In this document: one piece after another, positions 1 through 64,000 of the stretch
How the letters are laid out: each line of letters begins with the position of its first letter
Position numbering within the stretch: position 1 is the stretch's first letter
NCBI GenBank assembly: GCA_946530965.1
Contig: CAMNAK010000002.1
Location: 1-64,000, forward strand
DNA: 64,000 nt
Direction: 5' to 3'
Source: an uncultured Candidatus Saccharibacteria bacterium
GTDB taxonomy: Bacteria; Patescibacteriota; Saccharimonadia; Saccharimonadales; Saccharimonadaceae
Program-made: the position numbers and the translations under genes
Notes under the pieces: model-generated
Databases searched by the model: none
What the model was told of the DNA's origin: nothing
Seen by the model: only the letters and a program-made list of their open reading frames with translations

Positions 1-270
1 GATCGTCGACTTGGTGAGCCATTACCTCACCAACTATCTAATCGTACGCAGGCCATTCCCAAACCGCCCGAAGGCTTTAATCCGTAGATCACATGCGGTA
101 TTAGCACACCTTTCGGTGCGTTATTCCTCAGTTTGGGGTACGTTCCCACGCGTTACTCAGCCGTCCGCCGCTCGTCATCAAATAGCAAGCTATTCATGTT
201 ACCGCTCGACTTGCATGTATTAGGCATGCCGCCAGCATTCATCCTGAGCCAGGATCAAACTCTCCATAAA
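1..270 (-). rRNA. rrs: 16S ribosomal RNA, 5' part (runs off the left edge)
   Basis: On the minus strand the universal 5' signature AGAGTTTGATCCTGGCTCAG ends at about 263. It is followed by the conserved GGCGGCATGCCTAATACATG and CGGCGGACGGGTGAGTAACG blocks. The mature 5' end is placed about 7 nt before AGAGTTTG by analogy with E. coli. Only about 270 nt are inside the window, so completeness and exact taxonomy cannot be judged here. Confidence 0.97.
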
Positions 271-483
271 ATGCTCTGCTCTAATAAAAATCTCTTGATA
301 ATTATTAACTTGGCAAAGACTTTGAAAATTTGAAACTTAAATCTCAAATAAAAGACTGACGATGTTATTTAGATAAATCTAAATATAATTGCACAATTAA
401 ATTGTTAAAATTCATACGCTCAAAACTAGATATAAGCCGTGTGGATTGGCTCTTGTTTAACATCTCGCAATTGAACTGTCCTT

Positions 484-512
484 ATCTTATAAAACTTCAG
501 AAAAAGTGTCAA
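484..512 (-). promoter_or_regulatory. rRNA promoter (-35 TTGACA, 17 bp, -10 TAAGAT)
   Basis: On the minus strand TTGACA (507-512) is separated by 17 bp from TAAGAT (484-489). An A/T-rich tract with repeated T-run/A-run blocks lies just upstream, like an UP element. Transcription would start near 477, giving a leader of about 200 nt (271-477) before mature 16S. That leader is AT-rich with short inverted repeats and no ORF that looks real. Confidence 0.8.
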
Positions 513-566
513 GGGATTTTTTGGACTTTTTTCAAAAAATCTCGACTTTTTTCAAAATCTGGCTAA

Positions 567-598
567 AAAATAAGCGCTCTACCCCTGTTAAGCGCTTT
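567..598 (-). terminator. Terminator of the PAP2-like gene
   Basis: On the minus strand AAGCGCT and AGCGCTT form a stem around a loop containing AGGGGT, followed by a T-run. The stem overlaps the stop codon of the upstream gene. Confidence 0.75.
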
Positions 599-1049
599 AG
601 AAAATATTTCCCATTATTATGCCAATTGTGATGCCAATAATGCCTCCAATTATTGCCTGCGGAACAGTATGACCTTCAACAACTTTCTGCTTCTTATAAT
701 TCTTCTTGCTGTCGAGTGCGATCAAGTTCAATAATTTGCCCTGCTCACCTACTGCATAACGTACATTTACGGCATCATATATAACAATGACGCTCGTACA
801 AATCGCCAATGCGAAGATCGCTGATGTAAAGCCAAATTGCATACCCAAATATACGGACAACGCAATAAAGCTTGCAGTGTGGCCGCTAGGCATTCCACCG
901 CTTCTAACGAGACAATCTAAAATCTCACGTCCACTTAGAGGACGACCTGCGCGAATAATATCGCCAAGAAGTTTGCCGGTTTGCGCAATAAACCATCCAA
1001 GAACAAAGGACAGAATAGCACCAATACCGTTTGTATCCTCCACATCCAT
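597..1049 (-). CDS. Divergent PAP2 family membrane protein (DUF212-like)
   Basis: The 150-residue product resembles the divergent PAP2 / acid phosphatase-related family. Visible signs are the GRPLSGRE segment, the SGGMPSGHTAS motif (phosphatase signature 2 with its catalytic-type His) and the late EGHTVPQ motif. Several hydrophobic helices indicate an inner-membrane protein, probably hydrolysing a lipid or polyprenyl phosphate. The frame opens at 1148, but ATG 1049 is preferred because TGCTATAAT ends 6 nt upstream of it, giving a leaderless mRNA, and because it yields the usual N-terminus. It is a single-gene unit with its own terminator. The substrate is unknown. Confidence 0.8.
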   Translation of the reverse strand: MDVEDTNGIGAILSFVLGWFIAQTGKLLGDIIRAGRPLSGREILDCLVRSGGMPSGHTASFIALSVYLGMQFGFTSAIFALAICTSVIVIYDAVNVRYAVGEQGKLLNLIALDSKKNYKKQKVVEGHTVPQAIIGGIIGITIGIIMGNIF

Positions 1050-1107
1050 AAGCACATTATAGCATATATATAATATTGCAATATATATTATGCGTTCCCC
1101 TCCCATA

Positions 1108-1135
1108 TTGACTATTGCGGAGTTGATGGTATAAT
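1108..1135 (+). promoter_or_regulatory. Promoter of the 1199 orphan gene
   Basis: TTGACT (1108-1113) and TATAAT (1130-1135) are spaced by 16 bp. They precede a leader of about 55 nt carrying an AGGAGG ribosome-binding site at 1185-1190. Confidence 0.7.
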
Positions 1136-1198
1136 AATGCATGTTCATCGCTCTACTTAGAGACGATAACGATCTTTACCTACGAGGAGGAACTAAAA

Positions 1199-1747
1199 TT
1201 GAAAAGAAAAGAAACCCCTACCACCTTACCTTGCCGCGTCAAAGCATTCCGTTACCGCCAGGACATCACAAGCGACCCTAAGCTTGCTCAGGAATGGCTT
1301 AAAAACGCTCAGAAGGACGTTCAGGAGCCCGTAGTTGCCTATATCTCCAAGACGGAGGAGAATCACACTACAACTGCCCTGCAGCTCGAACTGGACGGCC
1401 TGGAGTACGATATCTTCAAAGGCGGGATCATTACTCTTACCGGAAACCAGATCTATCCTGAAGCCAGTAAAGGCACAATCACTATCGACGTCAATGCTAG
1501 CCATTTCGTAGACGCCAATATCTACAGTTTCTATGTAGATGGCATCTATTACGACTACGCATATAACAATAGCTCTGGATGTCTCCATGACCACGTCGTT
1601 GACAAAGAGTTTATTGACGAAAAAATCGCAAGAGATTGTGTTGTCTATGGCGCAGGCGGATACGTTCAGACAGACAGAATCGTCTCCATGATCACCTCAT
1701 ATGCTTTTCAGACTGTTTCCGGCCAGGTTTACAGAATCAGAAACTAA
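1199..1747 (+). CDS. Orphan protein, Shine-Dalgarno-led, TTG start
   Basis: The 182-residue protein is not recognised. It has no signal peptide or membrane helix. The middle is beta-rich with many Tyr/Val/Ile residues, and the N-terminus is basic. The start is TTG at 1199, 8 nt after a perfect AGGAGG; no other initiator in frame is as well placed. The gene sits in its own unit with a -35/-10 promoter upstream and a hairpin terminator after the stop. Its codons lean to C and G endings more than gyrA or gyrB next door. That, together with the strong ribosome-binding site, suggests a different origin from the leaderless neighbours. Confidence 0.8.
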   Translation: MKRKETPTTLPCRVKAFRYRQDITSDPKLAQEWLKNAQKDVQEPVVAYISKTEENHTTTALQLELDGLEYDIFKGGIITLTGNQIYPEASKGTITIDVNASHFVDANIYSFYVDGIYYDYAYNNSSGCLHDHVVDKEFIDEKIARDCVVYGAGGYVQTDRIVSMITSYAFQTVSGQVYRIRN

Positions 1748-1761
1748 TCTTCCTCATCTTC

Positions 1762-1790
1762 GCGCCTCGCTTCAATGTGTGGCGCTTTTT
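1762..1790 (+). terminator. Terminator after the 1199 gene
   Basis: A GCGCC/GGCGC stem with a 14-nt loop is followed by TTTTT. The rest of 1791-2047 has no gene and holds two small hairpins (see 1950-2029). Confidence 0.65.
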
Positions 1791-1949
1791 CTTGCCCCTG
1801 TTTACTTTATTTTTACAACAAGCATTTTATTCCGCTTACCCCTATTTTGTTATTTTTGACAACAATTAGCAGTCATTATTTACCGATTGCTACTTAGTAA
1901 TAATCATCCCCTTCTTTCTCGCCATGAATAATCTTTTTGCTATATATTC

Positions 1950-2029
1950 ATTAGCTTGCGAAATCCGCAAGTTATTCCAGATAAGCTAATAACGCTAAGG
2001 TGTATTAGCTTGCCAAAATCGCAAGCTAA
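1950..2029. repeat. Two related hairpins built on TTAGCTTGC
   Basis: One hairpin has outer arms ATTAGCTT (1950-1957) and AAGCTAAT (1983-1990) with an inner CTTGCG/CGCAAG. The second is perfect: TTAGCTTGC (2005-2013) pairs with GCAAGCTAA (2021-2029). They share the arm sequence and lie between convergent genes. Confidence 0.6.
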
Positions 2030-2047
2030 AGCCTATATTTCAGAAAC

Positions 2048-2086
2048 AAAAAAGCCACCCCGTAATATATATGGAGTGGCTTTTAT
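2048..2086 (-). terminator. gyrA terminator
   Basis: On the minus strand AAAGCCAC...GTGGCTTTTTT forms a long stem followed by a T-run just after the gyrA stop. It also has A/T tracts suitable for the other direction. Confidence 0.8.
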
Positions 2087-2089
2087 TAT

Positions 2090-4813
2090 TTAGGCTTTCT
2101 TGAGCTTAGTAGTCTTAGCTGGCTTCTCGGCCTTTTTGTCTGCCTCTTTAGCCTCGCTAGCCTCAGATTCCTCTTCTGGCTCATCTTTTGGAATAATACC
2201 AATCGAAGCTACAGAATCACCATCATTGAGCTTCATGATGCGTACGCCCTGCGTTGCGCGTCCTAGCGTTGGAATATCCTTCACTGCTACACGAATCGCC
2301 TGACCGCTTGTAGACATCATAATAATCTCTTCTGCTTCTGGATCCAAAGTATGAACTGCTGCAATTGGGCCAGTCTTGCTTGTAATAGCAGCGACCTTGA
2401 CGCCTACGCCGCCACGCTTGTGTGGTGGAAAGTTCGTAGCAGCCGTCATCTTGCCATAACCCTTAGTCGAGATAACAATCAACTTCTGGTTTTCTGGATC
2501 AGTTACAACATCCATACCGACAACAGTATCGTTTGGACGGAGACGTACACCACGTACGCCACGTGCAGCGCGACCCATTGGGCGAACTTCGTCTTCGTTG
2601 AAGCGAACAGCCTGACCAGCAGACGTAGAAATAATTATTTCATTATTTCCAGTCGTACCACGTACCCAGCGAAGTTCATCACCATCATCGAGCTTGATTG
2701 TAATCAAACCATTCGTACGGATATTTGTATAATCCTTAACTGGCGTCTTCTTGATAGTACCCTTGAGGGTTGCCATGAATAAGAATCCATCATCACCAGC
2801 CTCAGTACCTTGCTTGATCATGGCCGTAATCTTTTCTTCTGGATGTAGATTCAAAAGATTGACTGCAGCTGTACCCTTAGCAACGAGTGAGCTCTGTGGA
2901 ACTTCGTAAGCCTTGATACGGAATACTCTACCCTGGTTTGTGAAGAACATCATGAAGTCATGTGAGTTTGCGGTCACAATTGTATCAATGACATCCTCTT
3001 CCTTAGTTGTCATACCACGGCGACCCTTGCCACCACGGTTCTGCTTCTTGAAGTCGCTCTGAAGAACACGCTTTACGTAACCTTCAGCAGTTAATAGAAC
3101 TACGCTTTCCTCATCAGGAATCAAATCTTCTTCGGCAAACTTACCAAGTTCATGATTAAAGATCTTACTACGGCGTTCGTCACCAAACTTCTCTTTCATA
3201 ACAAGGAGTTCTTCCTTGATAACGCGTAGAATTTCGTTTTCGTCAGCGAGAATTGCTTCGAGTTTCTTGATAAGCTCATGCAATTCTTTGAGTTCTGCTT
3301 CAATCTTGTCGCGCTCTAGTCCTTGGAGACGGCGAAGCTGCATTGCAAGAATAGCGGCTGCCTGAATCTCGCTAAGACCGAATTTCGACATAAGCTGCTT
3401 ATCGGCATCATCATAAGATTCGCGAATCGTCTTAATAACTTCATCGATGTTATCTAGAGCAATCTTCAAACCTTCCAAGATATGAGCACGATCTTTGGCT
3501 TTCTTGAGCTCAAATTCTGTCCTGCGGCGAATAACAATTTGTCGGTGCTTAATAAACTCTGCCAAAATGTCTTTCAAACCGAGCAATTTTGGTACACGAC
3601 CATCATTGACAAGTGCCAAAACATTGTAATGGAAGGTTGTCTGAAGACCAGTAAGCTTGTAAAGCTGGTTCAAGATCTTCTTTGGGAAGGCGTCCTTCTT
3701 TAACTCAACGACAACACGGATTTTACCGCGTGCAGATTCGTCACGAGCGTCAGCAATGTGATCAAGTTTCTTAGCGAGAACAAGCTCACGAACCTTATCA
3801 ACAAAGCCTTCCTTGCTCATACCATAAGGTACTTCTGTAATTACGATGTTAAAGCGACCGTTCTTGCGCTCTTCGATGTGAGTAACAGCACGAATCGTAA
3901 CGGAACCACGACCAGTCTCGTAAGCCTGAATCATTGGTGCGCCACCGTATACCTCTGCGCCAGTTGGAAAATCTGGACCCTTAACATACTTCATCAATTC
4001 TTTAAGAGTAATGTCTGGGTTATCAATCTGAGCAACCGTTGCATCGACAACCTCAGCAAGGTTGTGTGGTGGAATATTCGTTGCCATACCGACTGCAATA
4101 CCCATCTGGCCGTTGAGCAAGATATTTGGCACTGCTGCTGGAAGAACTACAGGCTCCTTCTCTGTACCATCGAAGTTATCGCGGAAATCTACTGTCTCCT
4201 TATCGATATCTGCAAGAAGTGCGGAACCAACCTTGTCCATGCGAGCCTCAGTATAACGAGAAGCAGCTGGCTCATCGCCATCCATGGAACCAAAGTTACC
4301 CTGACCTTCGACGAGCGTATAACGCTCTTTCCAAGGCTGAGCAAGGTTTACCATTGCATCATAAATCGAAGAATCGCCGTGTGGGTGGTATTTACCCATT
4401 ACTTCACCAACGATACGAGCAGACTTGACTGTTGCGTGTGGGGCTTTCCAGCCGTTCTTTTCCATTGCGTATAGAATGCGGCGGTGTACTGGCTTCAAAC
4501 CATCACGAACATCTGGCAAAGCGCGGTCAATAATAACGGACATCGAGTAGCGAAGGAAGCTATCTTCCATGACGTTTTCAACCGTCAATTCCTCCACACC
4601 ATCTGCGCCCTTCTTTGCTACAAGATCACCAACCTTAACCTCTTCGAGAGCCTCATCAATTTCTTCGGCATTCTCGTCAGGGTTAACATTTCCCATCGTT
4701 TCATCTACGCCTTTATCGTCAGCACTATCAGGGACGTTTCCAACCTTGCTATCTTCTTCTCCAGAGCTATCTGGAGTGTTTCCTAAAATCTTATCATCAT
4801 CTTTCTTTGGCAT
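2090..4813 (-). CDS. gyrA: DNA gyrase subunit A
   Basis: The 907-residue protein is the breakage-reunion subunit that introduces negative supercoils with GyrB. The N-terminal 60 residues are an acidic, low-complexity extension. The winged-helix/tower core follows, with the catalytic tyrosine in the ASRYTEARM context near residue 187. The C-terminal beta-propeller carries the GyrA box QNRGGKGRRG near residue 590, which marks it as gyrase rather than topoisomerase IV ParC. The tail is Lys/Glu/Ala rich. It lies 13 nt downstream of gyrB in the same transcript and has its own terminator. Confidence 0.97.
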   Translation of the reverse strand: MPKKDDDKILGNTPDSSGEEDSKVGNVPDSADDKGVDETMGNVNPDENAEEIDEALEEVKVGDLVAKKGADGVEELTVENVMEDSFLRYSMSVIIDRALPDVRDGLKPVHRRILYAMEKNGWKAPHATVKSARIVGEVMGKYHPHGDSSIYDAMVNLAQPWKERYTLVEGQGNFGSMDGDEPAASRYTEARMDKVGSALLADIDKETVDFRDNFDGTEKEPVVLPAAVPNILLNGQMGIAVGMATNIPPHNLAEVVDATVAQIDNPDITLKELMKYVKGPDFPTGAEVYGGAPMIQAYETGRGSVTIRAVTHIEERKNGRFNIVITEVPYGMSKEGFVDKVRELVLAKKLDHIADARDESARGKIRVVVELKKDAFPKKILNQLYKLTGLQTTFHYNVLALVNDGRVPKLLGLKDILAEFIKHRQIVIRRRTEFELKKAKDRAHILEGLKIALDNIDEVIKTIRESYDDADKQLMSKFGLSEIQAAAILAMQLRRLQGLERDKIEAELKELHELIKKLEAILADENEILRVIKEELLVMKEKFGDERRSKIFNHELGKFAEEDLIPDEESVVLLTAEGYVKRVLQSDFKKQNRGGKGRRGMTTKEEDVIDTIVTANSHDFMMFFTNQGRVFRIKAYEVPQSSLVAKGTAAVNLLNLHPEEKITAMIKQGTEAGDDGFLFMATLKGTIKKTPVKDYTNIRTNGLITIKLDDGDELRWVRGTTGNNEIIISTSAGQAVRFNEDEVRPMGRAARGVRGVRLRPNDTVVGMDVVTDPENQKLIVISTKGYGKMTAATNFPPHKRGGVGVKVAAITSKTGPIAAVHTLDPEAEEIIMMSTSGQAIRVAVKDIPTLGRATQGVRIMKLNDGDSVASIGIIPKDEPEEESEASEAKEADKKAEKPAKTTKLKKA

Positions 4814-4826
4814 TTCTCATTTCTCC

Positions 4827-6821
4827 TTAGAAGTCCAAATCGTCCAAATCGACCGACGCTGCACGCGTTTGGATAAAGTTTTTACGTAGGTTCACTTCGT
4901 TACCCATAAGCTTTGTAAAGATTGCATCAGCTTTTTCAGCATCTTCGATATTTACACGGATAAGAGTACGTTTTTCTGGGTTCATGGTTGTCTCCCAAAG
5001 CTGAGCGGCATCCATTTCGCCTAGACCCTTAAAGCGCTGCTGAGCGGTATAACCCGCCTGTTTGAAGCGCTCTGCTTCTGGGTCAATCTTAGTACCAGCA
5101 GCACGACGTTCTTCAATGCGCTTTGTAAGTGTAGCTTCGAGAACATCTTCGTTATAGATATATTCAATCTTACGACCAGAACCAGTACCCTTGATAAGAC
5201 CAAATAGCGGTGGCTTTGCAAGATAGACGTGACCAGCCTTAATAACTTCTGGCATATAGCGGAAGAAGAATGTAAGAAGCAAAGTTGAGATATGTGCACC
5301 ATCAACATCCGCATCGGTCATGAATACAATCTTGTAATAGCGAAGACCATCAATATTAAACTGATCACCAATACCAACGCCAAGTGCCTTGATTAGAGAT
5401 ACAATTTCTGCGTTTGCATACATCTTATCTAGACGAGCACGTTCGGTATTAAGAACCTTACCACGAAGTGGCAAGATAGCCTGAATCTTTGAATCGCGAC
5501 CTTCCTTTGCGGAACCAGCAGCGGAGTTACCCTCTACGATAAAGAGCTCACACTGAGTACGATCACGAGAAGAACAGTCAGCAAGCTTCGATGGCAAATT
5601 CAAACCTTCGAAAGCACCCTTGCGAATAACATTATCGCGAGCAGCACGAGCAGCTTTGCGAGCACGAGCGGCCAAGGTAGCCTTGTTTACGATCTTCTTT
5701 GCAATATCTGGATGCTCTTCAAGATAGTAAGCAAAATATTCGCTCATTACCTTATCGACATAACCACGAATTTCTGGGTTACCAAGTTTGTTCTTGGTCT
5801 GACCTTCAAACTGTGGATCCGGGAGCTTAACAAGCACGACAGCCGTCAAACCTTCCTTGATATCATCACCAGTAAGGTTATCCTCCTTCTCTTTGAGAAG
5901 ACCATTCTTACGAGCATAGTCATTCAAACAGCGGTTAAGAGCTGTGCGGAAACCGACAACATGCATACCACCTTCTGGCGTCAAAACGTTGTTTGCAAAT
6001 GGACGCATAGTTTCAGCAAAGGTGTCGTTATACTGAACAGCAAGTTCTACAATGCTATCTTCGATAGGTTTCTCAACATAGAAGATATCATCAGATAGGA
6101 CTTCCTTGCCCTCGTTCAAGCGGCGAACGTAACTCTTGATGCCACCTTCAAAATAGAAACTATCAGCCTGACCAGTGCGTTCATCATAAACGCTAGTCAT
6201 AATACCTTTAGTTAGATATGCCTGGTGACGTAAGTAGTTTACAACCCACTTGTAATCAAATGTTACGGTTTCTTTAAAGATTGTTTCATCTGGATAGAAA
6301 GTAACGCTTGTACCATGCTTATCTGTTTTGCCGGTTACAGCAAAAGGAACTGTGGTTTTACCACGTTCAAACTCGATATGGTGAACTTTACCCTCTTTGT
6401 AAACTTCTGCGATCATGTGATTCGAAAGTGCGTTTACGACAGACGAACCTACACCGTGAAGACCAGAAGATACCTTGTATCCACCGCCACCGAACTTACC
6501 ACCTGCGTGCAAAACAGTAAGAACCGTTTCGAGTGCAGACAATTTTGTCTTTGGGTGAATATCTACAGGAATACCACGACCATCATCATCGACTCTACAG
6601 CCGCCATCAGCAAGCAAAGTTACGCGAACCTGCGTTGCATAGCCAGCAATAGCTTCGTCGATAGAGTTGTCAGCGATTTCCTTCAAACAATGATGTAGAC
6701 CATCATAACCCGTTGAGCCGATATACATGCCCGGGCGCTTACGCACCGGTTCCAAACCTTCCAAAACCTGAATTTCAGACGCATTGTACTCTTCGGCCCC
6801 ATCAGCCATTTTTGCAGTCAT
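4827..6821 (-). CDS. gyrB: DNA gyrase subunit B
   Basis: The 664-residue ATPase subunit of gyrase shows the GHKL ATP-binding motifs (EIADNSIDEA, DDGRGIPV, GLHGVGSSVVNALS). The TOPRIM part has EGNSAAGSA and the metal-binding FMTDADVDGAHI. The GyrB tail with RFKGLGEMDAAQLWETTMNP follows. ATG 6821 is preceded by GAGGTAG, and a promoter with 17-bp spacing lies at 6857-6885. It is co-transcribed with gyrA. Confidence 0.98.
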   Translation of the reverse strand: MTAKMADGAEEYNASEIQVLEGLEPVRKRPGMYIGSTGYDGLHHCLKEIADNSIDEAIAGYATQVRVTLLADGGCRVDDDGRGIPVDIHPKTKLSALETVLTVLHAGGKFGGGGYKVSSGLHGVGSSVVNALSNHMIAEVYKEGKVHHIEFERGKTTVPFAVTGKTDKHGTSVTFYPDETIFKETVTFDYKWVVNYLRHQAYLTKGIMTSVYDERTGQADSFYFEGGIKSYVRRLNEGKEVLSDDIFYVEKPIEDSIVELAVQYNDTFAETMRPFANNVLTPEGGMHVVGFRTALNRCLNDYARKNGLLKEKEDNLTGDDIKEGLTAVVLVKLPDPQFEGQTKNKLGNPEIRGYVDKVMSEYFAYYLEEHPDIAKKIVNKATLAARARKAARAARDNVIRKGAFEGLNLPSKLADCSSRDRTQCELFIVEGNSAAGSAKEGRDSKIQAILPLRGKVLNTERARLDKMYANAEIVSLIKALGVGIGDQFNIDGLRYYKIVFMTDADVDGAHISTLLLTFFFRYMPEVIKAGHVYLAKPPLFGLIKGTGSGRKIEYIYNEDVLEATLTKRIEERRAAGTKIDPEAERFKQAGYTAQQRFKGLGEMDAAQLWETTMNPEKRTLIRVNIEDAEKADAIFTKLMGNEVNLRKNFIQTRAASVDLDDLDF

Positions 6822-6856
6822 TGCTACCTCAACTTTTGTTTATATTTATCTCTTAA

Positions 6857-6885
6857 ATTATAAGGTTTTTTCTCTTTAAAATCAA
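6857..6885 (-). promoter_or_regulatory. gyrBA promoter
   Basis: On the minus strand TTGATT (6880-6885) and TATAAT (6857-6862) are spaced by exactly 17 bp. The leader is about 28 nt and carries a GAGGTAG ribosome-binding site. The rest of the gap to 7042 has no ORF or RNA that I can recognise. Confidence 0.75.
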
Positions 6886-7042
6886 GTTTTTGTATATCTT
6901 AAAATTGCATTTTGAGCCAATATTAGCCCATTTGAGGGGCTTTTAAGAAATTTTGCTATAACTACACGTCTTTGCACATTAAACGCGTTCAGCGCCCTTC
7001 TAGCGCGCAAATCCATATATATTATTACTTTCATCAAGGCAT

Positions 7043-7065
7043 AAAAAATCCCCCCTCGATTTTTT
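7043..7065. terminator. Terminator after the TraG-like gene
   Basis: AAAAAATC and GATTTTTT form a symmetrical stem around a C-rich loop. It can act in both directions and lies just past the stop of the 7080 gene. Confidence 0.7.
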
Positions 7066-7079
7066 ATTTTAAAAGTGCT

Positions 7080-10019
7080 TTATCGCCAACGTAGAACGAC
7101 ACCGTCATCGCTATTCTGAACCTGGCCACCACCTGCAACTTGCATTGTTTGCGGTTTAGGTTCAGGTTGTGGCTGTGCTACTGGTGCCGGAGCGGCTGGC
7201 TGAGCTGTTAGGTCCGGAATTCTATTACGCTCAATCTTTAGACCATCCATCTGTGGCGCAGCTGGAGCTACAGGAGCAGGAGCTGGAGCTACAGGTGCAG
7301 CAGCTGGGGCCTTCTTAGCAGCAGCAACAGGCTTTGGCGCTGCCACAGGAGCAGGAGCTGTAGCCTTAGCTGGAGCTGCACTTGGATTAGCAGCGATCTC
7401 CTTCTTATGCTCTTTCCATCTTTCCAGGAATGTCTTCTTTGCTGGCTTGGCAGCATCTGTTTTAGTAGGAGCCGCAGCAGGAGCAGCGCTTGGCATAGCT
7501 GGCATATCATTTACTTCTGGAGTAGCCGCATCTTCGCTTGGAGCACTTGGAGCACTTGCGCTACTTACACCAAGACGAGCATCAATCTCTGCTTCTACTT
7601 CTGCGCGTGGTCTACCATAACGAGACAAAGCATAGGTACGCATTCTCCTCATGAGCTCTTCATTAGATTCACCCATTGGAGGTAACAGCCTCATTGTAAA
7701 TGGCGAAGTCGGCATGTTATACATCATGACTGTCGAAATCGCATGGAAGTTCGGCTGGTTATGCAAGTCCTCTGCCGTAAATACTGGGGTAAAGGCTTTT
7801 TGCATAATCTCCGCATCCGTAACACCGATACGACCGCAAATGATCGTGCCACAGTTACCGAGAATAGCTTCACGAATCTTATCTGTAAGCTGAGTCATGA
7901 ACTGGTTTACAACAATCAAGTTCAAACGGAACTTACGGGCTTCCGAAAGGATAGACTCAAAGCTATCTGTTGCAAAGTTCTGGAACTCATCTACGAATAG
8001 ACAGAAATCTTTACGTTCTTCTTCTGGAATATCTGCGCGGCTCATAGCTGCAGCCTGGAACTTCATGACGAAGATCATACCAAGGAGCTTTGCGTTCTGT
8101 TCGCCAGTTTTACCCTTTGCAAGGTTAACAAGCAAGATTTTCTTGTTATCCATGATTTCGCGAATATTGAAACCGGACTTTGTCTGACCCAAGATATTGC
8201 GCATCATCTTATTACTTAGGAACGGACCCCACTTAGAAACGAACCAGCTCGTAACTTCACCAGCATCACTACTCTTCTGGGAAGCTGGAAATTCCTTTGT
8301 CCAGTAATCAAAGACTGTCTTATCTTTGACGTATTTCAACTTCTCTTTTACAAACTCTGGATCAGTAAAACAACGAGGAACGTCAATGAAGGTACCACCG
8401 TTTGGATCACTCATAAGAAGCAAGGTTGCGTTGCGGAACATGTGCTGTGCACGTGGACCAAAGATACCTTGGTTTCCTGGGTCGTAAAGCGAGATAAGCA
8501 TGTTCAAGGATTCCTGAACAATAAAGTCCTTCTGATCCTCAGAGTTAAACTCAAACATGTTCATACCGACAGGATTTTCAAGATTACCAGGCTCGAACAG
8601 AATCACGTCATCCATTCTCTCTGGCGGAACTTTACTAAGAATCGTTTCTACAGCATCGCCGTGTGGATCAATGAAACAGAAACCACGACCATCACACATA
8701 TCCTGATAAGCCAAGTTCGTAAGAAGCACAGATTTACCCATACCCGTACCACCAATGATGTATGTATGGCGCTGGCGGTCTTTCGTGCCAAGCCTAATAA
8801 TTTTCTGCTCACCACGGAATTCGTTAACACCAAGGATAATACCTTCATCCATAAGCTTTGTTGGACCATCAACCTGCTTTGTGCGCTGACGTTCAACCTG
8901 GCTTGTAGGAATAGAATTCTGACTTGGCAGATGGAAGATAGAAGCAAGCTCGACAGAGTTTAGAATCACCGAATGATCATTCTGTGGGAAATCACGCATA
9001 ATATATGCACGGACAAATTCTGCCATCCTGCTCTGCTGATTAAATGTAAAGCCGTTAAAGCCCTGAAGTTCAAACTGCGAGAATACTGGAAGCACGGCAC
9101 CCATCAAAGCTTCAGAACGTGCACTGCTGCCAGAGCTTGCAATAACGCGAATACGTGCTTCAAAACCAGGATGCTTTGTCTTTTCTTCAAGACGTGTAAT
9201 TTCGTCTTGCTGTAAATTTGTTAGTGGGTCTTTTTCTTCTTTTTGTTCACGTTCTTTTGGAGCCTCCCACAATGCTTTTGCAAAGTCACCAGCAAATTGT
9301 GCAGTACTTGTAAGAGCTTTGCTCAACCCCTCACCGCCTTTTTTGCCATCCTTAATTGATTTAACCTTGTTCAAAGAATTTTGTGTCCAACTACCGTCAG
9401 TCGGACGAATCAAGATTTGAATACCAATACCATCGCCTTCGTGAGCCGTAGACAAGGCGTTGATAAGCGCCAAGCTTGCATCACGCTTTGTATCTTCATA
9501 GGTAGCGATAGGATAGCCTGGCTCTTTCTTTAGGCGGAGCTCACCACCGACAACTGCATCAATTCCGCCCTCTTTACTAAAGAAGTTTGGATCGTCAACT
9601 ATTTCTAGACGAGCGGTTGGATAAGCCGCCGTAATAGCCTGACGGATCGTTTCTACTAGGCTAATTGGAACGATTGCATAGTAATTAATAAAACCATTAT
9701 TTGCGACGATTTCGAAGCTAATCTGTCTCTGACCATATAGCCTACTAATGAAGCCCTTTTTGAGCGTCGAGGAGATAATTCCATACATTACTTGAGCTTC
9801 AGATAGCTGCTCGTTTACAACATCGCGTTCATCACGTCCGCCACCTTGAATGTCGTCAGTACTTGGTGGAAGATGAATCATGAGCGGGACCATCTTCAAG
9901 GCACGTTCTAGATTCTTTCTCTTGCGAAGGCTAGCCTGAATAACTTTCCAAGATACAAAAAAGCCCACCCCGAGCACGACTACTGCCACAATAGCTATAA
10001 TTGCACTCTGTGGAATCAT
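7080..10019 (-). CDS. TraG/VirD4-like membrane ATPase (type IV secretion coupling-type)
   Basis: The 979-residue protein begins with one membrane helix (about residues 8-28). A long domain follows, then a RecA-like ATPase with Walker A GGTGMGKS near residue 425 and Walker B in CLFVDEFQNFA. The latter is typical of DUF87/TraG-type DNA pumps of type IV secretion systems. The final 180 residues are a Pro/Ala-rich low-complexity tail. Its start overlaps the stop of the 10016-10465 gene by 4 nt (ATGA), so the two are translationally coupled. No other secretion genes are nearby, so whether it moves DNA or protein is an inference from the family. Confidence 0.85.
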   Translation of the reverse strand: MIPQSAIIAIVAVVVLGVGFFVSWKVIQASLRKRKNLERALKMVPLMIHLPPSTDDIQGGGRDERDVVNEQLSEAQVMYGIISSTLKKGFISRLYGQRQISFEIVANNGFINYYAIVPISLVETIRQAITAAYPTARLEIVDDPNFFSKEGGIDAVVGGELRLKKEPGYPIATYEDTKRDASLALINALSTAHEGDGIGIQILIRPTDGSWTQNSLNKVKSIKDGKKGGEGLSKALTSTAQFAGDFAKALWEAPKEREQKEEKDPLTNLQQDEITRLEEKTKHPGFEARIRVIASSGSSARSEALMGAVLPVFSQFELQGFNGFTFNQQSRMAEFVRAYIMRDFPQNDHSVILNSVELASIFHLPSQNSIPTSQVERQRTKQVDGPTKLMDEGIILGVNEFRGEQKIIRLGTKDRQRHTYIIGGTGMGKSVLLTNLAYQDMCDGRGFCFIDPHGDAVETILSKVPPERMDDVILFEPGNLENPVGMNMFEFNSEDQKDFIVQESLNMLISLYDPGNQGIFGPRAQHMFRNATLLLMSDPNGGTFIDVPRCFTDPEFVKEKLKYVKDKTVFDYWTKEFPASQKSSDAGEVTSWFVSKWGPFLSNKMMRNILGQTKSGFNIREIMDNKKILLVNLAKGKTGEQNAKLLGMIFVMKFQAAAMSRADIPEEERKDFCLFVDEFQNFATDSFESILSEARKFRLNLIVVNQFMTQLTDKIREAILGNCGTIICGRIGVTDAEIMQKAFTPVFTAEDLHNQPNFHAISTVMMYNMPTSPFTMRLLPPMGESNEELMRRMRTYALSRYGRPRAEVEAEIDARLGVSSASAPSAPSEDAATPEVNDMPAMPSAAPAAAPTKTDAAKPAKKTFLERWKEHKKEIAANPSAAPAKATAPAPVAAPKPVAAAKKAPAAAPVAPAPAPVAPAAPQMDGLKIERNRIPDLTAQPAAPAPVAQPQPEPKPQTMQVAGGGQVQNSDDGVVLRWR

Positions 10020-10465
10020 TTCTTTCCTCCGTTAATGCTTAGGCCATCTTTCTTTGTTTTATCTAAGTAGTATTTACGGAGTGCGTTAAAATCTTCAGAT
10101 AGCTGATTCGGATCTTTTTCGTTGCGCTTCATGATGCCCAAAATCTTCTGGCCAAGAGTCTTATTTAGAGATTTTGCATCAGGTTTTACTGGAATATCCT
10201 TAACTTCCTCAACAACAGGAGCAAGCTCTTTTGGTGCAGCCTCTTCTTCTGCAGCACTGGCCGCCTGCTTAGCTTTTCTGTCCTCAAAAAATCGATTGAG
10301 CTCTTCCTGCATGCGACGCGTTTCGGCATTGCTATTTGCGCGCATATCGCCAGACTGTTCGGCCGAAGCTTCAACGTCTTGTGTTACCTCATAAGATTCA
10401 GGGGCGCGAAGCATCTGCTCTTTAGAGCCTCTAATATTCTCCCCTTTAGCACCCGTATTATCCAT
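10016..10465 (-). CDS. Conserved-type hypothetical protein coupled to the TraG-like ATPase
   Basis: The 149-residue product is charged, with no membrane segment. It has a Glu/Ala-rich central stretch (about residues 45-95) likely to be disordered or coiled, and a basic C-terminus. The start ATG 10465 lies 7 nt after TGATATAAT, a leaderless arrangement. The stop overlaps the next start, so it probably works with the ATPase, for instance as an adaptor; that role is only inferred from coupling. Confidence 0.75.
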   Translation of the reverse strand: MDNTGAKGENIRGSKEQMLRAPESYEVTQDVEASAEQSGDMRANSNAETRRMQEELNRFFEDRKAKQAASAAEEEAAPKELAPVVEEVKDIPVKPDAKSLNKTLGQKILGIMKRNEKDPNQLSEDFNALRKYYLDKTKKDGLSINGGKK

Positions 10466-10504
10466 AAGCTTTATTATATCACAAATAGAAAAATAGTAGT
10501 TCGA

Positions 10505-10870
10505 CTACACGATATTTCTTGATGCCAAAAATAGCAAAGCAAATTCAATTAGAACAACTAGTAAAACAACCGGTATTGATAGGCCACCAAAAGATATGCA
10601 AAGAAGCAAAAACACCGGCGCCAAAGCCACAATAGAACCATAACGAAAGCTCTTGGTTCTAAGATTTCCTGAATGTACTTTGTTTACTCTTCCAAGCAAA
10701 GTAAAAAACAGCCTGCAGCAAAAAACTGCAAGCCCTAAAAAGAACACATAGCTTAGTACGAAAAAGAACAAAATACCAAATGGTCCTGCTTCGCTCGGCG
10801 AAAATAAGAACATGAGCATAACCAGCAAAAATAGCGAAATGCCGCTCAGTGCTAGTAGGATTTTATTCAT
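10505..10870 (-). CDS. Small integral membrane protein, unknown
   Basis: The 121-residue product has about four hydrophobic segments covering most of its length and short charged loops; no family is recognised. The frame opens at 10876, but the second Met (10870) is chosen because a TGATATAAT box ends 7 nt upstream of it. With 10876 as start the box would nearly touch the codon. It ends 39 nt before the next gene, which has its own -10 box. Confidence 0.7.
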   Translation of the reverse strand: MNKILLALSGISLFLLVMLMFLFSPSEAGPFGILFFFVLSYVFFLGLAVFCCRLFFTLLGRVNKVHSGNLRTKSFRYGSIVALAPVFLLLCISFGGLSIPVVLLVVLIEFALLFLASRNIV

Positions 10871-10981
10871 AAGCATAATTATATCACGGCCAAATGTTCT
10901 AAGTACGAAGCAAAAGACAAGAGGAAATTACTTCTCTTTTACTCATAATTAGACAAGGTAACACCCCTGCTACCCTACCTC

Positions 10982-11534
10982 AAATAATTCAGAAAAACCA
11001 ACAACAAATCTTCTGAATCATCTGCGATAAATTACGCTTTTATAAAGCTTTAATTCCAAAAATCCACTCCACTAGATTTCGAGAGATCAAAACTCTACAA
11101 AGAATAACCGATCCGAGAACCAGTAGTTCTCTTCTCTATGCTCGTTCCGATAAAGACGCGGCTGGCGACCAGACATTTAGGTAAATAAAAGTAAATCATG
11201 GGCTATGGTAGGGAGGCTTATCTGGCAAACAATACATTACTTATAGCCACAAGCTTTAAACCCCTACCGATAGCTTTTATTGACCGCCTCTCGTATAGAG
11301 AGGCATAGTCCATGCAGATTCTTAGCAATACTCTTTTGATGGGTATCAAGGTGCTAGTTTACTAAGCTTCTACGCGCTCAACGCCCTTACCTCTCGGTAA
11401 GTTTTTGGCGGAGCTTAGCTTACTCCTAGGTGTAATTTATGGCTAGAAATAAGCTTTCGCTACGCCAAAATACACTTTATATCCAATACTCTTTTTGTTT
11501 TTGTGCTTTTTGTTTTTTGTATTTGCTAAGCACT
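10982..11534 (-). ncRNA. Large structured RNA candidate, about 550 nt
   Basis: No plausible ORF exists here, but a consensus promoter (11541-11569) points into a run of strong hairpins on the minus strand. CTTACC-GAGA-GGTAAG (11386-11401, a GNRA loop) is nested in CGCC/GGCG (11382-11410). GCCTCTC/GAGAGGC lies at 11286-11304 and TTGAT/ATCAA at 11336-11349. A 12-bp helix with one bulge pairs 11202-11213 with 11262-11274. GAGAAC/GTTCTC is at 11115-11131 and CTGG/CCAG at 11162-11172. A TTCAGAA/TTCTGAA hairpin (10988-11017) followed by a T-rich stretch may end it. It does not match my recollection of tmRNA, RNase P, SRP or 6S RNA. Both ends are approximate. Confidence 0.6.
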
Positions 11535-11540
11535 GTCTAG

Positions 11541-11569
11541 ACTATAGCAAACATAAGCAAAATTGTCAA
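11541..11569 (-). promoter_or_regulatory. Promoter of the large RNA candidate
   Basis: On the minus strand TTGACA (11564-11569), 17 bp, then TGC-TATAGT (11541-11546). This near-consensus extended promoter has no gene behind it other than the structured region. Confidence 0.75.
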
Positions 11570-11970
11570 TAATTGTGTTCGTCTATCAGTTGTAATAACC
11601 ACAACACTACTATATTTTACAGGGGTAGCAGAAACGTGAATATTATAGTATTTTTTACAACAGGCTTGTTTAAAAATAAATATTCGTTGCGTATACGATC
11701 GTCCGACATGCGACCATTAAGTATCATTTTGCCCTACTTTTCTACCAGAACAATATACATAAAGGCCGTTTACTATATATAAAAGCAGCGAATACTGAAT
11801 ATATCTTTTACTCACCCCAGGAAAGTAAAAATTTGTCTACAAAGTCCAAAAAATTCGATTTCAAATCGCCATTTTTCGTGCGCGAAATTTAGAAAAAATT
11901 ATTACTATTTTGTTATACACCTTAACACTCCACCCCAATAAAAAATGTAAAAAATACATCAAAATTGTTA

Positions 11971-11999
11971 TTGACATTAGCATTATAGGCCTTTATTAT
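11971..11999 (+). promoter_or_regulatory. Promoter of the 12006 small RNA candidate
   Basis: TTGACA (11971-11976), 17 bp, TATTAT (11994-11999). The preceding 11570-11970 is AT-rich, with no ORF or RNA that I can support. Confidence 0.65.
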
Positions 12000-12005
12000 A
12001 AAAGT

Positions 12006-12120
12006 AGCTTTTGAACACAAATGTTGCACAAAAGCCAAAAACAAAAATAGAATCCAAAAAATATATAACTCCACACTCCACATAAAGAACCGGCTTTACT
12101 CGCAGTTGCCGGTTCTTTTC
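12006..12120 (+). ncRNA. Small RNA candidate, about 115 nt
   Basis: A good promoter is followed after about 85 nt by a strong hairpin (GAACCGGC/GCCGGTTC, 12087-12115) and a TTTTC tail. Between them only a 9-codon ATG frame without a ribosome-binding site is present, so a non-coding product is more likely. It runs toward the 3' end of tmRNA and stops before the tmRNA terminator. Its function is unknown, and a leader remnant is an alternative. Confidence 0.5.
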
Positions 12121-12126
12121 TTGGTC

Positions 12127-12157
12127 TAAAAATCCCCCTGTTCTTCAGGGGTTTTTC
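12127..12157 (-). terminator. tmRNA terminator
   Basis: On the minus strand AACCCCTG and CAGGGG(G)ATTTTT form a tight hairpin with a 5-nt loop and T-run, about 30 nt past the CCA end. Confidence 0.85.
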
Positions 12158-12186
12158 TTTACAACAAAAAACCACCAACTTTTGAT

Positions 12187-12554
12187 TGGTGGAGCTGCCG
12201 GATACCGCCTCCGGGTCCGAAAAATCTTCAATTGCGCATTCTACAAGCATAGTCATTTCTTTCTCTCGGCATAACAGGTGAAGCTGGAAATAACAAAACT
12301 TCATCTAGCCATGACTAGATTTTCGAGCATATCGACGTCGCGCGATCTACCTTAGCATCATGAGTATGATATTAGACTGCCCTATGATGTATCAGACATT
12401 CTAACAAAGTCGGATTAAATCAACGACTTAGGCGTAAGCTGGCATGTATGCCACATGCTTACTAGCAGTTTTTTCTGCATTTATGAACTGTACTTACGGT
12501 ACAAATCGACTCGCCTGCGCATTGTTAATGATTCGTCTAAACTAGATCAGCCCC
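12187..12554 (-). ncRNA. ssrA: tmRNA (transfer-messenger RNA)
   Basis: The 5' end GGGGCTGATCTAG at 12554 pairs with the 3' end GGCAGCTCCACCA (CCA at 12189-12187). The T-arm precedes the 3' end. The tag reading frame starts at GCA (12478-12476) and ends at TAA (12430-12428), encoding AEKTASKHVAYMPAYA. tmRNA with SmpB rescues stalled ribosomes and tags the product for proteolysis. The tag ends in AYA rather than the common LAA. An extended -10 box (TGATAAAAT, 12594-12599 for TAAAAT) lies upstream. Confidence 0.95.
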
Positions 12555-12647
12555 ATATTTTTTAAAAAATCCTGAGGACTTTTCTACCCCTATATTTTAT
12601 CATACTAACGCTTGTCAGTTCAAGGACACTTGTATATATACCCCCGC

Positions 12648-14204
12648 ATGACAGTAAAAGTTTTATCAGCAATACCGTTCGGGTACGGTTCAAGAAAAGT
12701 AATTGTCGAGGCAGACACCACCCGAGGTCTACCCCGTTTCGATATTATCGGCCTAGCAAATAAAATCGTCGACGAAAGCCGCGGCCGTATCCGTGCCGCC
12801 ATCAAGAATTCGGACTTCGTTTTCCCAAGCGAACATATTACAATCAACCTTGCTCCAGCCGAACTCCCAAAACGTTCGTCGCACTTAGATTTACCTATCG
12901 CATTAGCCATTCTAAGGCTCTCAAAACAGCTTTTGGATGCAGACTTGAATAGCAAATGCTTCGTCGGCGAACTCGCGCTCAGCGGCGAAATAATGCCCGT
13001 TCGCGGCATCGTAAACATTGTCGAGTTGGCCGAAGCTAGACATTACGAGGAACTTATAGTTCCGAGCAAAAACTACAAAGAAGCCATTCTCTTGGCCTCA
13101 AAAACCAAAATCACTCCTGTCCACAACCTGAAAGAATTATGGCTTCATCTGAAAGGCATTCAGCAGATTTTCCCACAGGAAAATGTAGTAAAAAATACTA
13201 GAACAGATAAAGCACAAGCATTTTCAGATACGAGCGAGTTTATCACCACAAACGTTGTAAAAAATAACAATACAGATACACTGCCCATTCTAGACAACAT
13301 CGTCGGCCAATACGACGCCAAACGCGCCCTTACTATTGCCCTTGCCGGAAGACACAATATTCTACTCTCTGGACCACCAGGATCAGGCAAAAGCATGCTC
13401 GCAAAATGCGCCAGAAGTCTGCTTCCAGAACCAACCAAAGAAGAACTAATCGAGATCACAAAACTCTATACACTCAGCAAACTAGCTAACTCTCAAATCC
13501 CAGTTCGCCCTTTCCGCTCCCCACATCACACCAGTTCACTACGTTCTATGCTAGGTGGCGGCATAGACTTACAACCTGGAGAAATCTCTCTAGCCTCAAG
13601 AGGTATCCTATTCTTAGACGAAATAGCCGAGTTCCAGAGAGACGTTCTCGAGGCGCTCAGACAACCTCTCGAGGAACATTGTATAAATATTTGCACTGCG
13701 AGTGCCAAGACCTGTTATCCTGCCAATTTTATCCTTATTGGTACTATGAATCCCTGCCCCTGCGGCAATTACGGCACGGGCACCTGCTCCTGCACGCCAA
13801 GACAAGTCGAGAACTATCGTAAGCGTCTTTCTGGTCCGATTTTGGACAGAATAGATATGAAGATCAAAATCCACCACGTCCCTACATCTGTTTTAGTAAA
13901 ATCTACAACAACTAGCAATCACGAGCACGAGACTGCCAAAGCCAAAATTGCAGCCGCTTCGCGCGCCCAACTTAAAGAAAGGCACAAATATAATTCTGAG
14001 CTTAGCTCCGTAGAAGCATCAAAACTAATCACGAACACGAAAACTAAGAACTTCATCCTCGAAGCCTGCAAAAAGTTAAACCTCAGTGCGCGTAGTTATT
14101 TTCGCCTCATTCGCGTTTCCAGAACCATTGCAGATTTGGACGATTCGAGCACCATCAAACCCAGCCACATAGCAGAAGCCTTACTCTACCGTCAAGAGAT
14201 ATAG
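12648..14204 (+). CDS. comM: ComM/YifB-type Mg-chelatase-like AAA+ ATPase
   Basis: The 518-residue protein has the N-terminal ComM domain (VRGIVNIVELAEA region) and the AAA+ core with Walker A GPPGSGKSM. LFLDEIAEF is the Walker B, and the C-terminal Mg-chelatase domain ends in RSYFRLIRVSRTIADLDDS. ComM is a branch-migration helicase that aids integration of single-stranded DNA during natural transformation, which fits the type IV pilus genes in this window. ATG 12648 is preferred over an upstream in-frame GTG/ATG, because it begins the conserved MTVKVLSA segment and lies 7 nt after TATATA with a TTGTCA box further up. The mRNA is probably leaderless. Confidence 0.93.
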   Translation: MTVKVLSAIPFGYGSRKVIVEADTTRGLPRFDIIGLANKIVDESRGRIRAAIKNSDFVFPSEHITINLAPAELPKRSSHLDLPIALAILRLSKQLLDADLNSKCFVGELALSGEIMPVRGIVNIVELAEARHYEELIVPSKNYKEAILLASKTKITPVHNLKELWLHLKGIQQIFPQENVVKNTRTDKAQAFSDTSEFITTNVVKNNNTDTLPILDNIVGQYDAKRALTIALAGRHNILLSGPPGSGKSMLAKCARSLLPEPTKEELIEITKLYTLSKLANSQIPVRPFRSPHHTSSLRSMLGGGIDLQPGEISLASRGILFLDEIAEFQRDVLEALRQPLEEHCINICTASAKTCYPANFILIGTMNPCPCGNYGTGTCSCTPRQVENYRKRLSGPILDRIDMKIKIHHVPTSVLVKSTTTSNHEHETAKAKIAAASRAQLKERHKYNSELSSVEASKLITNTKTKNFILEACKKLNLSARSYFRLIRVSRTIADLDDSSTIKPSHIAEALLYRQEI

Positions 14205-14213
14205 CTCACCCCT

Positions 14214-14242
14214 ATTGCACTTTTTAAGCTTATCTGTTAAAA
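14214..14242 (+). promoter_or_regulatory. infC-rpmI-rplT promoter
   Basis: TTGCAC (14214-14219), 17 bp, TAAAAT (14237-14242), just past comM. The leader is about 32 nt with AAGGAG at 14270-14275. Confidence 0.75.
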
Positions 14243-14280
14243 TTATCGCATAACAAGTCTAATTTTTTTAAGGAGTAATC

Positions 14281-14796
14281 ATCAGTAACAACACTTCGCG
14301 TACCCGCATTAATGGAGATATCCGTTATCCGGAAGTTCGCGTCATTAGTGCTGATGGCGCACAGCTTGGCATCATGTCTAGCCGCGACGCACAGCTAAAA
14401 GCAAAAGAAGCTGGCTTGGATCTCGTAGAGATTTCTGCAGGAGCCAATCCACCAGTTGTCAAAATCATTGACTGGGGCAAATATCAGTACCAGAAGATGA
14501 AAGAACAGGCTAAGGCCAAGAAAAAGGCCAAAAGCAGCGAACTTAAACAAATTCGACTTGGTTTGAAAATTGGGGAAAATGACCTCAATATTAAAATCCG
14601 CAAAATTAACGAGTTCCTCGAAGATGGCGATCGTGTCAAAGTTATGCTCGTCTTCCGTGGCCGCGAAATGGCCCACAAAGAAGTCGGCGTCGACCTCATG
14701 AACAAAATCATCGAAAAGCTCGGCGATCAGGTCATCGTAGATGGCAAGTCGCAAATGAGCGGACGCAACCTTACATTCATGGTTCGCCATAAATAA
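14281..14796 (+). CDS. infC: Translation initiation factor IF-3, AUC start codon
   Basis: IF-3 prevents premature subunit joining and checks the start codon. The frame continues upstream of the first ATG (14374) into the conserved IF-3 N-terminus (RINGDIRYPEVRVI, then LGIMSSRDA), so ATG 14374 would cut the domain. Reading back there is no ATG, GTG or TTG before the ribosome-binding site AAGGAG. ATC at 14281 lies 5 nt after it and is taken as the start, giving 171 residues. This parallels the AUU start of E. coli infC, which lets IF-3 repress its own synthesis. The C-terminal domain ends normally, and rpmI and rplT follow. Confidence 0.93.
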   Translation: MSNNTSRTRINGDIRYPEVRVISADGAQLGIMSSRDAQLKAKEAGLDLVEISAGANPPVVKIIDWGKYQYQKMKEQAKAKKKAKSSELKQIRLGLKIGENDLNIKIRKINEFLEDGDRVKVMLVFRGREMAHKEVGVDLMNKIIEKLGDQVIVDGKSQMSGRNLTFMVRHK

Positions 14797-14874
14797 TAAG
14801 ATTGCATAAACGCCCACCGGTTCCCTACACCCCAAAGCGTTACGAATATAAACTAAAGTAGGAAAGGTAATAAA

Positions 14875-15069
14875 ATGCCAAAAATGAAGACCCATAAGGG
14901 TACTGCTAAGCGTGTTCGTATTACTCGCACAGGCAAAGTTATGCGCGAACGTGCATTCGGTAACCACATCTTGGCTAAGAAGTCCAAGGCTCGCAAACGC
15001 AACATGAAGACCGCTGCTACAATCAACGGCAAAATCAAGAAAAACGTTAAAACTGCACTAGGAGCCTAA
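14875..15069 (+). CDS. rpmI: 50S ribosomal protein L35
   Basis: The 64-residue basic protein has the L35 pattern ([20 protein letters not shown], then [12 protein letters not shown]). It binds 23S rRNA in the large subunit. It is preceded by AGGAAAGG and followed after one base by rplT, in the standard infC-rpmI-rplT operon. Confidence 0.97.
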
Positions 15070-15070
15070 G

Positions 15071-15412
15071 ATGAGAGTAAAACGTGGAGTACCAGCTCGT
15101 AATAAGCACAAAAAGATTCTAAAAGCTGCAAAGGGCATGCAGCATTACCGCACCCGTAGTTTCCGTCTAGCAAAACAGGGTGTTATCAAAGCCCTTCGCT
15201 ATAGCTACCGTGACCGCCGTAACCGCAAACGCGATCTACGCGCATTGTGGATTACCCGCATCAACAACGCAGCTCGCGAAAATGGCATCAGCTACAGCCT
15301 TCTAATCAATGGCATGAAGAAAAAAGGCATCGAACTCGATCGCAAGGTTCTTGCAGAAATCGCAGTCAACGATCCAAAAGCTTTCACTGCTATCTGCGAA
15401 AGCGTAAAATAA
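15071..15412 (+). CDS. rplT: 50S ribosomal protein L20
   Basis: The 113-residue protein begins [18 protein letters not shown] and contains [31 protein letters not shown] (read in parts), typical of L20. It is an early 23S assembly protein and, in some bacteria, an autorepressor of this operon. It is the last gene, with a terminator at 15426-15451. Confidence 0.97.
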
Positions 15413-15425
15413 TCTATCAGATTAC

Positions 15426-15451
15426 AAAAGCTCCCCTCAGGGGAGTTTTTT
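15426..15451 (+). terminator. Terminator of the infC operon
   Basis: AAAAGCTCCCC-tca-GGGGAG followed by a T-run directly after rplT. Confidence 0.85.
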
Positions 15452-15477
15452 GTTGACTGCTTTCTCTAATAACGCTA

Positions 15478-15506
15478 TTGACTATTTATGCAAAAAATTG
15501 TATAAT
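15478..15506 (+). promoter_or_regulatory. Promoter of the 15601 membrane orphan
   Basis: TTGACT (15478-15483), 17 bp, TATAAT (15501-15506). The leader of about 88 nt contains two small hairpins (ATTGGA/TTCCAAT and TTCCGGAACC/GTTCCGAA) before the AAAGGTGG ribosome-binding site. Confidence 0.75.
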
Positions 15507-15600
15507 AAACGCATCATTGGACTGCTCTTCCAATAGATTCCGGAACCGTTCCGAAATCTACAGTCCTAATATGTACTTTTTATCGAAAGGTGGAATTATT

Positions 15601-16041
15601 ATGCTGAATCTTCAGTCAATGTTCAACATCACAGCAAATACCGCGGCCGTACTGTTCCTCGGAGCAGTCGTGCTCGCATTCGTCTGCGCAGGGATAAACC
15701 TTGTCGCCAGACTGTTCACTACCGAAAATCGCGCATACAGTCTCTCCGAAGGCTGGAACCGCATCGCGCAAGCACTCCTGTCGTTGTCTGTCGTTCTGGC
15801 GGTCATCGCTGCATTGATATCTGCATTACTAAATGCAGATATGCTGAAGCTCGAGTACATAGAGTACACTGATATCGCACTCGGCGGAAGCATCATCATA
15901 GCATATCTTTTCGTGGGGATATTTCTTGAACATTTTTCCCAAAAAAGATACGAAGAAGACAGAGCGTTCGCAGAGCGCTTCGCCGCCTTCATGGAAGCAC
16001 GAAAACAAAATCCGAATCTACTGTTTCGTGATTTCCGGTGA
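15601..16041 (+). CDS. Orphan membrane protein, Shine-Dalgarno-led
   Basis: The 146-residue product has three hydrophobic helices (about residues 14-39, 58-80 and 90-110) and a charged C-terminal tail predicted to be helical. No family is recognised. The frame is open from 15478, but ATG 15601 follows AAAGGTGG by 6 nt and the upstream part holds the promoter, so translation starts there. It is a one-gene unit with its own promoter and a GC-rich terminator, and is C/G-ending in codon choice like the other Shine-Dalgarno-led orphans. Confidence 0.75.
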   Translation: MLNLQSMFNITANTAAVLFLGAVVLAFVCAGINLVARLFTTENRAYSLSEGWNRIAQALLSLSVVLAVIAALISALLNADMLKLEYIEYTDIALGGSIIIAYLFVGIFLEHFSQKRYEEDRAFAERFAAFMEARKQNPNLLFRDFR

Positions 16042-16101
16042 TAACGGACCCCTCGCGAATTGGAAGACACGAGAATCCATGGCGCACGCCAGTCACCGTC
16101 G

Positions 16102-16130
16102 AAAAAGCCCCGCTTTCAAGCGGGGCTTTT
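16102..16130 (+). terminator. Terminator of the 15601 gene
   Basis: AAAAAGCCCCGC and GCGGGGCTTTT form a near-perfect stem with a 5-nt loop. Confidence 0.88.
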
Positions 16131-16136
16131 CAATGC

Positions 16137-16391
16137 CTATTTATTCTTTTCCCAGATACTACGAACCACTTTAAGGGATAGCGTAGATAAGGTAAAACCA
16201 ATTACTGGTACGATTGAACTTAGCCAGATATTACTTACCTTCGAGATTAGCCACTGATAGCAAACTACGACAATATAAGTTAGTACGCAAATACAAATGC
16301 GACGAGTCCAGCTCGTCTCCCAGGCCTTATCTGTCTCAACGCGCTTATTGCGCTCTTTGATAGCCTTAATTTCTTTTTCAATCTTTTCCAT
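16137..16391 (-). CDS. Small two-helix membrane protein, unknown
   Basis: The 84-residue product starts with a charged Lys/Glu-rich helix (residues 1-25). Two hydrophobic segments follow (about 31-50 and 54-75), then a basic end. No family is recognised. ATG 16391 lies 6 nt after TGTTATAAT, so the transcript should be leaderless. It converges with the 15601 unit. Confidence 0.65.
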   Translation of the reverse strand: MEKIEKEIKAIKERNKRVETDKAWETSWTRRICICVLTYIVVVCYQWLISKVSNIWLSSIVPVIGFTLSTLSLKVVRSIWEKNK

Positions 16392-16406
16392 ATCATCATT
16401 ATAACA

Positions 16407-16615
16407 GTTACTTGCTTACCTCTAGAAACAAAGAACAGTTCCTAGAGATAAGCAAGTAACCGCCATAAGACAACATTAGAAATCGAGAAAAAGAAAATAA
16501 AGCAGCATTTTTACTCTTCGTGGCTGCGTTGAGATGAGCAACAGAAAAAGTGACTTACTTGATTCTAGAGACTGTTCTTTGTCAATAGAAGCAAGTAAGT
16601 CACTTTCTGTTGCTC
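16407..16615. repeat. Pair of inverted hairpin elements beside the RNase P RNA gene
   Basis: Hairpin 1 (16407-16460) has arms GTTACTTGCTTA / TAAGCAAGTAAC. Hairpin 2 (16536-16615) has arms GAGCAACAGAAA... / ...TTTCTGTTGCTC of about 24 bp. Read in opposite orientations both carry the same apical sequence ACAAAGAACAGT (16428-16439 and the complement of 16571-16582). Their stems differ by paired changes (TTGCTTA/TAAGCAA versus TTACTTG/CAAGTAA). Hairpin 2 directly follows the 3' end of rnpB and may stop its transcription. Confidence 0.75.
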
Positions 16616-16620
16616 GATCA

Positions 16621-16949
16621 ATAAGCCGGGTTTTGTCTCACTCCGATAAATCGAAGCTAGTAGTCATCTATCTAGGCGCACAATTGCTCATGCGCTCAAG
16701 CGGTGATCGACCATCTGCGGGTCACAGTATCTAGGTCTCCTTGCAGCGGATAGAGTTTACCCTGGCCCGATATCACTACCGCGCCCTGTGGGCTCTTACC
16801 CCACTCTTTTCACCCTTACCACAAAGTGGCGGTTTTGTTTCTGTGGCACTTTTCCTACGCTTACGCGCGGTTGCCGTTAGCAACTATCCTACCCTGCGCT
16901 GCCCGGACTTTCCTCTCGCCATTTTTCAGGCCAGCGACTACTCACGAGC
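16621..16949 (-). ncRNA. rnpB: RNase P RNA (class A)
   Basis: On the minus strand the conserved GAGGAAAGTCCGGGC and the GATAGTTGC/GGCAACCG region lie near the 5' side. The 3' end reads GTGAGACAAAACCCGGCTTAT. This is the catalytic RNA that matures tRNA 5' ends. A TGTTAAAAT -10 box (16956-16961 for TAAAAT) sets the start near 16949. The 3' end is approximate. Confidence 0.95.
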
Positions 16950-17011
16950 ACTTATATTTTAACATATTTTCAAGATAAAATAAAATTCTTATGTCAAACT
17001 AAAGAACTTAC

Positions 17012-17902
17012 TCAGTCAGCTTCGCGGCGCATATGCTCATCAATAGCACGATTAACCTCGGCGTCAGCCTCTCTGTTCTGCTCACGCGGCACATGCACAA
17101 TACTGAACGAATCTAGCTTAGAAATAAGCTTCAAAACATCTTCGTAGACCTGCAAAAGATCCTTATTCTTGACCGGATAAACGCCGTTCAGCTGGTTTAC
17201 CATCATCAAGCTATCGCTACGGAAGTTAACACGCTTTAGGCCAAGCTCAATCGCCTGTTCGAGACCCTCTTTAAGACCATAATATTCCGCCAAACGGCTC
17301 GAGGTAAAGCCCAAGAAATCGCCACCGCGTTTGAGTTCTCTACCGTCAGCACCAATAATATAGTAACCAAGGCCACTTGGACCAGGATTGCCACGACTTC
17401 CACCATCGGTGTAAACCGTCGCAAAACCAGAGGTAAGCATCGCTGGTTGATCTGGATTCTGTTCGATAGTAATAACTGGCGCAGATACACGTACTGCCTT
17501 CGTAGAGGTAATCTGAAGTACCATACGAGACGCTTCATCAAGATCTAAGCTATTCGCATCAGAAATCTTAGCCCATTTGTATGCACCATATCTTTCCCCG
17601 CCAATGCTGATTGATTCTTTGCCAAGCTCAACGTCATATACGATATAAAGATTACCTATCTGTGATACTTCAAAAAGGTCAGCAAAAGTAATCACATCAG
17701 ATAACTGCATCTTGGCCGTCTGGACGCCCAAGTATTCGTATATCACACGAGCCATAGCTTCGTCTGGCTGCTCGCCAAACTCAATCTTGCCAGTCGGAAG
17801 CTCAAAATTAGTGGCACCTTCAACACGCCCACCCGCACGCTTCAAAAGAAGTATGTTGTTTGTCTTTTTACAGAGGGCTACCACCCGTATTCTCTGCTTC
17901 AT
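17012..17902 (-). CDS. Nudix-like domain fused to ribonuclease HI
   Basis: The 296-residue protein joins two domains. Residues about 1-150 have the Nudix fold pattern, but the Nudix box is altered: GKIEFGEQPDEAMARVIYEY has RV in place of RE and EY in place of EE, so catalysis is doubtful. Residues about 165-290 are RNase HI with all four acidic positions visible (TDGGSRGNPG, LAEYYGLKEGLE, RSDSLMMVNQ, EQNREADAEVN). The likely role is removal of RNA from RNA-DNA hybrids. ATG 17902 follows TGGTAAAAT by 9 nt, so the leader is nearly absent. Confidence 0.88.
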   Translation of the reverse strand: MKQRIRVVALCKKTNNILLLKRAGGRVEGATNFELPTGKIEFGEQPDEAMARVIYEYLGVQTAKMQLSDVITFADLFEVSQIGNLYIVYDVELGKESISIGGERYGAYKWAKISDANSLDLDEASRMVLQITSTKAVRVSAPVITIEQNPDQPAMLTSGFATVYTDGGSRGNPGPSGLGYYIIGADGRELKRGGDFLGFTSSRLAEYYGLKEGLEQAIELGLKRVNFRSDSLMMVNQLNGVYPVKNKDLLQVYEDVLKLISKLDSFSIVHVPREQNREADAEVNRAIDEHMRREAD

Positions 17903-17928
17903 CCTAACTATATTTTACCATAAGCACT

Positions 17929-18152
17929 TTTTGTTAGTTAAAATTTGCCAGGTTGGTGGTTTCTTCTTTCGAAGCGCTATAGTAGGCATAATATTTTGTT
18001 AGTTATTTTCTTTGAGATTGCTTCTCGAGATTCTGAACAACAAATCGTTTTGTTGGTTAAAATTTGTCAGATTGATGGTTTCTTCTTTCGAAGCGCTATT
18101 ATTGATAGAGCGAGAAAGAAAAACCGCCGAGATGGCGGATTTTAACAACAAA
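17929..18152. repeat. Palindromic element with a truncated direct copy
   Basis: A large imperfect palindrome at 18049-18152 pairs TTTTGTTGGTTAAAAT with ATTTTAACAACAAAA and TTTCTT/AAGAAA. Its core GAAGCGCTATTATTGATAGAGC folds on itself. The left half is repeated at 17929-17981 (about 85% alike by eye) and stops at the loop (GAAGCGCTAT). The right arm carries a terminator-like CCGCC-gagat-GGCGG stem. The same core occurs at 53390-53440 with a compensatory pair change. Confidence 0.7.
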
Positions 18153-18155
18153 AAA

Positions 18156-18282
18156 ACCGAGCGAGTCGATTTTCCCATGCTATGTAAGCACGGTGGGTAA
18201 ACTCTTATGTTACAAACCCACGGGTTTGTAACCACGAATTCCCTATAATAGTTTATTACGGAAAAATACGTACACGCTCGGT
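18156..18282. repeat. Inverted-repeat element enclosing a GTTACAAACCC hairpin
   Basis: ACCGAGCG (18156-18163) pairs with CGCTCGGT (18275-18282). Inside lies a perfect hairpin GTTACAAACCC-ac-GGGTTTGTAAC. The AACCC-ac-GGGTT core is also found in the tRNA-Gly element, and a close version in the tRNA-Val element. No gene is visible in 17903-18326. Confidence 0.6.
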
Positions 18283-18326
18283 TAGCTTTATTGTAACATA
18301 CTAAACAGTTTTGTCTAGCTATTATC

Positions 18327-18962
18327 CTAGAATCCAGTAATTGTCTCGAAGAAGTTCAGGATGGCTTCCATTGCCCCGCTCATATACTTACTAAGAACCG
18401 TACCGCCTACCAAAATCAATAGATAGATAATAATAAAACCGTAAGCCTCGATCCTTTTCATAAAATCGCGTACAAAATCTGGTGCAAAGGCATATAATAC
18501 CCTACTGCCATCTAGCGGCGGGATCGGAATAATATTAAACAGCATAAAACCAAGGTTCACGCTAATACCAACACTCGAAAGCGTTAAAAGCCAATCAGCT
18601 CCACCAGATTGGTAAGTAAAGGCGAATAACAAGTAAAACAAGAATGCCAAGATAAAGTTTGTAAGTGGACCAGCAATCGCTACCAAAGCAAAGCTCCACT
18701 CGGCATGCTTTAGATTCCTTGTATTAATCGGAACAGGCTTTGCGCCGCCAAAGATAGGACCACCAGTAAGCGCCAAAATAACCGGCACAATAATCGTCAT
18801 AACAGGATCAATATGTTTTATCGGATTAAGAGACAAACGCCCTGCTTCTTTTGCGGTTTTATCACCTTGCCACAGAGCAACAAGACCATGCGCCAACTCG
18901 TGTAAGATCATTGAACCTAGAGTTACGGCAAATACACAAAAAAGGTAATAGATCTTCTCCAT
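18327..18962 (-). CDS. Site-2 protease family (M50) membrane metalloprotease
   Basis: The 211-residue membrane protein carries HELAH (H21-E22-H25) in the first helix and the late NIIPIPPLDGSR motif with its Asp ligand. Both are typical of M50 zinc proteases of the short SpoIVFB/YwhC type. GGAKPVPIN between helices is also characteristic. Members cut substrates within the membrane; the substrate here is unknown. ATG 18962 follows TACAAT by 6 nt, so it should be leaderless. Confidence 0.9.
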   Translation of the reverse strand: MEKIYYLFCVFAVTLGSMILHELAHGLVALWQGDKTAKEAGRLSLNPIKHIDPVMTIIVPVILALTGGPIFGGAKPVPINTRNLKHAEWSFALVAIAGPLTNFILAFLFYLLFAFTYQSGGADWLLTLSSVGISVNLGFMLFNIIPIPPLDGSRVLYAFAPDFVRDFMKRIEAYGFIIIYLLILVGGTVLSKYMSGAMEAILNFFETITGF

Positions 18963-18989
18963 TACCTTATTGTATCAAATAATAGTTAA

Positions 18990-19181
18990 TTATTTAATTA
19001 GACCTTTTTTACGAAGGGTGCGTAGAGCGCTAGTAGAAACGTTCAAACGAACTTTCTGACCGTCAACCATGAAGGTGCGCTTCTGGACATTAGGCTTGAA
19101 AACCTTACGAGTCTTGCGCTGAGAGAAGCTCACATTGTGGCCATACATCTTGCCCTTACCGGTAATTTCACAAATTGCCAT
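18990..19181 (-). CDS. rpmB: 50S ribosomal protein L28
   Basis: The 63-residue basic protein has the L28 start (MAICEITGKGKMYGHNVS), KTRKVFKPN and a C-terminal RTLRKKGLIK. It lacks the Cys pairs of the zinc-binding form. It is a single gene between unrelated neighbours. Confidence 0.95.
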   Translation of the reverse strand: MAICEITGKGKMYGHNVSFSQRKTRKVFKPNVQKRTFMVDGQKVRLNVSTSALRTLRKKGLIK

Positions 19182-19248
19182 CTTTAATATTTCCTATATT
19201 TTTCTAACTAAGGTCTATTATACCTTATAACGACACTTTTCGCAAGGC

Positions 19249-19698
19249 TTAGTCAAGCTTATAGATAGTAAGCACTGCTGGGATGTCAGATTGTTTCTTA
19301 ATCTTTAGCTTCTTCTCTACCTTAACCTCGGCCTTAATCTCTGCAAAGTCCATATTTCCAATAGGAATTAGGATCTTTGGCTCAACAATACTAACAGTCT
19401 TTGCTTCGTTTGTAGCAAGAATATCAATCGGGCCAAGCTCGTCTAGCTCTTCTGCCTTAACAGAACCACATGCGATGCCAAGCTTAACGCCTTCAATATT
19501 AATGCGATAAATTACGCCACCTTCGCTTAGAGCGATACCATTGATAGTACAATCACCAATCTCGAATTCGCCTGCGCCCTTGAGAGGACCAACGCGAAGA
19601 CCAGCCTCGATCGTTGATTGTGCGACATTGATGTTTATCGTCTTATCCTTAGTCGTAATCCTAATTTCATCAAAATTTTTAACTTCAATTTCGAACAT
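19249..19698 (-). CDS. MBL-fold-like protein without metal ligands, function unknown
   Basis: The 149-residue product has alternating beta strands reminiscent of the N-terminal half of UlaG-type metallo-beta-lactamase-fold proteins. The GAGEFEIGDCTINGIAL and GVKLGIACG segments look similar, but no HxHxDH motif is present, so metal chemistry is unlikely. No signal peptide or membrane helix is visible. It is preceded by a purine-rich ribosome-binding region and sits alone between rpmB and a regulator gene. The family assignment is tentative. Confidence 0.6.
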   Translation of the reverse strand: MFEIEVKNFDEIRITTKDKTININVAQSTIEAGLRVGPLKGAGEFEIGDCTINGIALSEGGVIYRINIEGVKLGIACGSVKAEELDELGPIDILATNEAKTVSIVEPKILIPIGNMDFAEIKAEVKVEKKLKIKKQSDIPAVLTIYKLD

Positions 19699-19732
19699 TT
19701 TCTGCCTTTCTCTTCCTTAAATAACCCAAATT

Positions 19733-20332
19733 CTACAATATACCATTCGGATCGTAGCGTTCAGTAATCTCTAGTTTGAATACGTCAGCGATAAATCTGT
19801 CGTGCATGCTCTTGCGATAGAAGTAATCTTCTTTGCTAAAGATTGCATAGTTGATTGGCTTACCCTGCCTCTTTTCTACGAGCTCCGCCCAACGTGCTAG
19901 CTTATGAGAACTATCGTCGCCAACGATTAGAAGATCAAGGCCATCCTGACCAGGCAAACGATTCGTTACGACCATAGCATCAAGCAAATCTTTGACTGGG
20001 CGTCTGTAATCGTCCCATGTGTTTCGTTTTACTTCAACATCCTGGACCGACTCGATCTTGCTTGAGAAAATTTGTGACATAGGTCGAGCAAATGGATGTT
20101 TCGTATTGGCAGAATAGTATACTTTATTTTCATAGTTCTCGATTTTAACTAGGCCAAGTGAACTAAGATTTGTAAGCTCACGGCGAACCGAGTTTATCTG
20201 CTCTTCAATAACGCGGGAGATCTCGCGAACATAATAAGATTTGTTCTGGTTACTAAAGAATAGCGAAAGAAGCTTCGCTCTAGTCTTAGAACCAAATAAT
20301 TTCTCTAGAGGTAAAGTATTTTCTTTGCTCAT
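19733..20332 (-). CDS. Winged-helix transcriptional regulator with nucleotidyltransferase-like C-terminal region
   Basis: Residues 1-85 form a winged helix-turn-helix of ArsR type (LFGSKTRAKLLSLFF, then YYVREISRVIEEQINSVRRELTNL). The C-terminal part (about 115-199) contains LLIVGDDSS followed by a charged helix, like the minimal nucleotidyltransferase domain found in similar proteins. It probably binds DNA; target and signal are unknown. ATG 20332 follows TGTTAAAAT by 9 nt, so the leader is nearly absent. Confidence 0.8.
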   Translation of the reverse strand: MSKENTLPLEKLFGSKTRAKLLSLFFSNQNKSYYVREISRVIEEQINSVRRELTNLSSLGLVKIENYENKVYYSANTKHPFARPMSQIFSSKIESVQDVEVKRNTWDDYRRPVKDLLDAMVVTNRLPGQDGLDLLIVGDDSSHKLARWAELVEKRQGKPINYAIFSKEDYFYRKSMHDRFIADVFKLEITERYDPNGIL

Positions 20333-20406
20333 CTTAGTTATATTTTAACACAACTTCAAAAAATTTAACCTAGACAAAAACTAGACTTTTTGCATAATTA
20401 CAAAAA

Positions 20407-21216
20407 TTAATTAACTTTTTTATCGCTGTAAAAATCTAGTATCCACTGCTCTGCCTTATCTAACGGCAACCAGTGAATATTTTTGTTTCGTTTAAACCAG
20501 GTAAGCTGGCGCTTAGCTAAATGCCAATCATCAATCGCGAATAGCCGGATTGCTTCCTCGCGAGTAAGTCTGCCTCGCATCATATCCCATACAATTGGGT
20601 AGATATTAGAGGTCATCGCACCGGAATCCCAACCATATTTTTCTACAATTCTGATCGTTTCTTCCTCGATATTCTGTTCAAAAAATTTGTTCGCCCGCTC
20701 TTCTATCCTCTTACGGAGCACCTCGCGCGGCCAGTCTATACCCACTACCACATAGTCCGAATTCATTTCTTGACGGTTGGTATAATTCTTTTTTGAACCT
20801 TCGCTAAAGTCGTAATCAAATACTAAAGCATCAACGTAAAGACCTGTACCGCCCGCAATAATGGGTAGTTTGCCCCGTGCACGAATTTTATCAATACATT
20901 CATGCGCATACTTTTGGAACTCAAAAACCGTAAACCTATCACCAGGTTCTACTAAATCAAAGCCGTAATGCACAATGCCGCCCCTCTCTTCCATATCCGG
21001 CTTCGCTGTGCCTATATCCATATCCTTATAGATAGCCCGCGAATCCGCCGAGATAATCTCTGCGGCAGTTTCGCCCGCCTCTATATTCAAAACCTTGAGC
21101 ACAGAAAGCTTCTGGGCTACACGTACTGCAAGTCCAGTTTTTCCTGATGCTGTAGGTCCAATGATGACCAGGATCTTCTCCTGGTCATTACTAGAATGAT
21201 TTAATTCTGTTTTCAA
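20407..21216 (-). CDS. miaA: tRNA dimethylallyltransferase
   Basis: MiaA transfers an isopentenyl group to A37 of tRNAs reading UNN codons. The 269-residue protein shows the P-loop GPTASGKT, SADSRAIYKDMDIGTAKP, GGTGLYVDAL and the late RQLTWFKRN segment. It is somewhat shorter than the common 300 residues because of a trimmed C-terminus. It lies 32 nt downstream of efp in the same direction, so a translation-linked cluster is likely. Confidence 0.95.
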   Translation of the reverse strand: MKTELNHSSNDQEKILVIIGPTASGKTGLAVRVAQKLSVLKVLNIEAGETAAEIISADSRAIYKDMDIGTAKPDMEERGGIVHYGFDLVEPGDRFTVFEFQKYAHECIDKIRARGKLPIIAGGTGLYVDALVFDYDFSEGSKKNYTNRQEMNSDYVVVGIDWPREVLRKRIEERANKFFEQNIEEETIRIVEKYGWDSGAMTSNIYPIVWDMMRGRLTREEAIRLFAIDDWHLAKRQLTWFKRNKNIHWLPLDKAEQWILDFYSDKKVN

Positions 21217-21248
21217 AACAAAACTCTCATTAATTCGAATAAATCGAT

Positions 21249-21809
21249 TTATTTCTGACGCTCACGATAAGCGTAAGTCTCGGTATCGATAGATACGACG
21301 TCGCCAGTCTTAATGAAGGCTGGAACCTTAACGACTACACCAGTTTCAAGCTTTGCGTCTTTGACGATAGAAGAAGAAGTATCACCTTTAACAGCGGTTT
21401 CAGTATATTCTACTGCCAACCAAACGTTCTTTGGAAGAACTAGGTTGATTGGAGCACCGTTAAAGAACTGAATATCAACTTCGTTGCCCTCTTTCATGAA
21501 GTCCTTTGAATCGCCGACCATATCAGCACTAAGCTCATACTGTTCAAACGTTTCTGGATCCATGAAATAGAACTTCTCGCCATCATTATAAAGATATTGC
21601 ACAGTGCGGTTCGTGACCTCAGCCGGCTCAATCTTTTCCTGACCTTTGAAAGTCTTTGGTAGAAGCGCGCCCGTGATAAGATTCTTAATCTTAACGTTAA
21701 CGATGCTTCCGCCACGGCCCATTACTTTCTGTGAATATTCAACCACCTTGTACGGCTGACCATCAAGCGTAATAAGCGTATTCTTTTTTAAATCTGTTGG
21801 TCCGTACAT
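21249..21809 (-). CDS. efp: Elongation factor P, arginine-32 type
   Basis: EF-P relieves ribosome stalling at proline runs. The 186-residue protein has all three beta domains and the KNLITG and FMDPETFEQYEL motifs. The loop that carries the modified residue reads MGRGG with Arg at position 32. That matches the Arg32 class (rhamnosylated by EarP in Pseudomonas) rather than the Lys34 class; no earP-like gene is seen here. The start is preceded by TTAAGGTGG. It is downstream of rpsF-ssb-rpsR. Confidence 0.95.
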   Translation of the reverse strand: MYGPTDLKKNTLITLDGQPYKVVEYSQKVMGRGGSIVNVKIKNLITGALLPKTFKGQEKIEPAEVTNRTVQYLYNDGEKFYFMDPETFEQYELSADMVGDSKDFMKEGNEVDIQFFNGAPINLVLPKNVWLAVEYTETAVKGDTSSSIVKDAKLETGVVVKVPAFIKTGDVVSIDTETYAYRERQK

Positions 21810-21820
21810 ATTCGACCACC

Positions 21821-22018
21821 TTAAGCGTTAGCCACAAATGGCATTAGAGCAAGATGACGTGCGCGCTTGATAGCGACTGCTAGCTGGCGCTGCTGCTTTG
21901 CAGAAAGACCAGTCTTAGAGATTGGCTCAATGCGACCATAAGCGTCGACATAACGCTGCAAAGTTTTTACGTCACGATAATCGAAATAGGTATTTGGATC
22001 GTTCTTGTATCTCTTCAT
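21821..22018 (-). CDS. rpsR: 30S ribosomal protein S18
   Basis: The 65-residue basic protein has the S18 core ([19 protein letters not shown], then [18 protein letters not shown]). It pairs with S6 on the small subunit platform. The rpsF-ssb-rpsR order is the usual bacterial one. An 11-nt gap precedes efp. Confidence 0.96.
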
Positions 22019-22033
22019 ATTTCCCTTTCAATA

Positions 22034-22495
22034 TTAGAATGGAATCTCGCTTAGATCGATTGGCTCGTCAGAGATATCATCTGGAGCCTCGTCGCTAGCT
22101 TTAGAAGCCTTGCTGGAGCGCTTTGCGCCACCACGGCTCGAACCACCTTCAGCTGGAGCATCACCTCCGCCGACGAAGTTAAAGTCTTCAACGACGATTT
22201 CTACGCGACTGCGTTTCTGTCCATCTTTATCTTCCCAGCTGCGCTGTTCTAGACGGCCAGAAATCAAGATTCCACTACCTTTTTTCAAATACTGCGCGAT
22301 GGTTTCACCAGGGCGACCCCACGCCGAGCAATCAAAGTAGGAAACTGAGTCAACCATATCACCATTTGAACCTTTGTAACTACGGTTTACTGCAACCGAG
22401 AAGCTGCAAACTTGCGTACCACTTGGTGTGCTACGAAGTTCTGGATCTCTGGTTAGATTTCCCATGACGATTACTTTACTAAATCCCCGCGCCAT
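22034..22495 (-). CDS. ssb: Single-stranded DNA-binding protein
   Basis: The 153-residue protein has an OB fold in residues 1-110 (VIVMGNLTRDPELR, then SVSYFDCSAWG and GILISGRLEQRSW). A Gly/Ser/Ala-rich linker follows, then the acidic tip DLSEIPF that recruits replication partners. It lies in the S6-SSB-S18 operon. It coats single-stranded DNA in replication and could also protect DNA taken up by the pilus. Confidence 0.96.
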   Translation of the reverse strand: MARGFSKVIVMGNLTRDPELRSTPSGTQVCSFSVAVNRSYKGSNGDMVDSVSYFDCSAWGRPGETIAQYLKKGSGILISGRLEQRSWEDKDGQKRSRVEIVVEDFNFVGGGDAPAEGGSSRGGAKRSSKASKASDEAPDDISDEPIDLSEIPF

Positions 22496-22501
22496 AATTG
22501 A

Positions 22502-22852
22502 TTATTCCTCCTCTTTAGTTTCTTCTTGCGCCTTGCGTTCTTGGCGTTTTGCAGCCATTTTCTCACGACGTGGATCTTTGGCAACTAGAAGATAGCGGAT
22601 AGCCTCATCGGTGATGTTGAGGACGGAGCTAATCTTTGCTGGTGCTTCTGCTGGAAGTTCCAATTCGTAGTAGTAGTAAACCGCAAAGTCTTGGCCTTTG
22701 ATGGTATAAGCAAGGCGCTTTTTACCTTCGTTGGCTTCTTTGACAATCTTACCGCCGTTAGCTTCGATAAGAGCCTTTACTTTGTCGGTAGCCGTCTCGA
22801 GGTGCATTTCCAAATCTGGATGCACGAGAACGGTCAATTCGTATTCTCGCAT
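22502..22852 (-). CDS. rpsF: 30S ribosomal protein S6
   Basis: The 116-residue protein begins MREYELTVLVHPDL and contains AYTIKGQDFAVYYYYELELP, as in S6. The C-terminal tail is Lys/Glu-rich. Start 22852 is chosen because AAGGAG lies 5 nt upstream; an earlier in-frame GTG would overlap that site. The leader contains an AGCGAAAG/CTTTCGCT hairpin (22870-22908), a plausible target for S6-S18 feedback. Confidence 0.95.
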   Translation of the reverse strand: MREYELTVLVHPDLEMHLETATDKVKALIEANGGKIVKEANEGKKRLAYTIKGQDFAVYYYYELELPAEAPAKISSVLNITDEAIRYLLVAKDPRREKMAAKRQERKAQEETKEEE

Positions 22853-22867
22853 GAACACTCCTTTGGT

Positions 22868-22910
22868 TAAAGCGAAAGCACATTATTTTTGACAAAACTG
22901 TCTTTCGCTG
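22868..22910 (-). promoter_or_regulatory. rpsF leader hairpin
   Basis: AGCGAAAG and CTTTCGCT pair around a loop containing a GTTTTGTC-AAAAAT stretch. A very similar sequence occurs at 42308-42339 in the pilin leader. In S6 operons such a hairpin often mediates autoregulation, but the conserved bulge was not verified. Confidence 0.5.
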
Positions 22911-22971
22911 AGCTAATATATGTTTCTATTCTAACATAAAAAGCCACGCTTATCAAGAGATTCACCCCTGT

Positions 22972-24978
22972 TTATTCGTAGATTGGTCCGTCATCCGGAA
23001 ATGGATCCGAATCCCATCCATCAGAATAGAAATCATCTGTAAAACCATCGCCATCCAAATCTTTAAAATCATCCTCGCCAAAGTCGTCGTCATCGTCAAA
23101 ATCGCCGAATCCACTCTTTGAGCCATATGGATTGTAGCCTAGGTCATTCAAGAACCTTGATGGGAAGTTATAGCTTCTACCGCCATACATAAAGCGAGAT
23201 TGCGCATAGGTAATGTATAGCCGTTGCATAGCACGCGTCATGCCCACATAAGTTAGACGACGCTCTTCCTCGACATCCTCAGCCGATTCGTCCATCGAGC
23301 GAACATGAGGCAGCAGACCCTCTTCCATACCAACAAGGAAAACTACTGGGAATTCCAATCCCTTAGCTGCATGCAAAGTCATAAGAGTTACAGCTTCGTC
23401 GCCAGCTGCTTCGTCTGCCGAAGACATAAGTGCCGCATCGGCCAAAAACTCATCAAGAGAATTATATGCACCCGCTTCACCAACCAAGACCGTCAAGTTC
23501 TCGTTGCGCTCCTCTGCTTTGAGCTTATCACCGTCATTTAGATAATCACGATAGCTAATCTTGTGTAGTAACTGCTCAATAAGGTCCGCCGGATTAAGCC
23601 CAGAAGCGGCTTTTAATCTAAACTCCTGAAGCAAAGCCATAAAGCCCTCGTAAGCGCGCTTAATCTTTGGAGACAGGTTATCAATCTCGCCATCCATGAT
23701 TCTCTGCAAGGATACGGCGCCAATTCCGCGCGTCGGAACATTAATTACGCGACTAAACGATACTTCGTCCGTAGGATTAACAATAAGGTGTAGATATGCC
23801 AAGATATCCTTGATTTCCTTACGATCGTAGAATCTAACGCCGCCAACCAATTTGTATGGAATTCGGTTTTCAATGAAAGCTTTTTCAAAAGCCTGCGACT
23901 GGGCATTCGTACGGTAAAGCACAGCAAAATCAGACAGAGAGCGACCGCCCGTCGTACTCTGAACCTTAATTTGACGCGCTACCCAACCGGCCTCATCTTG
24001 TTCATCGCGCGCACCATGGATCTCGACTGGCGCACCCTTCCCTAGTTCAGTAAATAGCTCTTTATCTGAACGCTGAGTATTTTTTGTAATAATCTTTTGC
24101 GCTGCATCAAGAATGTTCTGTGTCGAACGGTAATTCTGCTCAAGTTTGATTACCTTGGCTCCAGGAAAATCCCTTTCGAAGTTCAAAATATTTGTAAAAT
24201 CCGCGCCACGCCAAGAGTAAATCGACTGCCAGTCATCACCGACGCAACAGATATTACGCTCTTCGTTTACAAGCATTTTTACTAGAGAATACTGAATATG
24301 GTTCGTATCCTGATACTCATCAATCAAGATATGTTTAAACTTTTTACTCCACTTCTCGCGGATATCTTTGCGCTGTTTAAATAATTTCGCCACATCAAGA
24401 AGCAGGTCATCAAAATCTACAGCGTTGGATTTCAAACGCTTGTCTTCGTAACGTTCATAAATTTCGGCAATCTGTTTTTGTTGCGGATAAATAGCCTCGG
24501 AAGCATATTCGTCAGGACCCTTGCCCTCGTTCTTTGCATTCGAAATCGCCGCCTCGACTGCCTTTGGCTTCAGATTCTTATCGCTAATATTAAGCTCTTT
24601 CATCGAGTGCTTAATAAGCGTTAAGCGATCGTCAGAATCATAAATTACAAAGTTCTTATCCAAACCGACATTTACCGCCTCGATACGCAAAATCTTTACA
24701 CAAATCGAGTGAAAAGTACCCATCCAAGGCATAAAGCTAAAGTTATTTGGCATATCTAGAAGCTTCGCCAAACGCTCACGCATCTCCTTTGCCGCCTTGT
24801 TCGTAAAGGTCAAAGCCAAGATTTCATTTGGATGTACGCCATTTGTAATCAGGTTCGCAATGCGATGCGTCAAAGTCTTAGTCTTGCCGCTACCAGCGCC
24901 AGCCAAAATAAGCACTGGCCCAGACATCGTCTCGACCGCCTCCTGCTGTGCCTTATTCAGTCCCTTCAAGATATCCAT
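22972..24978 (-). CDS. pcrA: UvrD/PcrA-type DNA helicase
   Basis: The 668-residue superfamily 1A helicase shows motif I AGAGSGKTKTL, LALTFTNKAAKEM (Ia), LIDEYQDTN (II), DDWQSIYSWRGA (III), LEQNYRST (IV), VTLMTLHAAKGLEFPVVFLVG (V region) and EERRLTYVGMTRA (VI). It unwinds DNA in repair and removes RecA or stalled polymerases. The last 60 residues are strongly acidic (runs of Asp) instead of the usual PcrA tail. ATG 24978 follows TAAAAT by 6 nt, so the mRNA should be leaderless. The name pcrA versus uvrD is a convention here. Confidence 0.95.
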   Translation of the reverse strand: MDILKGLNKAQQEAVETMSGPVLILAGAGSGKTKTLTHRIANLITNGVHPNEILALTFTNKAAKEMRERLAKLLDMPNNFSFMPWMGTFHSICVKILRIEAVNVGLDKNFVIYDSDDRLTLIKHSMKELNISDKNLKPKAVEAAISNAKNEGKGPDEYASEAIYPQQKQIAEIYERYEDKRLKSNAVDFDDLLLDVAKLFKQRKDIREKWSKKFKHILIDEYQDTNHIQYSLVKMLVNEERNICCVGDDWQSIYSWRGADFTNILNFERDFPGAKVIKLEQNYRSTQNILDAAQKIITKNTQRSDKELFTELGKGAPVEIHGARDEQDEAGWVARQIKVQSTTGGRSLSDFAVLYRTNAQSQAFEKAFIENRIPYKLVGGVRFYDRKEIKDILAYLHLIVNPTDEVSFSRVINVPTRGIGAVSLQRIMDGEIDNLSPKIKRAYEGFMALLQEFRLKAASGLNPADLIEQLLHKISYRDYLNDGDKLKAEERNENLTVLVGEAGAYNSLDEFLADAALMSSADEAAGDEAVTLMTLHAAKGLEFPVVFLVGMEEGLLPHVRSMDESAEDVEEERRLTYVGMTRAMQRLYITYAQSRFMYGGRSYNFPSRFLNDLGYNPYGSKSGFGDFDDDDDFGEDDFKDLDGDGFTDDFYSDGWDSDPFPDDGPIYE

Positions 24979-25045
24979 TATTTCATTTTACAACAAAAAG
25001 CGACTCCATTGGGCCGTCCCTTTATTTTAGATTACTAGCACAAGC

Positions 25046-25074
25046 AAAAAGCTCCCCACCTAGGGGGAGCTTTT
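25046..25074 (-). terminator. Terminator of the giant surface protein gene
   Basis: On the minus strand AAAAGCTCCCCC and GGGGAGCTTTTT form a strong hairpin ending in a T-run. Confidence 0.85.
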
Positions 25075-25095
25075 AGCGGCTAGCCTAATATTACC

Positions 25096-28000
25096 TTAGT
25101 TGTACCAACTTGGTCGAGTACCAGAAGTTCCATCGAAGGCATTTTCTTTCTCGAAAGCCGAATAGGTCTTATTAAAGAAAGTATTGTTTAGAGGCGTGAA
25201 GTCTCGTACCCTCGAATCATTACTCATCATGCGAACAATACGAGCAGGATTAATCTTATTGCTCGTCCAATGACTTAGCGCAGAAACGTCATTCAATTTT
25301 GTCATGTAGGCAAACATATAGGTAAAGGTAACAGTCTTAGTAGCCTCAAGGCTATCAGCATTATCATACCAATGCTCTAGAGCGTTAAGGCTCGTGATAC
25401 TTGAATCACCTTCAAAGAAGCCGTCAAGTGCAGAAGCCTTTTCTACTCTAAACCCAGCGAGTGGCGTAATATCTACTAGTCTGCGATTAGCTGCCAAGAA
25501 TTCTTCCATGCCAATATACTCAGCCGAAGCACCAACTGCCCAACCCCTAAGCGCCGAAATATCCGTCAAGACAGATTCGCCATATGCCGCCCAGTTCGTA
25601 ACCGATGTTTTTTCTGGATATCTACTATAGCCCGTAAATGCATAGTTATAGTTTGTTACTTTCGAGACATCCCAGTTTTCTAGACCAGAAAGATTAGTCA
25701 GCGCCTTATGACCATAGAAGATACGGCTCATATATTTTAGCGATCCTGTATTCCAATCGGAAAGCGCAGAAATGTTGCTTAGTTTTGTCATATCTCTAAA
25801 CGTATCCATCATGTCAGTCACGTTCGAAACTTTCCAACCATTCAAACCATCCAAGCTTGTAGCTTTGCTACCCATGAATGCACCATTCAATACAGTCAAA
25901 CTCTCCGTGTTCCACCTGCTAAGGCTGCTGAAATTATCTAGGTTAAGACCAGCAAATGCATAGTCTAGTCTTTCTACGGAGCTAACATTCCAATTACTCA
26001 CTGGAGACAAATCAGTTAACTCGCCACCAGCAAAGATACCCGACATATCTTTAACCTTTGCAGTGTTCCAGTTCTCGATACCATTAAGACTCTTAGGTCC
26101 ACCATACGCTGGCCTAATCGATACAACACCGTTATTTTCTTTTTTAATATAGGTATCTGTACATTTTCGCCTTGGCAAAGAACCCGAAAGAGTAGCATTG
26201 GAAGCACCACAGAACATATATGCCATATTTTCAACATTCGATACATTCCAGCCAGATAGCGCTCTCAAATCATCAGGATAAGCACCTCTAAACATACCTT
26301 CCATATCGGTAACATTAGATACATTCCAAGAGCTCACGCCACCTAAATCTACCAAATCAAGTGAAGCCGTATAAACAGTAGAATCGTCTGGCGAATCGCT
26401 GGCAAACATGTACGACATCTTTTTAGCACCAGACGTATTCCACGATTGCAGGCCATTCAAATTTTGCAAATGGGTATTGTAGAACATATGATCGTAATTC
26501 TCGATATTCTTAGTAGTATCGCCCCAACCAGAAAGACCACTTGCGCTTTTTATATCACTCTTTCTAAACATATGGCTAACATCTTCTACATTAGACATGT
26601 CCCATGAACCAACACCCAACGCATCGCCCTCAGCACCATTACTCATTATGAAAGAGTTTTCGAACATCCTACTCATGCTTTTGACTTTGGATATATTCCA
26701 GCCACCAAACGACTCTAGATCCTCAACATAGCTATTACAAAACATGCAGGCCATACTCTCTACATTGCTTACATTCCAGTTAGCAAGACTACTATAATTC
26801 GTATATTTATCCGAGCCAGCAAAGCCTGATTGTGTTCTAGAGAATGCAAAGTCGAGATACTTCACATTCGAAACGTTCCAATTTGCAACCATATTAAAGT
26901 CTGCAGTATATTTCGAGGAACTGAAAATACCTGTCATGTCTTCTACATTCGAAACGTTCCAGTTTGCTATGCCATCGAAGTGTTCGACATAAGTATTATT
27001 TGCGAACGCGTATCTCATCGACTTAACATTCGATGTATTCCAATTTTTAAACCAATTAGAATAATCATAATCTGCGTTGCGCTCATCAAATCTGCGTTCA
27101 GAGATTAGATAGTCCATTTTTTCAACATTCGAAGTATCCCAGTTCTCCGTCAAACGCTCGATTGCAAGCCTACCAAGGCTACTACCATAGAACAAATGAC
27201 TCATATCCTTAACCCTGGAAGCATCCCAATTAGCTGCTTCATTGTCCAGCATTTTCATATTAAAGTTTGAACTATGATAGTTATCTTCATCATCATAATA
27301 GCCATACGAAGCAAACATTCCAGAAATATCTTCATTTAGAGTAATAACATCGGAATCTGAGCAGTAATACATTACGGCATAATAATCCATAGGCACATTT
27401 TCGTATTCATAGTTATCGTACTTGATTATCCCCTCCCTGCTTGGCCATGCATAGATCTTCGTAACGGAATCATCTGCAGAAATACGGTGAGCGTCGTCCA
27501 TATATGCGTTCGGGCACCCCTCCGCACGAAGCATTATATCCGCAGTAAAGGGTCTAGACATCTTCTCGTTAAAGCTTGGACCATCCATCAATACCGCAGG
27601 AGCGACAGTGTAGATTTGGCCATCCATATGCACCTCAACATCAACCTTGCGCCATGTCGCTTTCAAAGTCATGTCTTTTGCAGGCATCTTGTTATTCTTT
27701 GCGCCATAAATACGACCGTCTTCCGCTTCATTCTTGAAGCTATCAAAGTTCCAGCCTTCACAGCTTACATTATCTTCGTCAAGATTCAAACCCTGGAACG
27801 CAAAGAATATATTACCATTAGCGTTGTTACCAAGACTACAAGTACTTGGATTATTAATATCGAAGCTTAGCTCAAAACCATTCATCAAAACAATACCGGC
27901 AGCAGATGAAGCACTATCCGCTTCAATATCCGTAGCATCAGTCTCGACATTTGTATTGCTGTTCAAAGTATATAGTTTATGTTTAGCAATCGTTTCGTCT

Positions 28001-31000
28001 TTAGCTTTCAAAAGGACATTAATCTTGTACTTGCCGCCAGAAACTAGCCCCTTCTCTTCATTCTTCCAAGAGACCTTGCCTTCGCTAACCGAGATATCGC
28101 CTACATCGCCATAGATGCCCTTGATATCAAAATCGGCAAGATTGATCTGGGTATCAATATTAAATTTGCTATAAGCCAACGAACCATCAACTGCGCTAAC
28201 TAATGTTGAAAGATACTCATCTTTCCAAGGATTAGAATGCCAGTCGGCTATTTTGTCCAAGCCATCAATTGCGCCATCATAAGCACCGATTGGATTTAGA
28301 TTACCATCATTACCATACCAAAACCTTGCAACGCCAAGGCCATAAGCCGTAGAAGCACTAGCATAGCGCTCGCCAGAAATCTCACGGTTGCCAATACCAA
28401 TGCCAGAAATCACTGCATTAGGTGCTTTCGACTTAATCATTTTATACTTGGCAATATCACTACTATCAGCAAGATGATCGTCCGAAACATAAACAATGTT
28501 CAAAGAACGGCCATCAATATCGTCGCGTTCGAAATATTCATCAAGATAGCTTAGTAATTTGTTATAAGTTGCAGAATAGCTATTATAGTTTGTATTGTTC
28601 GATGTTGAAACTTGCGCAATCTGATTCTTTACATCATCAATATCGTCTGTAAGATTACTTTCGATGTCACCCCAAGTCTGCATCACTACCAAACGACTGT
28701 CTCCGCCTTCAAGCAGGTTCTCGGCAAATTCCGAAGCGCCGTCTTTCATGATATCGAGAGTTAATTTATCGGTTTCATCATCTGGCACGGTACCATTAAT
28801 CGCATAACCAGTCCAGTTACTATTATCAAGAACCAAGATAACGTCTTTATTGTGAAGATCAGAAATCTTATTCGATTTTACTTCAATCTTTAGCATAGCT
28901 TCGCCGACGCCAACCCATTCTGCACTTTCGTGAACATTCCAAGCACCTGCATCCTTGTTGTCGTAGTTGAGCTTTGTTGAATAGATATCAAGTTCTGTTC
29001 TCTCGGTATTATTGTCTGCAAAAGAAATACCGTTATTGATAGCCAAGACCGTAACACCTGCTACCGCTACAATGCCAGCCATATAGCCATATTTGATGCC
29101 ACCGCGGCGATTCTTCATAATATAGACACAAGCAGCAAGACCACCCGTAAGAACCATACCAGAAACAACAGCCTTAATAATGCCATCAAAGGTCTTAGGA
29201 GTCTCTTCCTTCTCGTCTGGCTGTACAGGCTCATCTGGATCTACTGGCAAATCCGAAATGATACCAACCGCAAAATCAACCGAAGCTTTATTTTCCCAGT
29301 CTTCAGGCAAAGTATAATCTGAATTTGAAATGTCGGCAGAAATTAGCTCTACTTCATTCGTATAAAGCTTCTCGATGTTCTTCGTAACTTCAAACTCAGC
29401 ATATACAGACGCCGAGCCACCTGCAGGAACCTTATCAATCTTCGCAAAAGTGCCCTGCTCAACACTATAACCATCACCCGGGACAAAAACCGCACCTTCT
29501 AGTAGTTCTTCTAGCCAAACGTTATCAAGATCAAAGCTCTCTTCATTTGTAATTGTAATCTTGAATTTTACAATATCGCCCTTATGATACTCATTTTCAG
29601 GATTTGTAATCTCGATAGCAATACCAGGCGTAAATTCAATCTTGTCCTTAATCCATTCACCATAGATTACAACATCTTTTGCAGGCATTTCGAAATTTGG
29701 ATCAGCCATCCAACCAGAGAAAGTATAGCCTTCTGCCGAAACTGCACCTGCAAGCGTAATCATATCGCCCGCATAATGCTCGCTTGCTGCTGGCAACATG
29801 CTATCTGCATTTTCTGGCTTTACGTCGCCTAGATACGCATAGCTTACAGTGTAGCTTTCGCGGTCAAAACTACCACGAAGTGTAACGTTCTTGCTTGGCA
29901 TCGAAAAAGTCGTAACGCTAGCATCAACGTCTTCGCTATCCCAACCTGAGAAATCATAACCATCAAAGTTTGCGCCATTCTTAGTATCATCTAGCTCAAC
30001 ACTTGCGCCTTCGTAATAAGAACGCTTAGCCGGAATATTAAAGCTAGTAGGCTTAGTGCCTTCGATTTCGTAAACAACATCATACTTTTCAGGGTCGGTA
30101 TCTACTGGCTCGCCGCCATCAGGCACCCATTCGCCATAAACCACCATACTTTTACCAGGAAGCTGCGACAAAGTACTGGCATCAATCTTAGTGTTCCATT
30201 GATCCTGGTCATAATACCAACCTTCAAATGTGTAGCCGTCCATCGTTGGTTTTTCAGCAATAGATATTGCGGCGTTAGATGTATCGTAATAGCTAGCCGG
30301 AGGAACAGCCGGAGCATTTTCTGGCACTACACCATCGTAGCGATAAGACAAAGAGAACTCACCAGGCAAAGTATCTTTCTGAATCCAAGCATGGACAGTA
30401 TTAGAGTCGCCAAACAGAGATTCATCAACAAACTTAGCATGATCATAGAAATCCATACGGAAAACACCATCAGGAAGAGTTGGTGTGCGTGTAATTACGC
30501 CTACTGTCAATTCACATCCTGCACCTATACCTTTTGTGCGGAAGCTAACTTTGCGAGTCGCTGCATTGTAATGAAGACCATGATAAGTATACTCCGTGTT
30601 ATCTGCATTCCAGACACCAGAATCCACGCCTTCTTCGTTCGTGTCGTCAATTACGCGGCCAGCACACTGAGTAGCCTTATCGTCGCGCTGTACTGCACCA
30701 AAAGTACCATCAGGAGATGTAACAAAACCTTCAAAAGTCAGTCCGTCTGGGAGAACATCAGTAACAGTTGTAATGCCGCTAACTTCGTCAGCGATCTGAG
30801 AGTCTGAGGATTCAATGCTTTCATGATCAATACCATCACTGTTAACCGTAATGTAATATGTTAGTTGATCGTTTTCGTTTACGCGTGCTTCATCACCTAG
30901 CGGCTCAGCAAAAATCTTGAAAAAATTCAAAGCAAGCAAAGCTAGTAGCAAACAAGCACTAGCTGCGCACGCAAAAATTACTATTCTTTTATACAAAAAA

Positions 31001-31047
31001 CTTCTCTTGACTCTCATATACATCTCTCTCACTTTTTTATTTTTCAC
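25096..31047 (-). CDS. Giant cell-surface protein with InlB-type, VWA-like and DUF285/PARCEL-like repeats
   Basis: The 1983-residue protein starts with a signal or anchor helix (about residues 18-42). Residues about 230-480 contain three InlB B-repeat-like units ending in ...GEW or ...GSF. A DUF11-like domain (about 485-590) leads to two hydrophobic helices around residues 619-672 with the basic loop KNRRGGIKYG between them. A VWA-like domain follows (LDNSNW around 736, an imperfect DxSxS), then another InlB-like unit. From about 1250 to the end come some twenty DUF285 repeats of the form NWNVSNVEDMT / MF. It is probably an adhesin for host contact. The start may be GTG 31047 or ATG 31023. 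The layout resembles two surface proteins fused in frame. Confidence 0.85.
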   Translation of the reverse strand: MKNKKVREMYMRVKRSFLYKRIVIFACAASACLLLALLALNFFKIFAEPLGDEARVNENDQLTYYITVNSDGIDHESIESSDSQIADEVSGITTVTDVLPDGLTFEGFVTSPDGTFGAVQRDDKATQCAGRVIDDTNEEGVDSGVWNADNTEYTYHGLHYNAATRKVSFRTKGIGAGCELTVGVITRTPTLPDGVFRMDFYDHAKFVDESLFGDSNTVHAWIQKDTLPGEFSLSYRYDGVVPENAPAVPPASYYDTSNAAISIAEKPTMDGYTFEGWYYDQDQWNTKIDASTLSQLPGKSMVVYGEWVPDGGEPVDTDPEKYDVVYEIEGTKPTSFNIPAKRSYYEGASVELDDTKNGANFDGYDFSGWDSEDVDASVTTFSMPSKNVTLRGSFDRESYTVSYAYLGDVKPENADSMLPAASEHYAGDMITLAGAVSAEGYTFSGWMADPNFEMPAKDVVIYGEWIKDKIEFTPGIAIEITNPENEYHKGDIVKFKITITNEESFDLDNVWLEELLEGAVFVPGDGYSVEQGTFAKIDKVPAGGSASVYAEFEVTKNIEKLYTNEVELISADISNSDYTLPEDWENKASVDFAVGIISDLPVDPDEPVQPDEKEETPKTFDGIIKAVVSGMVLTGGLAACVYIMKNRRGGIKYGYMAGIVAVAGVTVLAINNGISFADNNTERTELDIYSTKLNYDNKDAGAWNVHESAEWVGVGEAMLKIEVKSNKISDLHNKDVILVLDNSNWTGYAINGTVPDDETDKLTLDIMKDGASEFAENLLEGGDSRLVVMQTWGDIESNLTDDIDDVKNQIAQVSTSNNTNYNSYSATYNKLLSYLDEYFERDDIDGRSLNIVYVSDDHLADSSDIAKYKMIKSKAPNAVISGIGIGNREISGERYASASTAYGLGVARFWYGNDGNLNPIGAYDGAIDGLDKIADWHSNPWKDEYLSTLVSAVDGSLAYSKFNIDTQINLADFDIKGIYGDVGDISVSEGKVSWKNEEKGLVSGGKYKINVLLKAKDETIAKHKLYTLNSNTNVETDATDIEADSASSAAGIVLMNGFELSFDINNPSTCSLGNNANGNIFFAFQGLNLDEDNVSCEGWNFDSFKNEAEDGRIYGAKNNKMPAKDMTLKATWRKVDVEVHMDGQIYTVAPAVLMDGPSFNEKMSRPFTADIMLRAEGCPNAYMDDAHRISADDSVTKIYAWPSREGIIKYDNYEYENVPMDYYAVMYYCSDSDVITLNEDISGMFASYGYYDDEDNYHSSNFNMKMLDNEAANWDASRVKDMSHLFYGSSLGRLAIERLTENWDTSNVEKMDYLISERRFDERNADYDYSNWFKNWNTSNVKSMRYAFANNTYVEHFDGIANWNVSNVEDMTGIFSSSKYTADFNMVANWNVSNVKYLDFAFSRTQSGFAGSDKYTNYSSLANWNVSNVESMACMFCNSYVEDLESFGGWNISKVKSMSRMFENSFIMSNGAEGDALGVGSWDMSNVEDVSHMFRKSDIKSASGLSGWGDTTKNIENYDHMFYNTHLQNLNGLQSWNTSGAKKMSYMFASDSPDDSTVYTASLDLVDLGGVSSWNVSNVTDMEGMFRGAYPDDLRALSGWNVSNVENMAYMFCGASNATLSGSLPRRKCTDTYIKKENNGVVSIRPAYGGPKSLNGIENWNTAKVKDMSGIFAGGELTDLSPVSNWNVSSVERLDYAFAGLNLDNFSSLSRWNTESLTVLNGAFMGSKATSLDGLNGWKVSNVTDMMDTFRDMTKLSNISALSDWNTGSLKYMSRIFYGHKALTNLSGLENWDVSKVTNYNYAFTGYSRYPEKTSVTNWAAYGESVLTDISALRGWAVGASAEYIGMEEFLAANRRLVDITPLAGFRVEKASALDGFFEGDSSITSLNALEHWYDNADSLEATKTVTFTYMFAYMTKLNDVSALSHWTSNKINPARIVRMMSNDSRVRDFTPLNNTFFNKTYSAFEKENAFDGTSGTRPSWYN

Positions 31048-31077
31048 TGCTCTCTCAAAACAGCAAAAGCTACCATA

Positions 31078-31083
31078 ATTTTA
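31078..31083 (-). promoter_or_regulatory. -10 box of the surface protein gene
   Basis: On the minus strand TTATGTTAAAAT provides an extended -10 box, giving a leader of roughly 25-50 nt. A TGTAG-tatttt-CTACA palindrome lies upstream at 31127-31143 and could be an operator. No gene is visible in 31084-31241. Confidence 0.5.
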
Positions 31084-31241
31084 ACATAAGCTTTTTATAG
31101 GTGTATACAATTTTAGTTCAAAAAATGTAGTATTTTCTACAACAATAATTTTTATCATTACTTAGTATTGTTGTATGTTTTACATCATTTACAGATGAGG
31201 ACCAATCATATGCCTATTGTCGTCTTTACAACAAGACCAAC

Positions 31242-31266
31242 AAAAAGCCGCCCTTTCGAGCGGCTA
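31242..31266 (-). terminator. thrS terminator
   Basis: On the minus strand AGCCGC and GCGGCTTTTT form a stem with a 9-nt loop, partly overlapping the thrS 3' flank. Confidence 0.8.
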
Positions 31267-31272
31267 ATCATC

Positions 31273-33021
31273 TTAAAGCTTAATCAGATATTCTTTAAGG
31301 TCTTTAAGTTTGATCTTCTCTTCCTTATCACGGAGGCGGACAGATACTTCTTCGGCTTCAGCATCTTTTGGACCCACAATCAAGACGCAAGGGATCTTCA
31401 TCTTTGTAGCTTCGCGAATCTTCTTGCCAAGGCTCTCGTTGCGATCGTCAATAGTATAGCGAATCTTACGATGCTCTAATGGCTCGTTCAATTCCGTATC
31501 TTCGAGAATCGCCTTCACTTTCTCTGCATAATCTGCAACCGTATCGTTCAAAGTTAGAACACGAACCTGTTCTGGAGCCATCCAGAATGGGAACCAACCT
31601 GCAGTATGCTCAATAAGGACAGACATAAAGCGTTCAATCGAGCCAACCAATGCACAGTGAACCATGACTGGAGTCTTCTTGGATCCATCTTCAGCAACAT
31701 ATTCAAGACCAAAGCGAGCTGGCGTTGCATAATCTAGCTGAACCGTTGCGACCTGCCATTCGCGTCCCAAGGCATCTGTTGCCATGAAGTCCATCTTTGG
31801 ACCATACATAGCGGCTTCGCCAATACCAATGAAATATTCAATCTTGTGTTCGTCGGCCATTGCCTGAATAGCATTCTGAGCCTTCTCCCACATCTCGGTC
31901 GTACCGGTATAGCCATCACTATCATCGCGGAAGCTGAGGCGAAGCTTCAAATCCATGCCAATGCGTTCGTAGAGGTCCTGAGCGGAAGCGATAAGCTCGC
32001 CAAAGATCTGGCCAATCTGATCTTCTGTACAGAAGACGTGAGAATCGTCCTGAGTAATCGAACGAACACGGCTCAAACCGCCAAGTTCACCCTTGCGCTC
32101 ATCACGATAAACCATCGTAGTCTCAAGGTACTTAACTGGCATCTCTTTGTAAGAGCGTGGACGAGAAGCGAAAATCTGAGAATGATGAGGACAGTTAACT
32201 GGCTTCATAGCCAAGTGATCACCAGATTCCTGACTTACAAACTGAAGCATTTCTGGGAACTTCTCATAGTGACCAGAGGTCTTATATAGATCAACCAAGG
32301 CAATATGAGGAATTGTAACCTTCTGATAACCATTCTTAATACGATAGCTCTGGGCAAAATCGTTCAAAATATCACGAAGGATCGTACCGCGAGGCGTAAA
32401 CATTGGAAGACCAGAACCAACCAAATCCGAGAAGCAGAACAAATCTAGGTCTTTGCCAAGCTTGCGATGATCGCGAGCCTTTGCTTCTTCCTGTTTCTTC
32501 TCGTAAGCTTCTAGCTCTTCCTGAGTTTCGAAAGCAAGACCATAAATACGAGTTAGCATTTCGCGCTTCTCATCACCACGCCAGTAAGCGCCAGCAATCT
32601 TGTCTAGCTTGAAGGCACCAACCTTGCTCGTATCTTCAACATGAGGACCGCGGCAAAGATCTTCGAAATCGCCAAGGGTATAGAAAGAAATAGTCTCGTC
32701 TGCTGGAAGCTCTTCGATAATTTCTACTTTGTATTTCTGCTTACCTTCACGCGCCCAAGCCAAAGCCTCATCACGAGATTTCTCGCTACGGACAATTGGA
32801 AGCTTAGCCTTGATAATCTTGCGCATCTCCTTCTCGATTTTCGGAAGGTCTGCATCGGTCACTTTAAGATCGCCAAAGTCAATATCATAGTAAAAACCGT
32901 TATCGATTGCAGGTCCAATACCAAACTTGACTGTTGTTGTGGCAGCATAAAGATTCTTAATCGCCGCGGCCATTACATGGCTGAGCGAATGACGCATAGT
33001 TTCTATATTGTTTTCTGACAT
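31273..33021 (-). CDS. thrS: Threonyl-tRNA synthetase without the TGS domain
   Basis: The 582-residue class II synthetase charges tRNA-Thr. It begins directly in the editing domain (RHSLSHVMAAA with the first His pair, later CRGPHV). The catalytic core shows motif 2 (VYRDERKGELGGLSRVRSIT), LAMKPVNCPHH with the zinc-binding Cys, and VMVHCALVGSIERF. The HGTP anticodon domain is at the end. The usual N-terminal TGS domain of about 60 residues is absent, a reduction also seen in small genomes. The reading frame is otherwise intact. Confidence 0.97.
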   Translation of the reverse strand: MSENNIETMRHSLSHVMAAAIKNLYAATTTVKFGIGPAIDNGFYYDIDFGDLKVTDADLPKIEKEMRKIIKAKLPIVRSEKSRDEALAWAREGKQKYKVEIIEELPADETISFYTLGDFEDLCRGPHVEDTSKVGAFKLDKIAGAYWRGDEKREMLTRIYGLAFETQEELEAYEKKQEEAKARDHRKLGKDLDLFCFSDLVGSGLPMFTPRGTILRDILNDFAQSYRIKNGYQKVTIPHIALVDLYKTSGHYEKFPEMLQFVSQESGDHLAMKPVNCPHHSQIFASRPRSYKEMPVKYLETTMVYRDERKGELGGLSRVRSITQDDSHVFCTEDQIGQIFGELIASAQDLYERIGMDLKLRLSFRDDSDGYTGTTEMWEKAQNAIQAMADEHKIEYFIGIGEAAMYGPKMDFMATDALGREWQVATVQLDYATPARFGLEYVAEDGSKKTPVMVHCALVGSIERFMSVLIEHTAGWFPFWMAPEQVRVLTLNDTVADYAEKVKAILEDTELNEPLEHRKIRYTIDDRNESLGKKIREATKMKIPCVLIVGPKDAEAEEVSVRLRDKEEKIKLKDLKEYLIKL

Positions 33022-33107
33022 CGCTGCCCTTTCGTTTAGTTAAATAATACCTATTTATTTTACCACTTTTAGACGCTCTTGCCAAACCCTCTCACCCCTT
33101 AAAATGC

Positions 33108-33136
33108 TTGCATTTTTAATTAAATTATGGTATAAT
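33108..33136 (+). promoter_or_regulatory. Promoter of the DUF1704-like gene
   Basis: TTGCAT (33108-33113), 17 bp, TGG-TATAAT (33131-33136). The leader is about 50 nt with AGGAG at 33177-33181. Confidence 0.8.
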
Positions 33137-33191
33137 ATAGCCGAATCGCATCTACGGATGTGAAATTTTGTACTTTAGGAGTTGATTATGT

Positions 33192-34463
33192 ATGAAAATG
33201 TCTCAGGACCTTTTCGCTACTCTCGAGCTTCTCAGAAAGCTCAACGACGCGATCAGCGTACTTTCGCTGATCAAGGCAACCAACCTCGAAGAGGAACGCC
33301 AGAAGTGGTGCGACTGTGTCGTAAAGAATCTGGCCTACAATCCAAAATTCGAGTACAACCCGCTCAAGATCATCGGATACGGGGACGAGCTTAGCCTCCT
33401 CAAGTCCAAGATCGATGAGCTCCCCGAAGAGGACGCCCGCGACATATTCATCAAACAGGCTATCGGCGAAGGCGTCGACAAGCTCATTATCTTCGTCAAT
33501 CTCGCCAAAAGTATTGAGGCAAAGGATGACGAGGAATCCATGAGACTCGTCCGTGCACATCTCGGCCACTTCGATACCAGTCTCGTCAGAAAAGCAAGCG
33601 CAATCATCAACGGCGAAGACCTGCTTCAGGGATTCCATATCGATTGCAAGCTTTCCGAAGACCAGATCAAGAAGGCCGAAGAAACCATGCTCGGACCAGG
33701 CGAACTTGCAATCCTCTTCTCCGATGCACTCCAGCAGTATGGCTTCGCCAATGACGGCTGGGTCGTAAAGACTGGCACAGATTACCAGAACATTACCGTC
33801 GAAACCAAAATGACAGGCGGAATGGTTTATGTGCCTACCACAAGAAAGCCCGTAAAGCTCCGTGAAGCAATCGCTCTCATCGGCCACGAGATCGAATGCC
33901 ATGTTCGTCACAATATGAACACGGCTCATCTCTTCGGCAGAGAGCTTGGCGCACCGATCGAGCTTGCAAGATTCCTGGCTTCTCGCCGCAATTCCATCCT
34001 CACCGAAGGTCTCGCAAAGGTCTCCGATATCACTATAGGATTGGAGTGTGGCAGAAAAACTGCACCTACACCGGAACCGTGGTATGTTTTCGCAGAAAAC
34101 ATGGCCATGAACGGCGCAACCTTCGCAGAGACTGGCTACGAAGTCTACACTGCCTTCCTCAAGAAAGGCGAGGCACCGGAAAAAGCCGCACAGTCTGCTT
34201 GGAAGTACGTTTCCAGAACCTACAGAGGCTGCACAAACTGCCGCAACCCCAAGAATTACGCTTGGTACGGCGACAAATGCTACCTCGAGGGCTTCCTTCA
34301 GGCAACTGAGCTCCTCAAGGTTCATCCGAGCGCTGAAAACTTCGGTAAGCTTTACGTCGACGACTTCGAGACCATCTCTAAGCTCATCAGCAAGGACATC
34401 GACGACATCGAACCGATGTATCCGAAGCTCAATATTACCGAAGAGCTTATCGCAAGAATCTAA
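33192..34463 (+). CDS. DUF1704 / MATCAP-like putative zinc carboxypeptidase
   Basis: The 423-residue protein has HEIECH at 232-237 (HExxxH) and, about 35 residues on, TEGLA at 271-275. This matches the QEGLA signature of the DUF1704 family, whose eukaryotic members MATCAP/KIAA0895L are tubulin tyrosine carboxypeptidases. The Glu of TEGLA is a likely third zinc ligand (inference). An N-terminal helical region of about 190 residues precedes the catalytic part, and CTNCRN lies near the C-terminus. No signal peptide is seen. ATG 33192 follows AGGAG by 10 nt. It is a single-gene unit with its own promoter and terminator and C/G-ending codons. The substrate in a bacterium is unknown. Confidence 0.8.
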   Translation: MKMSQDLFATLELLRKLNDAISVLSLIKATNLEEERQKWCDCVVKNLAYNPKFEYNPLKIIGYGDELSLLKSKIDELPEEDARDIFIKQAIGEGVDKLIIFVNLAKSIEAKDDEESMRLVRAHLGHFDTSLVRKASAIINGEDLLQGFHIDCKLSEDQIKKAEETMLGPGELAILFSDALQQYGFANDGWVVKTGTDYQNITVETKMTGGMVYVPTTRKPVKLREAIALIGHEIECHVRHNMNTAHLFGRELGAPIELARFLASRRNSILTEGLAKVSDITIGLECGRKTAPTPEPWYVFAENMAMNGATFAETGYEVYTAFLKKGEAPEKAAQSAWKYVSRTYRGCTNCRNPKNYAWYGDKCYLEGFLQATELLKVHPSAENFGKLYVDDFETISKLISKDIDDIEPMYPKLNITEELIARI

Positions 34464-34472
34464 CTCCATAAA

Positions 34473-34503
34473 AACCTCCGATTTTTCGAATCGGAGGTTT
34501 TCT
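34473..34503 (+). terminator. Terminator of the DUF1704-like gene
   Basis: AACCTCCGATT and AATCGGAGGTT form an 11-bp stem with a short loop and a T-rich tail. Confidence 0.88.
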
Positions 34504-34545
34504 TTTGCACGAAAAAACGCCCAGATGGGCGATTCTAATACAAAT

Positions 34546-34733
34546 GGTGGGTCGCGAGGGGCAGCAGCTTTCTATCGAAAGCCTTGCTGCGCGGGCGTCG
34601 CCTCAAAAATAAAAATGCAAGCATTTTTCTTTCACTCGGCTCCTGGCTTGCACAAACCCAAGGGTTCTCGCCCCTCGCTCGCAACTCTTCAGAACCAACA
34701 AAAAATACCCTACGGGCATTTCTTCTTAGTTCT
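34546..34733. mobile_element. tRNA-Val-linked mini-element (three hairpins, 188 bp)
   Basis: The 18 bp at 34546-34563 repeat exactly the 3' end of tRNA-Val (34734-34751). Between the copies the outer arm GCGAGGGGC (34555-34563) pairs with GCCCCTCGC (34671-34679). Inside are a CTTTC/GAAAG hairpin, the core GGGCGTCGCCTC (34594-34605), AAAAATGCAAGCATTTTT (34612-34629), CTCGGCTCCT (34636-34645) and an AACCC/GGGTT hairpin. A terminator (GCCC-gta-GGGT plus T-run, minus strand) sits next to the tRNA. A second (CGCCC-atct-GGGCG plus T-run) follows the outer copy at 34513-34534. The same plan recurs at tRNA-Ala and tRNA-Gly. Calling it mobile is an inference from these repeats. Confidence 0.65.
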
Positions 34734-34810
34734 GGTGGGTCGCGAGGGGCTCGAACCCCCGACCTCCTCGGTGTAAACGAGGCGCTCTAGCCAACTGAGC
34801 TAGCGACCCA
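34734..34810 (-). tRNA. tRNA-Val (anticodon TAC)
   Basis: Acceptor GGGTCGC pairs with GCGACCC, CCA is encoded, and the D-, anticodon (loop TTTACAC) and T-arms (GGGTTCGAGCC) are complete. It reads GUA/GUG codons. Fragments of this tRNA are duplicated on both sides. Confidence 0.95.
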
Positions 34811-34831
34811 ATTAAATTGTTAATGCCAACA

Positions 34832-34918
34832 TCTCAGTTGGCTAGAGCGCTGGCGCTTGTTTTCTATCTTTCTCGGCGCATTCGCGCCTCAGACAAAGCA
34901 ACTGAGCTAGCGACCCAA
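34832..34918. repeat. Hairpin made from tRNA-Val 5'-end fragments
   Basis: 19 of 20 bases at 34899-34918 match the 5' end of tRNA-Val (34792-34811). At 34833-34850 the D-arm sequence CTCAGTTGGCTAGAGCGC appears in the opposite orientation, so CTCAGTTG and CAACTGAG arms enclose a GGCGC-gaat-GCGCC hairpin. It lies just upstream of the tRNA and cannot itself fold as a tRNA. Confidence 0.65.
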
Positions 34919-34982
34919 CTGATGACTACTATACCACAAAAGATTCAAACAAGCAAAGCCCATCTCGTGCTATTATAAAATC

Positions 34983-36245
34983 ATGAAAAGCATAAGCGCC
35001 CTAGACTTACAAAAATTCCACGATAACTATCGCGCTTCCCACAGCAAATCTATCGAAAAACGGGTTACAAAACTCGGAATTCATAAAGCTACCATCGACC
35101 GTAAAATTCTCCGCGAAAACCCTGCTAAATTCAATCTGCAGCTACCGAGCTACCACCTTTACGATCAGCACAAATCCGGCCGATGCTGGTGTTTTTCTAG
35201 TCTTAACTTAATCGAGGGCAACGTCGCTAAAAACCTAAACATTATCCCGAACCGCTTTGCCCTTTCTGCTAACTTCATCACCTTCTTTGATAAGCTCGAA
35301 AAAACCAACTATCTATACAACTATATTCTCGAAACAAACGATAGCCTAACAAAACTTCGTAAAACAATTTTTGATACCAACAATCCCCTCGTTGAAGGCG
35401 CCTTCTTTACAAACTTTGTAAATCTCGTCGAGAAATACGGTCTCGTTCCAGAAAGCGTCATGCCAGACAACGTCAATACCAAGTATTCACGCGAGCTCCT
35501 TCTTCCCCTTTGGAACGAAAAGGCCCGCACTGATGCAGTCGAGCTTTATCATGCCAAATCTGAACTATCCGCAGAAAAACTTAGTCAACTCAAGAAGCAA
35601 AAACTTAGCGAAATGTATAATTTTCTTGCCAAGATTTGCGGCGAGCCTCCTCTAACTTTCAACTTCAAATACACCACTCGCGACAAAAAGAAGGCAGCAC
35701 TTAAAGATTACACCCCAACCCGTTTTCGTGATGAATTCTTGAAACTTGATCTCAAGAAGTTTCAGCTCATTCTCTGCAATCCAATGTACAAATTCTATAC
35801 AACCCAAGTTACCGAGAATAGCTACAGCGATGATCCGTTCCATCCAGAAATCCCATATCTAAACTTGCCAAAAGAAGACATGAAGCGCCTCGTCATCATG
35901 CAGCTCTGCTCTGGTATTCCAGTAAAATTCGGCACACGCATTAATATCTTCAAACAAAAAGGTATTAATATTCTAGATACAAGACTTTTCGATTATTCTA
36001 AGCTTGGCCTAAAGCCTACAGATTATAAGACTGGCATCGAAACCAGAGTCATCCAAAGTCAGCATTCGATGCTTATTACTGGCGTCCAGCTAGAAGATAA
36101 CAAGCCGGTTCGTTGGAAAGTCGAAAACACCCATACGGAACACCAATTCTTTGTCATGAACGACAACTTCTTTGACGCTTACCTAACCAATATTGCCATC
36201 TATTCCGACTTCTTATCTCAAATCGGAATTCCAAGTTCAAACTAA
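34983..36245 (+). CDS. pepC: Aminopeptidase C / bleomycin hydrolase-like cysteine peptidase
   Basis: The 420-residue papain-fold peptidase (family C1B) has the catalytic Cys68 in SGRCWCFSSLN, His361 in SQHSMLITGV and Asn382 in WKVENTH. It trims peptides from the N-terminus in the cytosol, useful for a cell living on imported peptides. Length is slightly below the usual 440. ATG 34983 lies 5 nt after TATTAT, a leaderless arrangement. There is no signal peptide. Confidence 0.92.
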   Translation: MKSISALDLQKFHDNYRASHSKSIEKRVTKLGIHKATIDRKILRENPAKFNLQLPSYHLYDQHKSGRCWCFSSLNLIEGNVAKNLNIIPNRFALSANFITFFDKLEKTNYLYNYILETNDSLTKLRKTIFDTNNPLVEGAFFTNFVNLVEKYGLVPESVMPDNVNTKYSRELLLPLWNEKARTDAVELYHAKSELSAEKLSQLKKQKLSEMYNFLAKICGEPPLTFNFKYTTRDKKKAALKDYTPTRFRDEFLKLDLKKFQLILCNPMYKFYTTQVTENSYSDDPFHPEIPYLNLPKEDMKRLVIMQLCSGIPVKFGTRINIFKQKGINILDTRLFDYSKLGLKPTDYKTGIETRVIQSQHSMLITGVQLEDNKPVRWKVENTHTEHQFFVMNDNFFDAYLTNIAIYSDFLSQIGIPSSN

Positions 36246-36247
36246 AA

Positions 36248-36273
36248 ACGCCTCAATAAAGAGGCGCTTTTTT
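36248..36273. terminator. Bidirectional terminator between pepC and mscS
   Basis: CGCCTC and GAGGCG pair around AATAAA, with A- and T-runs on both sides, between two convergent genes. Confidence 0.8.
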
Positions 36274-37057
36274 ATTTCTGATGCACATCCAACTGGTTAT
36301 ATGGCACGGCAATTTTACGTTCTTCTAACACTTCCATAATCAAGCTCAGAACATCGCGACGCGTCTGCGCCCTGCTAACTGGATCGCTAAATACTTTGAT
36401 ATGGTATTTCATTGCAGAATCGCCGAAATTATTTACGCCCCGATACTCGCATTTCTCTACTGTTTCGATAGCGGATATTTTATCTACCATTTCGCCAAGC
36501 ACTTCTTCGGCCTTCTTTTTGCTTAGTTCATATGGCATTGGTACGTCAATATTGATCATCTTGGACAACACTTCAACATGTTCGATTGCGCGGTTTGCAA
36601 TCGAAACTTCGTTAAGGCTATTGATATCGCGAAGCTTAGTCGTCTTAAGACCAATCGCCAAAACCTGACCTTCGTAATTGCCAAAGCGAATTACATCGCC
36701 AACCTTATAATAATCGTCGGACAAGATATCAAAACCACGGAAAATATCCTTCAAAGAATCCTGCAAAGCAAGACCAAAAACGGCGCCCAAAACACCTACG
36801 CCGGCAACAACTGATGTAATGTTAATTCCGTTAATCTGCAAAATTACAAAGAACACCAAGACTAGAAGTACATATCTTAGAACGCTTTTGACCAAGCGTA
36901 GATAAGTTTGCGCTTTCTGGCTCTTCCTAGTGCCAAAATGCTTCATATACCGAGAGAAAATCTTTGTAATAATCGCGTAAATTAGCCAGGCTACAAATAC
37001 TGCCGCTACCGACCAAACGATTCGCCTAAACCACAAACTATCCCACAAATTATTCAT
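36272..37057 (-). CDS. MscS-family mechanosensitive channel
   Basis: The 261-residue protein has three N-terminal membrane helices. The third is Gly/Ala/Val-rich (SVVAGVGVLGAVFGLALQDS), the pore-lining pattern of MscS. The cytoplasmic beta domain follows with GDVIRFGNYEGQV and NSLNEVSIANRAI. It opens on membrane tension to release solutes during hypo-osmotic shock. The start is preceded by AAGGAGA and lies 8 nt after the GH30 stop, so it is the last gene of a three-gene unit. Confidence 0.94.
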   Translation of the reverse strand: MNNLWDSLWFRRIVWSVAAVFVAWLIYAIITKIFSRYMKHFGTRKSQKAQTYLRLVKSVLRYVLLVLVFFVILQINGINITSVVAGVGVLGAVFGLALQDSLKDIFRGFDILSDDYYKVGDVIRFGNYEGQVLAIGLKTTKLRDINSLNEVSIANRAIEHVEVLSKMINIDVPMPYELSKKKAEEVLGEMVDKISAIETVEKCEYRGVNNFGDSAMKYHIKVFSDPVSRAQTRRDVLSLIMEVLEERKIAVPYNQLDVHQK

Positions 37058-37065
37058 ATCTCTCC

Positions 37066-38331
37066 TTAAAAACTTATCTCTTTAATCTGATTTGGTTTTA
37101 GTTCTTCTTTATAAACCTTACCTGCATAACTAATTGTTACAACCTGCTCTTTGTCCGAAACGTTAGCCGCAATCGCCGTGATTTTATTCTTATCTTTCTT
37201 AGCAATCATAACCACATCCTCGGGCCTATGCGGATGAAGTAGCGATGCTTTGTAATGCGTATTTTCCTCGCCCATCCTCTCGCAACGAACCGCCTGACTG
37301 CCAACAGGAAACAGTTTCGAAAATTCCAAAAGTGCCTTATATATAGGCGTCAGGATGAAATCATCTTCCGCCTCATTTAGAATCACCGGGCTCTTTACAT
37401 GATTTCTACAATAAGTTGGGCCGCCCTGCCAATCCAGGAGCATATTCCAATCTATAAATGCACTAGCACCGCAGTTTATATCCGAGAATAGCTCACCGAT
37501 ATACAAATTAGCGTCTTGTTGCCAAGATTTCTCGTCATAGACCGAATAGCCACAACACATCTCGGAACTTACAAACATCTTATTTCGATGCTCTTTGTAA
37601 GCCTGCCACATTTCATCTTCAAAAGTTCCCGTATACCAGTGATAACAAATACCTGCAATCTTTGGCTCGTTTAAATCCAACAATCTATCCGCCACCTTAG
37701 ATAGCTCTTGTTTGTTATGATCCCAAAGCAAAAGTTTTGTATCGAATTTATCGAGCGACTTAGCAAGATATTTGTAAGCCAACCTTCTCTGCGCCCTATA
37801 TCCATAAACACAAGATTCCCAGATCTGGCGCGCACGTGGCTCGTTTTGTGGCGACAAATATTTAATATTAACGCCTTCTTTCTCGTAAGCTTTAATCCAT
37901 TTACAAAGATATTCAACATATCTTGCATAGCGCCAAAACTTCAAATGTCCACCAAAACGCAAAGCATGAGTAAACTTCATAAAGCTTGGTGGCGACCAAG
38001 GCGCAGTCAAAAAGATTAAATCTTCATTGTATTTCAAAGCTTCCTGCACCATCGGAAGCACCCACTTCTTGTCATGCTCGATCGAGAAATCACTCAAATC
38101 TCTCTTCTTTGTATATTCGAAAGATTTAAGACAAAAATCATTACTACCAATACTCAGGCGACACCAATTATAAGCCAGACCATCTTTACCATAATAAGCC
38201 TTGAGAAGCTCCTTTTGTTTGATCTTACTGAGCTTCGAAAAGTTGTAGGCCGTAGCCTCAGTTATAGCACCACCAAGCCCCTGCCAAACCGCCAGCTCTT
38301 TGTCTTCACAAATCTCGAAACAAATAGACAT
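37066..38331 (-). CDS. Glycoside hydrolase family 30 (glucosylceramidase-like)
   Basis: The 421-residue protein begins with the GH30 GLGGAITEATAYNFSKL segment. It has LTAPWSPPSFMK, the acid/base Glu near 163 in SPQNEP and the likely nucleophile Glu near 257 in SSEMCCGYS, then a C-terminal beta domain. GH30 enzymes cleave beta-glucosyl, beta-1,6-glucan or xylan linkages. No signal peptide is visible, so it may act on imported or cytosolic sugars. It lies 7 nt downstream of the RibD-like gene in the same operon. Confidence 0.9.
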   Translation of the reverse strand: MSICFEICEDKELAVWQGLGGAITEATAYNFSKLSKIKQKELLKAYYGKDGLAYNWCRLSIGSNDFCLKSFEYTKKRDLSDFSIEHDKKWVLPMVQEALKYNEDLIFLTAPWSPPSFMKFTHALRFGGHLKFWRYARYVEYLCKWIKAYEKEGVNIKYLSPQNEPRARQIWESCVYGYRAQRRLAYKYLAKSLDKFDTKLLLWDHNKQELSKVADRLLDLNEPKIAGICYHWYTGTFEDEMWQAYKEHRNKMFVSSEMCCGYSVYDEKSWQQDANLYIGELFSDINCGASAFIDWNMLLDWQGGPTYCRNHVKSPVILNEAEDDFILTPIYKALLEFSKLFPVGSQAVRCERMGEENTHYKASLLHPHRPEDVVMIAKKDKNKITAIAANVSDKEQVVTISYAGKVYKEELKPNQIKEISF

Positions 38332-38338
38332 CTTGAAC

Positions 38339-39037
38339 CTATCTATGTATTACTTCGTATCTTAACTGAACATAGGAATCATTCAAGGCCTTACATTCAA
38401 TCAGCTTCATTGGACGAATCTTATCTAGCTCCTCCGGCGAAGAAATCGCTTCACCGTCAATCAAAGTCGAGGTATCTCTACCGCCAACCAAAACTGGTGC
38501 AACTACAATATTTACATAATCAATTAAATCGTCACGAAGGAACCGACCATTCATATTACCACCAGATTGAATCGTTAAGCGCTCTACTCCATATTTATCA
38601 TGGACATCTGCTAAAACCTGAGCTAAATCCAAGTCTTCGTATTCAAGAATATCCAAATTCGAATGGCTCTCGCGCATCTTATATGCAGGATGTTCTTTAT
38701 TTATCGTTACAAGAATAAGTCTTCCCGTCCAGCGACAAAGATAATCAACGCCACGCTCATTTAGATGAGGCGCATTATCGATAATCACAAATGTAACCAC
38801 ATCCATTTTTTCTGGCTCTTCTTCACGTTCGTTAACGCCAATTTTCGCCATCACACGACCAGTATTCAAAGAAAATGTATCAGTTTCAGATTCAAGATCA
38901 TAATACTGCTGCAAGCCTTCCTTTAAGCCTGGAATAACTTTCCAGTCACGATCCACATCAAGTGCATCACTATTACCACTGTTTATTTTCCCATCTAGGG
39001 ACTCAAGCATAAATAGAGTTGTTACTGGTCTTTCCAT
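38339..39037 (-). CDS. RibD C-terminal / dihydrofolate reductase-like protein
   Basis: The 232-residue Rossmann-type reductase domain shows MLESLDGKIN, TGRVMAKIGV, the nucleotide-binding IQSGGNMNGRFL and APVLVGGRDTSTLIDG, as in RibD C-terminal domains. The deaminase half of RibD is absent and no other riboflavin gene is present. It may reduce a pterin or another heterocycle rather than make riboflavin. ATG 39037 lies 6 nt after TATTAT. It heads the operon with GH30 and mscS. Confidence 0.85.
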   Translation of the reverse strand: MERPVTTLFMLESLDGKINSGNSDALDVDRDWKVIPGLKEGLQQYYDLESETDTFSLNTGRVMAKIGVNEREEEPEKMDVVTFVIIDNAPHLNERGVDYLCRWTGRLILVTINKEHPAYKMRESHSNLDILEYEDLDLAQVLADVHDKYGVERLTIQSGGNMNGRFLRDDLIDYVNIVVAPVLVGGRDTSTLIDGEAISSPEELDKIRPMKLIECKALNDSYVQLRYEVIHR

Positions 39038-39076
39038 ATCTATATAATAACAAACTCAATACCCCAAAAACGCATC

Positions 39077-39103
39077 GAGGCGGCCCTTTCGGACCGCCTT
39101 TTC
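39077..39103. terminator. GC-rich terminator-like hairpin
   Basis: GAGGCGG and CCGCCTT pair around CCCTTTCGGA. A T-run follows on the plus strand, and a TTTTT lies 7 nt past it on the minus strand, where it would end the HAD gene. The rest of 39104-39177 holds a degenerate GCCAT/ATGGC hairpin but no gene. Confidence 0.7.
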
Positions 39104-39177
39104 TAGAATTAAACTGGTTTTCGATGCTCGCGCCTCCGCCATCCCCTCTCAATAATGGCTTGGCACGCTCGCAATCA

Positions 39178-39810
39178 TTAGTCGGCGTAATCATCGATAA
39201 TACAATCGATGATACTGTATCTTAGCTGTTCTGCGTTTTTAAAAACAATGCCCTGCATCCCGATACTCTTAGCACGAGACACATTTACATCGTAATCATC
39301 AACAAACAGACTTTCGCTTGGAATGGCTCCGCAGTCTTTGCAGATTCTCTCGAAGTGACCTTCGTCGGATTTTAGGCTGTGCATCTCATAGGAGAAGTAA
39401 CACTTGGTAAAAATGTCATCAATCCACGGATATACCCTGAACATATCCTTACGCATATCTTCCCAAACGTCAGATACAAGATACATTCTGTAGCCACAAT
39501 CATGAAGAAGTTCCAGAATTTCTCGAGTTCCAGGAATTGGAACCCGAAGCGATTCTCTAGCGCACTGGATAAAATCTTCAGGCTTAGCTTTCCAATTGTG
39601 AGTCTTAATGATAATTTCCCAGTAGGCTTTCTCATCAAGCTCGCCACGGTTCAGCTTCTTCCAAAATTCCCAGCTCTCGCCAGTATCCTTTCGGCAGTAT
39701 TCATCAAGCGGAATACCAAGTCTTTTTTCGACAATTTGGCCCATTGCACCAAGGCCATACATTCCATTGGCTATGATTTCAAAGAAATCGAAAAACAAGT
39801 TCGTAATCAT
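39178..39810 (-). CDS. HAD-superfamily hydrolase (haloacid dehalogenase-like phosphatase)
   Basis: The 210-residue protein has the HAD N-terminal motif in altered form (TNLFFDFFEIIANG, with Asp then Phe where DxD is usual), a helical cap, LVSDVWED as motif 2 and SLFVDDYDVNVSRAKSIG as motif 4. The substrate is unknown. The start is preceded by a perfect GGGAGGTG ribosome-binding site and a TTGAAT-16-TATAAT promoter (39839-39866), unlike the leaderless genes nearby. That groups it with the monocistronic Shine-Dalgarno-led units. Confidence 0.85.
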   Translation of the reverse strand: MITNLFFDFFEIIANGMYGLGAMGQIVEKRLGIPLDEYCRKDTGESWEFWKKLNRGELDEKAYWEIIIKTHNWKAKPEDFIQCARESLRVPIPGTREILELLHDCGYRMYLVSDVWEDMRKDMFRVYPWIDDIFTKCYFSYEMHSLKSDEGHFERICKDCGAIPSESLFVDDYDVNVSRAKSIGMQGIVFKNAEQLRYSIIDCIIDDYAD

Positions 39811-39838
39811 TTAAAGTACACCTCCCTTTAAGCTTCGA

Positions 39839-39866
39839 ATTATACCAGATAATTAAAATAATTCAA
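39839..39866 (-). promoter_or_regulatory. Promoter of the HAD gene
   Basis: On the minus strand TTGAAT (39861-39866), 16 bp, TGG-TATAAT (39839-39844), with AGGGAGG just before the ATG. Confidence 0.75.
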
Positions 39867-39940
39867 GCATAAGCACCTCTTATTCAAGACTTCTAATTCA
39901 TGGCCGATCAAATCTTTCGTGATATAATCTATTAAGACCT

Positions 39941-40016
39941 GGGGTGTTAGCTCAGTTGGTAGAGCGACTGGTTCGCAATCAGTAGGTCAGGAGTTCAAAT
40001 CTCCTACACTCCACCA
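39941..40016 (+). tRNA. tRNA-Ala (anticodon CGC)
   Basis: Acceptor GGGGTGT pairs with ACACTCC. D-, anticodon (loop TTCGCAA) and T-arms (GGAGTTCAAATCTCC) are intact and CCA is encoded. An extended -10 box TGATATAAT lies at 39923-39928. Confidence 0.95.
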
Positions 40017-40017
40017 T

Positions 40018-40058
40018 TACTATAAAAAATAGACCTAAATGGTCTCTTTTTTATAGTA
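40018..40058 (+). terminator. tRNA-Ala terminator
   Basis: TTACTATAAAAAATAGACC and GGTCTCTTTTTTATAGTAA form a stem of about 18 bp with one mismatch and a 5-nt loop. Confidence 0.85.
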
Positions 40059-40064
40059 ATCATT

Positions 40065-40198
40065 GAGTGTTGGAGAGGAGAACTCGCAGAGTTCGGTCAT
40101 CGTAGGAGCCGAGCGAAGCAAAAATGCTTGCATTTTTATTTCCGAGGCGACGCCCGATGATGTTCCTGAGCATAGCGAAGAACACCTCTCCAACACTC
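40065..40198. mobile_element. tRNA-Ala-linked mini-element (three hairpins)
   Basis: Perfect outer arms GAGTGTTGGAGAGG (40065-40078) and CCTCTCCAACACTC (40185-40198) resemble the tRNA-Ala 3' end: TCTCCAACACTC at 40187 against TCTCCTACACTC in the tRNA at 40000, 187 bp apart. Inside are GAACTC-gca-GAGTTC, AGGAGCCGAG (40104-40113), AAAAATGCTTGCATTTTT (40120-40137), GAGGCGACGCCC (40144-40155), TCATCG/CGATGA and GTTC/GAAC. These are the complements of the core motifs in the tRNA-Val element. Mobility is inferred. Confidence 0.65.
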
Positions 40199-40200
40199 TT

Positions 40201-40944
40201 TTATAGCTTTACCTTCTCCGCCAGCAGCACATCCCTAAGCATTAACTCCTCAGTGCTACAGGTCGAAAGAAGCACAACATCACCAAGATTAGCTGGATCA
40301 AAATCCGTTTTTACTTTCGCATTCTCCATAATCTTCCTCACTGCCTCTTCCTCCCTGAAAGCACCGATATTATATATCTCCCCTGTATCCCCATATACCG
40401 AAGCAAAAGCTATAAAGCGAAGCTCATAATTACCACTTGGCGTATATAGCATCCCCACGCTATGATTCGCAAAATATTCCTTGTTCGCATATTCCCCCAC
40501 ATCCGAAAACATCCTACCTTTACTCATTCTATGCCCGTAAATAACCGCATATTCATCCTGGAAACCAGCATCATTCCTGTAATCCAAGAATATCCCGCCA
40601 ACGGTCGCAAAATTCTTTTCGAAGTCATGCGTCAAATAAAATTTATTATCTCTGCTCTGCATTATCGGATAATTAATATTTGTATCGGGAATTTTAAGCC
40701 ATGCCACAATTTCAGGATTCTTTTCTTTTAGCTTCTCAAAATCTACTGCGTCGCCAGAGTCCGTAAAGTATTCTTTTGCCACGTCTTTAGCTCTTATCGC
40801 TTCCATCTCTATCGAAAAAGCATCATAAATCCCGTATACCGCAATCAAAAGAATTGGCAAGAACAGCAGTTTTAAAGCTTCGGTAAATAGCCTGTCTATA
40901 CGGCTCAATATCTTATCCAGTCTAGAATGTCTTCGAATCTTCAT
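40201..40944 (-). CDS. srtB: Class B-type sortase
   Basis: The 247-residue sortase has one N-terminal membrane helix (about residues 24-44) and the catalytic triad visible as His138 (YGHRM), Cys229 (LSTCST) and Arg237 (LMLRDV). It covalently links surface proteins or pilin subunits. The 8-residue spacing between Cys and Arg fits sortases. It lies 47 nt downstream of an isopeptide-type pilin, its probable substrate, although a classic sorting motif is not obvious there. Confidence 0.93.
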   Translation of the reverse strand: MKIRRHSRLDKILSRIDRLFTEALKLLFLPILLIAVYGIYDAFSIEMEAIRAKDVAKEYFTDSGDAVDFEKLKEKNPEIVAWLKIPDTNINYPIMQSRDNKFYLTHDFEKNFATVGGIFLDYRNDAGFQDEYAVIYGHRMSKGRMFSDVGEYANKEYFANHSVGMLYTPSGNYELRFIAFASVYGDTGEIYNIGAFREEEAVRKIMENAKVKTDFDPANLGDVVLLSTCSTEELMLRDVLLAEKVKL

Positions 40945-40991
40945 TTCCTTAAAGCCGCCCTATTGAGAGTTTAGGGCGACTCCTTTTCTAC

Positions 40992-42146
40992 TTATCTTTC
41001 GGACTCTTTGCCCTTGGATTTCTTATACGCTACGAAAGCTGCACCAGAAGCCATCACAATTACAACAAACGGAACAATATACATTGCAACGCCAGTTGAA
41101 ACGGCAGCATCAGTTAATGCACGCTCAGCCTTAGTAACGTTCGTCTGGCCAAAAGCCTCCAAGATTTCTTGACTTGCATTTACGCCAGGAACAGCCGCCA
41201 AAGTTTTCGTTAGAACTAGCTGATCATTATCTATATTCCCATCAAGATAAGCATCATAGTTGTCTGTTAAGCCATCCTTTACGGAAGTTAGAAGTACTCT
41301 AGCCCCAATAGGTAACCGATTATTCTCGCCATCGAAACCGATCTTTGCACTTTGACCATCCTTTAGCCAAATCGTAGTAGCACCAGTATTTAGCTCAACA
41401 TAAGTCATCTGAGATCTAGAGTCCCTAGACATTGTCGTATAGGTAGCGTCTAGGCCAGAAATATTCACCTTTACACCGTTCAACTTCTCGTCGTCAGTCT
41501 CTACACGAACCGTGTACGGGAAGTAAACATCACGACGAGCCTTAGCGCCGCGTACGCGGAAATCTAGCTGAGAATAGGTAAGCTTTGGTTCTGAAACAAA
41601 CTCGATCTCGCCCTTCTCGCCCGTTGTTTCGTTCTTGGCCGATGTCGAAAGCGTAGCCTTATATTCTCCAGTCGGATAGCCATTCTCATCAACCTCGCTA
41701 GCCACATCAATAAACACGATAAACTTATTTGTATCTACTGGATATGTATCTGCGTTACTAGAAGCTACTTCAGAAACCTCAAACTTATAAGTACCGGCGT
41801 TCGGAAAAGTCTTGTATCTAAAGTTAAGCTCGCCCGTCGCAACCGCCTCGTTATTCTCATCTACATCGACATTATTGAAATTTAGCGTTACCGACGTTGG
41901 CATACCGCCGCCAGACGGCTCCCTGCCCTCATTAAGCTCCGTAACGTTCAGAGTAAAACTATTGTTCACATAGCCCAGACCATTCTTTACCTTATGCTTC
42001 ACCGCAATCGTAACCGGGCTATCCGGATTATCCGTTAGTTTTGCGGGTAAACCAGAGTCCGCACTGGCAGACAAATTACCAAAAATACCAAGCCCCATTA
42101 CTGCCAAACCAAGAGCAGCTATCACCTTCGAAATCTTCTTCATCAC
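40992..42146 (-). CDS. Isopeptide-type pilin subunit (FctA/Spy0128-like)
   Basis: The 384-residue secreted protein has a signal peptide (residues 1-29, ending ASA-DS). Two beta-rich domains follow. The first shows the LNFNNVD and FPNAGTYKFEVSEV pattern of streptococcal pilin isopeptide-linkage domains. The C-terminus has a helix (about 350-372) and a basic tail, as in sortase substrates. No LPxTG is present; QTNVT about 35 residues before the helix might be a class B-type signal (speculative). It is preceded by GGAGGTGTG, within a long leader. Confidence 0.85.
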   Translation of the reverse strand: MMKKISKVIAALGLAVMGLGIFGNLSASADSGLPAKLTDNPDSPVTIAVKHKVKNGLGYVNNSFTLNVTELNEGREPSGGGMPTSVTLNFNNVDVDENNEAVATGELNFRYKTFPNAGTYKFEVSEVASSNADTYPVDTNKFIVFIDVASEVDENGYPTGEYKATLSTSAKNETTGEKGEIEFVSEPKLTYSQLDFRVRGAKARRDVYFPYTVRVETDDEKLNGVKVNISGLDATYTTMSRDSRSQMTYVELNTGATTIWLKDGQSAKIGFDGENNRLPIGARVLLTSVKDGLTDNYDAYLDGNIDNDQLVLTKTLAAVPGVNASQEILEAFGQTNVTKAERALTDAAVSTGVAMYIVPFVVIVMASGAAFVAYKKSKGKESER

Positions 42147-42375
42147 ACCTCCATTATTTTTTATAGACGATCAAAAACCACTGCTCTCACATCGGCATTA
42201 CCTCCATTTATCGTTAACCCATTTTGGCGATTAACTGACCCATATCACTTTTCTCGGCGTCGAACTTAATCGCATGGCGACATACTAATACGCCGCCAAA
42301 AAATAAAAAAGCGAAAGCACGATGTTTTTGACAAAACCGAAGAATAATATTATTCCATAGCTTGAACAAAAATAT
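42147..42375 (-). promoter_or_regulatory. Long leader of the pilin gene
   Basis: There is no gene in this stretch. It holds a 32-bp copy of the rpsF leader motif (42308-42339) and a GGCGAT/ATCGCC hairpin region. It also holds a three-codon ATG...TGA frame preceded by GGAGGT near 42190-42205, and GAGAGCAGTGG close to the start, a string also found before the giant surface gene. A regulated leader is possible; I recognise no known riboswitch. Confidence 0.4.
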
Positions 42376-42415
42376 TAAAAAATAAGTATCGCCGCATTTC
42401 TACGACGATACTTAC
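42376..42415 (-). terminator. Terminator of the GT2 unit
   Basis: On the minus strand TAAGTATCG and CGATACTTA pair around 14 nt and are followed by TTTTTT. Confidence 0.8.
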
Positions 42416-42459
42416 ATAAAATTGCTGTATTTCCTACAACATCCTAATTCATTTACAAA

Positions 42460-44085
42460 TTAGTCGTGTTTCTTTACAGACTTATCCGTAACGTCAAACT
42501 TTTCCATATATAGGCCGAATGCCAAACGCGTCTGAGAATAGAAAGCGCAGAACGAAGAATAGACGACTGAGATAATTGGCGAAAGAATCCACTGAATCAC
42601 CATAACAATCTTTGGCTTATTCTTACAATTCTTTGGCTTTGGCGGAAGCATTTTTAGAGACAAGATAATCGAAATCAAGATACCAATCGCCGCAACCGTC
42701 TGAATGTAGCTTACAACAATCGGAAGATGACGAGACAATAAATCTCTAGACTCTAGATGGAATAGAAGCGGCACAAAACCACCAAACATAATGATTGGCG
42801 CCACAGCAGCAAGCGTAACATGGCCTTCTAGCAAACGATAGAACTTTGGAAATAGCGAAATAAAGGACATCTTGCGTTTCTTCGAGAATAGATAATCGCC
42901 GACATAGGCAACATCGCTTGCGCCATAATCCCAGCGGCGAAGCTGAACCCACTGCGCCTTCAAAGTCTTAAACAAGGTATCGCTAAGCACGGCATCCTGA
43001 CGGATTGGAGCACGAATCGGCAAGACCTCATACTTCCCTTCAAAATAGAACAAGCTACGCCAATACTGATGGCCATCTTCTACGATCGTCTTTGTACTCC
43101 AGAAATCCATGCCAATCAAAGCCTCGAGTGGCTGAGAATGCGAAGCAAAGTTCCTAAGAAGATGTGGTCTCATTGTACAAATAAGGTTCCAGAACGAGTT
43201 TGTCGTTGCAACTACGCGCGTAATTGCAGGCGCATCCCAAATGTTATTCGTAAACAAAGAAACCGGCTGATAAGAAAGATTCTGTCTATCTTCATGAACG
43301 ATAAACTCATAAGTAACCTGATCGAAATAGCAAGGATCTGGACGGTTATCGCTATCAAGCGTCGTCACGATAACGTTCTTTGGCTCGAGCTTCATCTCTG
43401 CCACAATATCTTTTAGTCTACGACCGGCATTAGTAATATTTCCACCCTTACCAACAACCTCACCCTTAATATCTTTAGGATGCATTACAAGCTCAAAATG
43501 ACCAAATTTGTTCTTATATTTCTTCTCTAGAGCCTTCGCAGTGGCAAGCGCCGCTTCTCCACCTCTCTCTTCGTAAGCAATCAAAAGAATCATGCGCTTC
43601 TTATCGGCAGTAGTTGCCAAGACGCTCTCAAGAGTTGGCCCAAGAACATCAATACTTTCGTTATAAAGCGTCACAATAACAGCGTGCCAAATATCCTCAT
43701 ATTTTGGATAGTTTTCCGGGTTCTTCGAAATCGCATCAAGATTACGAAGATGATCAGAAAAACCATATTCCTTCACATTCCATTTCTTAAGAGCCTTCAA
43801 GCTATTTTCTGGGTCCTCAAGCTCTTTAATGCGCTGGATCCAATCTACTTTAACAGATTGCTTTACAAGTTTCTGGCCCTGAATCATACGATAAGAAATA
43901 CCAACCGCTTTTACAAGATTCATGATTACGATAAGAAGAAGATAGACTGAACCCAGAACTGGAGAAATAGCAGAAAAAACAGGTAGCAAAACTACCATCA
44001 AAACACTCAAAACAAAAGGCAAAATTTCAAAAAAGCGATATTTTAAAGTTCGCTTCCCCTGAGGAAGCTCAACCGACTTAGCCAT
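42460..44085 (-). CDS. Membrane glycosyltransferase family 2 (processive type)
   Basis: The 541-residue protein has two N-terminal membrane helices (about residues 20-62). A GT-A catalytic domain with LDSDNRPDP (DxD-type metal site) and the acceptor motif QLRRWDYGA (QxxRW) follows, then four or so C-terminal helices. This is the layout of cellulose- or hyaluronan-synthase-like enzymes that make and export a polysaccharide. The product is unknown. It follows the 44092-44457 membrane gene by 6 nt. Confidence 0.88.
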   Translation of the reverse strand: MAKSVELPQGKRTLKYRFFEILPFVLSVLMVVLLPVFSAISPVLGSVYLLLIVIMNLVKAVGISYRMIQGQKLVKQSVKVDWIQRIKELEDPENSLKALKKWNVKEYGFSDHLRNLDAISKNPENYPKYEDIWHAVIVTLYNESIDVLGPTLESVLATTADKKRMILLIAYEERGGEAALATAKALEKKYKNKFGHFELVMHPKDIKGEVVGKGGNITNAGRRLKDIVAEMKLEPKNVIVTTLDSDNRPDPCYFDQVTYEFIVHEDRQNLSYQPVSLFTNNIWDAPAITRVVATTNSFWNLICTMRPHLLRNFASHSQPLEALIGMDFWSTKTIVEDGHQYWRSLFYFEGKYEVLPIRAPIRQDAVLSDTLFKTLKAQWVQLRRWDYGASDVAYVGDYLFSKKRKMSFISLFPKFYRLLEGHVTLAAVAPIIMFGGFVPLLFHLESRDLLSRHLPIVVSYIQTVAAIGILISIILSLKMLPPKPKNCKNKPKIVMVIQWILSPIISVVYSSFCAFYSQTRLAFGLYMEKFDVTDKSVKKHD

Positions 44086-44091
44086 CTTTTT

Positions 44092-44457
44092 CTACCCTTC
44101 TCCAAGCAAGCTATTTACAAAATATAGCGCAATAATCGTAATAATCATCGTAATCGCCAAGAATAGCCTTGCAACATCCTTGCCGCGCTTAGCAAACAAT
44201 CTCGCACTGAGCAAAATATGTCCAATACCAAGCGTTACTGCGAGTACTGAGAAAGAAGTTAGATACCACCATGCACCCTGAGAATAGCCATTATCTATAT
44301 CAGAATACCTAGCCCAAACCTTTGGCTGAGCAGCATTAAGCCTCATAATTGGAATCAAAAACAAAGCCAAGCTCAAACCGAATTGAACAATCATCCATAA
44401 CAGCAAGCCACGATCTTTCTTGAAAATCGTTTTAAAATCAGATGCTAGCTCTTTCAT
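44092..44457 (-). CDS. Three-helix membrane protein in the GT2 unit
   Basis: The 121-residue product has hydrophobic segments near residues 18-38, 60-82 and 95-118; no family is recognised. ATG 44457 follows TGGTAAAAT by 10 nt. Being first in a two-gene unit with the glycosyltransferase, it may assist glycan export or assembly (inference from position). Confidence 0.7.
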   Translation of the reverse strand: MKELASDFKTIFKKDRGLLLWMIVQFGLSLALFLIPIMRLNAAQPKVWARYSDIDNGYSQGAWWYLTSFSVLAVTLGIGHILLSARLFAKRGKDVARLFLAITMIITIIALYFVNSLLGEG

Positions 44458-44502
44458 TTCTTTAGATATTTTACCATAACTACAAAAATTCTACAGCACA
44501 AG

Positions 44503-44530
44503 CAAAATCCCCGCTCTCACGGGGACTTGC
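44503..44530 (-). terminator. Terminator of the small membrane peptide gene
   Basis: On the minus strand GTCCCCG and CGGGGAT pair with a short loop, then TTTT. Confidence 0.75.
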
Positions 44531-44535
44531 AATGT

Positions 44536-44631
44536 TTATTTTTTCGCTTCTGCTCTGTGCAAAGCAAGCGCTACAACTCCAGACGCCACACTTAGCACCA
44601 AGCCAGTAGCTAACAAAATATACGAACCCAC
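44536..44631 (-). CDS. Putative 31-residue transmembrane peptide
   Basis: GTG 44631 lies 7 nt after AAGGA and opens a frame encoding one hydrophobic helix (about residues 4-24, LLATGLVLSVASGVVALAL) with a charged end HRAEAKK. A promoter (TTGACA 44699-44704, 17 bp, TAGCAT) stands upstream and a terminator follows at once. Such a unit looks like a real small gene, possibly a regulator of a membrane complex or a toxin-like peptide. The evidence is positional only. Confidence 0.5.
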   Translation of the reverse strand: MGSYILLATGLVLSVASGVVALALHRAEAKK

Positions 44632-44707
44632 TCTTAGTTCCTTTTTTGTTTTTATTTTTGACTTGATACACTTTAATGCTAACACTTATCTCGTGCAATG
44701 TCAAGCT

Positions 44708-45058
44708 TCATTTTTGCTTTTCAAGCTTTTCAATTCTCTTTTCAAGTGCCAAAACTTTTTTGCCTTCAGACTCTATCGTAATACAGCGAGCGCAAGAGAT
44801 TGCAACCACGGATTCGCCAATCAAAACCGCAATTAGTCCCGGGACTAGCAAATGCAAACCTTCTTTTGCCGCAGCTTTCTTTTCCGTAAGATAGTTTGCC
44901 GGCGAACGGAACAAGGAATTTACATCAATATCACCAATACCAACAATTTGTTGGTAAGCATAGTAAAGCAGCATTGCTCCTGCTGCAATTACTAAGAGAC
45001 CCAAAATGACGAAGAAAACCGCCAAGCAAAGCTCTTTTCTGTTACTTTTTCTTTTCAT
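44708..45058 (-). CDS. Two-helix membrane protein with C-terminal coiled coil
   Basis: The 116-residue product has a basic start, helices at about 12-36 and 70-92, and a heptad-like Glu/Lys/Leu tail. No family is recognised. It overlaps the 3' end of the signal peptidase gene in another frame; the inner Met (45058) is chosen over 45073 because the overlap is shorter. Co-translation with sipW suggests a surface-export role. Confidence 0.65.
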   Translation of the reverse strand: MKRKSNRKELCLAVFFVILGLLVIAAGAMLLYYAYQQIVGIGDIDVNSLFRSPANYLTEKKAAAKEGLHLLVPGLIAVLIGESVVAISCARCITIESEGKKVLALEKRIEKLEKQK

Positions 45059-45548
45059 TTTCTTCCTTTGCATCAGACTTTTTCAGATTAAGTAGTATCT
45101 GAACCACAATGATCATCGCAACAATAACAACAATCCAAGCGTTATTATCAATAAACTTCACGACATAACCAGCAATCGGAACCTTGTTCGGCGCAACCTT
45201 ACCCTCGATCTGATAATAATCAAGATGCCCTTCATCGGCAGTCTCGCTCGCATCTGCCTTTGTATAGTAATCACCCTCTTCGGAAATTTCAGCAACACGA
45301 TGGCAAACAACTTCTTCACCCTTGTTAAAACAAACGATAGTTCCAACCTTTATATCTTCCCTTGGGACTGCCTGATAGTAAATCAAATCACCATAGTTTA
45401 ATTCTGGCGCCATCGAACCAGTCTCAACGGTCAGCGACTTAAAACCAAATAGCAGCGGTATATATAGAAGACCATACAAAGCAATACCTACGTAGCAGGT
45501 TATCGACAATATCCTAAATATAATCCTGACAGTCTTCATTATGTTCAT
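45042..45548 (-). CDS. sipW: Signal peptidase I, SipW/ER type
   Basis: The 168-residue protein has helices at both ends and the catalytic Ser45 in VETGSMAPEL. His83 in VVCHRV replaces the Lys of the bacterial type, so it belongs to the archaeal/ER-like SipW class (S26B). That class often processes a dedicated set of surface fibres. It is next to the sortase-pilin block. ATG 45548 follows TGCTAAAAT by 5 nt, so it should be leaderless. Confidence 0.92.
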   Translation of the reverse strand: MNIMKTVRIIFRILSITCYVGIALYGLLYIPLLFGFKSLTVETGSMAPELNYGDLIYYQAVPREDIKVGTIVCFNKGEEVVCHRVAEISEEGDYYTKADASETADEGHLDYYQIEGKVAPNKVPIAGYVVKFIDNNAWIVVIVAMIIVVQILLNLKKSDAKEENEKKK

Positions 45549-45588
45549 TATCTATTTTAGCATAAGCTCAATAACTTAAATTAGACAC

Positions 45589-45611
45589 AAAAAATCGCTC
45601 AAATGAGCGTC
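45589..45611 (-). terminator. tRNA-Thr terminator
   Basis: On the minus strand CGCTC-attt-GAGCG is followed by a run of six Ts. Confidence 0.8.
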
Positions 45612-45623
45612 TTTTGCAATAGA

Positions 45624-45699
45624 TGGAGCCGTTGACTGGGGTCGAACCAGCGACCTGCTCGTTACGAATGAGCTGCTCTGCCAACTGAGCTACAACGGC
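45624..45699 (-). tRNA. tRNA-Thr (anticodon CGT)
   Basis: Acceptor GCCGTTG pairs with CAACGGC, CCA is encoded, the anticodon loop is TTCGTAA and the T-arm CTGGTTCGACCCCAG is complete. No duplicated tRNA ends are visible here, unlike at Val, Ala and Gly. Confidence 0.95.
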
Positions 45700-45770
45700 A
45701 TCCTTGCTAAATTATAGCATAGTTTCTCGTGAGTAAATAAACTATCGAGAAAGTGATATATAATATTCTT

Positions 45771-46145
45771 ATGGCATTAATCTACTTTTTCTCGTGGTGG
45801 TATACACGCGGCTGGGGTTTCTTCCTAAAGCAAATGTCCGAAAAATTGCAGCATATTCTGGACGCTTTCTCGATCCCAAATTTACTCAAAACTCTCTTTC
45901 ACCCCTTCCGTCAAATCTCCGCAAACGAACGCGGCAGGACTATAGATGCAAAAATCTACGTTTTCTTTGATAAACTCGTTTCTCGTCTTGTCGGCTTCTT
46001 TGCTAGATTCTTCCTAATTATTGCTGGCATTATTTGTATAGTTATTGCAGCCGTATTCTTTCTAGTTCTCTGCATCTTGTGGCCATTCTTGCCACTAGCA
46101 CCAATCGCAGGCATCATTCTAACAATTTCAGGATTTACACTATGA
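45771..46145 (+). CDS. Membrane protein coupled to the Clp-like ATPase
   Basis: The 124-residue product has an amphipathic start and a long hydrophobic region (about residues 72-124, probably two helices) reaching the C-terminus; no family is recognised. ATG 45771 is used because TATATAAT ends 6 nt before it. The earlier in-frame ATG 45753 would lie upstream of the start of transcription. Its TGA overlaps the ATG of the ATPase gene, so the two are likely partners. Confidence 0.75.
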   Translation: MALIYFFSWWYTRGWGFFLKQMSEKLQHILDAFSIPNLLKTLFHPFRQISANERGRTIDAKIYVFFDKLVSRLVGFFARFFLIIAGIICIVIAAVFFLVLCILWPFLPLAPIAGIILTISGFTL

Positions 46146-48532
46146 ATTCATATAACTATCACACATCACGCGCACGCCGCGCCAGACTCGGCAAAGTTCT
46201 CGGGCATAAAGCAGTTTACGCATTTTTCTACATCTTCGCACTGCTCTTTTTAGCTGCTGGCACCTATCTATTAATCCAGAAATCTCCGCTCGCATGGCTC
46301 TGCTTTGGCCTAGCAATCTTTTTCGTTCTACCACCATATTGGATTCGTCACGATTTAGTCGAACTGCCGAAAAATAAAACAGATAGCCTAGAAAACCGTT
46401 TGTCTCGCGAGCTTCTTGTTAGACTTCCCAAAAATCCAGATACAAAAGCCATCTTGACCGAATCTCTAGAATGCCAAAGTGCAATCTTCCTAGAAAATCG
46501 CTATGGTATCGTCGCTCCACTTATCGATATCCTCGTTCCAGCAAGCGAAATCAAGCCAGAAGATTTGTTCACAAAAGCAAGCGAAATTGCCACTTCGCTA
46601 AATCTTCCAGAAGTCGACGGAGGAACCGTTATTGTTGCCTCGATTGAGCTAACTCCAAATTACGAAAAGATTCTAAAAAGCCTAAAGCTAGACCTTCCTG
46701 CTCTTTATGGCGGTATTAGCTGGTATTATTACCTCGTAAATCTCACAAAAAATTACCGTAAATACAAGAACACTGGCGGTATTGCCCGCGATCTTAGCTT
46801 CGGCTACGCCAATCTTCTTAGCCGCTTCGCCGAAAATATTTCCCAGAAATATGTCGGTAATTATTCTCCATCCCTTAATATCGCATCTCACAAAGATAAC
46901 GTTAAGCAGATGATAGACATCTTCTCTGGCAAAGGTCGCCAGAACGTTGCTCTTATCGGCGCAAACGGTAGCGGCAGAAGCAATATTGTCGAGAACTTTG
47001 CAAGCGAAATCCTTAACTCTAAAACCTCTGAAAAACTTCGTTTCCGCCAAATCTTTAGACTAGATGCTGCTGCCCTAGTTGCAAGCGCAAGCGGTCGTGG
47101 CCAAATCGAAGGCCTCATGAATGAAATCTTTAACGAAGTTTATGCTGCCAAAAATATTATTTTGTGGCTAGACAATGCCGAGATTTTCTTCGAAGACCAA
47201 ACTGGCGCAATAGATATTTCTAACCTATTAATCCCAATCCTTGAAAATGGCGCGATTCGCATCATTCTAACTATCGACGAGCAACACTTCCTCGAAGCAT
47301 CGTCAAAAAATCCAAGATTCACCAACAGCATCAACCGTATCATGGTTCAAGCCGCAAACCACGACGAAACTATTGCTGTCCTTCAAGATCAAAGTCCATA
47401 TTTTGAATACAAAAGCCAACACGCTATCATTACCTATTGGGCTCTCGAAGAAGCTTATCGCCTAGGTTCAAAATATATCAAAGATCTTGTTATGCCAGGT
47501 CAAGCTCTTACTCTACTCGAAATGGCAGTTAACTACGCCGAAGAAGGCTTTGTTACAGATAAATCAGTCCAGCAAGCAGTCGAAAAGAACTTTGGCATCA
47601 AGATGCAATCTACTCAAAGTGCCACAGACAAAAAGAAGCTCCTCGATCTTGAAAGTGAGCTTCACAAACGTCTAATCGGCCAGGATAGCGCCGTCAAAGC
47701 CGTCAGCGACTCTCTCAGACGCTCTGCTGCTGGCGTTAGGAATCAGAATCGCCCAATCGGTACTTTTATCTTCCTCGGCCCTACTGGCGTAGGAAAAACC
47801 GAGCTAGCAAAAGCCCTCAGCGAAACATATTTTAATGGCGAGCAAAACGTCATCCGTATCGACCTTAACGAATATGTCAAAGAAGAAGACGTTTCAAGAT
47901 TAATTGCCGACGCTTCCGAATACGATATGAGCCTAACCGCCCAAATCTCAAAGCAGCCTTTCGCCGTTGTATTGCTAGACGAAATCGAAAAAGCTCATCC
48001 AAAAGTATTAACCGCCCTTCTTCAGCTCCTCGATGAAGGCATTCTTCGCGATACTAAAAACCACGAAGTAAGTTTCCGCGACGCAATTATTATTGCCACC
48101 AGTAACGCTGGCGCTAACCAAATCCGAGATTATCTATCATCCGGCAAGAAACTAGACGAAGTTAAAGACATTCTAGTCGAGCAACTAATTCATGACGGCG
48201 AATTCAAACCAGAATTTTTGAACCGCTTTGACGAAATCTGCGTCTTTGAGCCACTAGAAAAAGACGATCTCATGAAGATTATCGATCTAATTATTGCTAG
48301 CGTAAACGACAACCTTTCCTCTCAAAAAATTACTATTAACGTCGACAACGACGCTAAGGCTCTACTCGTAGAAAAAGGCTACGACCCAAAGCTTGGCGCC
48401 CGTCCAATGAGGCGCATCGTCCAGAAAACCGTCGAGAATATTATCGCCAAACGCGTTCTAGCTGGAGACGTTTCCTCTGGCGCAGAAATCCAGATTTCAA
48501 AGCAAGATATCATAGACCAACTAGAAAAATAG
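46142..48532 (+). CDS. Membrane-anchored ClpB/ClpC-like AAA+ ATPase
   Basis: The 796-residue protein has two membrane helices (about 27-70) in place of the usual Clp N-domain and two AAA modules. Module 1 has a Walker A-like GANGSGRSN and ILWLDNAEIF. Module 2 has a classical GPTGVGKTELAKAL, VLLDEIEKAHP and the C-terminal GYDPKLGARPMRRIVQ. It unfolds or disaggregates proteins at the membrane. It may feed a protease or remodel surface complexes, but no ClpP is in the window. The start ATG overlaps the preceding stop (ATGA). Confidence 0.9.
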   Translation: MNSYNYHTSRARRARLGKVLGHKAVYAFFYIFALLFLAAGTYLLIQKSPLAWLCFGLAIFFVLPPYWIRHDLVELPKNKTDSLENRLSRELLVRLPKNPDTKAILTESLECQSAIFLENRYGIVAPLIDILVPASEIKPEDLFTKASEIATSLNLPEVDGGTVIVASIELTPNYEKILKSLKLDLPALYGGISWYYYLVNLTKNYRKYKNTGGIARDLSFGYANLLSRFAENISQKYVGNYSPSLNIASHKDNVKQMIDIFSGKGRQNVALIGANGSGRSNIVENFASEILNSKTSEKLRFRQIFRLDAAALVASASGRGQIEGLMNEIFNEVYAAKNIILWLDNAEIFFEDQTGAIDISNLLIPILENGAIRIILTIDEQHFLEASSKNPRFTNSINRIMVQAANHDETIAVLQDQSPYFEYKSQHAIITYWALEEAYRLGSKYIKDLVMPGQALTLLEMAVNYAEEGFVTDKSVQQAVEKNFGIKMQSTQSATDKKKLLDLESELHKRLIGQDSAVKAVSDSLRRSAAGVRNQNRPIGTFIFLGPTGVGKTELAKALSETYFNGEQNVIRIDLNEYVKEEDVSRLIADASEYDMSLTAQISKQPFAVVLLDEIEKAHPKVLTALLQLLDEGILRDTKNHEVSFRDAIIIATSNAGANQIRDYLSSGKKLDEVKDILVEQLIHDGEFKPEFLNRFDEICVFEPLEKDDLMKIIDLIIASVNDNLSSQKITINVDNDAKALLVEKGYDPKLGARPMRRIVQKTVENIIAKRVLAGDVSSGAEIQISKQDIIDQLEK

Positions 48533-48541
48533 TTTTACCCC

Positions 48542-48570
48542 TTGCAAATAATCTATTTTTCATATATACT
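48542..48570 (+). promoter_or_regulatory. tRNA-Asp promoter
   Basis: TTGCAA (48542-48547), 17 bp, TATACT (48565-48570), ending 10 nt before the tRNA. An ACCCCT motif overlaps the -35 box. Confidence 0.7.
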
Positions 48571-48580
48571 ACACACATAA

Positions 48581-48657
48581 GCGCTCGTGGTATAGTGGTC
48601 TAGTACGCCTCCCTGTCACGGAGGAGATCGCCAGTTCGACTCTGGTCGGGCGCGCCA
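48581..48657 (+). tRNA. tRNA-Asp (anticodon GTC)
   Basis: Acceptor GCGCTCG pairs with CGGGCGC, the anticodon arm CCTCC-CTGTCAC-GGAGG is intact, the T-arm is present and CCA is encoded. A terminator-like hairpin ATACTTCC/GGAGTAT follows at 48672-48697. Confidence 0.96.
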
Positions 48658-48705
48658 TTACAAGATTTTCAAATACTTCCGAAAGGGAGTATTTTTATTA
48701 CCAAG

Positions 48706-48733
48706 AAAAAGCGCGCCTTGTAAAAGCGCGCTT
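48706..48733 (-). terminator. Terminator of the 48745 gene
   Basis: On the minus strand AAGCGCGC and GCGCGCTTTTT form a perfect stem with a 10-nt loop. Confidence 0.85.
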
Positions 48734-48744
48734 CAAAGAACAAA

Positions 48745-49152
48745 TCACTTGGTAAATACGCAGTGCTCCCGTACTTGCAGAAGTTCTTCGCCAACTCGAC
48801 AAGCCATGCACAGTTTTGCCAGCTCGGCCGGAGGATAGCTCTCTCCAATTCCGGGAAGGCTGCTGGAATCAGGAATATCGATCCGGATACCGAAACGCTC
48901 GAGAAGGATAATCAGGACAGCATATGAGGCTATGCCAGCATTCGGGACGTTGACAATCAAATCGAAAATAGTCACGTCCTTAAGCTGATCAATCCGGTCG
49001 TAACCCTTATGAGTGAAACAGCCAATCAGGCGGCGCATGACCTTGTCATGATTATAGGGGTCCTTGAGACTCACCATCTCGCAAGCTTCCTTAAGCGAAA
49101 TGTGGTTCATCTCTTCCTGAGAAATAATCTGGTTTTCATCAAATTTCTTCAT
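48745..49152 (-). CDS. Orphan protein with RNA polymerase alpha-CTD-like helix-hairpin-helix fold
   Basis: The 135-residue product is not assigned, but residues about 40-92 (RLIGCFTHKGYDRIDQLKDV, then PNAGIASYAVLIILLERFGI) follow the alpha-CTD pattern. In that fold a GY-type first hairpin is followed by an N-x-G second hairpin and an ending such as LxxxGI. It may bind DNA or contact transcription complexes. ATG 49152 is preceded by TAGGTG, and the promoter at 49252-49280 gives a leader of about 95 nt. It is a single-gene unit beside tRNA-Asp and the tRNA-Gly element. Confidence 0.72.
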   Translation of the reverse strand: MKKFDENQIISQEEMNHISLKEACEMVSLKDPYNHDKVMRRLIGCFTHKGYDRIDQLKDVTIFDLIVNVPNAGIASYAVLIILLERFGIRIDIPDSSSLPGIGESYPPAELAKLCMACRVGEELLQVREHCVFTK

Positions 49153-49251
49153 GATGTTCACCTATATTTCCTATTCTAATGTGCATACCCAATGAGTAGG
49201 AAACCTCATATGGGTGCATGGGCGAGGCTCTCTCGTCACTTGTATATGTAA

Positions 49252-49280
49252 ATTATACAACTTTTGCTTATTTTTGTCAA
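49252..49280 (-). promoter_or_regulatory. Promoter of the 48745 gene
   Basis: On the minus strand TTGACA (49275-49280), 17 bp, TATAAT (49252-49257): a perfect consensus pair. The long leader has a GAGAGAGCC-rich segment and no ORF. Confidence 0.85.
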
Positions 49281-49393
49281 TATAAGTATTAGCGTTACCT
49301 TCTATAATGCCGCCTCTTAAGAACAATTCCTGCAATAGCCATTCCACGCAAATCCGCACTAAAAACACCCGAGCAAACTCGAGCATTTTTAGC

Positions 49394-49572
49394 GGTGCGG
49401 GTATAGGGAGAGCGCAATTCTTCGAATTGCTTGACTCGGGGCGTCGGCTCAGAAAATCCGAAATACTGCATATTTCTCTGTTTTCTCTCGCCTCCTACCT
49501 CGTCCGAACCCACGGGTTCGCCTCGCCTAATACGCACCAAGAAAAACCCCGAGACCAGCTCGGGGCTTTTCT
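49394..49572. mobile_element. tRNA-Gly-linked mini-element (three hairpins, 180 bp)
   Basis: The 17 bp at 49394-49410 repeat exactly the 3' end of tRNA-Gly (49574-49590). The arm GGTGCG...GAG pairs with CTC...CGCACC at 49522-49538. Inside are GCAATTC-ttc-GAATTGC, the core GGGGCGTCGGCTC (49438-49450), CTCTCGCCTCCT (49485-49496) and CGAACCC-ac-GGGTTCG (49505-49520). One terminator (CCCCGAG/CTCGGGG plus T-run) lies next to the tRNA; another (GCTCGAG/CTCGGGT plus T-run, minus strand, 49363-49390) follows the outer copy. The plan matches the tRNA-Val and tRNA-Ala elements. Mobility is inferred. Confidence 0.65.
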
Positions 49573-49647
49573 TGGTGCGGGTATAGGGAGTCGAACCCTA
49601 GTCTCATCCTTGGGAAGGATACATAATAGCCGTTATACGACACCCGC
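49573..49647 (-). tRNA. tRNA-Gly (anticodon CCC)
   Basis: Acceptor GCGGGTG pairs with TACCCGC (one wobble), the anticodon loop is TTCCCAA, the T-arm AGGGTTCGACTCCCT is complete and CCA is encoded. Confidence 0.95.
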
Positions 49648-49678
49648 ATAAACTAAAACTAGTATAGCATACGAAAGA

Positions 49679-49707
49679 AAAAGAACCTCGAACAAATCGA
49701 GGCTCAA
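49679..49707 (-). terminator. Terminator of the 49717 gene
   Basis: On the minus strand CCTCGA and TCGAGG pair around TTTGT, followed by TTCTTTTT. Confidence 0.75.
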
Positions 49708-49716
49708 TCTCGAGGA

Positions 49717-50031
49717 TTAGCTCCTGGTACCATACAGCTTAGAAAGCCAAACACATTTCTCTTTCAATGTTCCGGCGTAAAATTCAATGATCATACGCTC
49801 AGAATCATCATTGCAGGCTTTACTCTTCTTAGTCGCCTGCCTCGCAAGCTCGTAGTATTGCATAACCGTGTCACTATCGACATATGCTGAGGGAATATCG
49901 ATACTACACAGTTTCCAAATCGCCATCGAGCATTCGAAGCAAATCTGTTTGGCAACAGTTTCTTTATCCTCGATTGAGGTGCTTGCGCCAAATTTCTCAT
50001 ACAATTGCGCAACTTGTTCCAATAACAGCAT
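49717..50031 (-). CDS. Small orphan protein, Shine-Dalgarno-led
   Basis: The 104-residue product looks all-helical with Cys and Lys/Glu-rich faces. No signal peptide, membrane helix or recognised family is present. The frame is open to 50061, but ATG 50031 lies 5 nt after a perfect AGGAGGG and is clearly the start. A TGATATAAT box upstream drives a leader of about 30 nt. It forms a one-gene unit on the other side of tRNA-Gly from the alpha-CTD-like orphan. Confidence 0.7.
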   Translation of the reverse strand: MLLLEQVAQLYEKFGASTSIEDKETVAKQICFECSMAIWKLCSIDIPSAYVDSDTVMQYYELARQATKKSKACNDDSERMIIEFYAGTLKEKCVWLSKLYGTRS

Positions 50032-50110
50032 AATATCCCTCCTCGTGCAGTCCTTGGACAAGCAAATTATATCATCTTAGCCAAAGATAAGATATGCTAT
50101 ACTAGCCCTA

Positions 50111-50827
50111 ATGAAAATATCTCGATACAAACATGATTCAGAGACCAGTTACGCTCTTGGCGCAACCCTCGTTTTTGAACTCCTCAAAAACAAACCAGAG
50201 CTAATTACAAAAATCTTCCTCCGCCCTACCGAAAAGCAAGGCGAAGATATCGCAAAAATCCTACAATCTGCCGAAGAAAAACAAATCCCAGTTATAGAAT
50301 CCGCTAAACCTTTCAACGTTCTAAACGCCAAAGACGCTTGCCTACTCATTGCAGAATTCAAGAAATCTTCAATAAAACTAGACGACAATAACCATCTCCT
50401 TCTCGTCAATCCATCCGATGCTGGTAACCTCGGCACTATTATGCGCACCACTGTAGCTTTTGGTGTCAAAAATCTCGCCATTATCCCGCCAGCCGTCGAT
50501 CCATATGATCCAAAAGTTATTCGCGCTAGCATGGGCGCTATTTTCCATCTGAACCTCGAGATTATTCCAGATTTCGAAACTTACAAATCTCGCTTCCCTA
50601 ACCATCATCGCTACGCCTTCATGCTAAACAAAGATGCAAAGACTCTAGACGAAGCCAAAACATCAAAAGAAAGCCCATTTACATTAGTTATGGGCAACGA
50701 AGCAGCCGGTTTGCCAGCCTCTTATTCTGAAGATTGCGAAACAATCTTTATACCGCAGAGCGACGAAGTGGATAGCCTAAATCTATCCATCGCCACCGCT
50801 CTAGCTCTATACGCTTTTACGAGATAA
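50111..50827 (+). CDS. SpoU/TrmH-family RNA 2'-O-methyltransferase
   Basis: The 238-residue protein has an N-terminal substrate-binding part and the SPOUT knot motifs: NPSDAGNLGTIMRT (motif 1), VMGNEAAGLP (motif 2) and IPQSDEVDSLNLSIATALALY (motif 3). It methylates a ribose in tRNA or rRNA; the target site is not inferable. ATG 50111 lies 7 nt after TGCTATACT, so it should be leaderless. It ends 1 nt before the convergent foldase gene. Confidence 0.93.
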   Translation: MKISRYKHDSETSYALGATLVFELLKNKPELITKIFLRPTEKQGEDIAKILQSAEEKQIPVIESAKPFNVLNAKDACLLIAEFKKSSIKLDDNNHLLLVNPSDAGNLGTIMRTTVAFGVKNLAIIPPAVDPYDPKVIRASMGAIFHLNLEIIPDFETYKSRFPNHHRYAFMLNKDAKTLDEAKTSKESPFTLVMGNEAAGLPASYSEDCETIFIPQSDEVDSLNLSIATALALYAFTR

Positions 50828-51886
50828 TTATTTAATCTCTGGATTCAAATCAATCTCTTCGCCACTGGTACCGTCAGAGACTTCAATATATTCTTTGATT
50901 TTGTCGCTATTTTTAATCTCGGCAAAGGTTTTATCAAACTCAGTAAAACGAATCTCTAGACTCTCGTATTTTACCTTGCCGTCTTTTTCTTCAATTAACT
51001 TCACAAAGTAATAACAATCACCCTTTCTGGAAGTAAACATCTCAGAGACTTCACCAGCTTTTAGCCCCTTTGCCTTAATCGCGCGTCCGCCATCAAGCGT
51101 TGCATCGCTCATAAAGTCATCTGTCTTTTCATAGCTTACAACCTCAGTGTCGCCAAGCGAAGCTGCAATTGCCTTCAAATCTGAACCGCTCTTCAAAGCA
51201 TCTTTTGCTTTCTGAGCAAGCTTGTTTGCTCTAGAATCATAAAGCTCAGAATACTTTTTGCGCGCCAAACGGAGCTTCAAGAGCCTGCGATACTCAGTCA
51301 TACTAAGACCAAAACTCTTGTTAATGATCGCCTCAAAAGCTTCAGGACTACGAGATTGGCCGTTTATTTGCATATGATAGCTGACAAGATCGTTTAGCTC
51401 TTCCTCCGTAACGGATTCACCAGCTTCATTTAGCTTTGCGAGTGCCCAGCCATATTCCTCAGCCGAGTTTAGAGCCTGCCTCTTGTAGTGCTGGCGAAGC
51501 ATCTGAGAGTCCTCGGAATCATCAAGCTTACCCTGCTGGTACTCCAAGGTATTAATACTACTTCTATAGATCATTAAATAATCGCTATAGCGAATATCAA
51601 CGCCATCAACAGAAGCAACCGGCAAATTCAAAACCTTCGTAAAGCGAAATGCAACACTACTGGTATCCTGAACTTTGTAAAGCTCGAACCAACCAAAAAT
51701 CAAAAGAAGACCAAGTGCAGCAACGGCGATCAAGATCGTATTAATAATCATCTTGTGCTTCGAATACTGGAAAGGATATTTAAACTTCCTACCCTTCGCA
51801 AGTACCTTCTCGCGGCTCTCGTCAAGACTATTTGCCGAAGTGGTTTTTTCTTCTTCTTTCTTAATTCTCTTTATTTTCTTTAACAT
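50828..51886 (-). CDS. Membrane-anchored parvulin-like peptidyl-prolyl isomerase (SurA/PrsA type)
   Basis: The 352-residue protein has a basic cytoplasmic start, a membrane helix (about 47-68), a SurA-like N-terminal helical chaperone part and a C-terminal parvulin-like region. In the latter KAKGLKAGEVSEMFTSRKGDCYYFVKL is the typical segment. It would help fold exported surface proteins. Its ATG overlaps the stop of the upstream PH-domain gene by one base (TAATG), so the two are coupled. Confidence 0.85.
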   Translation of the reverse strand: MLKKIKRIKKEEEKTTSANSLDESREKVLAKGRKFKYPFQYSKHKMIINTILIAVAALGLLLIFGWFELYKVQDTSSVAFRFTKVLNLPVASVDGVDIRYSDYLMIYRSSINTLEYQQGKLDDSEDSQMLRQHYKRQALNSAEEYGWALAKLNEAGESVTEEELNDLVSYHMQINGQSRSPEAFEAIINKSFGLSMTEYRRLLKLRLARKKYSELYDSRANKLAQKAKDALKSGSDLKAIAASLGDTEVVSYEKTDDFMSDATLDGGRAIKAKGLKAGEVSEMFTSRKGDCYYFVKLIEEKDGKVKYESLEIRFTEFDKTFAEIKNSDKIKEYIEVSDGTSGEEIDLNPEIK

Positions 51887-52368
51887 TATCTTTCCCTATC
51901 TATATCGTGCGTTGCATTTTGCAATTCGTTGTAAACCGTTTCCGGATGGCTTACCATACTAAGCCTCAAATCCCCCGCCGCTGTCTGAACCAGTATCGTT
52001 CCGTAGTTTAGCATTGTACCAAACAAACCAGAAACACCAAACGCCACGCTCTCGATATTCTCTAGTTCCAAATCAACCATTGAGCGATTGAATATACCCT
52101 TTTGGCGAACCTGGCGCAGTCTTTCAGTAGTTAGCAGATAAAAGCTAAAATGCCACAGCATGAAGCTATAAGCCATACCAAGTAAACCGACAAGACAAAA
52201 AGCAATCCAAACTGCAAACATCTTGGAATTATCTTTCCACAAAATTGAAGGCAAAACACCAACCGCCGTCATAAAAATAAAGAAAAACACACCCTTAAAG
52301 GCAGTTACAATATGCCGACGAAAGACACAGATGACTTCTTCGCCACTGCGTTGTCCTTCAAAATCCAT
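51886..52368 (-). CDS. Bacterial PH-domain membrane protein
   Basis: The 160-residue protein has two membrane helices (about 28-48 and 53-75) and then a beta-rich domain resembling bPH2 (YLLTTERLRQVRQKGIFNRSMVDLELENIESV, read in parts). Function is unknown; such proteins are often tied to membrane homeostasis. ATG 52368 lies 6 nt after TGGTATAAT, so it should be leaderless. Confidence 0.85.
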   Translation of the reverse strand: MDFEGQRSGEEVICVFRRHIVTAFKGVFFFIFMTAVGVLPSILWKDNSKMFAVWIAFCLVGLLGMAYSFMLWHFSFYLLTTERLRQVRQKGIFNRSMVDLELENIESVAFGVSGLFGTMLNYGTILVQTAAGDLRLSMVSHPETVYNELQNATHDIDRER

Positions 52369-52440
52369 AACCTTATTATACCATAGTCAGAAACGAGCCA
52401 AAATCACCCCGCTAACAGAGGTAGATAAGCATAAGCTATA

Positions 52441-52469
52441 TTGACTTTTAGACCTTTTTGTGTTATAAT
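52441..52469 (+). promoter_or_regulatory. Promoter of the 52546 gene
   Basis: TTGACT (52441-52446), 17 bp, TATAAT (52464-52469); leader of about 70 nt with AAAGGAGG just before the ATG. Confidence 0.82.
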
Positions 52470-52545
52470 TAAAGTATCCTTAGCTATCACAACTAAGACG
52501 CACTTTAAAGCTGAGGAAATATCCCTATAGAAAGGAGGATCTTTT

Positions 52546-53121
52546 ATGAAAAAGATTCTCAAAATGTTTACAGGTAAGGCCACTGATCCCACTCCTGAGG
52601 TAACTCTCGAGTCCGAGTATAACTACAGCGTGGAGGGCCCGAAGGCTAGCAATGGCCTAAGCTGGTCCCCTCGTCTCATGTATCCGACAGACTGGAACCG
52701 CGAAATGAACTTGCTCTGGGTTCGCCCGAATTCCGGGCAGTACAACTTCGGTAACGAGAAAATCAAACTCCTTGACCACAAGGACATCGAAGATTTCGTA
52801 ACCAACATCCACGATTCCAATCCTGACAGAAGGATGACTGTCGTAATCCTGACACAAAATGCCAAGTACGTCATGCATCCAAGTGCTATAAACCTGACAA
52901 TCACAGACGGCACAGTATCTGTTAAATCCTCCGCCTTCTGCAGGCCTGACGATGTTGATAGTGAAACCAGCATACTCATCCAGAAAATACTGGACCGCTG
53001 GAACACCAACATAAAGTTCAGTGACCTGTACGACGAGTGGAAAGCCCGCTGCGACAGACTCGAGAATGATGGCGAAAGCCATACTATTGCAGAGACTGGG
53101 CTTAAGTACCTCTGCGCTTAA
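52546..53121 (+). CDS. Orphan protein, Shine-Dalgarno-led
   Basis: The 191-residue product is not recognised. It has a short basic start, a Trp/Pro/Asn-rich beta-type middle (LSWSPRLMYPTDWNREMNLL) and a helical Asp/Glu-rich C-terminus. There is no clear signal peptide. ATG 52546 follows AAAGGAGG by 7 nt. A private promoter and a GC-rich terminator (53146-53174) delimit it, and codons lean to C/G endings. It sits between the PH-domain unit and the tRNA-Arg repeat region. Confidence 0.78.
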   Translation: MKKILKMFTGKATDPTPEVTLESEYNYSVEGPKASNGLSWSPRLMYPTDWNREMNLLWVRPNSGQYNFGNEKIKLLDHKDIEDFVTNIHDSNPDRRMTVVILTQNAKYVMHPSAINLTITDGTVSVKSSAFCRPDDVDSETSILIQKILDRWNTNIKFSDLYDEWKARCDRLENDGESHTIAETGLKYLCA

Positions 53122-53145
53122 CAAAGCGCTTCCCCAGCATCAAGA

Positions 53146-53174
53146 AAGCCCCCGACAAACGTCGGGGGCTCTTC
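53146..53174 (+). terminator. Terminator of the 52546 gene
   Basis: AGCCCCCGAC and GTCGGGGGCT form a perfect 10-bp stem with an AAAC loop and T-rich tail. Confidence 0.88.
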
Positions 53175-53196
53175 TCATGTCTTTTTAAATTTGAGC

Positions 53197-53469
53197 GATT
53201 TAATTTGAAGAATAAAATTGTCTAAATGGGTATTTTCTTCTTGCGAAGCGCCATTATTAAAAACTTAATTTGCAGATAGAATCGTCTAGATGGGTGATTT
53301 AATTTGAAGCACTACTATATCCAGGATTATATTCGAAGACAAAAATCGTTCAGACGGGTGATTTAATTTGAAGAATAAAATTGTCTAGATGGGTATTTTC
53401 TTCTTGCGAAGCGCTATTATCGATAGAGCGAGCAAGAAAAAATGCCCAGATAGGCAATTTAAACTTCAA
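53197..53469. repeat. Decayed tandem array of a palindromic element next to tRNA-Arg
   Basis: GATTTAATTTGAAGAATAAA, followed by ATTGTCTA(A/G)ATGGGTATT and TTCTTCTTGCGAAGCGC, occurs at 53197-53255 and again at 53360-53420, with shorter fragments between (53297-53360). Only the last copy is a complete palindrome (GCGAAGCGCTATTATCGATAGAGCGAGC core). It runs on into the terminator GCCCA-gata-GGC of tRNA-Arg. The core is shared with 18080-18120, where a T-A pair replaces the G-C pair at 53406/53433. Confidence 0.7.
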
Positions 53470-53470
53470 A

Positions 53471-53546
53471 TGGTAGCCCGGGCGCGAGTCGAACGCACAA
53501 CCTTCTCCTTAGGACGGAGCTGCTCTATCCATTGAGCTACCGAGCC
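53471..53546 (-). tRNA. tRNA-Arg (anticodon CCT)
   Basis: Acceptor GGCTCGG pairs with CCGGGCT using two wobble pairs, the anticodon loop is GTCCTAA, the T-arm GTGCG-TTCGACT-CGCGC is complete and CCA is encoded. Confidence 0.92.
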
Positions 53547-53635
53547 ATGCCTCCATAATAACACAAAACAAGAAAAACCACCCCAAGATAGGGACGGCAT
53601 ATAAAATTCCAAAACTTAGAGCAATTTAGGCAGCA

Positions 53636-53664
53636 AAAATACGCTCATCTCTGAGCGTATTTTA
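53636..53664. terminator. ndk terminator (bidirectional)
   Basis: AAAATACGCTC and GAGCGTATTTT pair around ATCTCT. Confidence 0.82.
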
Positions 53665-53679
53665 CATTCATTGCCCTTA

Positions 53680-54255
53680 TTAGCGAGTATATTTTTCGGA
53701 CAAAGTCTGGTAGATCTGAATTTCTTCAGGCTTGAACCAGAAGGAAACTTCCTGCTCTGCCTCTTCTGGGTTACCAGAAGCATGAATCAAGTTTGCTGTA
53801 GCCTCACCGCGAGCGGAAGCATAGCCAAAGCTAATATGCGCATAGTCACCACGGATTGTACCCATATCTGCCGCCATTGGTTCGGTTGAGCCAACAATCT
53901 TACGAACTACAGGAATAGCCTCGACGCCTTCAAGCACCATTGCAATTACTGGACCAGAGGTCATAAAATCAACCGTCCAGTCAAAAGCTTTCTGGCCACG
54001 GCGAGAAATCATCTTGGAAATGCCTTCATAATGATGGTAGTACTTATCCTTATCTGGGTTTACCATCTTGGTAGCAACAATTTTCAAACCAACACGTTCA
54101 AAGCGGCTCAAGATTTCACCGACAATACCACGCTGGACTGCATCAGGCTTAAAGATAATCAAAGTTCGTTGGATCATACCGCCAGGATTATTCTCTTCGG
54201 TAAAACCAATGTTGTAAGCGTTTACATCTTTTTTCTTTTCAGCTTTCTCAGCCAT
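53680..54255 (-). CDS. ndk: Nucleoside diphosphate kinase
   Basis: NDK transfers phosphate from ATP to other nucleoside diphosphates through a phospho-histidine. The 191-residue protein is longer than the usual 140-150 because of N- and C-terminal additions. RTLIIFKPDAVQRG, RGDYAHISFG and the active-site NLIHASG are visible; NxxH(G/A)S is canonical. A GGAGAT ribosome-binding site precedes ATG 54255. Confidence 0.95.
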   Translation of the reverse strand: MAEKAEKKKDVNAYNIGFTEENNPGGMIQRTLIIFKPDAVQRGIVGEILSRFERVGLKIVATKMVNPDKDKYYHHYEGISKMISRRGQKAFDWTVDFMTSGPVIAMVLEGVEAIPVVRKIVGSTEPMAADMGTIRGDYAHISFGYASARGEATANLIHASGNPEEAEQEVSFWFKPEEIQIYQTLSEKYTR

Positions 54256-54312
54256 GTAAATCTCCTTTTCTGTTAATATATCACAAAAAAGAAGCTCTTC
54301 AAGAATAAGCGT

Positions 54313-55245
54313 TTAGTTACCTGGATCGGAATGGAATTTTTCGTGGACCTCCTTAAGATGAGGATCCGTAATATGCGTATAAATCTGAGTCGTAGAAATA
54401 TTAGAATGACCCAAAAGCGACTGCACTGAACGAAGGTCCGCTCCGTTCATTAAAAGATCCGTAGCGAAGGAATGCCTTAAAGTATGCGGCGTAACGTGCT
54501 TCGTAATTCCAGCAGCACGGACATACTTATTTATAATCCTCTCGATACTTCTTGGTGTAAGGCGCCTGTAGTCACCACTTGTGCCGGCCAATGGTTGATT
54601 CCTAGAATTATTCAAGAACAACGCTGGAAGCGAATCCGAACGCTCAGATAGATAATCAGCCACCGCATCAGCCGCTGCATTAGATACGAACACTGGCCTA
54701 TCTTTCTGTCCCTTACCACGAACCATAAACTCGCGACGCTCAAGGTTTACACTATCTCTATTGAGTCCAATCAACTCCGAAACACGAAGACCTGTCGAGA
54801 ACAATAGCTCGAAGATCGCCCTATCTCTTAGGCCAGTCTCGGTATCTATCGGAATCTGCTCGAGAATCGCCTCGATTTCATCGACATGCAGGAATGTTAC
54901 CTGCGCCCTGTGCGTTCTTGGAAGATCTACAAGTGACGGATCCAAAGTCTTGATATGTCTTTTTGTGAGATATTTCAAGAAGCCACGAAGAGCAATCAGA
55001 TGATAACACTGCGTCGCAACGGCTAAACCTCGCTTCTGGACAGTCTGGTAGCGGTTTAGCCATAACCTGTACTTCCTGAGCCATTCCTCATTAATATCTT
55101 CTGGCTTTAGCCCTTCTCCGCCAAATTCTACCAAACGCTCTAGATAAAGCTCGTAATTCCTCGTCGTAAAACGACTACGGCCAGATTCTACCTCAAGAGA
55201 TTCTAGGAATTCATTAATCAAATCCGAAACATACATATCTGCCAT
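54313..55245 (-). CDS. xerD: XerC/XerD-type tyrosine recombinase
   Basis: The 310-residue protein has a SAM-like N-terminal domain (about 1-90). The catalytic domain has Arg in STGLRVSELI, Lys in VRGKGQKDRP, HTLRHSFA (His-x-x-Arg), LGHSN and the nucleophile Tyr in TTQIYTHI. All catalytic residues are in place. It most likely resolves chromosome dimers at dif. It is also the only recombinase in the window that could act on tRNA-end repeats, but that link is speculative. It is followed upstream on the same strand by pilD with a 3-nt gap. Confidence 0.95.
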   Translation of the reverse strand: MADMYVSDLINEFLESLEVESGRSRFTTRNYELYLERLVEFGGEGLKPEDINEEWLRKYRLWLNRYQTVQKRGLAVATQCYHLIALRGFLKYLTKRHIKTLDPSLVDLPRTHRAQVTFLHVDEIEAILEQIPIDTETGLRDRAIFELLFSTGLRVSELIGLNRDSVNLERREFMVRGKGQKDRPVFVSNAAADAVADYLSERSDSLPALFLNNSRNQPLAGTSGDYRRLTPRSIERIINKYVRAAGITKHVTPHTLRHSFATDLLMNGADLRSVQSLLGHSNISTTQIYTHITDPHLKEVHEKFHSDPGN

Positions 55246-55248
55246 AAT

Positions 55249-56055
55249 CTAAATCCTCACAAATTCCAAAATAAAGTCTTTTATAAAGAAAACTACCAAG
55301 AAGCCAAGAATCAGGAATGGCCCAAGCGCAATCTTTGTATCCTTATTCTTTCTCGCATATAGTACAGGAAGCATAATTAGACAGCCAATCAAATTCGAGA
55401 TAAATAAAGTCGAAAGCGATAGCCAGAAGTTAGCTAAAACAATCGCAATCGGAATACAAAGAATATAATCCCCACCGCCAACCCACTTCTCCCGACTAAG
55501 CTTATACATCAGGAAATAAAAGCCAGGCAAGATCAAAAGGCCACCGAGTGCAGACCATAATTCAGATAGCTCGAACATGCCCGTCATGAGCTGCGGGACC
55601 CAAATCGTTCCTAGATACAAAGTAGACAATGCTCCAGAAATATAAACTGGAATCATTGGCAATTCTTGCCACTTTGCATCATAAATAAAGCAAACACAGA
55701 AACAAGTCAGCATCAACAAAAATATCACAAAACGCATAATTTCCGGGATTCCGCCCGCTAAGACCATTTCCTGCTCTGGCCAAAGCATCCAAGATAACAC
55801 AAAAGAAAGCGCCATAGATATCTCTGCCAAAATCTCGGCAAGGCCAATCTTCTTTCGGCATTTCCTACAGCGACCACCAAGCGCCAACCAACTAATAATC
55901 GGCACATTATCATACCACTGCAACCTATAATTGCAGTGCATACAATGCGACCATTTAGACTTATCTCCCTTGCGAATTCTCCATACTTGGCAGCAAGCAA
56001 ATGAACCTAGCCCTGCACCAAGCGCAAAAAGAATAATTGCAACGAAAATACCCAT
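55249..56055 (-). CDS. pilD: Type IV prepilin peptidase / N-methylase
   Basis: The 268-residue membrane protein has the N-terminal domain with two Cys pairs (SHCMHC, CRKCRK) and the aspartyl peptidase motifs DAKWQELP and GGGDYILC, with about eight helices. It cleaves and methylates the pilins encoded next to it. ATG 56055 follows TAAGAT by 6 nt, so it should be leaderless; xerD is 3 nt downstream. Confidence 0.94.
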   Translation of the reverse strand: MGIFVAIILFALGAGLGSFACCQVWRIRKGDKSKWSHCMHCNYRLQWYDNVPIISWLALGGRCRKCRKKIGLAEILAEISMALSFVLSWMLWPEQEMVLAGGIPEIMRFVIFLLMLTCFCVCFIYDAKWQELPMIPVYISGALSTLYLGTIWVPQLMTGMFELSELWSALGGLLILPGFYFLMYKLSREKWVGGGDYILCIPIAIVLANFWLSLSTLFISNLIGCLIMLPVLYARKNKDTKIALGPFLILGFLVVFFIKDFILEFVRI

Positions 56056-56094
56056 AAGCTTATCTTATCACGCTAGAGATTAGCTATCAAATGA

Positions 56095-56658
56095 TTAACT
56101 GTTGTCAGCGCAGTAGTATGAGCCGCCTTCGAGGGGCATCGTTAAGGCAAATTGAGCGTTTTGACCTTCAAGCAAAATCGTCTTTCCATCGGAATCGCAT
56201 TTTGCTGCATATCTCAAGAAAATAGTATTAGCCTCGTAATCTGGAGCAGTCCCTTGATGGCTCATTGCTAACGAAATTCTATAGACGCTGCCATTTGGAT
56301 CTTTAAATTGTTCACAACTCTTGCCTTCAGGACAAGAAGCAGCCTCGAAAGCTACCGCACTACCCTGCTTTACTACTGGATCTGCCGGAATCGACACTTC
56401 ACTATCAATATATTTAGTAATTAAACTGTAGTCAAAATACACTTTTCTTGTACCTTCAGGCCCAAATGGCATCATGCCAGTATTGGAATAGTAATCTGTT
56501 ATTGCCGAAGCAATACGGGCAGCATCCTGCCTTCTGCGCGTATTTCTCTGACTGCGTTGCAAGGCTGGCAATGCAATGAATACCATCAAGAAAATAAGAC
56601 CTGCAATCGCTAGAACAAGTACAACTTCGATAATTGTAAAAGCATTTCTCTTTTTCAT
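56095..56658 (-). CDS. Type IV pilin-like protein 1
   Basis: The 187-residue prepilin has a short basic leader (MKKRNA) and the class III sequence FTIIEVVLVLAIAG with Glu at mature position 5. A long amphipathic helix and a beta-type globular domain with paired Cys follow. PilD should process it before assembly into the pilus. ATG 56658 follows TGCTAAAAT by 6 nt. Its N-terminal third is nearly identical to that of pilin 2. Confidence 0.93.
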   Translation of the reverse strand: MKKRNAFTIIEVVLVLAIAGLIFLMVFIALPALQRSQRNTRRRQDAARIASAITDYYSNTGMMPFGPEGTRKVYFDYSLITKYIDSEVSIPADPVVKQGSAVAFEAASCPEGKSCEQFKDPNGSVYRISLAMSHQGTAPDYEANTIFLRYAAKCDSDGKTILLEGQNAQFALTMPLEGGSYYCADNS

Positions 56659-56682
56659 AACTTCATTTTAGCATAAGCTATA

Positions 56683-57228
56683 TCAATTATCTAAACAGTA
56701 CCAAGCACCACCCTCTAGAACCGTTGCAATGACATATTTTGAACGACTGCCGCTCAAATATTCAAATCCATTACCACTACACTTAGCCTCATCAGAGACA
56801 TAAATCTCGTTAATATTAGACTCTATAGCATCAAAGACAACAGATTCAGAAATATCCATATCAACAATCACATATTCATTTCCGTTCAGATCACGAAAAC
56901 TATCATTAGAACAAGAATATGAATATGCAGGCAAACCGTTACTTAGATACTCGGTTTCAGAGTGGCAGCTCGAATCTAAATATTTTGGCACAAAATCTAC
57001 GTCAAAATATTCCCCAACTTCATCGCTTCCAAAAGGCAAATTACCAGAATTATTTGAAACATACTCGATTATGACAGAAGATATTCGAGATAAATCTTGT
57101 CTTCTCTGCGTATTTCTCTGACTACGTTGCAGAGCTGGCAACGCGATGAATACCATCAAGAAAAAAAGACCTGCAATCGCCAAGACCAAAACAACTTCAA
57201 TAATCGTAAAAGCATTTCTCTTTTTCAT
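56683..57228 (-). CDS. Type IV pilin-like protein 2
   Basis: The 181-residue prepilin has the same leader and FTIIEVVLVLAIAG as pilin 1 and a divergent C-terminal domain with four Cys. The frame opens earlier (57348), but ATG 57228 is right because it starts MKKRNAFT and the upstream part lies in pilC. A hairpin (57232-57262) separates it from pilC. The pair arose by duplication, with sequence kept in the polymerising helix and changed in the exposed domain. Confidence 0.92.
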   Translation of the reverse strand: MKKRNAFTIIEVVLVLAIAGLFFLMVFIALPALQRSQRNTQRRQDLSRISSVIIEYVSNNSGNLPFGSDEVGEYFDVDFVPKYLDSSCHSETEYLSNGLPAYSYSCSNDSFRDLNGNEYVIVDMDISESVVFDAIESNINEIYVSDEAKCSGNGFEYLSGSRSKYVIATVLEGGAWYCLDN

Positions 57229-57231
57229 AGC

Positions 57232-57262
57232 ACCAAAAAAGGCCCATTGCTGAGCCTTTTCT
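57232..57262 (-). terminator. Hairpin between pilC and the pilins
   Basis: On the minus strand AAAAGGCTCA-gcaat-GGGCCTTTTTT. It could reduce read-through from pilTC into the pilins or protect mRNA ends, setting different pilin and motor levels. Confidence 0.7.
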
Positions 57263-57265
57263 CTT

Positions 57266-58474
57266 TTATGATGACAATTCGCCAACGAGACCGTAGATCG
57301 GGAACAAGATACCACCGACAAGGAGTGCCGCCATACCTGCCATCGCAATCATAAGCACAGGCTCAATCATATTAGAAATAGCAGTTACGCGCTCATCAAG
57401 CTCATCTTCGTAAACCTGAGCTGCCTTGCCAAGCATTTCATCCATCTTACCAGATTGCTCGCCAATTGCTGCCATCTGGTGAACCAAAGGCAAAACATAT
57501 GGTTTATCGGTAAGAGCCGTAGACATTGCTCTACCACCTTTAACTTCATCTGCAGCTTTGTAAATCGAATCTTTCACGATCAAGTTGTTCGTAGAATCAC
57601 CTGCGATATGCATCGTATCAAGAACAGATACGCCAGTTGCAAGAAGAATCTGCGAGACCCTTGAGAAGCGAGACATATAAAGAATTTGGAATAGATGCTT
57701 GAACATCGGCACATTTAGCTTAAAGTTTGCATTAAACCTCTGTCCTGGGATCGTCTTCCTGAACTGAATAAAGAATGCAACCAAAACACCAATAATAATC
57801 AAGACTAGCCACCAATAACCAAACATGAAGTCCTTGATACCTACCATGAACTTAGTTAGGCCTGGCAAATCCTTCTTAAGATCGACATAAAGCTTTTCAA
57901 CCTGAGGAACAACCTGCACCATCATGTAAACGAAGACAAGAGCGATTGTTGCCACACAAATTGCAGGATAAGTCAAAGCACCGCGAATCTTACTCATCAT
58001 CTTGGCGTCCTTCTCTTCCTGCGCGGCGATACGGTTCAAGCTCTTATCAAGCGTACCGGAAACTTCACCGGCGCTAATCAAAGAAAGATAAACGTTATTA
58101 AATACATCCGTATGCTTACCAAAAGCTACACTTAAACTACGACCAGCCTCAACATCAGACAAAATCGATTCAATCACAGCACGCATTGGCTTGCTGCTTG
58201 TCTGCTCTGCAACTGTACGTAGAGCCTGAGCGATCGGCAAACCCGCGCCTACGAGAGTAGAAAACTGGCGAGTAAAGGTAATACGGTCATTTGCACGAAC
58301 GCGATCGAGCTTAGATAGAAGACCAGTACCCTCTTCATGGAGAGTTTCTGGCACATAGCCACGATCAACCAAAAGTTTACCAGCAACGCGTTCACTTTCA
58401 GCCTGGATGTTACCTTTAATTACCTTACCAGTACTAATCTCTTTAGCACGGTAGCTAAAGCGCTTCATGCTCAT
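57266..58474 (-). CDS. pilC: Type IV pilus inner-membrane platform protein
   Basis: The 402-residue type II secretion F-family protein has two repeated cytoplasmic helical domains (FTRQFSTLVGAGLPIAQALR, then FSRVSQILLATGVSVLDTM) and three membrane helices. The C-terminal segment is MAGMAALLVGGILFPIYG. It couples the ATPase to pilin assembly. Its start overlaps the pilT stop by 4 nt. Confidence 0.95.
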   Translation of the reverse strand: MSMKRFSYRAKEISTGKVIKGNIQAESERVAGKLLVDRGYVPETLHEEGTGLLSKLDRVRANDRITFTRQFSTLVGAGLPIAQALRTVAEQTSSKPMRAVIESILSDVEAGRSLSVAFGKHTDVFNNVYLSLISAGEVSGTLDKSLNRIAAQEEKDAKMMSKIRGALTYPAICVATIALVFVYMMVQVVPQVEKLYVDLKKDLPGLTKFMVGIKDFMFGYWWLVLIIIGVLVAFFIQFRKTIPGQRFNANFKLNVPMFKHLFQILYMSRFSRVSQILLATGVSVLDTMHIAGDSTNNLIVKDSIYKAADEVKGGRAMSTALTDKPYVLPLVHQMAAIGEQSGKMDEMLGKAAQVYEDELDERVTAISNMIEPVLMIAMAGMAALLVGGILFPIYGLVGELSS

Positions 58475-59604
58475 CCGCGTGCCAACCTTTCAAATTCTTG
58501 CAAATCTACTGCATATTCGCGAGCGTTGTCGTAAGTAATAACACCCTGCTGAATAAGCTTGACCAAGGTCCTATCCATCGTCTGCATACCTTCGTCTGCG
58601 CCAGTCTGGATAACCGTATCAAGCTGATGAGTCTTGCCTTCGCGAATAATTGAGCGGACAGCTGGGTTTGCAACCATGATTTCTGCTGCTACGACACGGC
58701 CGCCACCAATTGCTGGAACTAGGCGCTGTGCACAGATTGCCATCAAGATGTTAGATAGCTGTGAGCGAACCTGTGGCTGCTGATGTGGTGGGAAGACGTC
58801 GATCATACGGTCGATACTCTGAGAAGCAGAGTTTGTATGGAGTGTCGCAAAGACCAAGTGGCCCGTTTCTGCGATCGTGATAGCTGCCTGAATCGTTTCA
58901 AGGTCGCGCATCTCACCGATCAAGACCACATCAGGGTCTTCGCGGAGTGCGCTACGAAGTGCAGCTGCGAAAGAATAAGTATCATAGTGGACTTCGCGCT
59001 GAACAACAACGCTACGAATCGAATGGTGGATAAACTCGATTGGATCTTCGATCGTAATAATATGTGTCGAGCGCTCGCGGTTAATCTTATCAACAAGACC
59101 AGCAAGCGTTGTAGACTTACCAGAGCCTGTAGGACCAGTAACCAAAACTAGACCGCGTGGAAAATCTGCAAATGTCGTAACGACATTTGGCATACCCAAA
59201 TCTTGGATAGACTGAATTTCGTTTGGAATCAAACGGAAAGCTGCTGCAAGATTGCCCTTCTCATGAAAGGCGTTTACGCGGAAGCGACCCATATCGCCAA
59301 ATGAGAAGGAATAGTCAAATTCCTTATCCTTTAGCAAAATCTGCTTCTGCTCTTCTTCGAGCGTAGAAAATACTAAACGCTCAACCGCTTGTTCATCGAG
59401 ATTTTGGTAACCACCAATTGGGCGCAAAGCGCCATCAATCCTTAAAATTGGAGGTAGGCCAACCTGCAAATGAAGGTCGGATGCCTTTGTTCTTACGCAT
59501 TCCTCAAGAAGGCTCTCGATGCGAACCTGATCGTTCGGAATGACCGAGCTGCTTGCGCTAGTCGCTGGACTAGGTGCAGCGTTTACCTGCCCACTATTTT
59601 CCAT
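58471..59604 (-). CDS. pilT: Type IV pilus retraction ATPase
   Basis: The 377-residue protein has an N-terminal PAS-like domain (ASDLHLQVGLPPILRIDG), Walker A GPTGSGKSTT, the Asp box, IGEMRDLETIQAAITIAETGH and the His box FATLHTNSA, all typical of PilT. Retraction pulls in DNA or draws cells to the host. No PilB extension ATPase is in this window. ATG 59604 lies 6 nt after TATAAT, so it should be leaderless. Confidence 0.95.
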   Translation of the reverse strand: MENSGQVNAAPSPATSASSSVIPNDQVRIESLLEECVRTKASDLHLQVGLPPILRIDGALRPIGGYQNLDEQAVERLVFSTLEEEQKQILLKDKEFDYSFSFGDMGRFRVNAFHEKGNLAAAFRLIPNEIQSIQDLGMPNVVTTFADFPRGLVLVTGPTGSGKSTTLAGLVDKINRERSTHIITIEDPIEFIHHSIRSVVVQREVHYDTYSFAAALRSALREDPDVVLIGEMRDLETIQAAITIAETGHLVFATLHTNSASQSIDRMIDVFPPHQQPQVRSQLSNILMAICAQRLVPAIGGGRVVAAEIMVANPAVRSIIREGKTHQLDTVIQTGADEGMQTMDRTLVKLIQQGVITYDNAREYAVDLQEFERLARG

Positions 59605-59640
59605 AAGTCTATTATACTTATGTTTAAAAGAAAATACAAA

Positions 59641-59677
59641 TAAAAATAACTACCAAAGAACAGGTAGTTATTTTTAT
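59641..59677. terminator. rpoD terminator (bidirectional)
   Basis: AAAAATAACTACC and GGTAGTTATTTTT pair around AAAGAACA. The loop AAAGAACAG is also the apical sequence of the two hairpins beside rnpB. Confidence 0.8.
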
Positions 59678-59695
59678 TGTATTTTCGCGCTCAAG

Positions 59696-60661
59696 TTACT
59701 TGAGATACTCTTTGAGCTTTTTGGTATCTTTGTTCTTGCGAAGTTTTGCAAGTGCCTTTGCTTCAATCTGGCGAATACGTTCACGAGTAACTGAGAACTC
59801 AGCGCCAACTTCTTCCAAAGTATGACTCTTGCCACCACCAATACCGAAACGCATCTTAATAATCTTTTGTTCACGGTCGGTCAAGGTAGACAAGATGGAT
59901 GCGATTTGCTCTTTGAGGAGCTGGTTTGCCGCAGAATCTTCTGGAGAAACACGATCTTCGTCTTCGATAAAATCACCAAGCGAGGAATCATCATCTTCGC
60001 CATCACGTCCAACGGAAGCATCAAGCGAAGCAATATCCTGCTTAATCTTCATGACGTACTCAATCTTCTCTGGATCCATGTCCATAGCCTTACCGATTTC
60101 TTCGGTGGTTGGTTCACGGTTAAGTTCCTGAGTTAGGCGGCGCTGAGTGCGAAGAACTTTGTTAATCGTTTCAACCATGTGAACAGGAATACGAATCGTA
60201 CGAGCCTGGTCAGCAATAGCGCGCGTAATCGCCTGGCGAATCCACCATGTTGCATAAGTAGAAAACTTGAAGCCTTTATCTGGATCAAACTTCTCTACTG
60301 CACGCAATAGACCAGTGTTGCCTTCCTGAATTAAATCCAAGAAATCCAAACCACGGCCAGAATAGCGCTTTGCGATCGAAACAACAAGACGCATGTTCGA
60401 CTCGGCCATTTTATCCTTGGCACGCTTCTTTTCTTTTTCGTTACCATTGATAACCTTGTGAGCTAGTTCAAGCTCCTCTTCCTGGCTAAGTAGCGGAATT
60501 TTACCAATCTCGCGCAAATAAAGTTTTACGGAATCGTCTGCGACATCATCATAGTTTACAGAGCTGGCGTCTATTTCAAGACTTTCATCATCCTCTTCTT
60601 CGATATCGTCAATACTTGGCTCTTCAAGAAAGCCATCATCATAACGCTCTTCGTCGTCCAT
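59696..60661 (-). CDS. rpoD: Primary sigma factor (RpoD/SigA)
   Basis: The 321-residue sigma-70 protein lacks region 1.1 and has an acidic N-terminus (residues 1-38). Region 1.2 is [12 protein letters not shown]. Region 2 is [26 protein letters not shown] and [16 protein letters not shown] (2.3/2.4). Region 3 follows, with HMVETINKV; region 4 has [22 protein letters not shown]. Since many genes here rely on an extended -10 box, the region 3.0 segment next to 2.4 is of interest. The start is preceded by AGAGGGA. It lies downstream of dnaG. Confidence 0.97.
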
Positions 60662-60821
60662 ATTTTCCCTCTTAAATTTTATTTTGTTTTACAAGATTTT
60701 TTGTTTATTTAACGCGTTATGTATCTACCTGATTTTGGCAAATATAAAAAATAGCCCAAAAATCAGTACATTCTCGATAAATATAACACAACAAAAAGCA
60801 GTATTACAAGCTTTTTCTAAA

Positions 60822-62450
60822 TTATTTCTTAATTAGTTTATTCATCTCGAGCATAAGACGTCGCATCTCTTCATCATTGCCATCAGCTTCTGCTTTTTCA
60901 ATCGCTGCAGACAAGCGTTTTCGCTCCGAGGAAATAAATTCTAGCTGTACCCTCTTAGACAAAGTTTCAGCGTCGTTCTTGCGTTCTTCAGAAGAATGTT
61001 TAGCAAATTCTTGTTCAAAGATTAACTCTAGCTCGTCGTCCGAAACGCCATCGATTACCAAATCTTCGTCAACTTCTACTCCGCCAAACTTCGCCAAAGC
61101 TGCTAGATATTTTTGCGCCCTACTTGGACCAGTATTCATACTCTTGCTAAGATCCGCGCTAGGCTTCTTGAGTTTCTTCTTCGGTAGCTCAATTTTTTGT
61201 TCACGGAACGCTTCAAGCGAAATACCAAGTCTTTCGGAAACGATTCTTTCGTATTTCTCTCTAAGCACAGTATCTTTTTCGTCGAGCTGAGAGATTAGAC
61301 GCTTTGCTTCTGTGCAGTATTCTTGAAAGCCCTTCTCCGTCTTGAGATCATACTTTGCCTGGTATTTTTCAAGTAACCATTCAAGCGCCGGCCTACAATC
61401 TCTGACTGCCTGATGCCAGTATTCCGGATTCTTCTGAATCAATTCATCTGCATCCTTGCAGCCGTGGTAATCATCGACAACGGATAGATAAATGCCAAAC
61501 TTCGACGCCATCTGCACTGCTCTTTCCGCCGCACGAACGCCAGCTTCGTCGCCATCGTAAGCGAGACGAATATCGTTCGTCATACGCGAGAAACTCTTTA
61601 GATGATTCTCGGTCATTGCCGTACCAGCAGTTGCTACCGCTTCGCAAACTCCAGCCTGATGCGAAGAAATAACGTCCATGTTACCTTCTACGACCACAAC
61701 AAATTCTGAACGACGAATCGAATCTTTAGCCTGGCTAAGACCAAAGATATGGCGACCCTTGTTATACAAAACGGTCTCTGGAGTATTCAAATATTTTGGC
61801 GAATTCTTATCGTTCGTCAAAATCCTAGCTGTAAAACCAATAATTCTGCCGCCAACATCCATCAACGGAATTGTCATTCTACCTTTGAAAAGATCGCCAC
61901 CAAAGCGGTTTAAGAGACCAGCATCCTCCATCTCTTTCTTTGTAAAGCCACGCTTCGTCAAAAAGTCCACAAGAGCCCTGCCAGAGCTTGGCGCATAACC
62001 AACACGAAAGTTCTCGACGGTCTTCTTGTTCATGTTGCGCTTATAGAAAACATATTCGCAGACCGCTTTATTCTTCGTCAGACAGAACTGGTAATACTTG
62101 GTCGCAAGCTCCAAAGCTTCATAGAGCCTCTCTTTATGCTTCGCAAAAGCCTTGTCTCCGCCAGAATAACGCTTTAACTCAACGCCAGCCTGCTCCGCCA
62201 ACTTTTCAAGAGCTTCACGAAAAGTAAGTCCTTCCATCTCCATGATAAAGGCAAAGATATCGCCGCCCTTGTTGCTCGAAAAATCATGCCAGATGCCCTT
62301 CTCTGGCGAAACCATAAAACTCGGCGTTCTATCCGTTCCCCACGGCGAATGCCCCTTAAGACTACGCCCAGCACGCTTCAACTCAATATATTGCCCGATA
62401 ACATCTTCGACGGGCAAACGTGCACGAATCTCTTCTTTGGCGTCCTCCAT
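60822..62450 (-). CDS. dnaG: DNA primase with a zinc-binding domain lacking its ligands
   Basis: DnaG makes RNA primers for replication. The 542-residue protein has the N-terminal zinc-ribbon fold (GHSPWGTDRTPSFMV, then WHDFSSNKGGD). The four expected ligands are replaced: S35 and G38 stand where CxxH should be, D56 and S59 where CxxC should be. The TOPRIM catalytic core is intact (VVVEGNMDVIS, LAYDGDEAG). The C-terminal region is short and helical. ATG 62450 lies 6 nt after TATAAT, so it should be leaderless. rpoD follows, as in many bacteria. Confidence 0.95.
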   Translation of the reverse strand: MEDAKEEIRARLPVEDVIGQYIELKRAGRSLKGHSPWGTDRTPSFMVSPEKGIWHDFSSNKGGDIFAFIMEMEGLTFREALEKLAEQAGVELKRYSGGDKAFAKHKERLYEALELATKYYQFCLTKNKAVCEYVFYKRNMNKKTVENFRVGYAPSSGRALVDFLTKRGFTKKEMEDAGLLNRFGGDLFKGRMTIPLMDVGGRIIGFTARILTNDKNSPKYLNTPETVLYNKGRHIFGLSQAKDSIRRSEFVVVVEGNMDVISSHQAGVCEAVATAGTAMTENHLKSFSRMTNDIRLAYDGDEAGVRAAERAVQMASKFGIYLSVVDDYHGCKDADELIQKNPEYWHQAVRDCRPALEWLLEKYQAKYDLKTEKGFQEYCTEAKRLISQLDEKDTVLREKYERIVSERLGISLEAFREQKIELPKKKLKKPSADLSKSMNTGPSRAQKYLAALAKFGGVEVDEDLVIDGVSDDELELIFEQEFAKHSSEERKNDAETLSKRVQLEFISSERKRLSAAIEKAEADGNDEEMRRLMLEMNKLIKK

Positions 62451-62486
62451 AAGTTAATTATACCCTAAAAGATTGGTTTGTGTCGG

Positions 62487-62579
62487 GGTTACTCTGAGAA
62501 GCAGCACTATTCAGCCCGTCGTTACGGGTGAATAGCGCTTCCTACTCGCTCGTAAGCTTCGTACGTTCTCAGAGTAACC
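62487..62579. repeat. Palindromic element C1 upstream of dnaG
   Basis: Perfect outer arms GGTTACTCTGAGAA (62487-62500) and TTCTCAGAGTAACC (62566-62579) enclose CTATTCA-gc-CCGTCGTTACGG-gTGAATAG. A second small stem CGTaagcttcgtACG follows. The inner core CCCGTCGTTACGGGT is repeated, inverted, in C2. Confidence 0.75.
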
Positions 62580-62643
62580 ACCAACTCAAATCCATATCTT
62601 TTAGAGCATTATTATCATATGCGATTAATTATTTGCGTTTTAT

Positions 62644-62739
62644 GAAATCTTTTTAGAAGATTACGAGGTTACGACCGAGTATAAGATGCGAAGTACCCGT
62701 AACGACGGGATACTTCGTATCGGCTTCTAAAAAGATTTC
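62644..62739. repeat. Palindromic element C2 upstream of the 62780 gene
   Basis: Perfect outer arms GAAATCTTTTTAGAAG (62644-62659) and CTTCTAAAAAGATTTC (62724-62739) enclose GCGAAGTACCCGTAACGACG (62689-62708) and its partner GGATACTTCGT. Same design and core as C1 in the opposite orientation, with unrelated arm sequences. The gap 62580-62643 holds nothing recognisable. Confidence 0.75.
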
Positions 62740-62779
62740 AGAAAATGCTTAATCAACTCGCATATGTTAAAATGTATTT

Positions 62780-63397
62780 ATGGACAACAAAGCTTATCTT
62801 GACCAAATCGCAACTAAGGGTCAACAACAGAAGAGTATTTCTTCTTTTATCTCGCCAGCTATTATCAAGCTACTTCTAGGCGCAGTTATTCTTATCGTTT
62901 TGATCGTTGTATTAACAGCTGTCATTAACTCTTCAAACAGAGGCCGTTACGATAGTTACTCTGAGCTATATTCGAGACTTTCTCAGCTCACCGCCGAAGA
63001 TGGCCCTATTGATTCTAATCAAGAAAAACTTCGATCTTCAAAACTCCGCTCTAACACCGCCAACTTCATGACAATCGAAAACAGCTTCCTACAGAAATAC
63101 AGCAGCATGGCTTCACAAGTTGGCTTTAGTACTGTTCCAAACAACAAGGTTTCGAGCGCAGTTAACTCAGATATCGGTTCTTATACATCCAGCCTCGACG
63201 ATGCATACATGAACGGTCACCTTGATCATACCTTCGCATCCGAGACAAACTACCAGGTTGCAATCCTAATCCAACTCGAAACCACCGTTTATAACGACAC
63301 GGACAACACGACTTTGAAGGATCTCCTCAGTGCAAATCTAGAGAACCTCAAGAGCTACCAAGCAATCTACAAAGAATACATCAATAACAACGAATAG
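62780..63397 (+). CDS. Membrane-anchored protein, unknown
   Basis: The 205-residue product has a 28-residue polar start, one membrane helix (about 29-50, LLLGAVILIVLIVVLTAVI) and a helical, Ser/Asn/Leu-rich exterior domain; no family is recognised. ATG 62780 lies 6 nt after TGTTAAAAT, so it should be leaderless. It is a single gene with its own terminator. Confidence 0.78.
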   Translation: MDNKAYLDQIATKGQQQKSISSFISPAIIKLLLGAVILIVLIVVLTAVINSSNRGRYDSYSELYSRLSQLTAEDGPIDSNQEKLRSSKLRSNTANFMTIENSFLQKYSSMASQVGFSTVPNNKVSSAVNSDIGSYTSSLDDAYMNGHLDHTFASETNYQVAILIQLETTVYNDTDNTTLKDLLSANLENLKSYQAIYKEYINNNE

Positions 63398-63403
63398 TTG
63401 CAA

Positions 63404-63435
63404 ACAAAAAATATCCCCCGAAAGGGATATTTTTT
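63404..63435. terminator. Terminator between the 62780 gene and the YjbR-like gene
   Basis: AAAAATATCCC and GGGATATTTTT pair around a CCGAAA loop; usable in both directions for two convergent genes. Confidence 0.82.
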
Positions 63436-63758
63436 TATTCACTTACTTTTTCGTATGCGTGACGGACCAAATCTAAAATTTCATCCGATTCGAGCTGGCC
63501 ACTACAAATGATTTCAATACCATTGCGCCCGAGCGCCTTGCTCTCCATTACGCTTTCATACTTCTCTTGCAAATTCTTGCTAAGCTTCAAATCGCAACGA
63601 GTTTCAATACGAAGCGGCTTTGTATCATTGTGAATGACGAGCATAATCTTGTCATTCTTTTTGAAAATCGTAAATGTCTTGCGCTCGTCTTTGCGCTCTT
63701 CGCTAGAAATATCTTCAAAACGCTCCAAGTATTCTAAAATATCTTTTTCGGAAATCAC
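63435..63758 (-). CDS. MmcQ/YjbR-like protein
   Basis: The 107-residue product resembles the CyaY-like MmcQ/YjbR family: IMLVIHNDTKPLRIETRCD, a central helix, GIEIICSGQLESDEILDLVRHAYEKV (read in parts). Function is unknown; some relatives bind DNA. The GTG start 63758 overlaps the TAG of the orn gene (TAGTG), so the two are coupled. Confidence 0.75.
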   Translation of the reverse strand: MISEKDILEYLERFEDISSEERKDERKTFTIFKKNDKIMLVIHNDTKPLRIETRCDLKLSKNLQEKYESVMESKALGRNGIEIICSGQLESDEILDLVRHAYEKVSE

Positions 63759-64000
63759 TATTTCTTAATCCTTTCTAGATAAGCTTTTAGTTCCTCGATA
63801 CTTCCGCGAATATCATCAAGCGCGCGATGATTCTCCGCCTTTGTAACATGCATATCCAGTGCATTCTCGAAATAAATCTTCCAAGCGCTCACGTCAAGCA
63901 TCCTATAATGAAGCTTTTCGTTTAGCTCTGGCCATTCATGCTCAATAAACTTCTGATCTTGATGAATCGAATTGCCAGCAAGATAAACTGTCTTACCAAA
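63758..64000 (-). CDS. orn: Oligoribonuclease, C-terminal part (runs off the right edge)
   Basis: The last 80 codons are present: VYLAGNSIHQDQKFIEHEWP, LHYRMLDVSAWK and HRALDDIRGSIEELKAYL match the Orn Exo II and Exo III motifs (DEDDh family, with the final catalytic His and Asp visible). Orn degrades 2-5-nt RNA fragments and pGpG. The stop TAG is at 63760-63758. The N-terminus lies beyond the window. Confidence 0.93.
   Translation of the reverse strand, partial: FGKTVYLAGNSIHQDQKFIEHEWPELNEKLHYRMLDVSAWKIYFENALDMHVTKAENHRALDDIRGSIEELKAYLERIKK

Follow-up and report, generated by a model that had tools for sequence, protein, structure and literature searches.

The described RNAs that lie closest to the one reported here are tmRNA (RF00023), 6S RNA (RF00013) and the Ms1-type RNAs, the SRP RNAs (RF00169 and RF01854), and the large ornate RNAs of the OLE, GOLLD and ROOL classes. 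6S and Ms1-type RNAs are ~200-300 nt long and are encoded by a single, strongly promoted gene copy that ends in an intrinsic terminator, and the OLE, GOLLD and ROOL classes are larger than the ~170-340 nt of the RNA described below. Here we describe RNA-A, which is encoded by an uncultured Candidatus Saccharibacteria bacterium (contig CAMNAK010000002.1) within a stretch of 64,000 nucleotides that was analysed as a whole and that we refer to as the window. Like tmRNA, RNA-A appears to be a structured housekeeping RNA of similar length, the two genes are neighbours in the window's family, and in a related genus, g27, RNA-A also holds a short ORF inside a structured RNA; this mini-ORF, however, sits at the 5' end and is confined to part of the family. 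With 6S and Ms1-type RNAs it shares a length of ~200-300 nt, single-copy status, a strong promoter and an intrinsic terminator, but it has no match to the 6S model and a different architecture. SRP RNA is comparable in falling within the size range of an abundant housekeeping RNA, yet its models do not match RNA-A and the order lacks the Ffh M-domain. The ornate RNAs resemble RNA-A in their multi-domain structure and lineage-limited distribution and differ from it in that RNA-A has no Rfam match, is short, occupies a fixed chromosomal site and carries an invariant motif with no exact match in viral contigs.

Results

RNA-A lies in a gene-free region and has its own promoter

The locus comprises the following features.

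10505..10876, minus strand: small membrane-protein gene, 123 aa, downstream neighbour of RNA-A (ORF)
11199..11534, minus strand: RNA-A, conserved structured RNA (DNA conservation, covariation, covariance models R1, R2 and R3)
11541..11569, minus strand: promoter, TTGACA-N17-TATAGT with TG extension (sequence inspection)
11971..12122, plus strand: RNA-B, with promoter at 11971-11999, RNA at ~12006-12122 and a GC-rich end hairpin followed by U's (locus comparison)
12187..12554, minus strand: tmRNA gene, a neighbour only in the window's family (Rfam RF00023)

The original prediction described an RNA of about 550 nt, driven by a near-consensus promoter across a region free of genes. The promoter is visible at 11569-11541, and no ORF of at least 50 aa occurs on either strand between ~10877 and 11572. 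An equivalent TTGAC-N17-TAnnnT element stands upstream of RNA-A at 35 of 45 loci, compared with 5.2% of control pieces, and we placed the start site ~7 nt past the -10 box. Folding the minus strand of 10982-11535 gave -177 kcal/mol against -134 +/- 6.8 kcal/mol for shuffled sequences (z -6.4), a value equalled by 0 of 100 shuffles. A DNA search of relatives recovered the region in 36 of 37 genus genomes, the window's own included, and the matches span only ~11192-11598 except in the ~98%-identical genomes G035 and G011. As a result, the conserved RNA runs from ~11534 to ~11199 and is ~335 nt long in the window, well short of the predicted extent. Nine helices, described below, are borne out by covariation, and the hairpins between 10982 and ~11198, matched in G035 and G011 only, find no comparative support.

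RNA-A matches no Rfam 15 family

We compared the window and two relatives with the 4227 models of Rfam 15 at gathering thresholds and at relaxed E-values. This search, which had been suggested as a check, returned only chance-level matches for RNA-A in all three, and none to tmRNA, RNase P, SRP or 6S RNA. The same search found in the window the tmRNA gene, RNase P RNA at 16606-16951, the 5' end of 16S rRNA, and tRNAs. A kinship with OLE, GOLLD or ROOL RNAs, raised earlier because of a similar size, finds no backing, as the Rfam library gives no match and RNA-A is much smaller. We also considered RNA-A as a tmRNA and rejected this, since the RF00023 match is a separate gene and RNA-A lacks a tRNA-like fold. 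The tmRNA gene itself scores 77 bits against its Rfam model and is missed by ARAGORN. The literature that we searched, which left supplements, preprints and most subscription journals outside its reach, holds no description of RNA-A. Given the absence of an Rfam 15 match, this literature search and the strong covariation set out below, the prediction of an undescribed structured RNA stands.

An SRP RNA in disguise was rejected, as neither RF00169 nor RF01854 matches RNA-A and the order lacks the Ffh M-domain. None of 198 genomes examined in the order gave a match to this domain (PF02978), which was recovered in 14 of 14 controls; matches to the SRP54-type GTPase (PF00448) in the order are almost only weak and below cut-off, and no SRP RNA was found in the genomes tested. 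The SRP pathway thus seems to be absent from the whole order across these 198 genomes, and its loss has already been reported for CPR bacteria (PMC4508563, PMC8080830).

Could RNA-A instead be the functional counterpart of 6S or Ms1 RNA, which would make it an abundant RNA polymerase-binding transcript with global control over transcription? Its size, strong promoter and single-copy housekeeping character would fit such a role, and no 6S RNA scores above cut-off in 17 relatives, although this absence is weak evidence since the 6S model finds just 6 of 14 control genomes. RNA-A itself does not match RF00013, its ends are unpaired and it does not form a single long hairpin with a central bubble, so that we consider this role distinctly unlikely. 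A weak 6S candidate (locus L131, G038:C51:16563-16716) scores 32.4 bits against a cut-off of 46.4 and lies ~4.4 kb from the RNA-A hit.

Covariation supports nine helices

To define the RNA-A structure, we used a free alignment of 29 loci from the genus. The resulting consensus has 71 pairs in nine helices. From the 5' end, the elements of RNA-A lie in the window as follows.

11503..11533, minus strand: 5' hairpin GUGCUU...AAGCAC with an A-rich loop; most of the order's loci have a hairpin of this kind after the promoter
11470..11502, minus strand: A-rich linker, the site of the mini-ORF in the related genus g27 (locus comparison)
11404..11469, minus strand: P1 domain; its CUAGCCAUAAAUUACA is invariant in both the window's genus and g27 (alignment, covariation analysis)
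11386..11401, minus strand: P2, GAGA (GNRA) capped hairpin CUUACC-GAGA-GGUAAG (covarying)
11374..11384, minus strand: P3, small invariant hairpin GCGU/GCGC (alignment)
11314..11373, minus strand: P4/P4b, long-range helix pair with compensatory changes in 5/5 pairs of P4 and 4/5 of P4b
11282..11310, minus strand: P5 hairpin ending in GCGGUCA, part of the order-wide core (covariation)
11201..11275, minus strand: P6, two-part hairpin, part of the order-wide core (covariation)

Compensatory changes affect 27 of the 71 pairs among the 29 relatives, with 155 double-change cells against 41.6 +/- 6.0 and a score of 0.251 against 0.108, values that exceed all 500 column shuffles; the signal collapses when pairing partners are slid by 1-3 columns. 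The covariation test across related genomes that had been called for is therefore positive. The GNRA-capped stem of the original prediction corresponds to P2 and covaries, but comparative pairing places it between P1 and P3 and not nested in an outer pairing. The domains P1-P4 are additions that the window's genus shares with its close relatives.

The 3' domain extends much further. In an alignment of 45 more distant sequences (A7), 26 of 31 pairs show compensatory changes and double-change cells number 333 against 91 +/- 10; this alignment was fitted to the model and so favours the structure, for which a slide control and the recovery of these helices from the free alignment of the genus serve as safeguards.

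The structural data also bear on the idea that RNA-A is a trans-acting base-pairing sRNA that represses mRNAs through single-stranded segments such as GGUCAGUCA or the P1 loop. Invariant unpaired segments and the intrinsic terminators described below are what such an RNA would have. No target was found, however, and a pairing between the P1 loop (CUAGCCAU) and tmRNA (AUGGCUAG), present in the window but missing in many relatives, was rejected. Extensive covarying structure, as seen in RNA-A, is more typical of RNP RNAs, and we regard an sRNA of this kind as doubtful.

RNA-A is found across the order at a fixed chromosomal site

We built one covariance model for each half of RNA-A (R1, 5'; R2, 3') and a broadened model of its 3' domain (R3), which match the window at 11369-11469 and 11198-11319. 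Searches with R1 and R2 also detected RNA-A in g27 and a few other genera. R3 gave hits in 77 of 198 genomes from the order, representing 50 of 122 genera and 19 families, with no hit in several genera of the window's own family. Because E-values of weak R3 hits are rough, we trusted them only where synteny agreed. The same T4SS-type ATPase gene, whose product in the window is a 979-aa protein of the Pfam T4SS-DNA_transf/TraG type, is present at 20 of 20 distant loci, 16 of which also have comM, and it recurs at 11 of 13 further weak hits; the two weakest, which lack it, are probably false. Most of the weak hits are thus genuine, and the true share of carriers is probably higher than 77 of 198. 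No match was found outside the order in a 240-genome sample of the phylum, and an exact-motif scan of named genomes returned at least 116 stretches, in which all listed records are titled Candidatus Saccharibacteria and many come from ruminant gut. As far as tested, these searches place the RNA-A family within the Saccharibacteria order only. A phage or mobile origin was rejected, as the chromosomal site is fixed and viral contigs contain no exact copy of one invariant motif.

The position next to tmRNA emphasized in the original prediction holds in the window's own family and does not extend across the order, where the neighbours are instead comM and the T4SS-type ATPase gene; linkage to tmRNA as an order-wide rule was thus rejected. 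In genus g27, the orientation of tmRNA relative to RNA-A is inverted. One genome, G220, has two RNA-A copies (L045 and L053), each with its own tmRNA, and is possibly a mixed assembly.

Together, these data indicate that RNA-A is a real, undescribed structured RNA gene found across the order.

Terminators and a separate downstream promoter argue against a leader

Outside the window's family, RNA-A is ~170-230 nt long as estimated from promoter to terminator. This form, which prevails across most of the order, opens with a GUAAGU-AAAACAAAAA-ACUUAC-type 5' hairpin; P5 comes next, with GGUCAGUCA behind it, and P6, whose last bases are GGCUCCA, completes the core. At 22 of 45 loci an intrinsic terminator lies within ~110 nt past this core, whereas shuffles gave 2.1, and these loci are mostly outside the window's family; none was recognised in the window species or in most of its family. 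The short form and its terminators argue for a discrete, free-standing gene and not a leader. RNA-A has the further marks of a free-standing ncRNA, namely its own promoter, a covarying structure and no long ORF, to which many other families add a terminator of their own. Based on these sequence features, RNA-A is probably free-standing within the window's family, and outside it this status has good support.

The constancy of the flanking genes nonetheless raises the alternative that RNA-A is a cis-regulatory 5' leader, akin to an attenuator or riboswitch, of an operon encoding the small membrane protein and the T4SS-type ATPase, with the g27 mini-ORF as its leader peptide. Both neighbours are constant and the ATPase gene follows at all 20 distant loci. 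In such small genomes, however, gene order is kept anyway, as infC and comM are also retained, and in many families intrinsic terminators directly follow the core. In addition, relatives of both genera show a separate -10 box exactly six bases ahead of the ATG of the gene for the small hydrophobic protein, which matches no Pfam family; because of this placement, the gene is probably transcribed separately and leaderless. The terminators and the separate promoter weaken the leader explanation, which the constant neighbour keeps alive and which we judge unlikely.

A mini-ORF precedes P1 in one genus

At g27-type loci (L037-L050, L053 and L132-L207), the A-rich linker holds an ATG-initiated mini-ORF that is led by a Shine-Dalgarno sequence and stops just before P1. 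A scan with rigid Shine-Dalgarno spacing gave a weak signal, which became clear when 78 loci were examined with the stop position fixed: 61 have the mini-ORF, whereas shuffles averaged 3 and never exceeded 7. The encoded peptides are 2-13 residues long, rich in Lys and Arg and often end in Pro or Thr, for example MKKKRFKARNKP, MKKHKP and MKYK. Evidence for a mini-ORF is weak in the window's genus, with no convincing case in the window species, and no such ORF stands out in the short forms found in other families. These patterns suggest that, in the g27 clade only, ribosomes engage the elongated form and may affect the folding of P1.

The mini-ORF could also be taken to mean that RNA-A is mainly a micropeptide mRNA whose structure serves expression of the Lys/Arg-rich product. 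The frequency of the mini-ORF in this genus speaks for such a role. It is the RNA structure that is conserved, however; the peptides vary from 2 to 13 residues, and such an ORF is neither evident in the short forms outside the family nor convincing in the window species, making this explanation highly improbable.

A second RNA is transcribed divergently from RNA-A

Between comM and RNA-A, nearly all loci inspected (e.g. L093, L096, L098, L101, L110 and L112) contain a divergent element, RNA-B, composed of a promoter, a hairpin (AGCACUUGAAUAAAAAAAGUGCU), a linker (CAAAAACAAAAAC) and a further hairpin (ACAACGGCUUCUCGCAAGCCGUUGU). The second hairpin, which has a CUCGCA loop, covaries in 9 of 10 pairs, and in the window's family RNA-B carries CUCCAC motifs and a terminator-like end. 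Its best Rfam match is LhrC at 30.7 bits, far below the gathering threshold of 110. Because tmRNA separates it from comM in the window, RNA-B is not simply a comM leader. RNA-B is a second undescribed small RNA, and the A-rich 5' hairpin that it has in common with RNA-A suggests that the two share a partner.

Discussion

We propose that RNA-A is a free-standing ncRNA with a constitutive housekeeping function exerted in trans, most likely within a ribonucleoprotein of which it forms the RNA component, and we give this explanation as a whole a probability of roughly 0.5. Transcription of RNA-A would run leftward, driven by a strong promoter of the sigma-70 type that belongs to it alone, P5 and P6 would bind the ribonucleoprotein partner, and the A-rich 5' hairpin, also present on RNA-B, may serve as a shared docking or stability element. 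We infer action in trans because the gene has been kept vertically at one site and is transcribed apart from its neighbours. In a bolder and rather speculative version of this proposal, RNA-A would be a core housekeeping RNP RNA of the whole episymbiotic order, with a standing like that of tmRNA or RNase P RNA, and would act together with RNA-B on ribosomes, the secretion apparatus or the transcription machinery of cells that have neither SRP nor a recognisable 6S RNA, with one clade coupled to translation through its mini-ORF.

A genetic system now exists for Saccharibacteria (PMC10633639). RNA-A would constitute an RNA family not described before, without kinship to any of the 4227 Rfam models, and the claim of novelty applies to the family. 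Its conservation spans an order of Candidate Phyla Radiation bacteria whose genomes are very small and whose ncRNA appears to have been little studied. Because a dispensable RNA is unlikely to persist at a single site in 19 families with genomes of ~1 Mb, RNA-A likely has an important function in these organisms.
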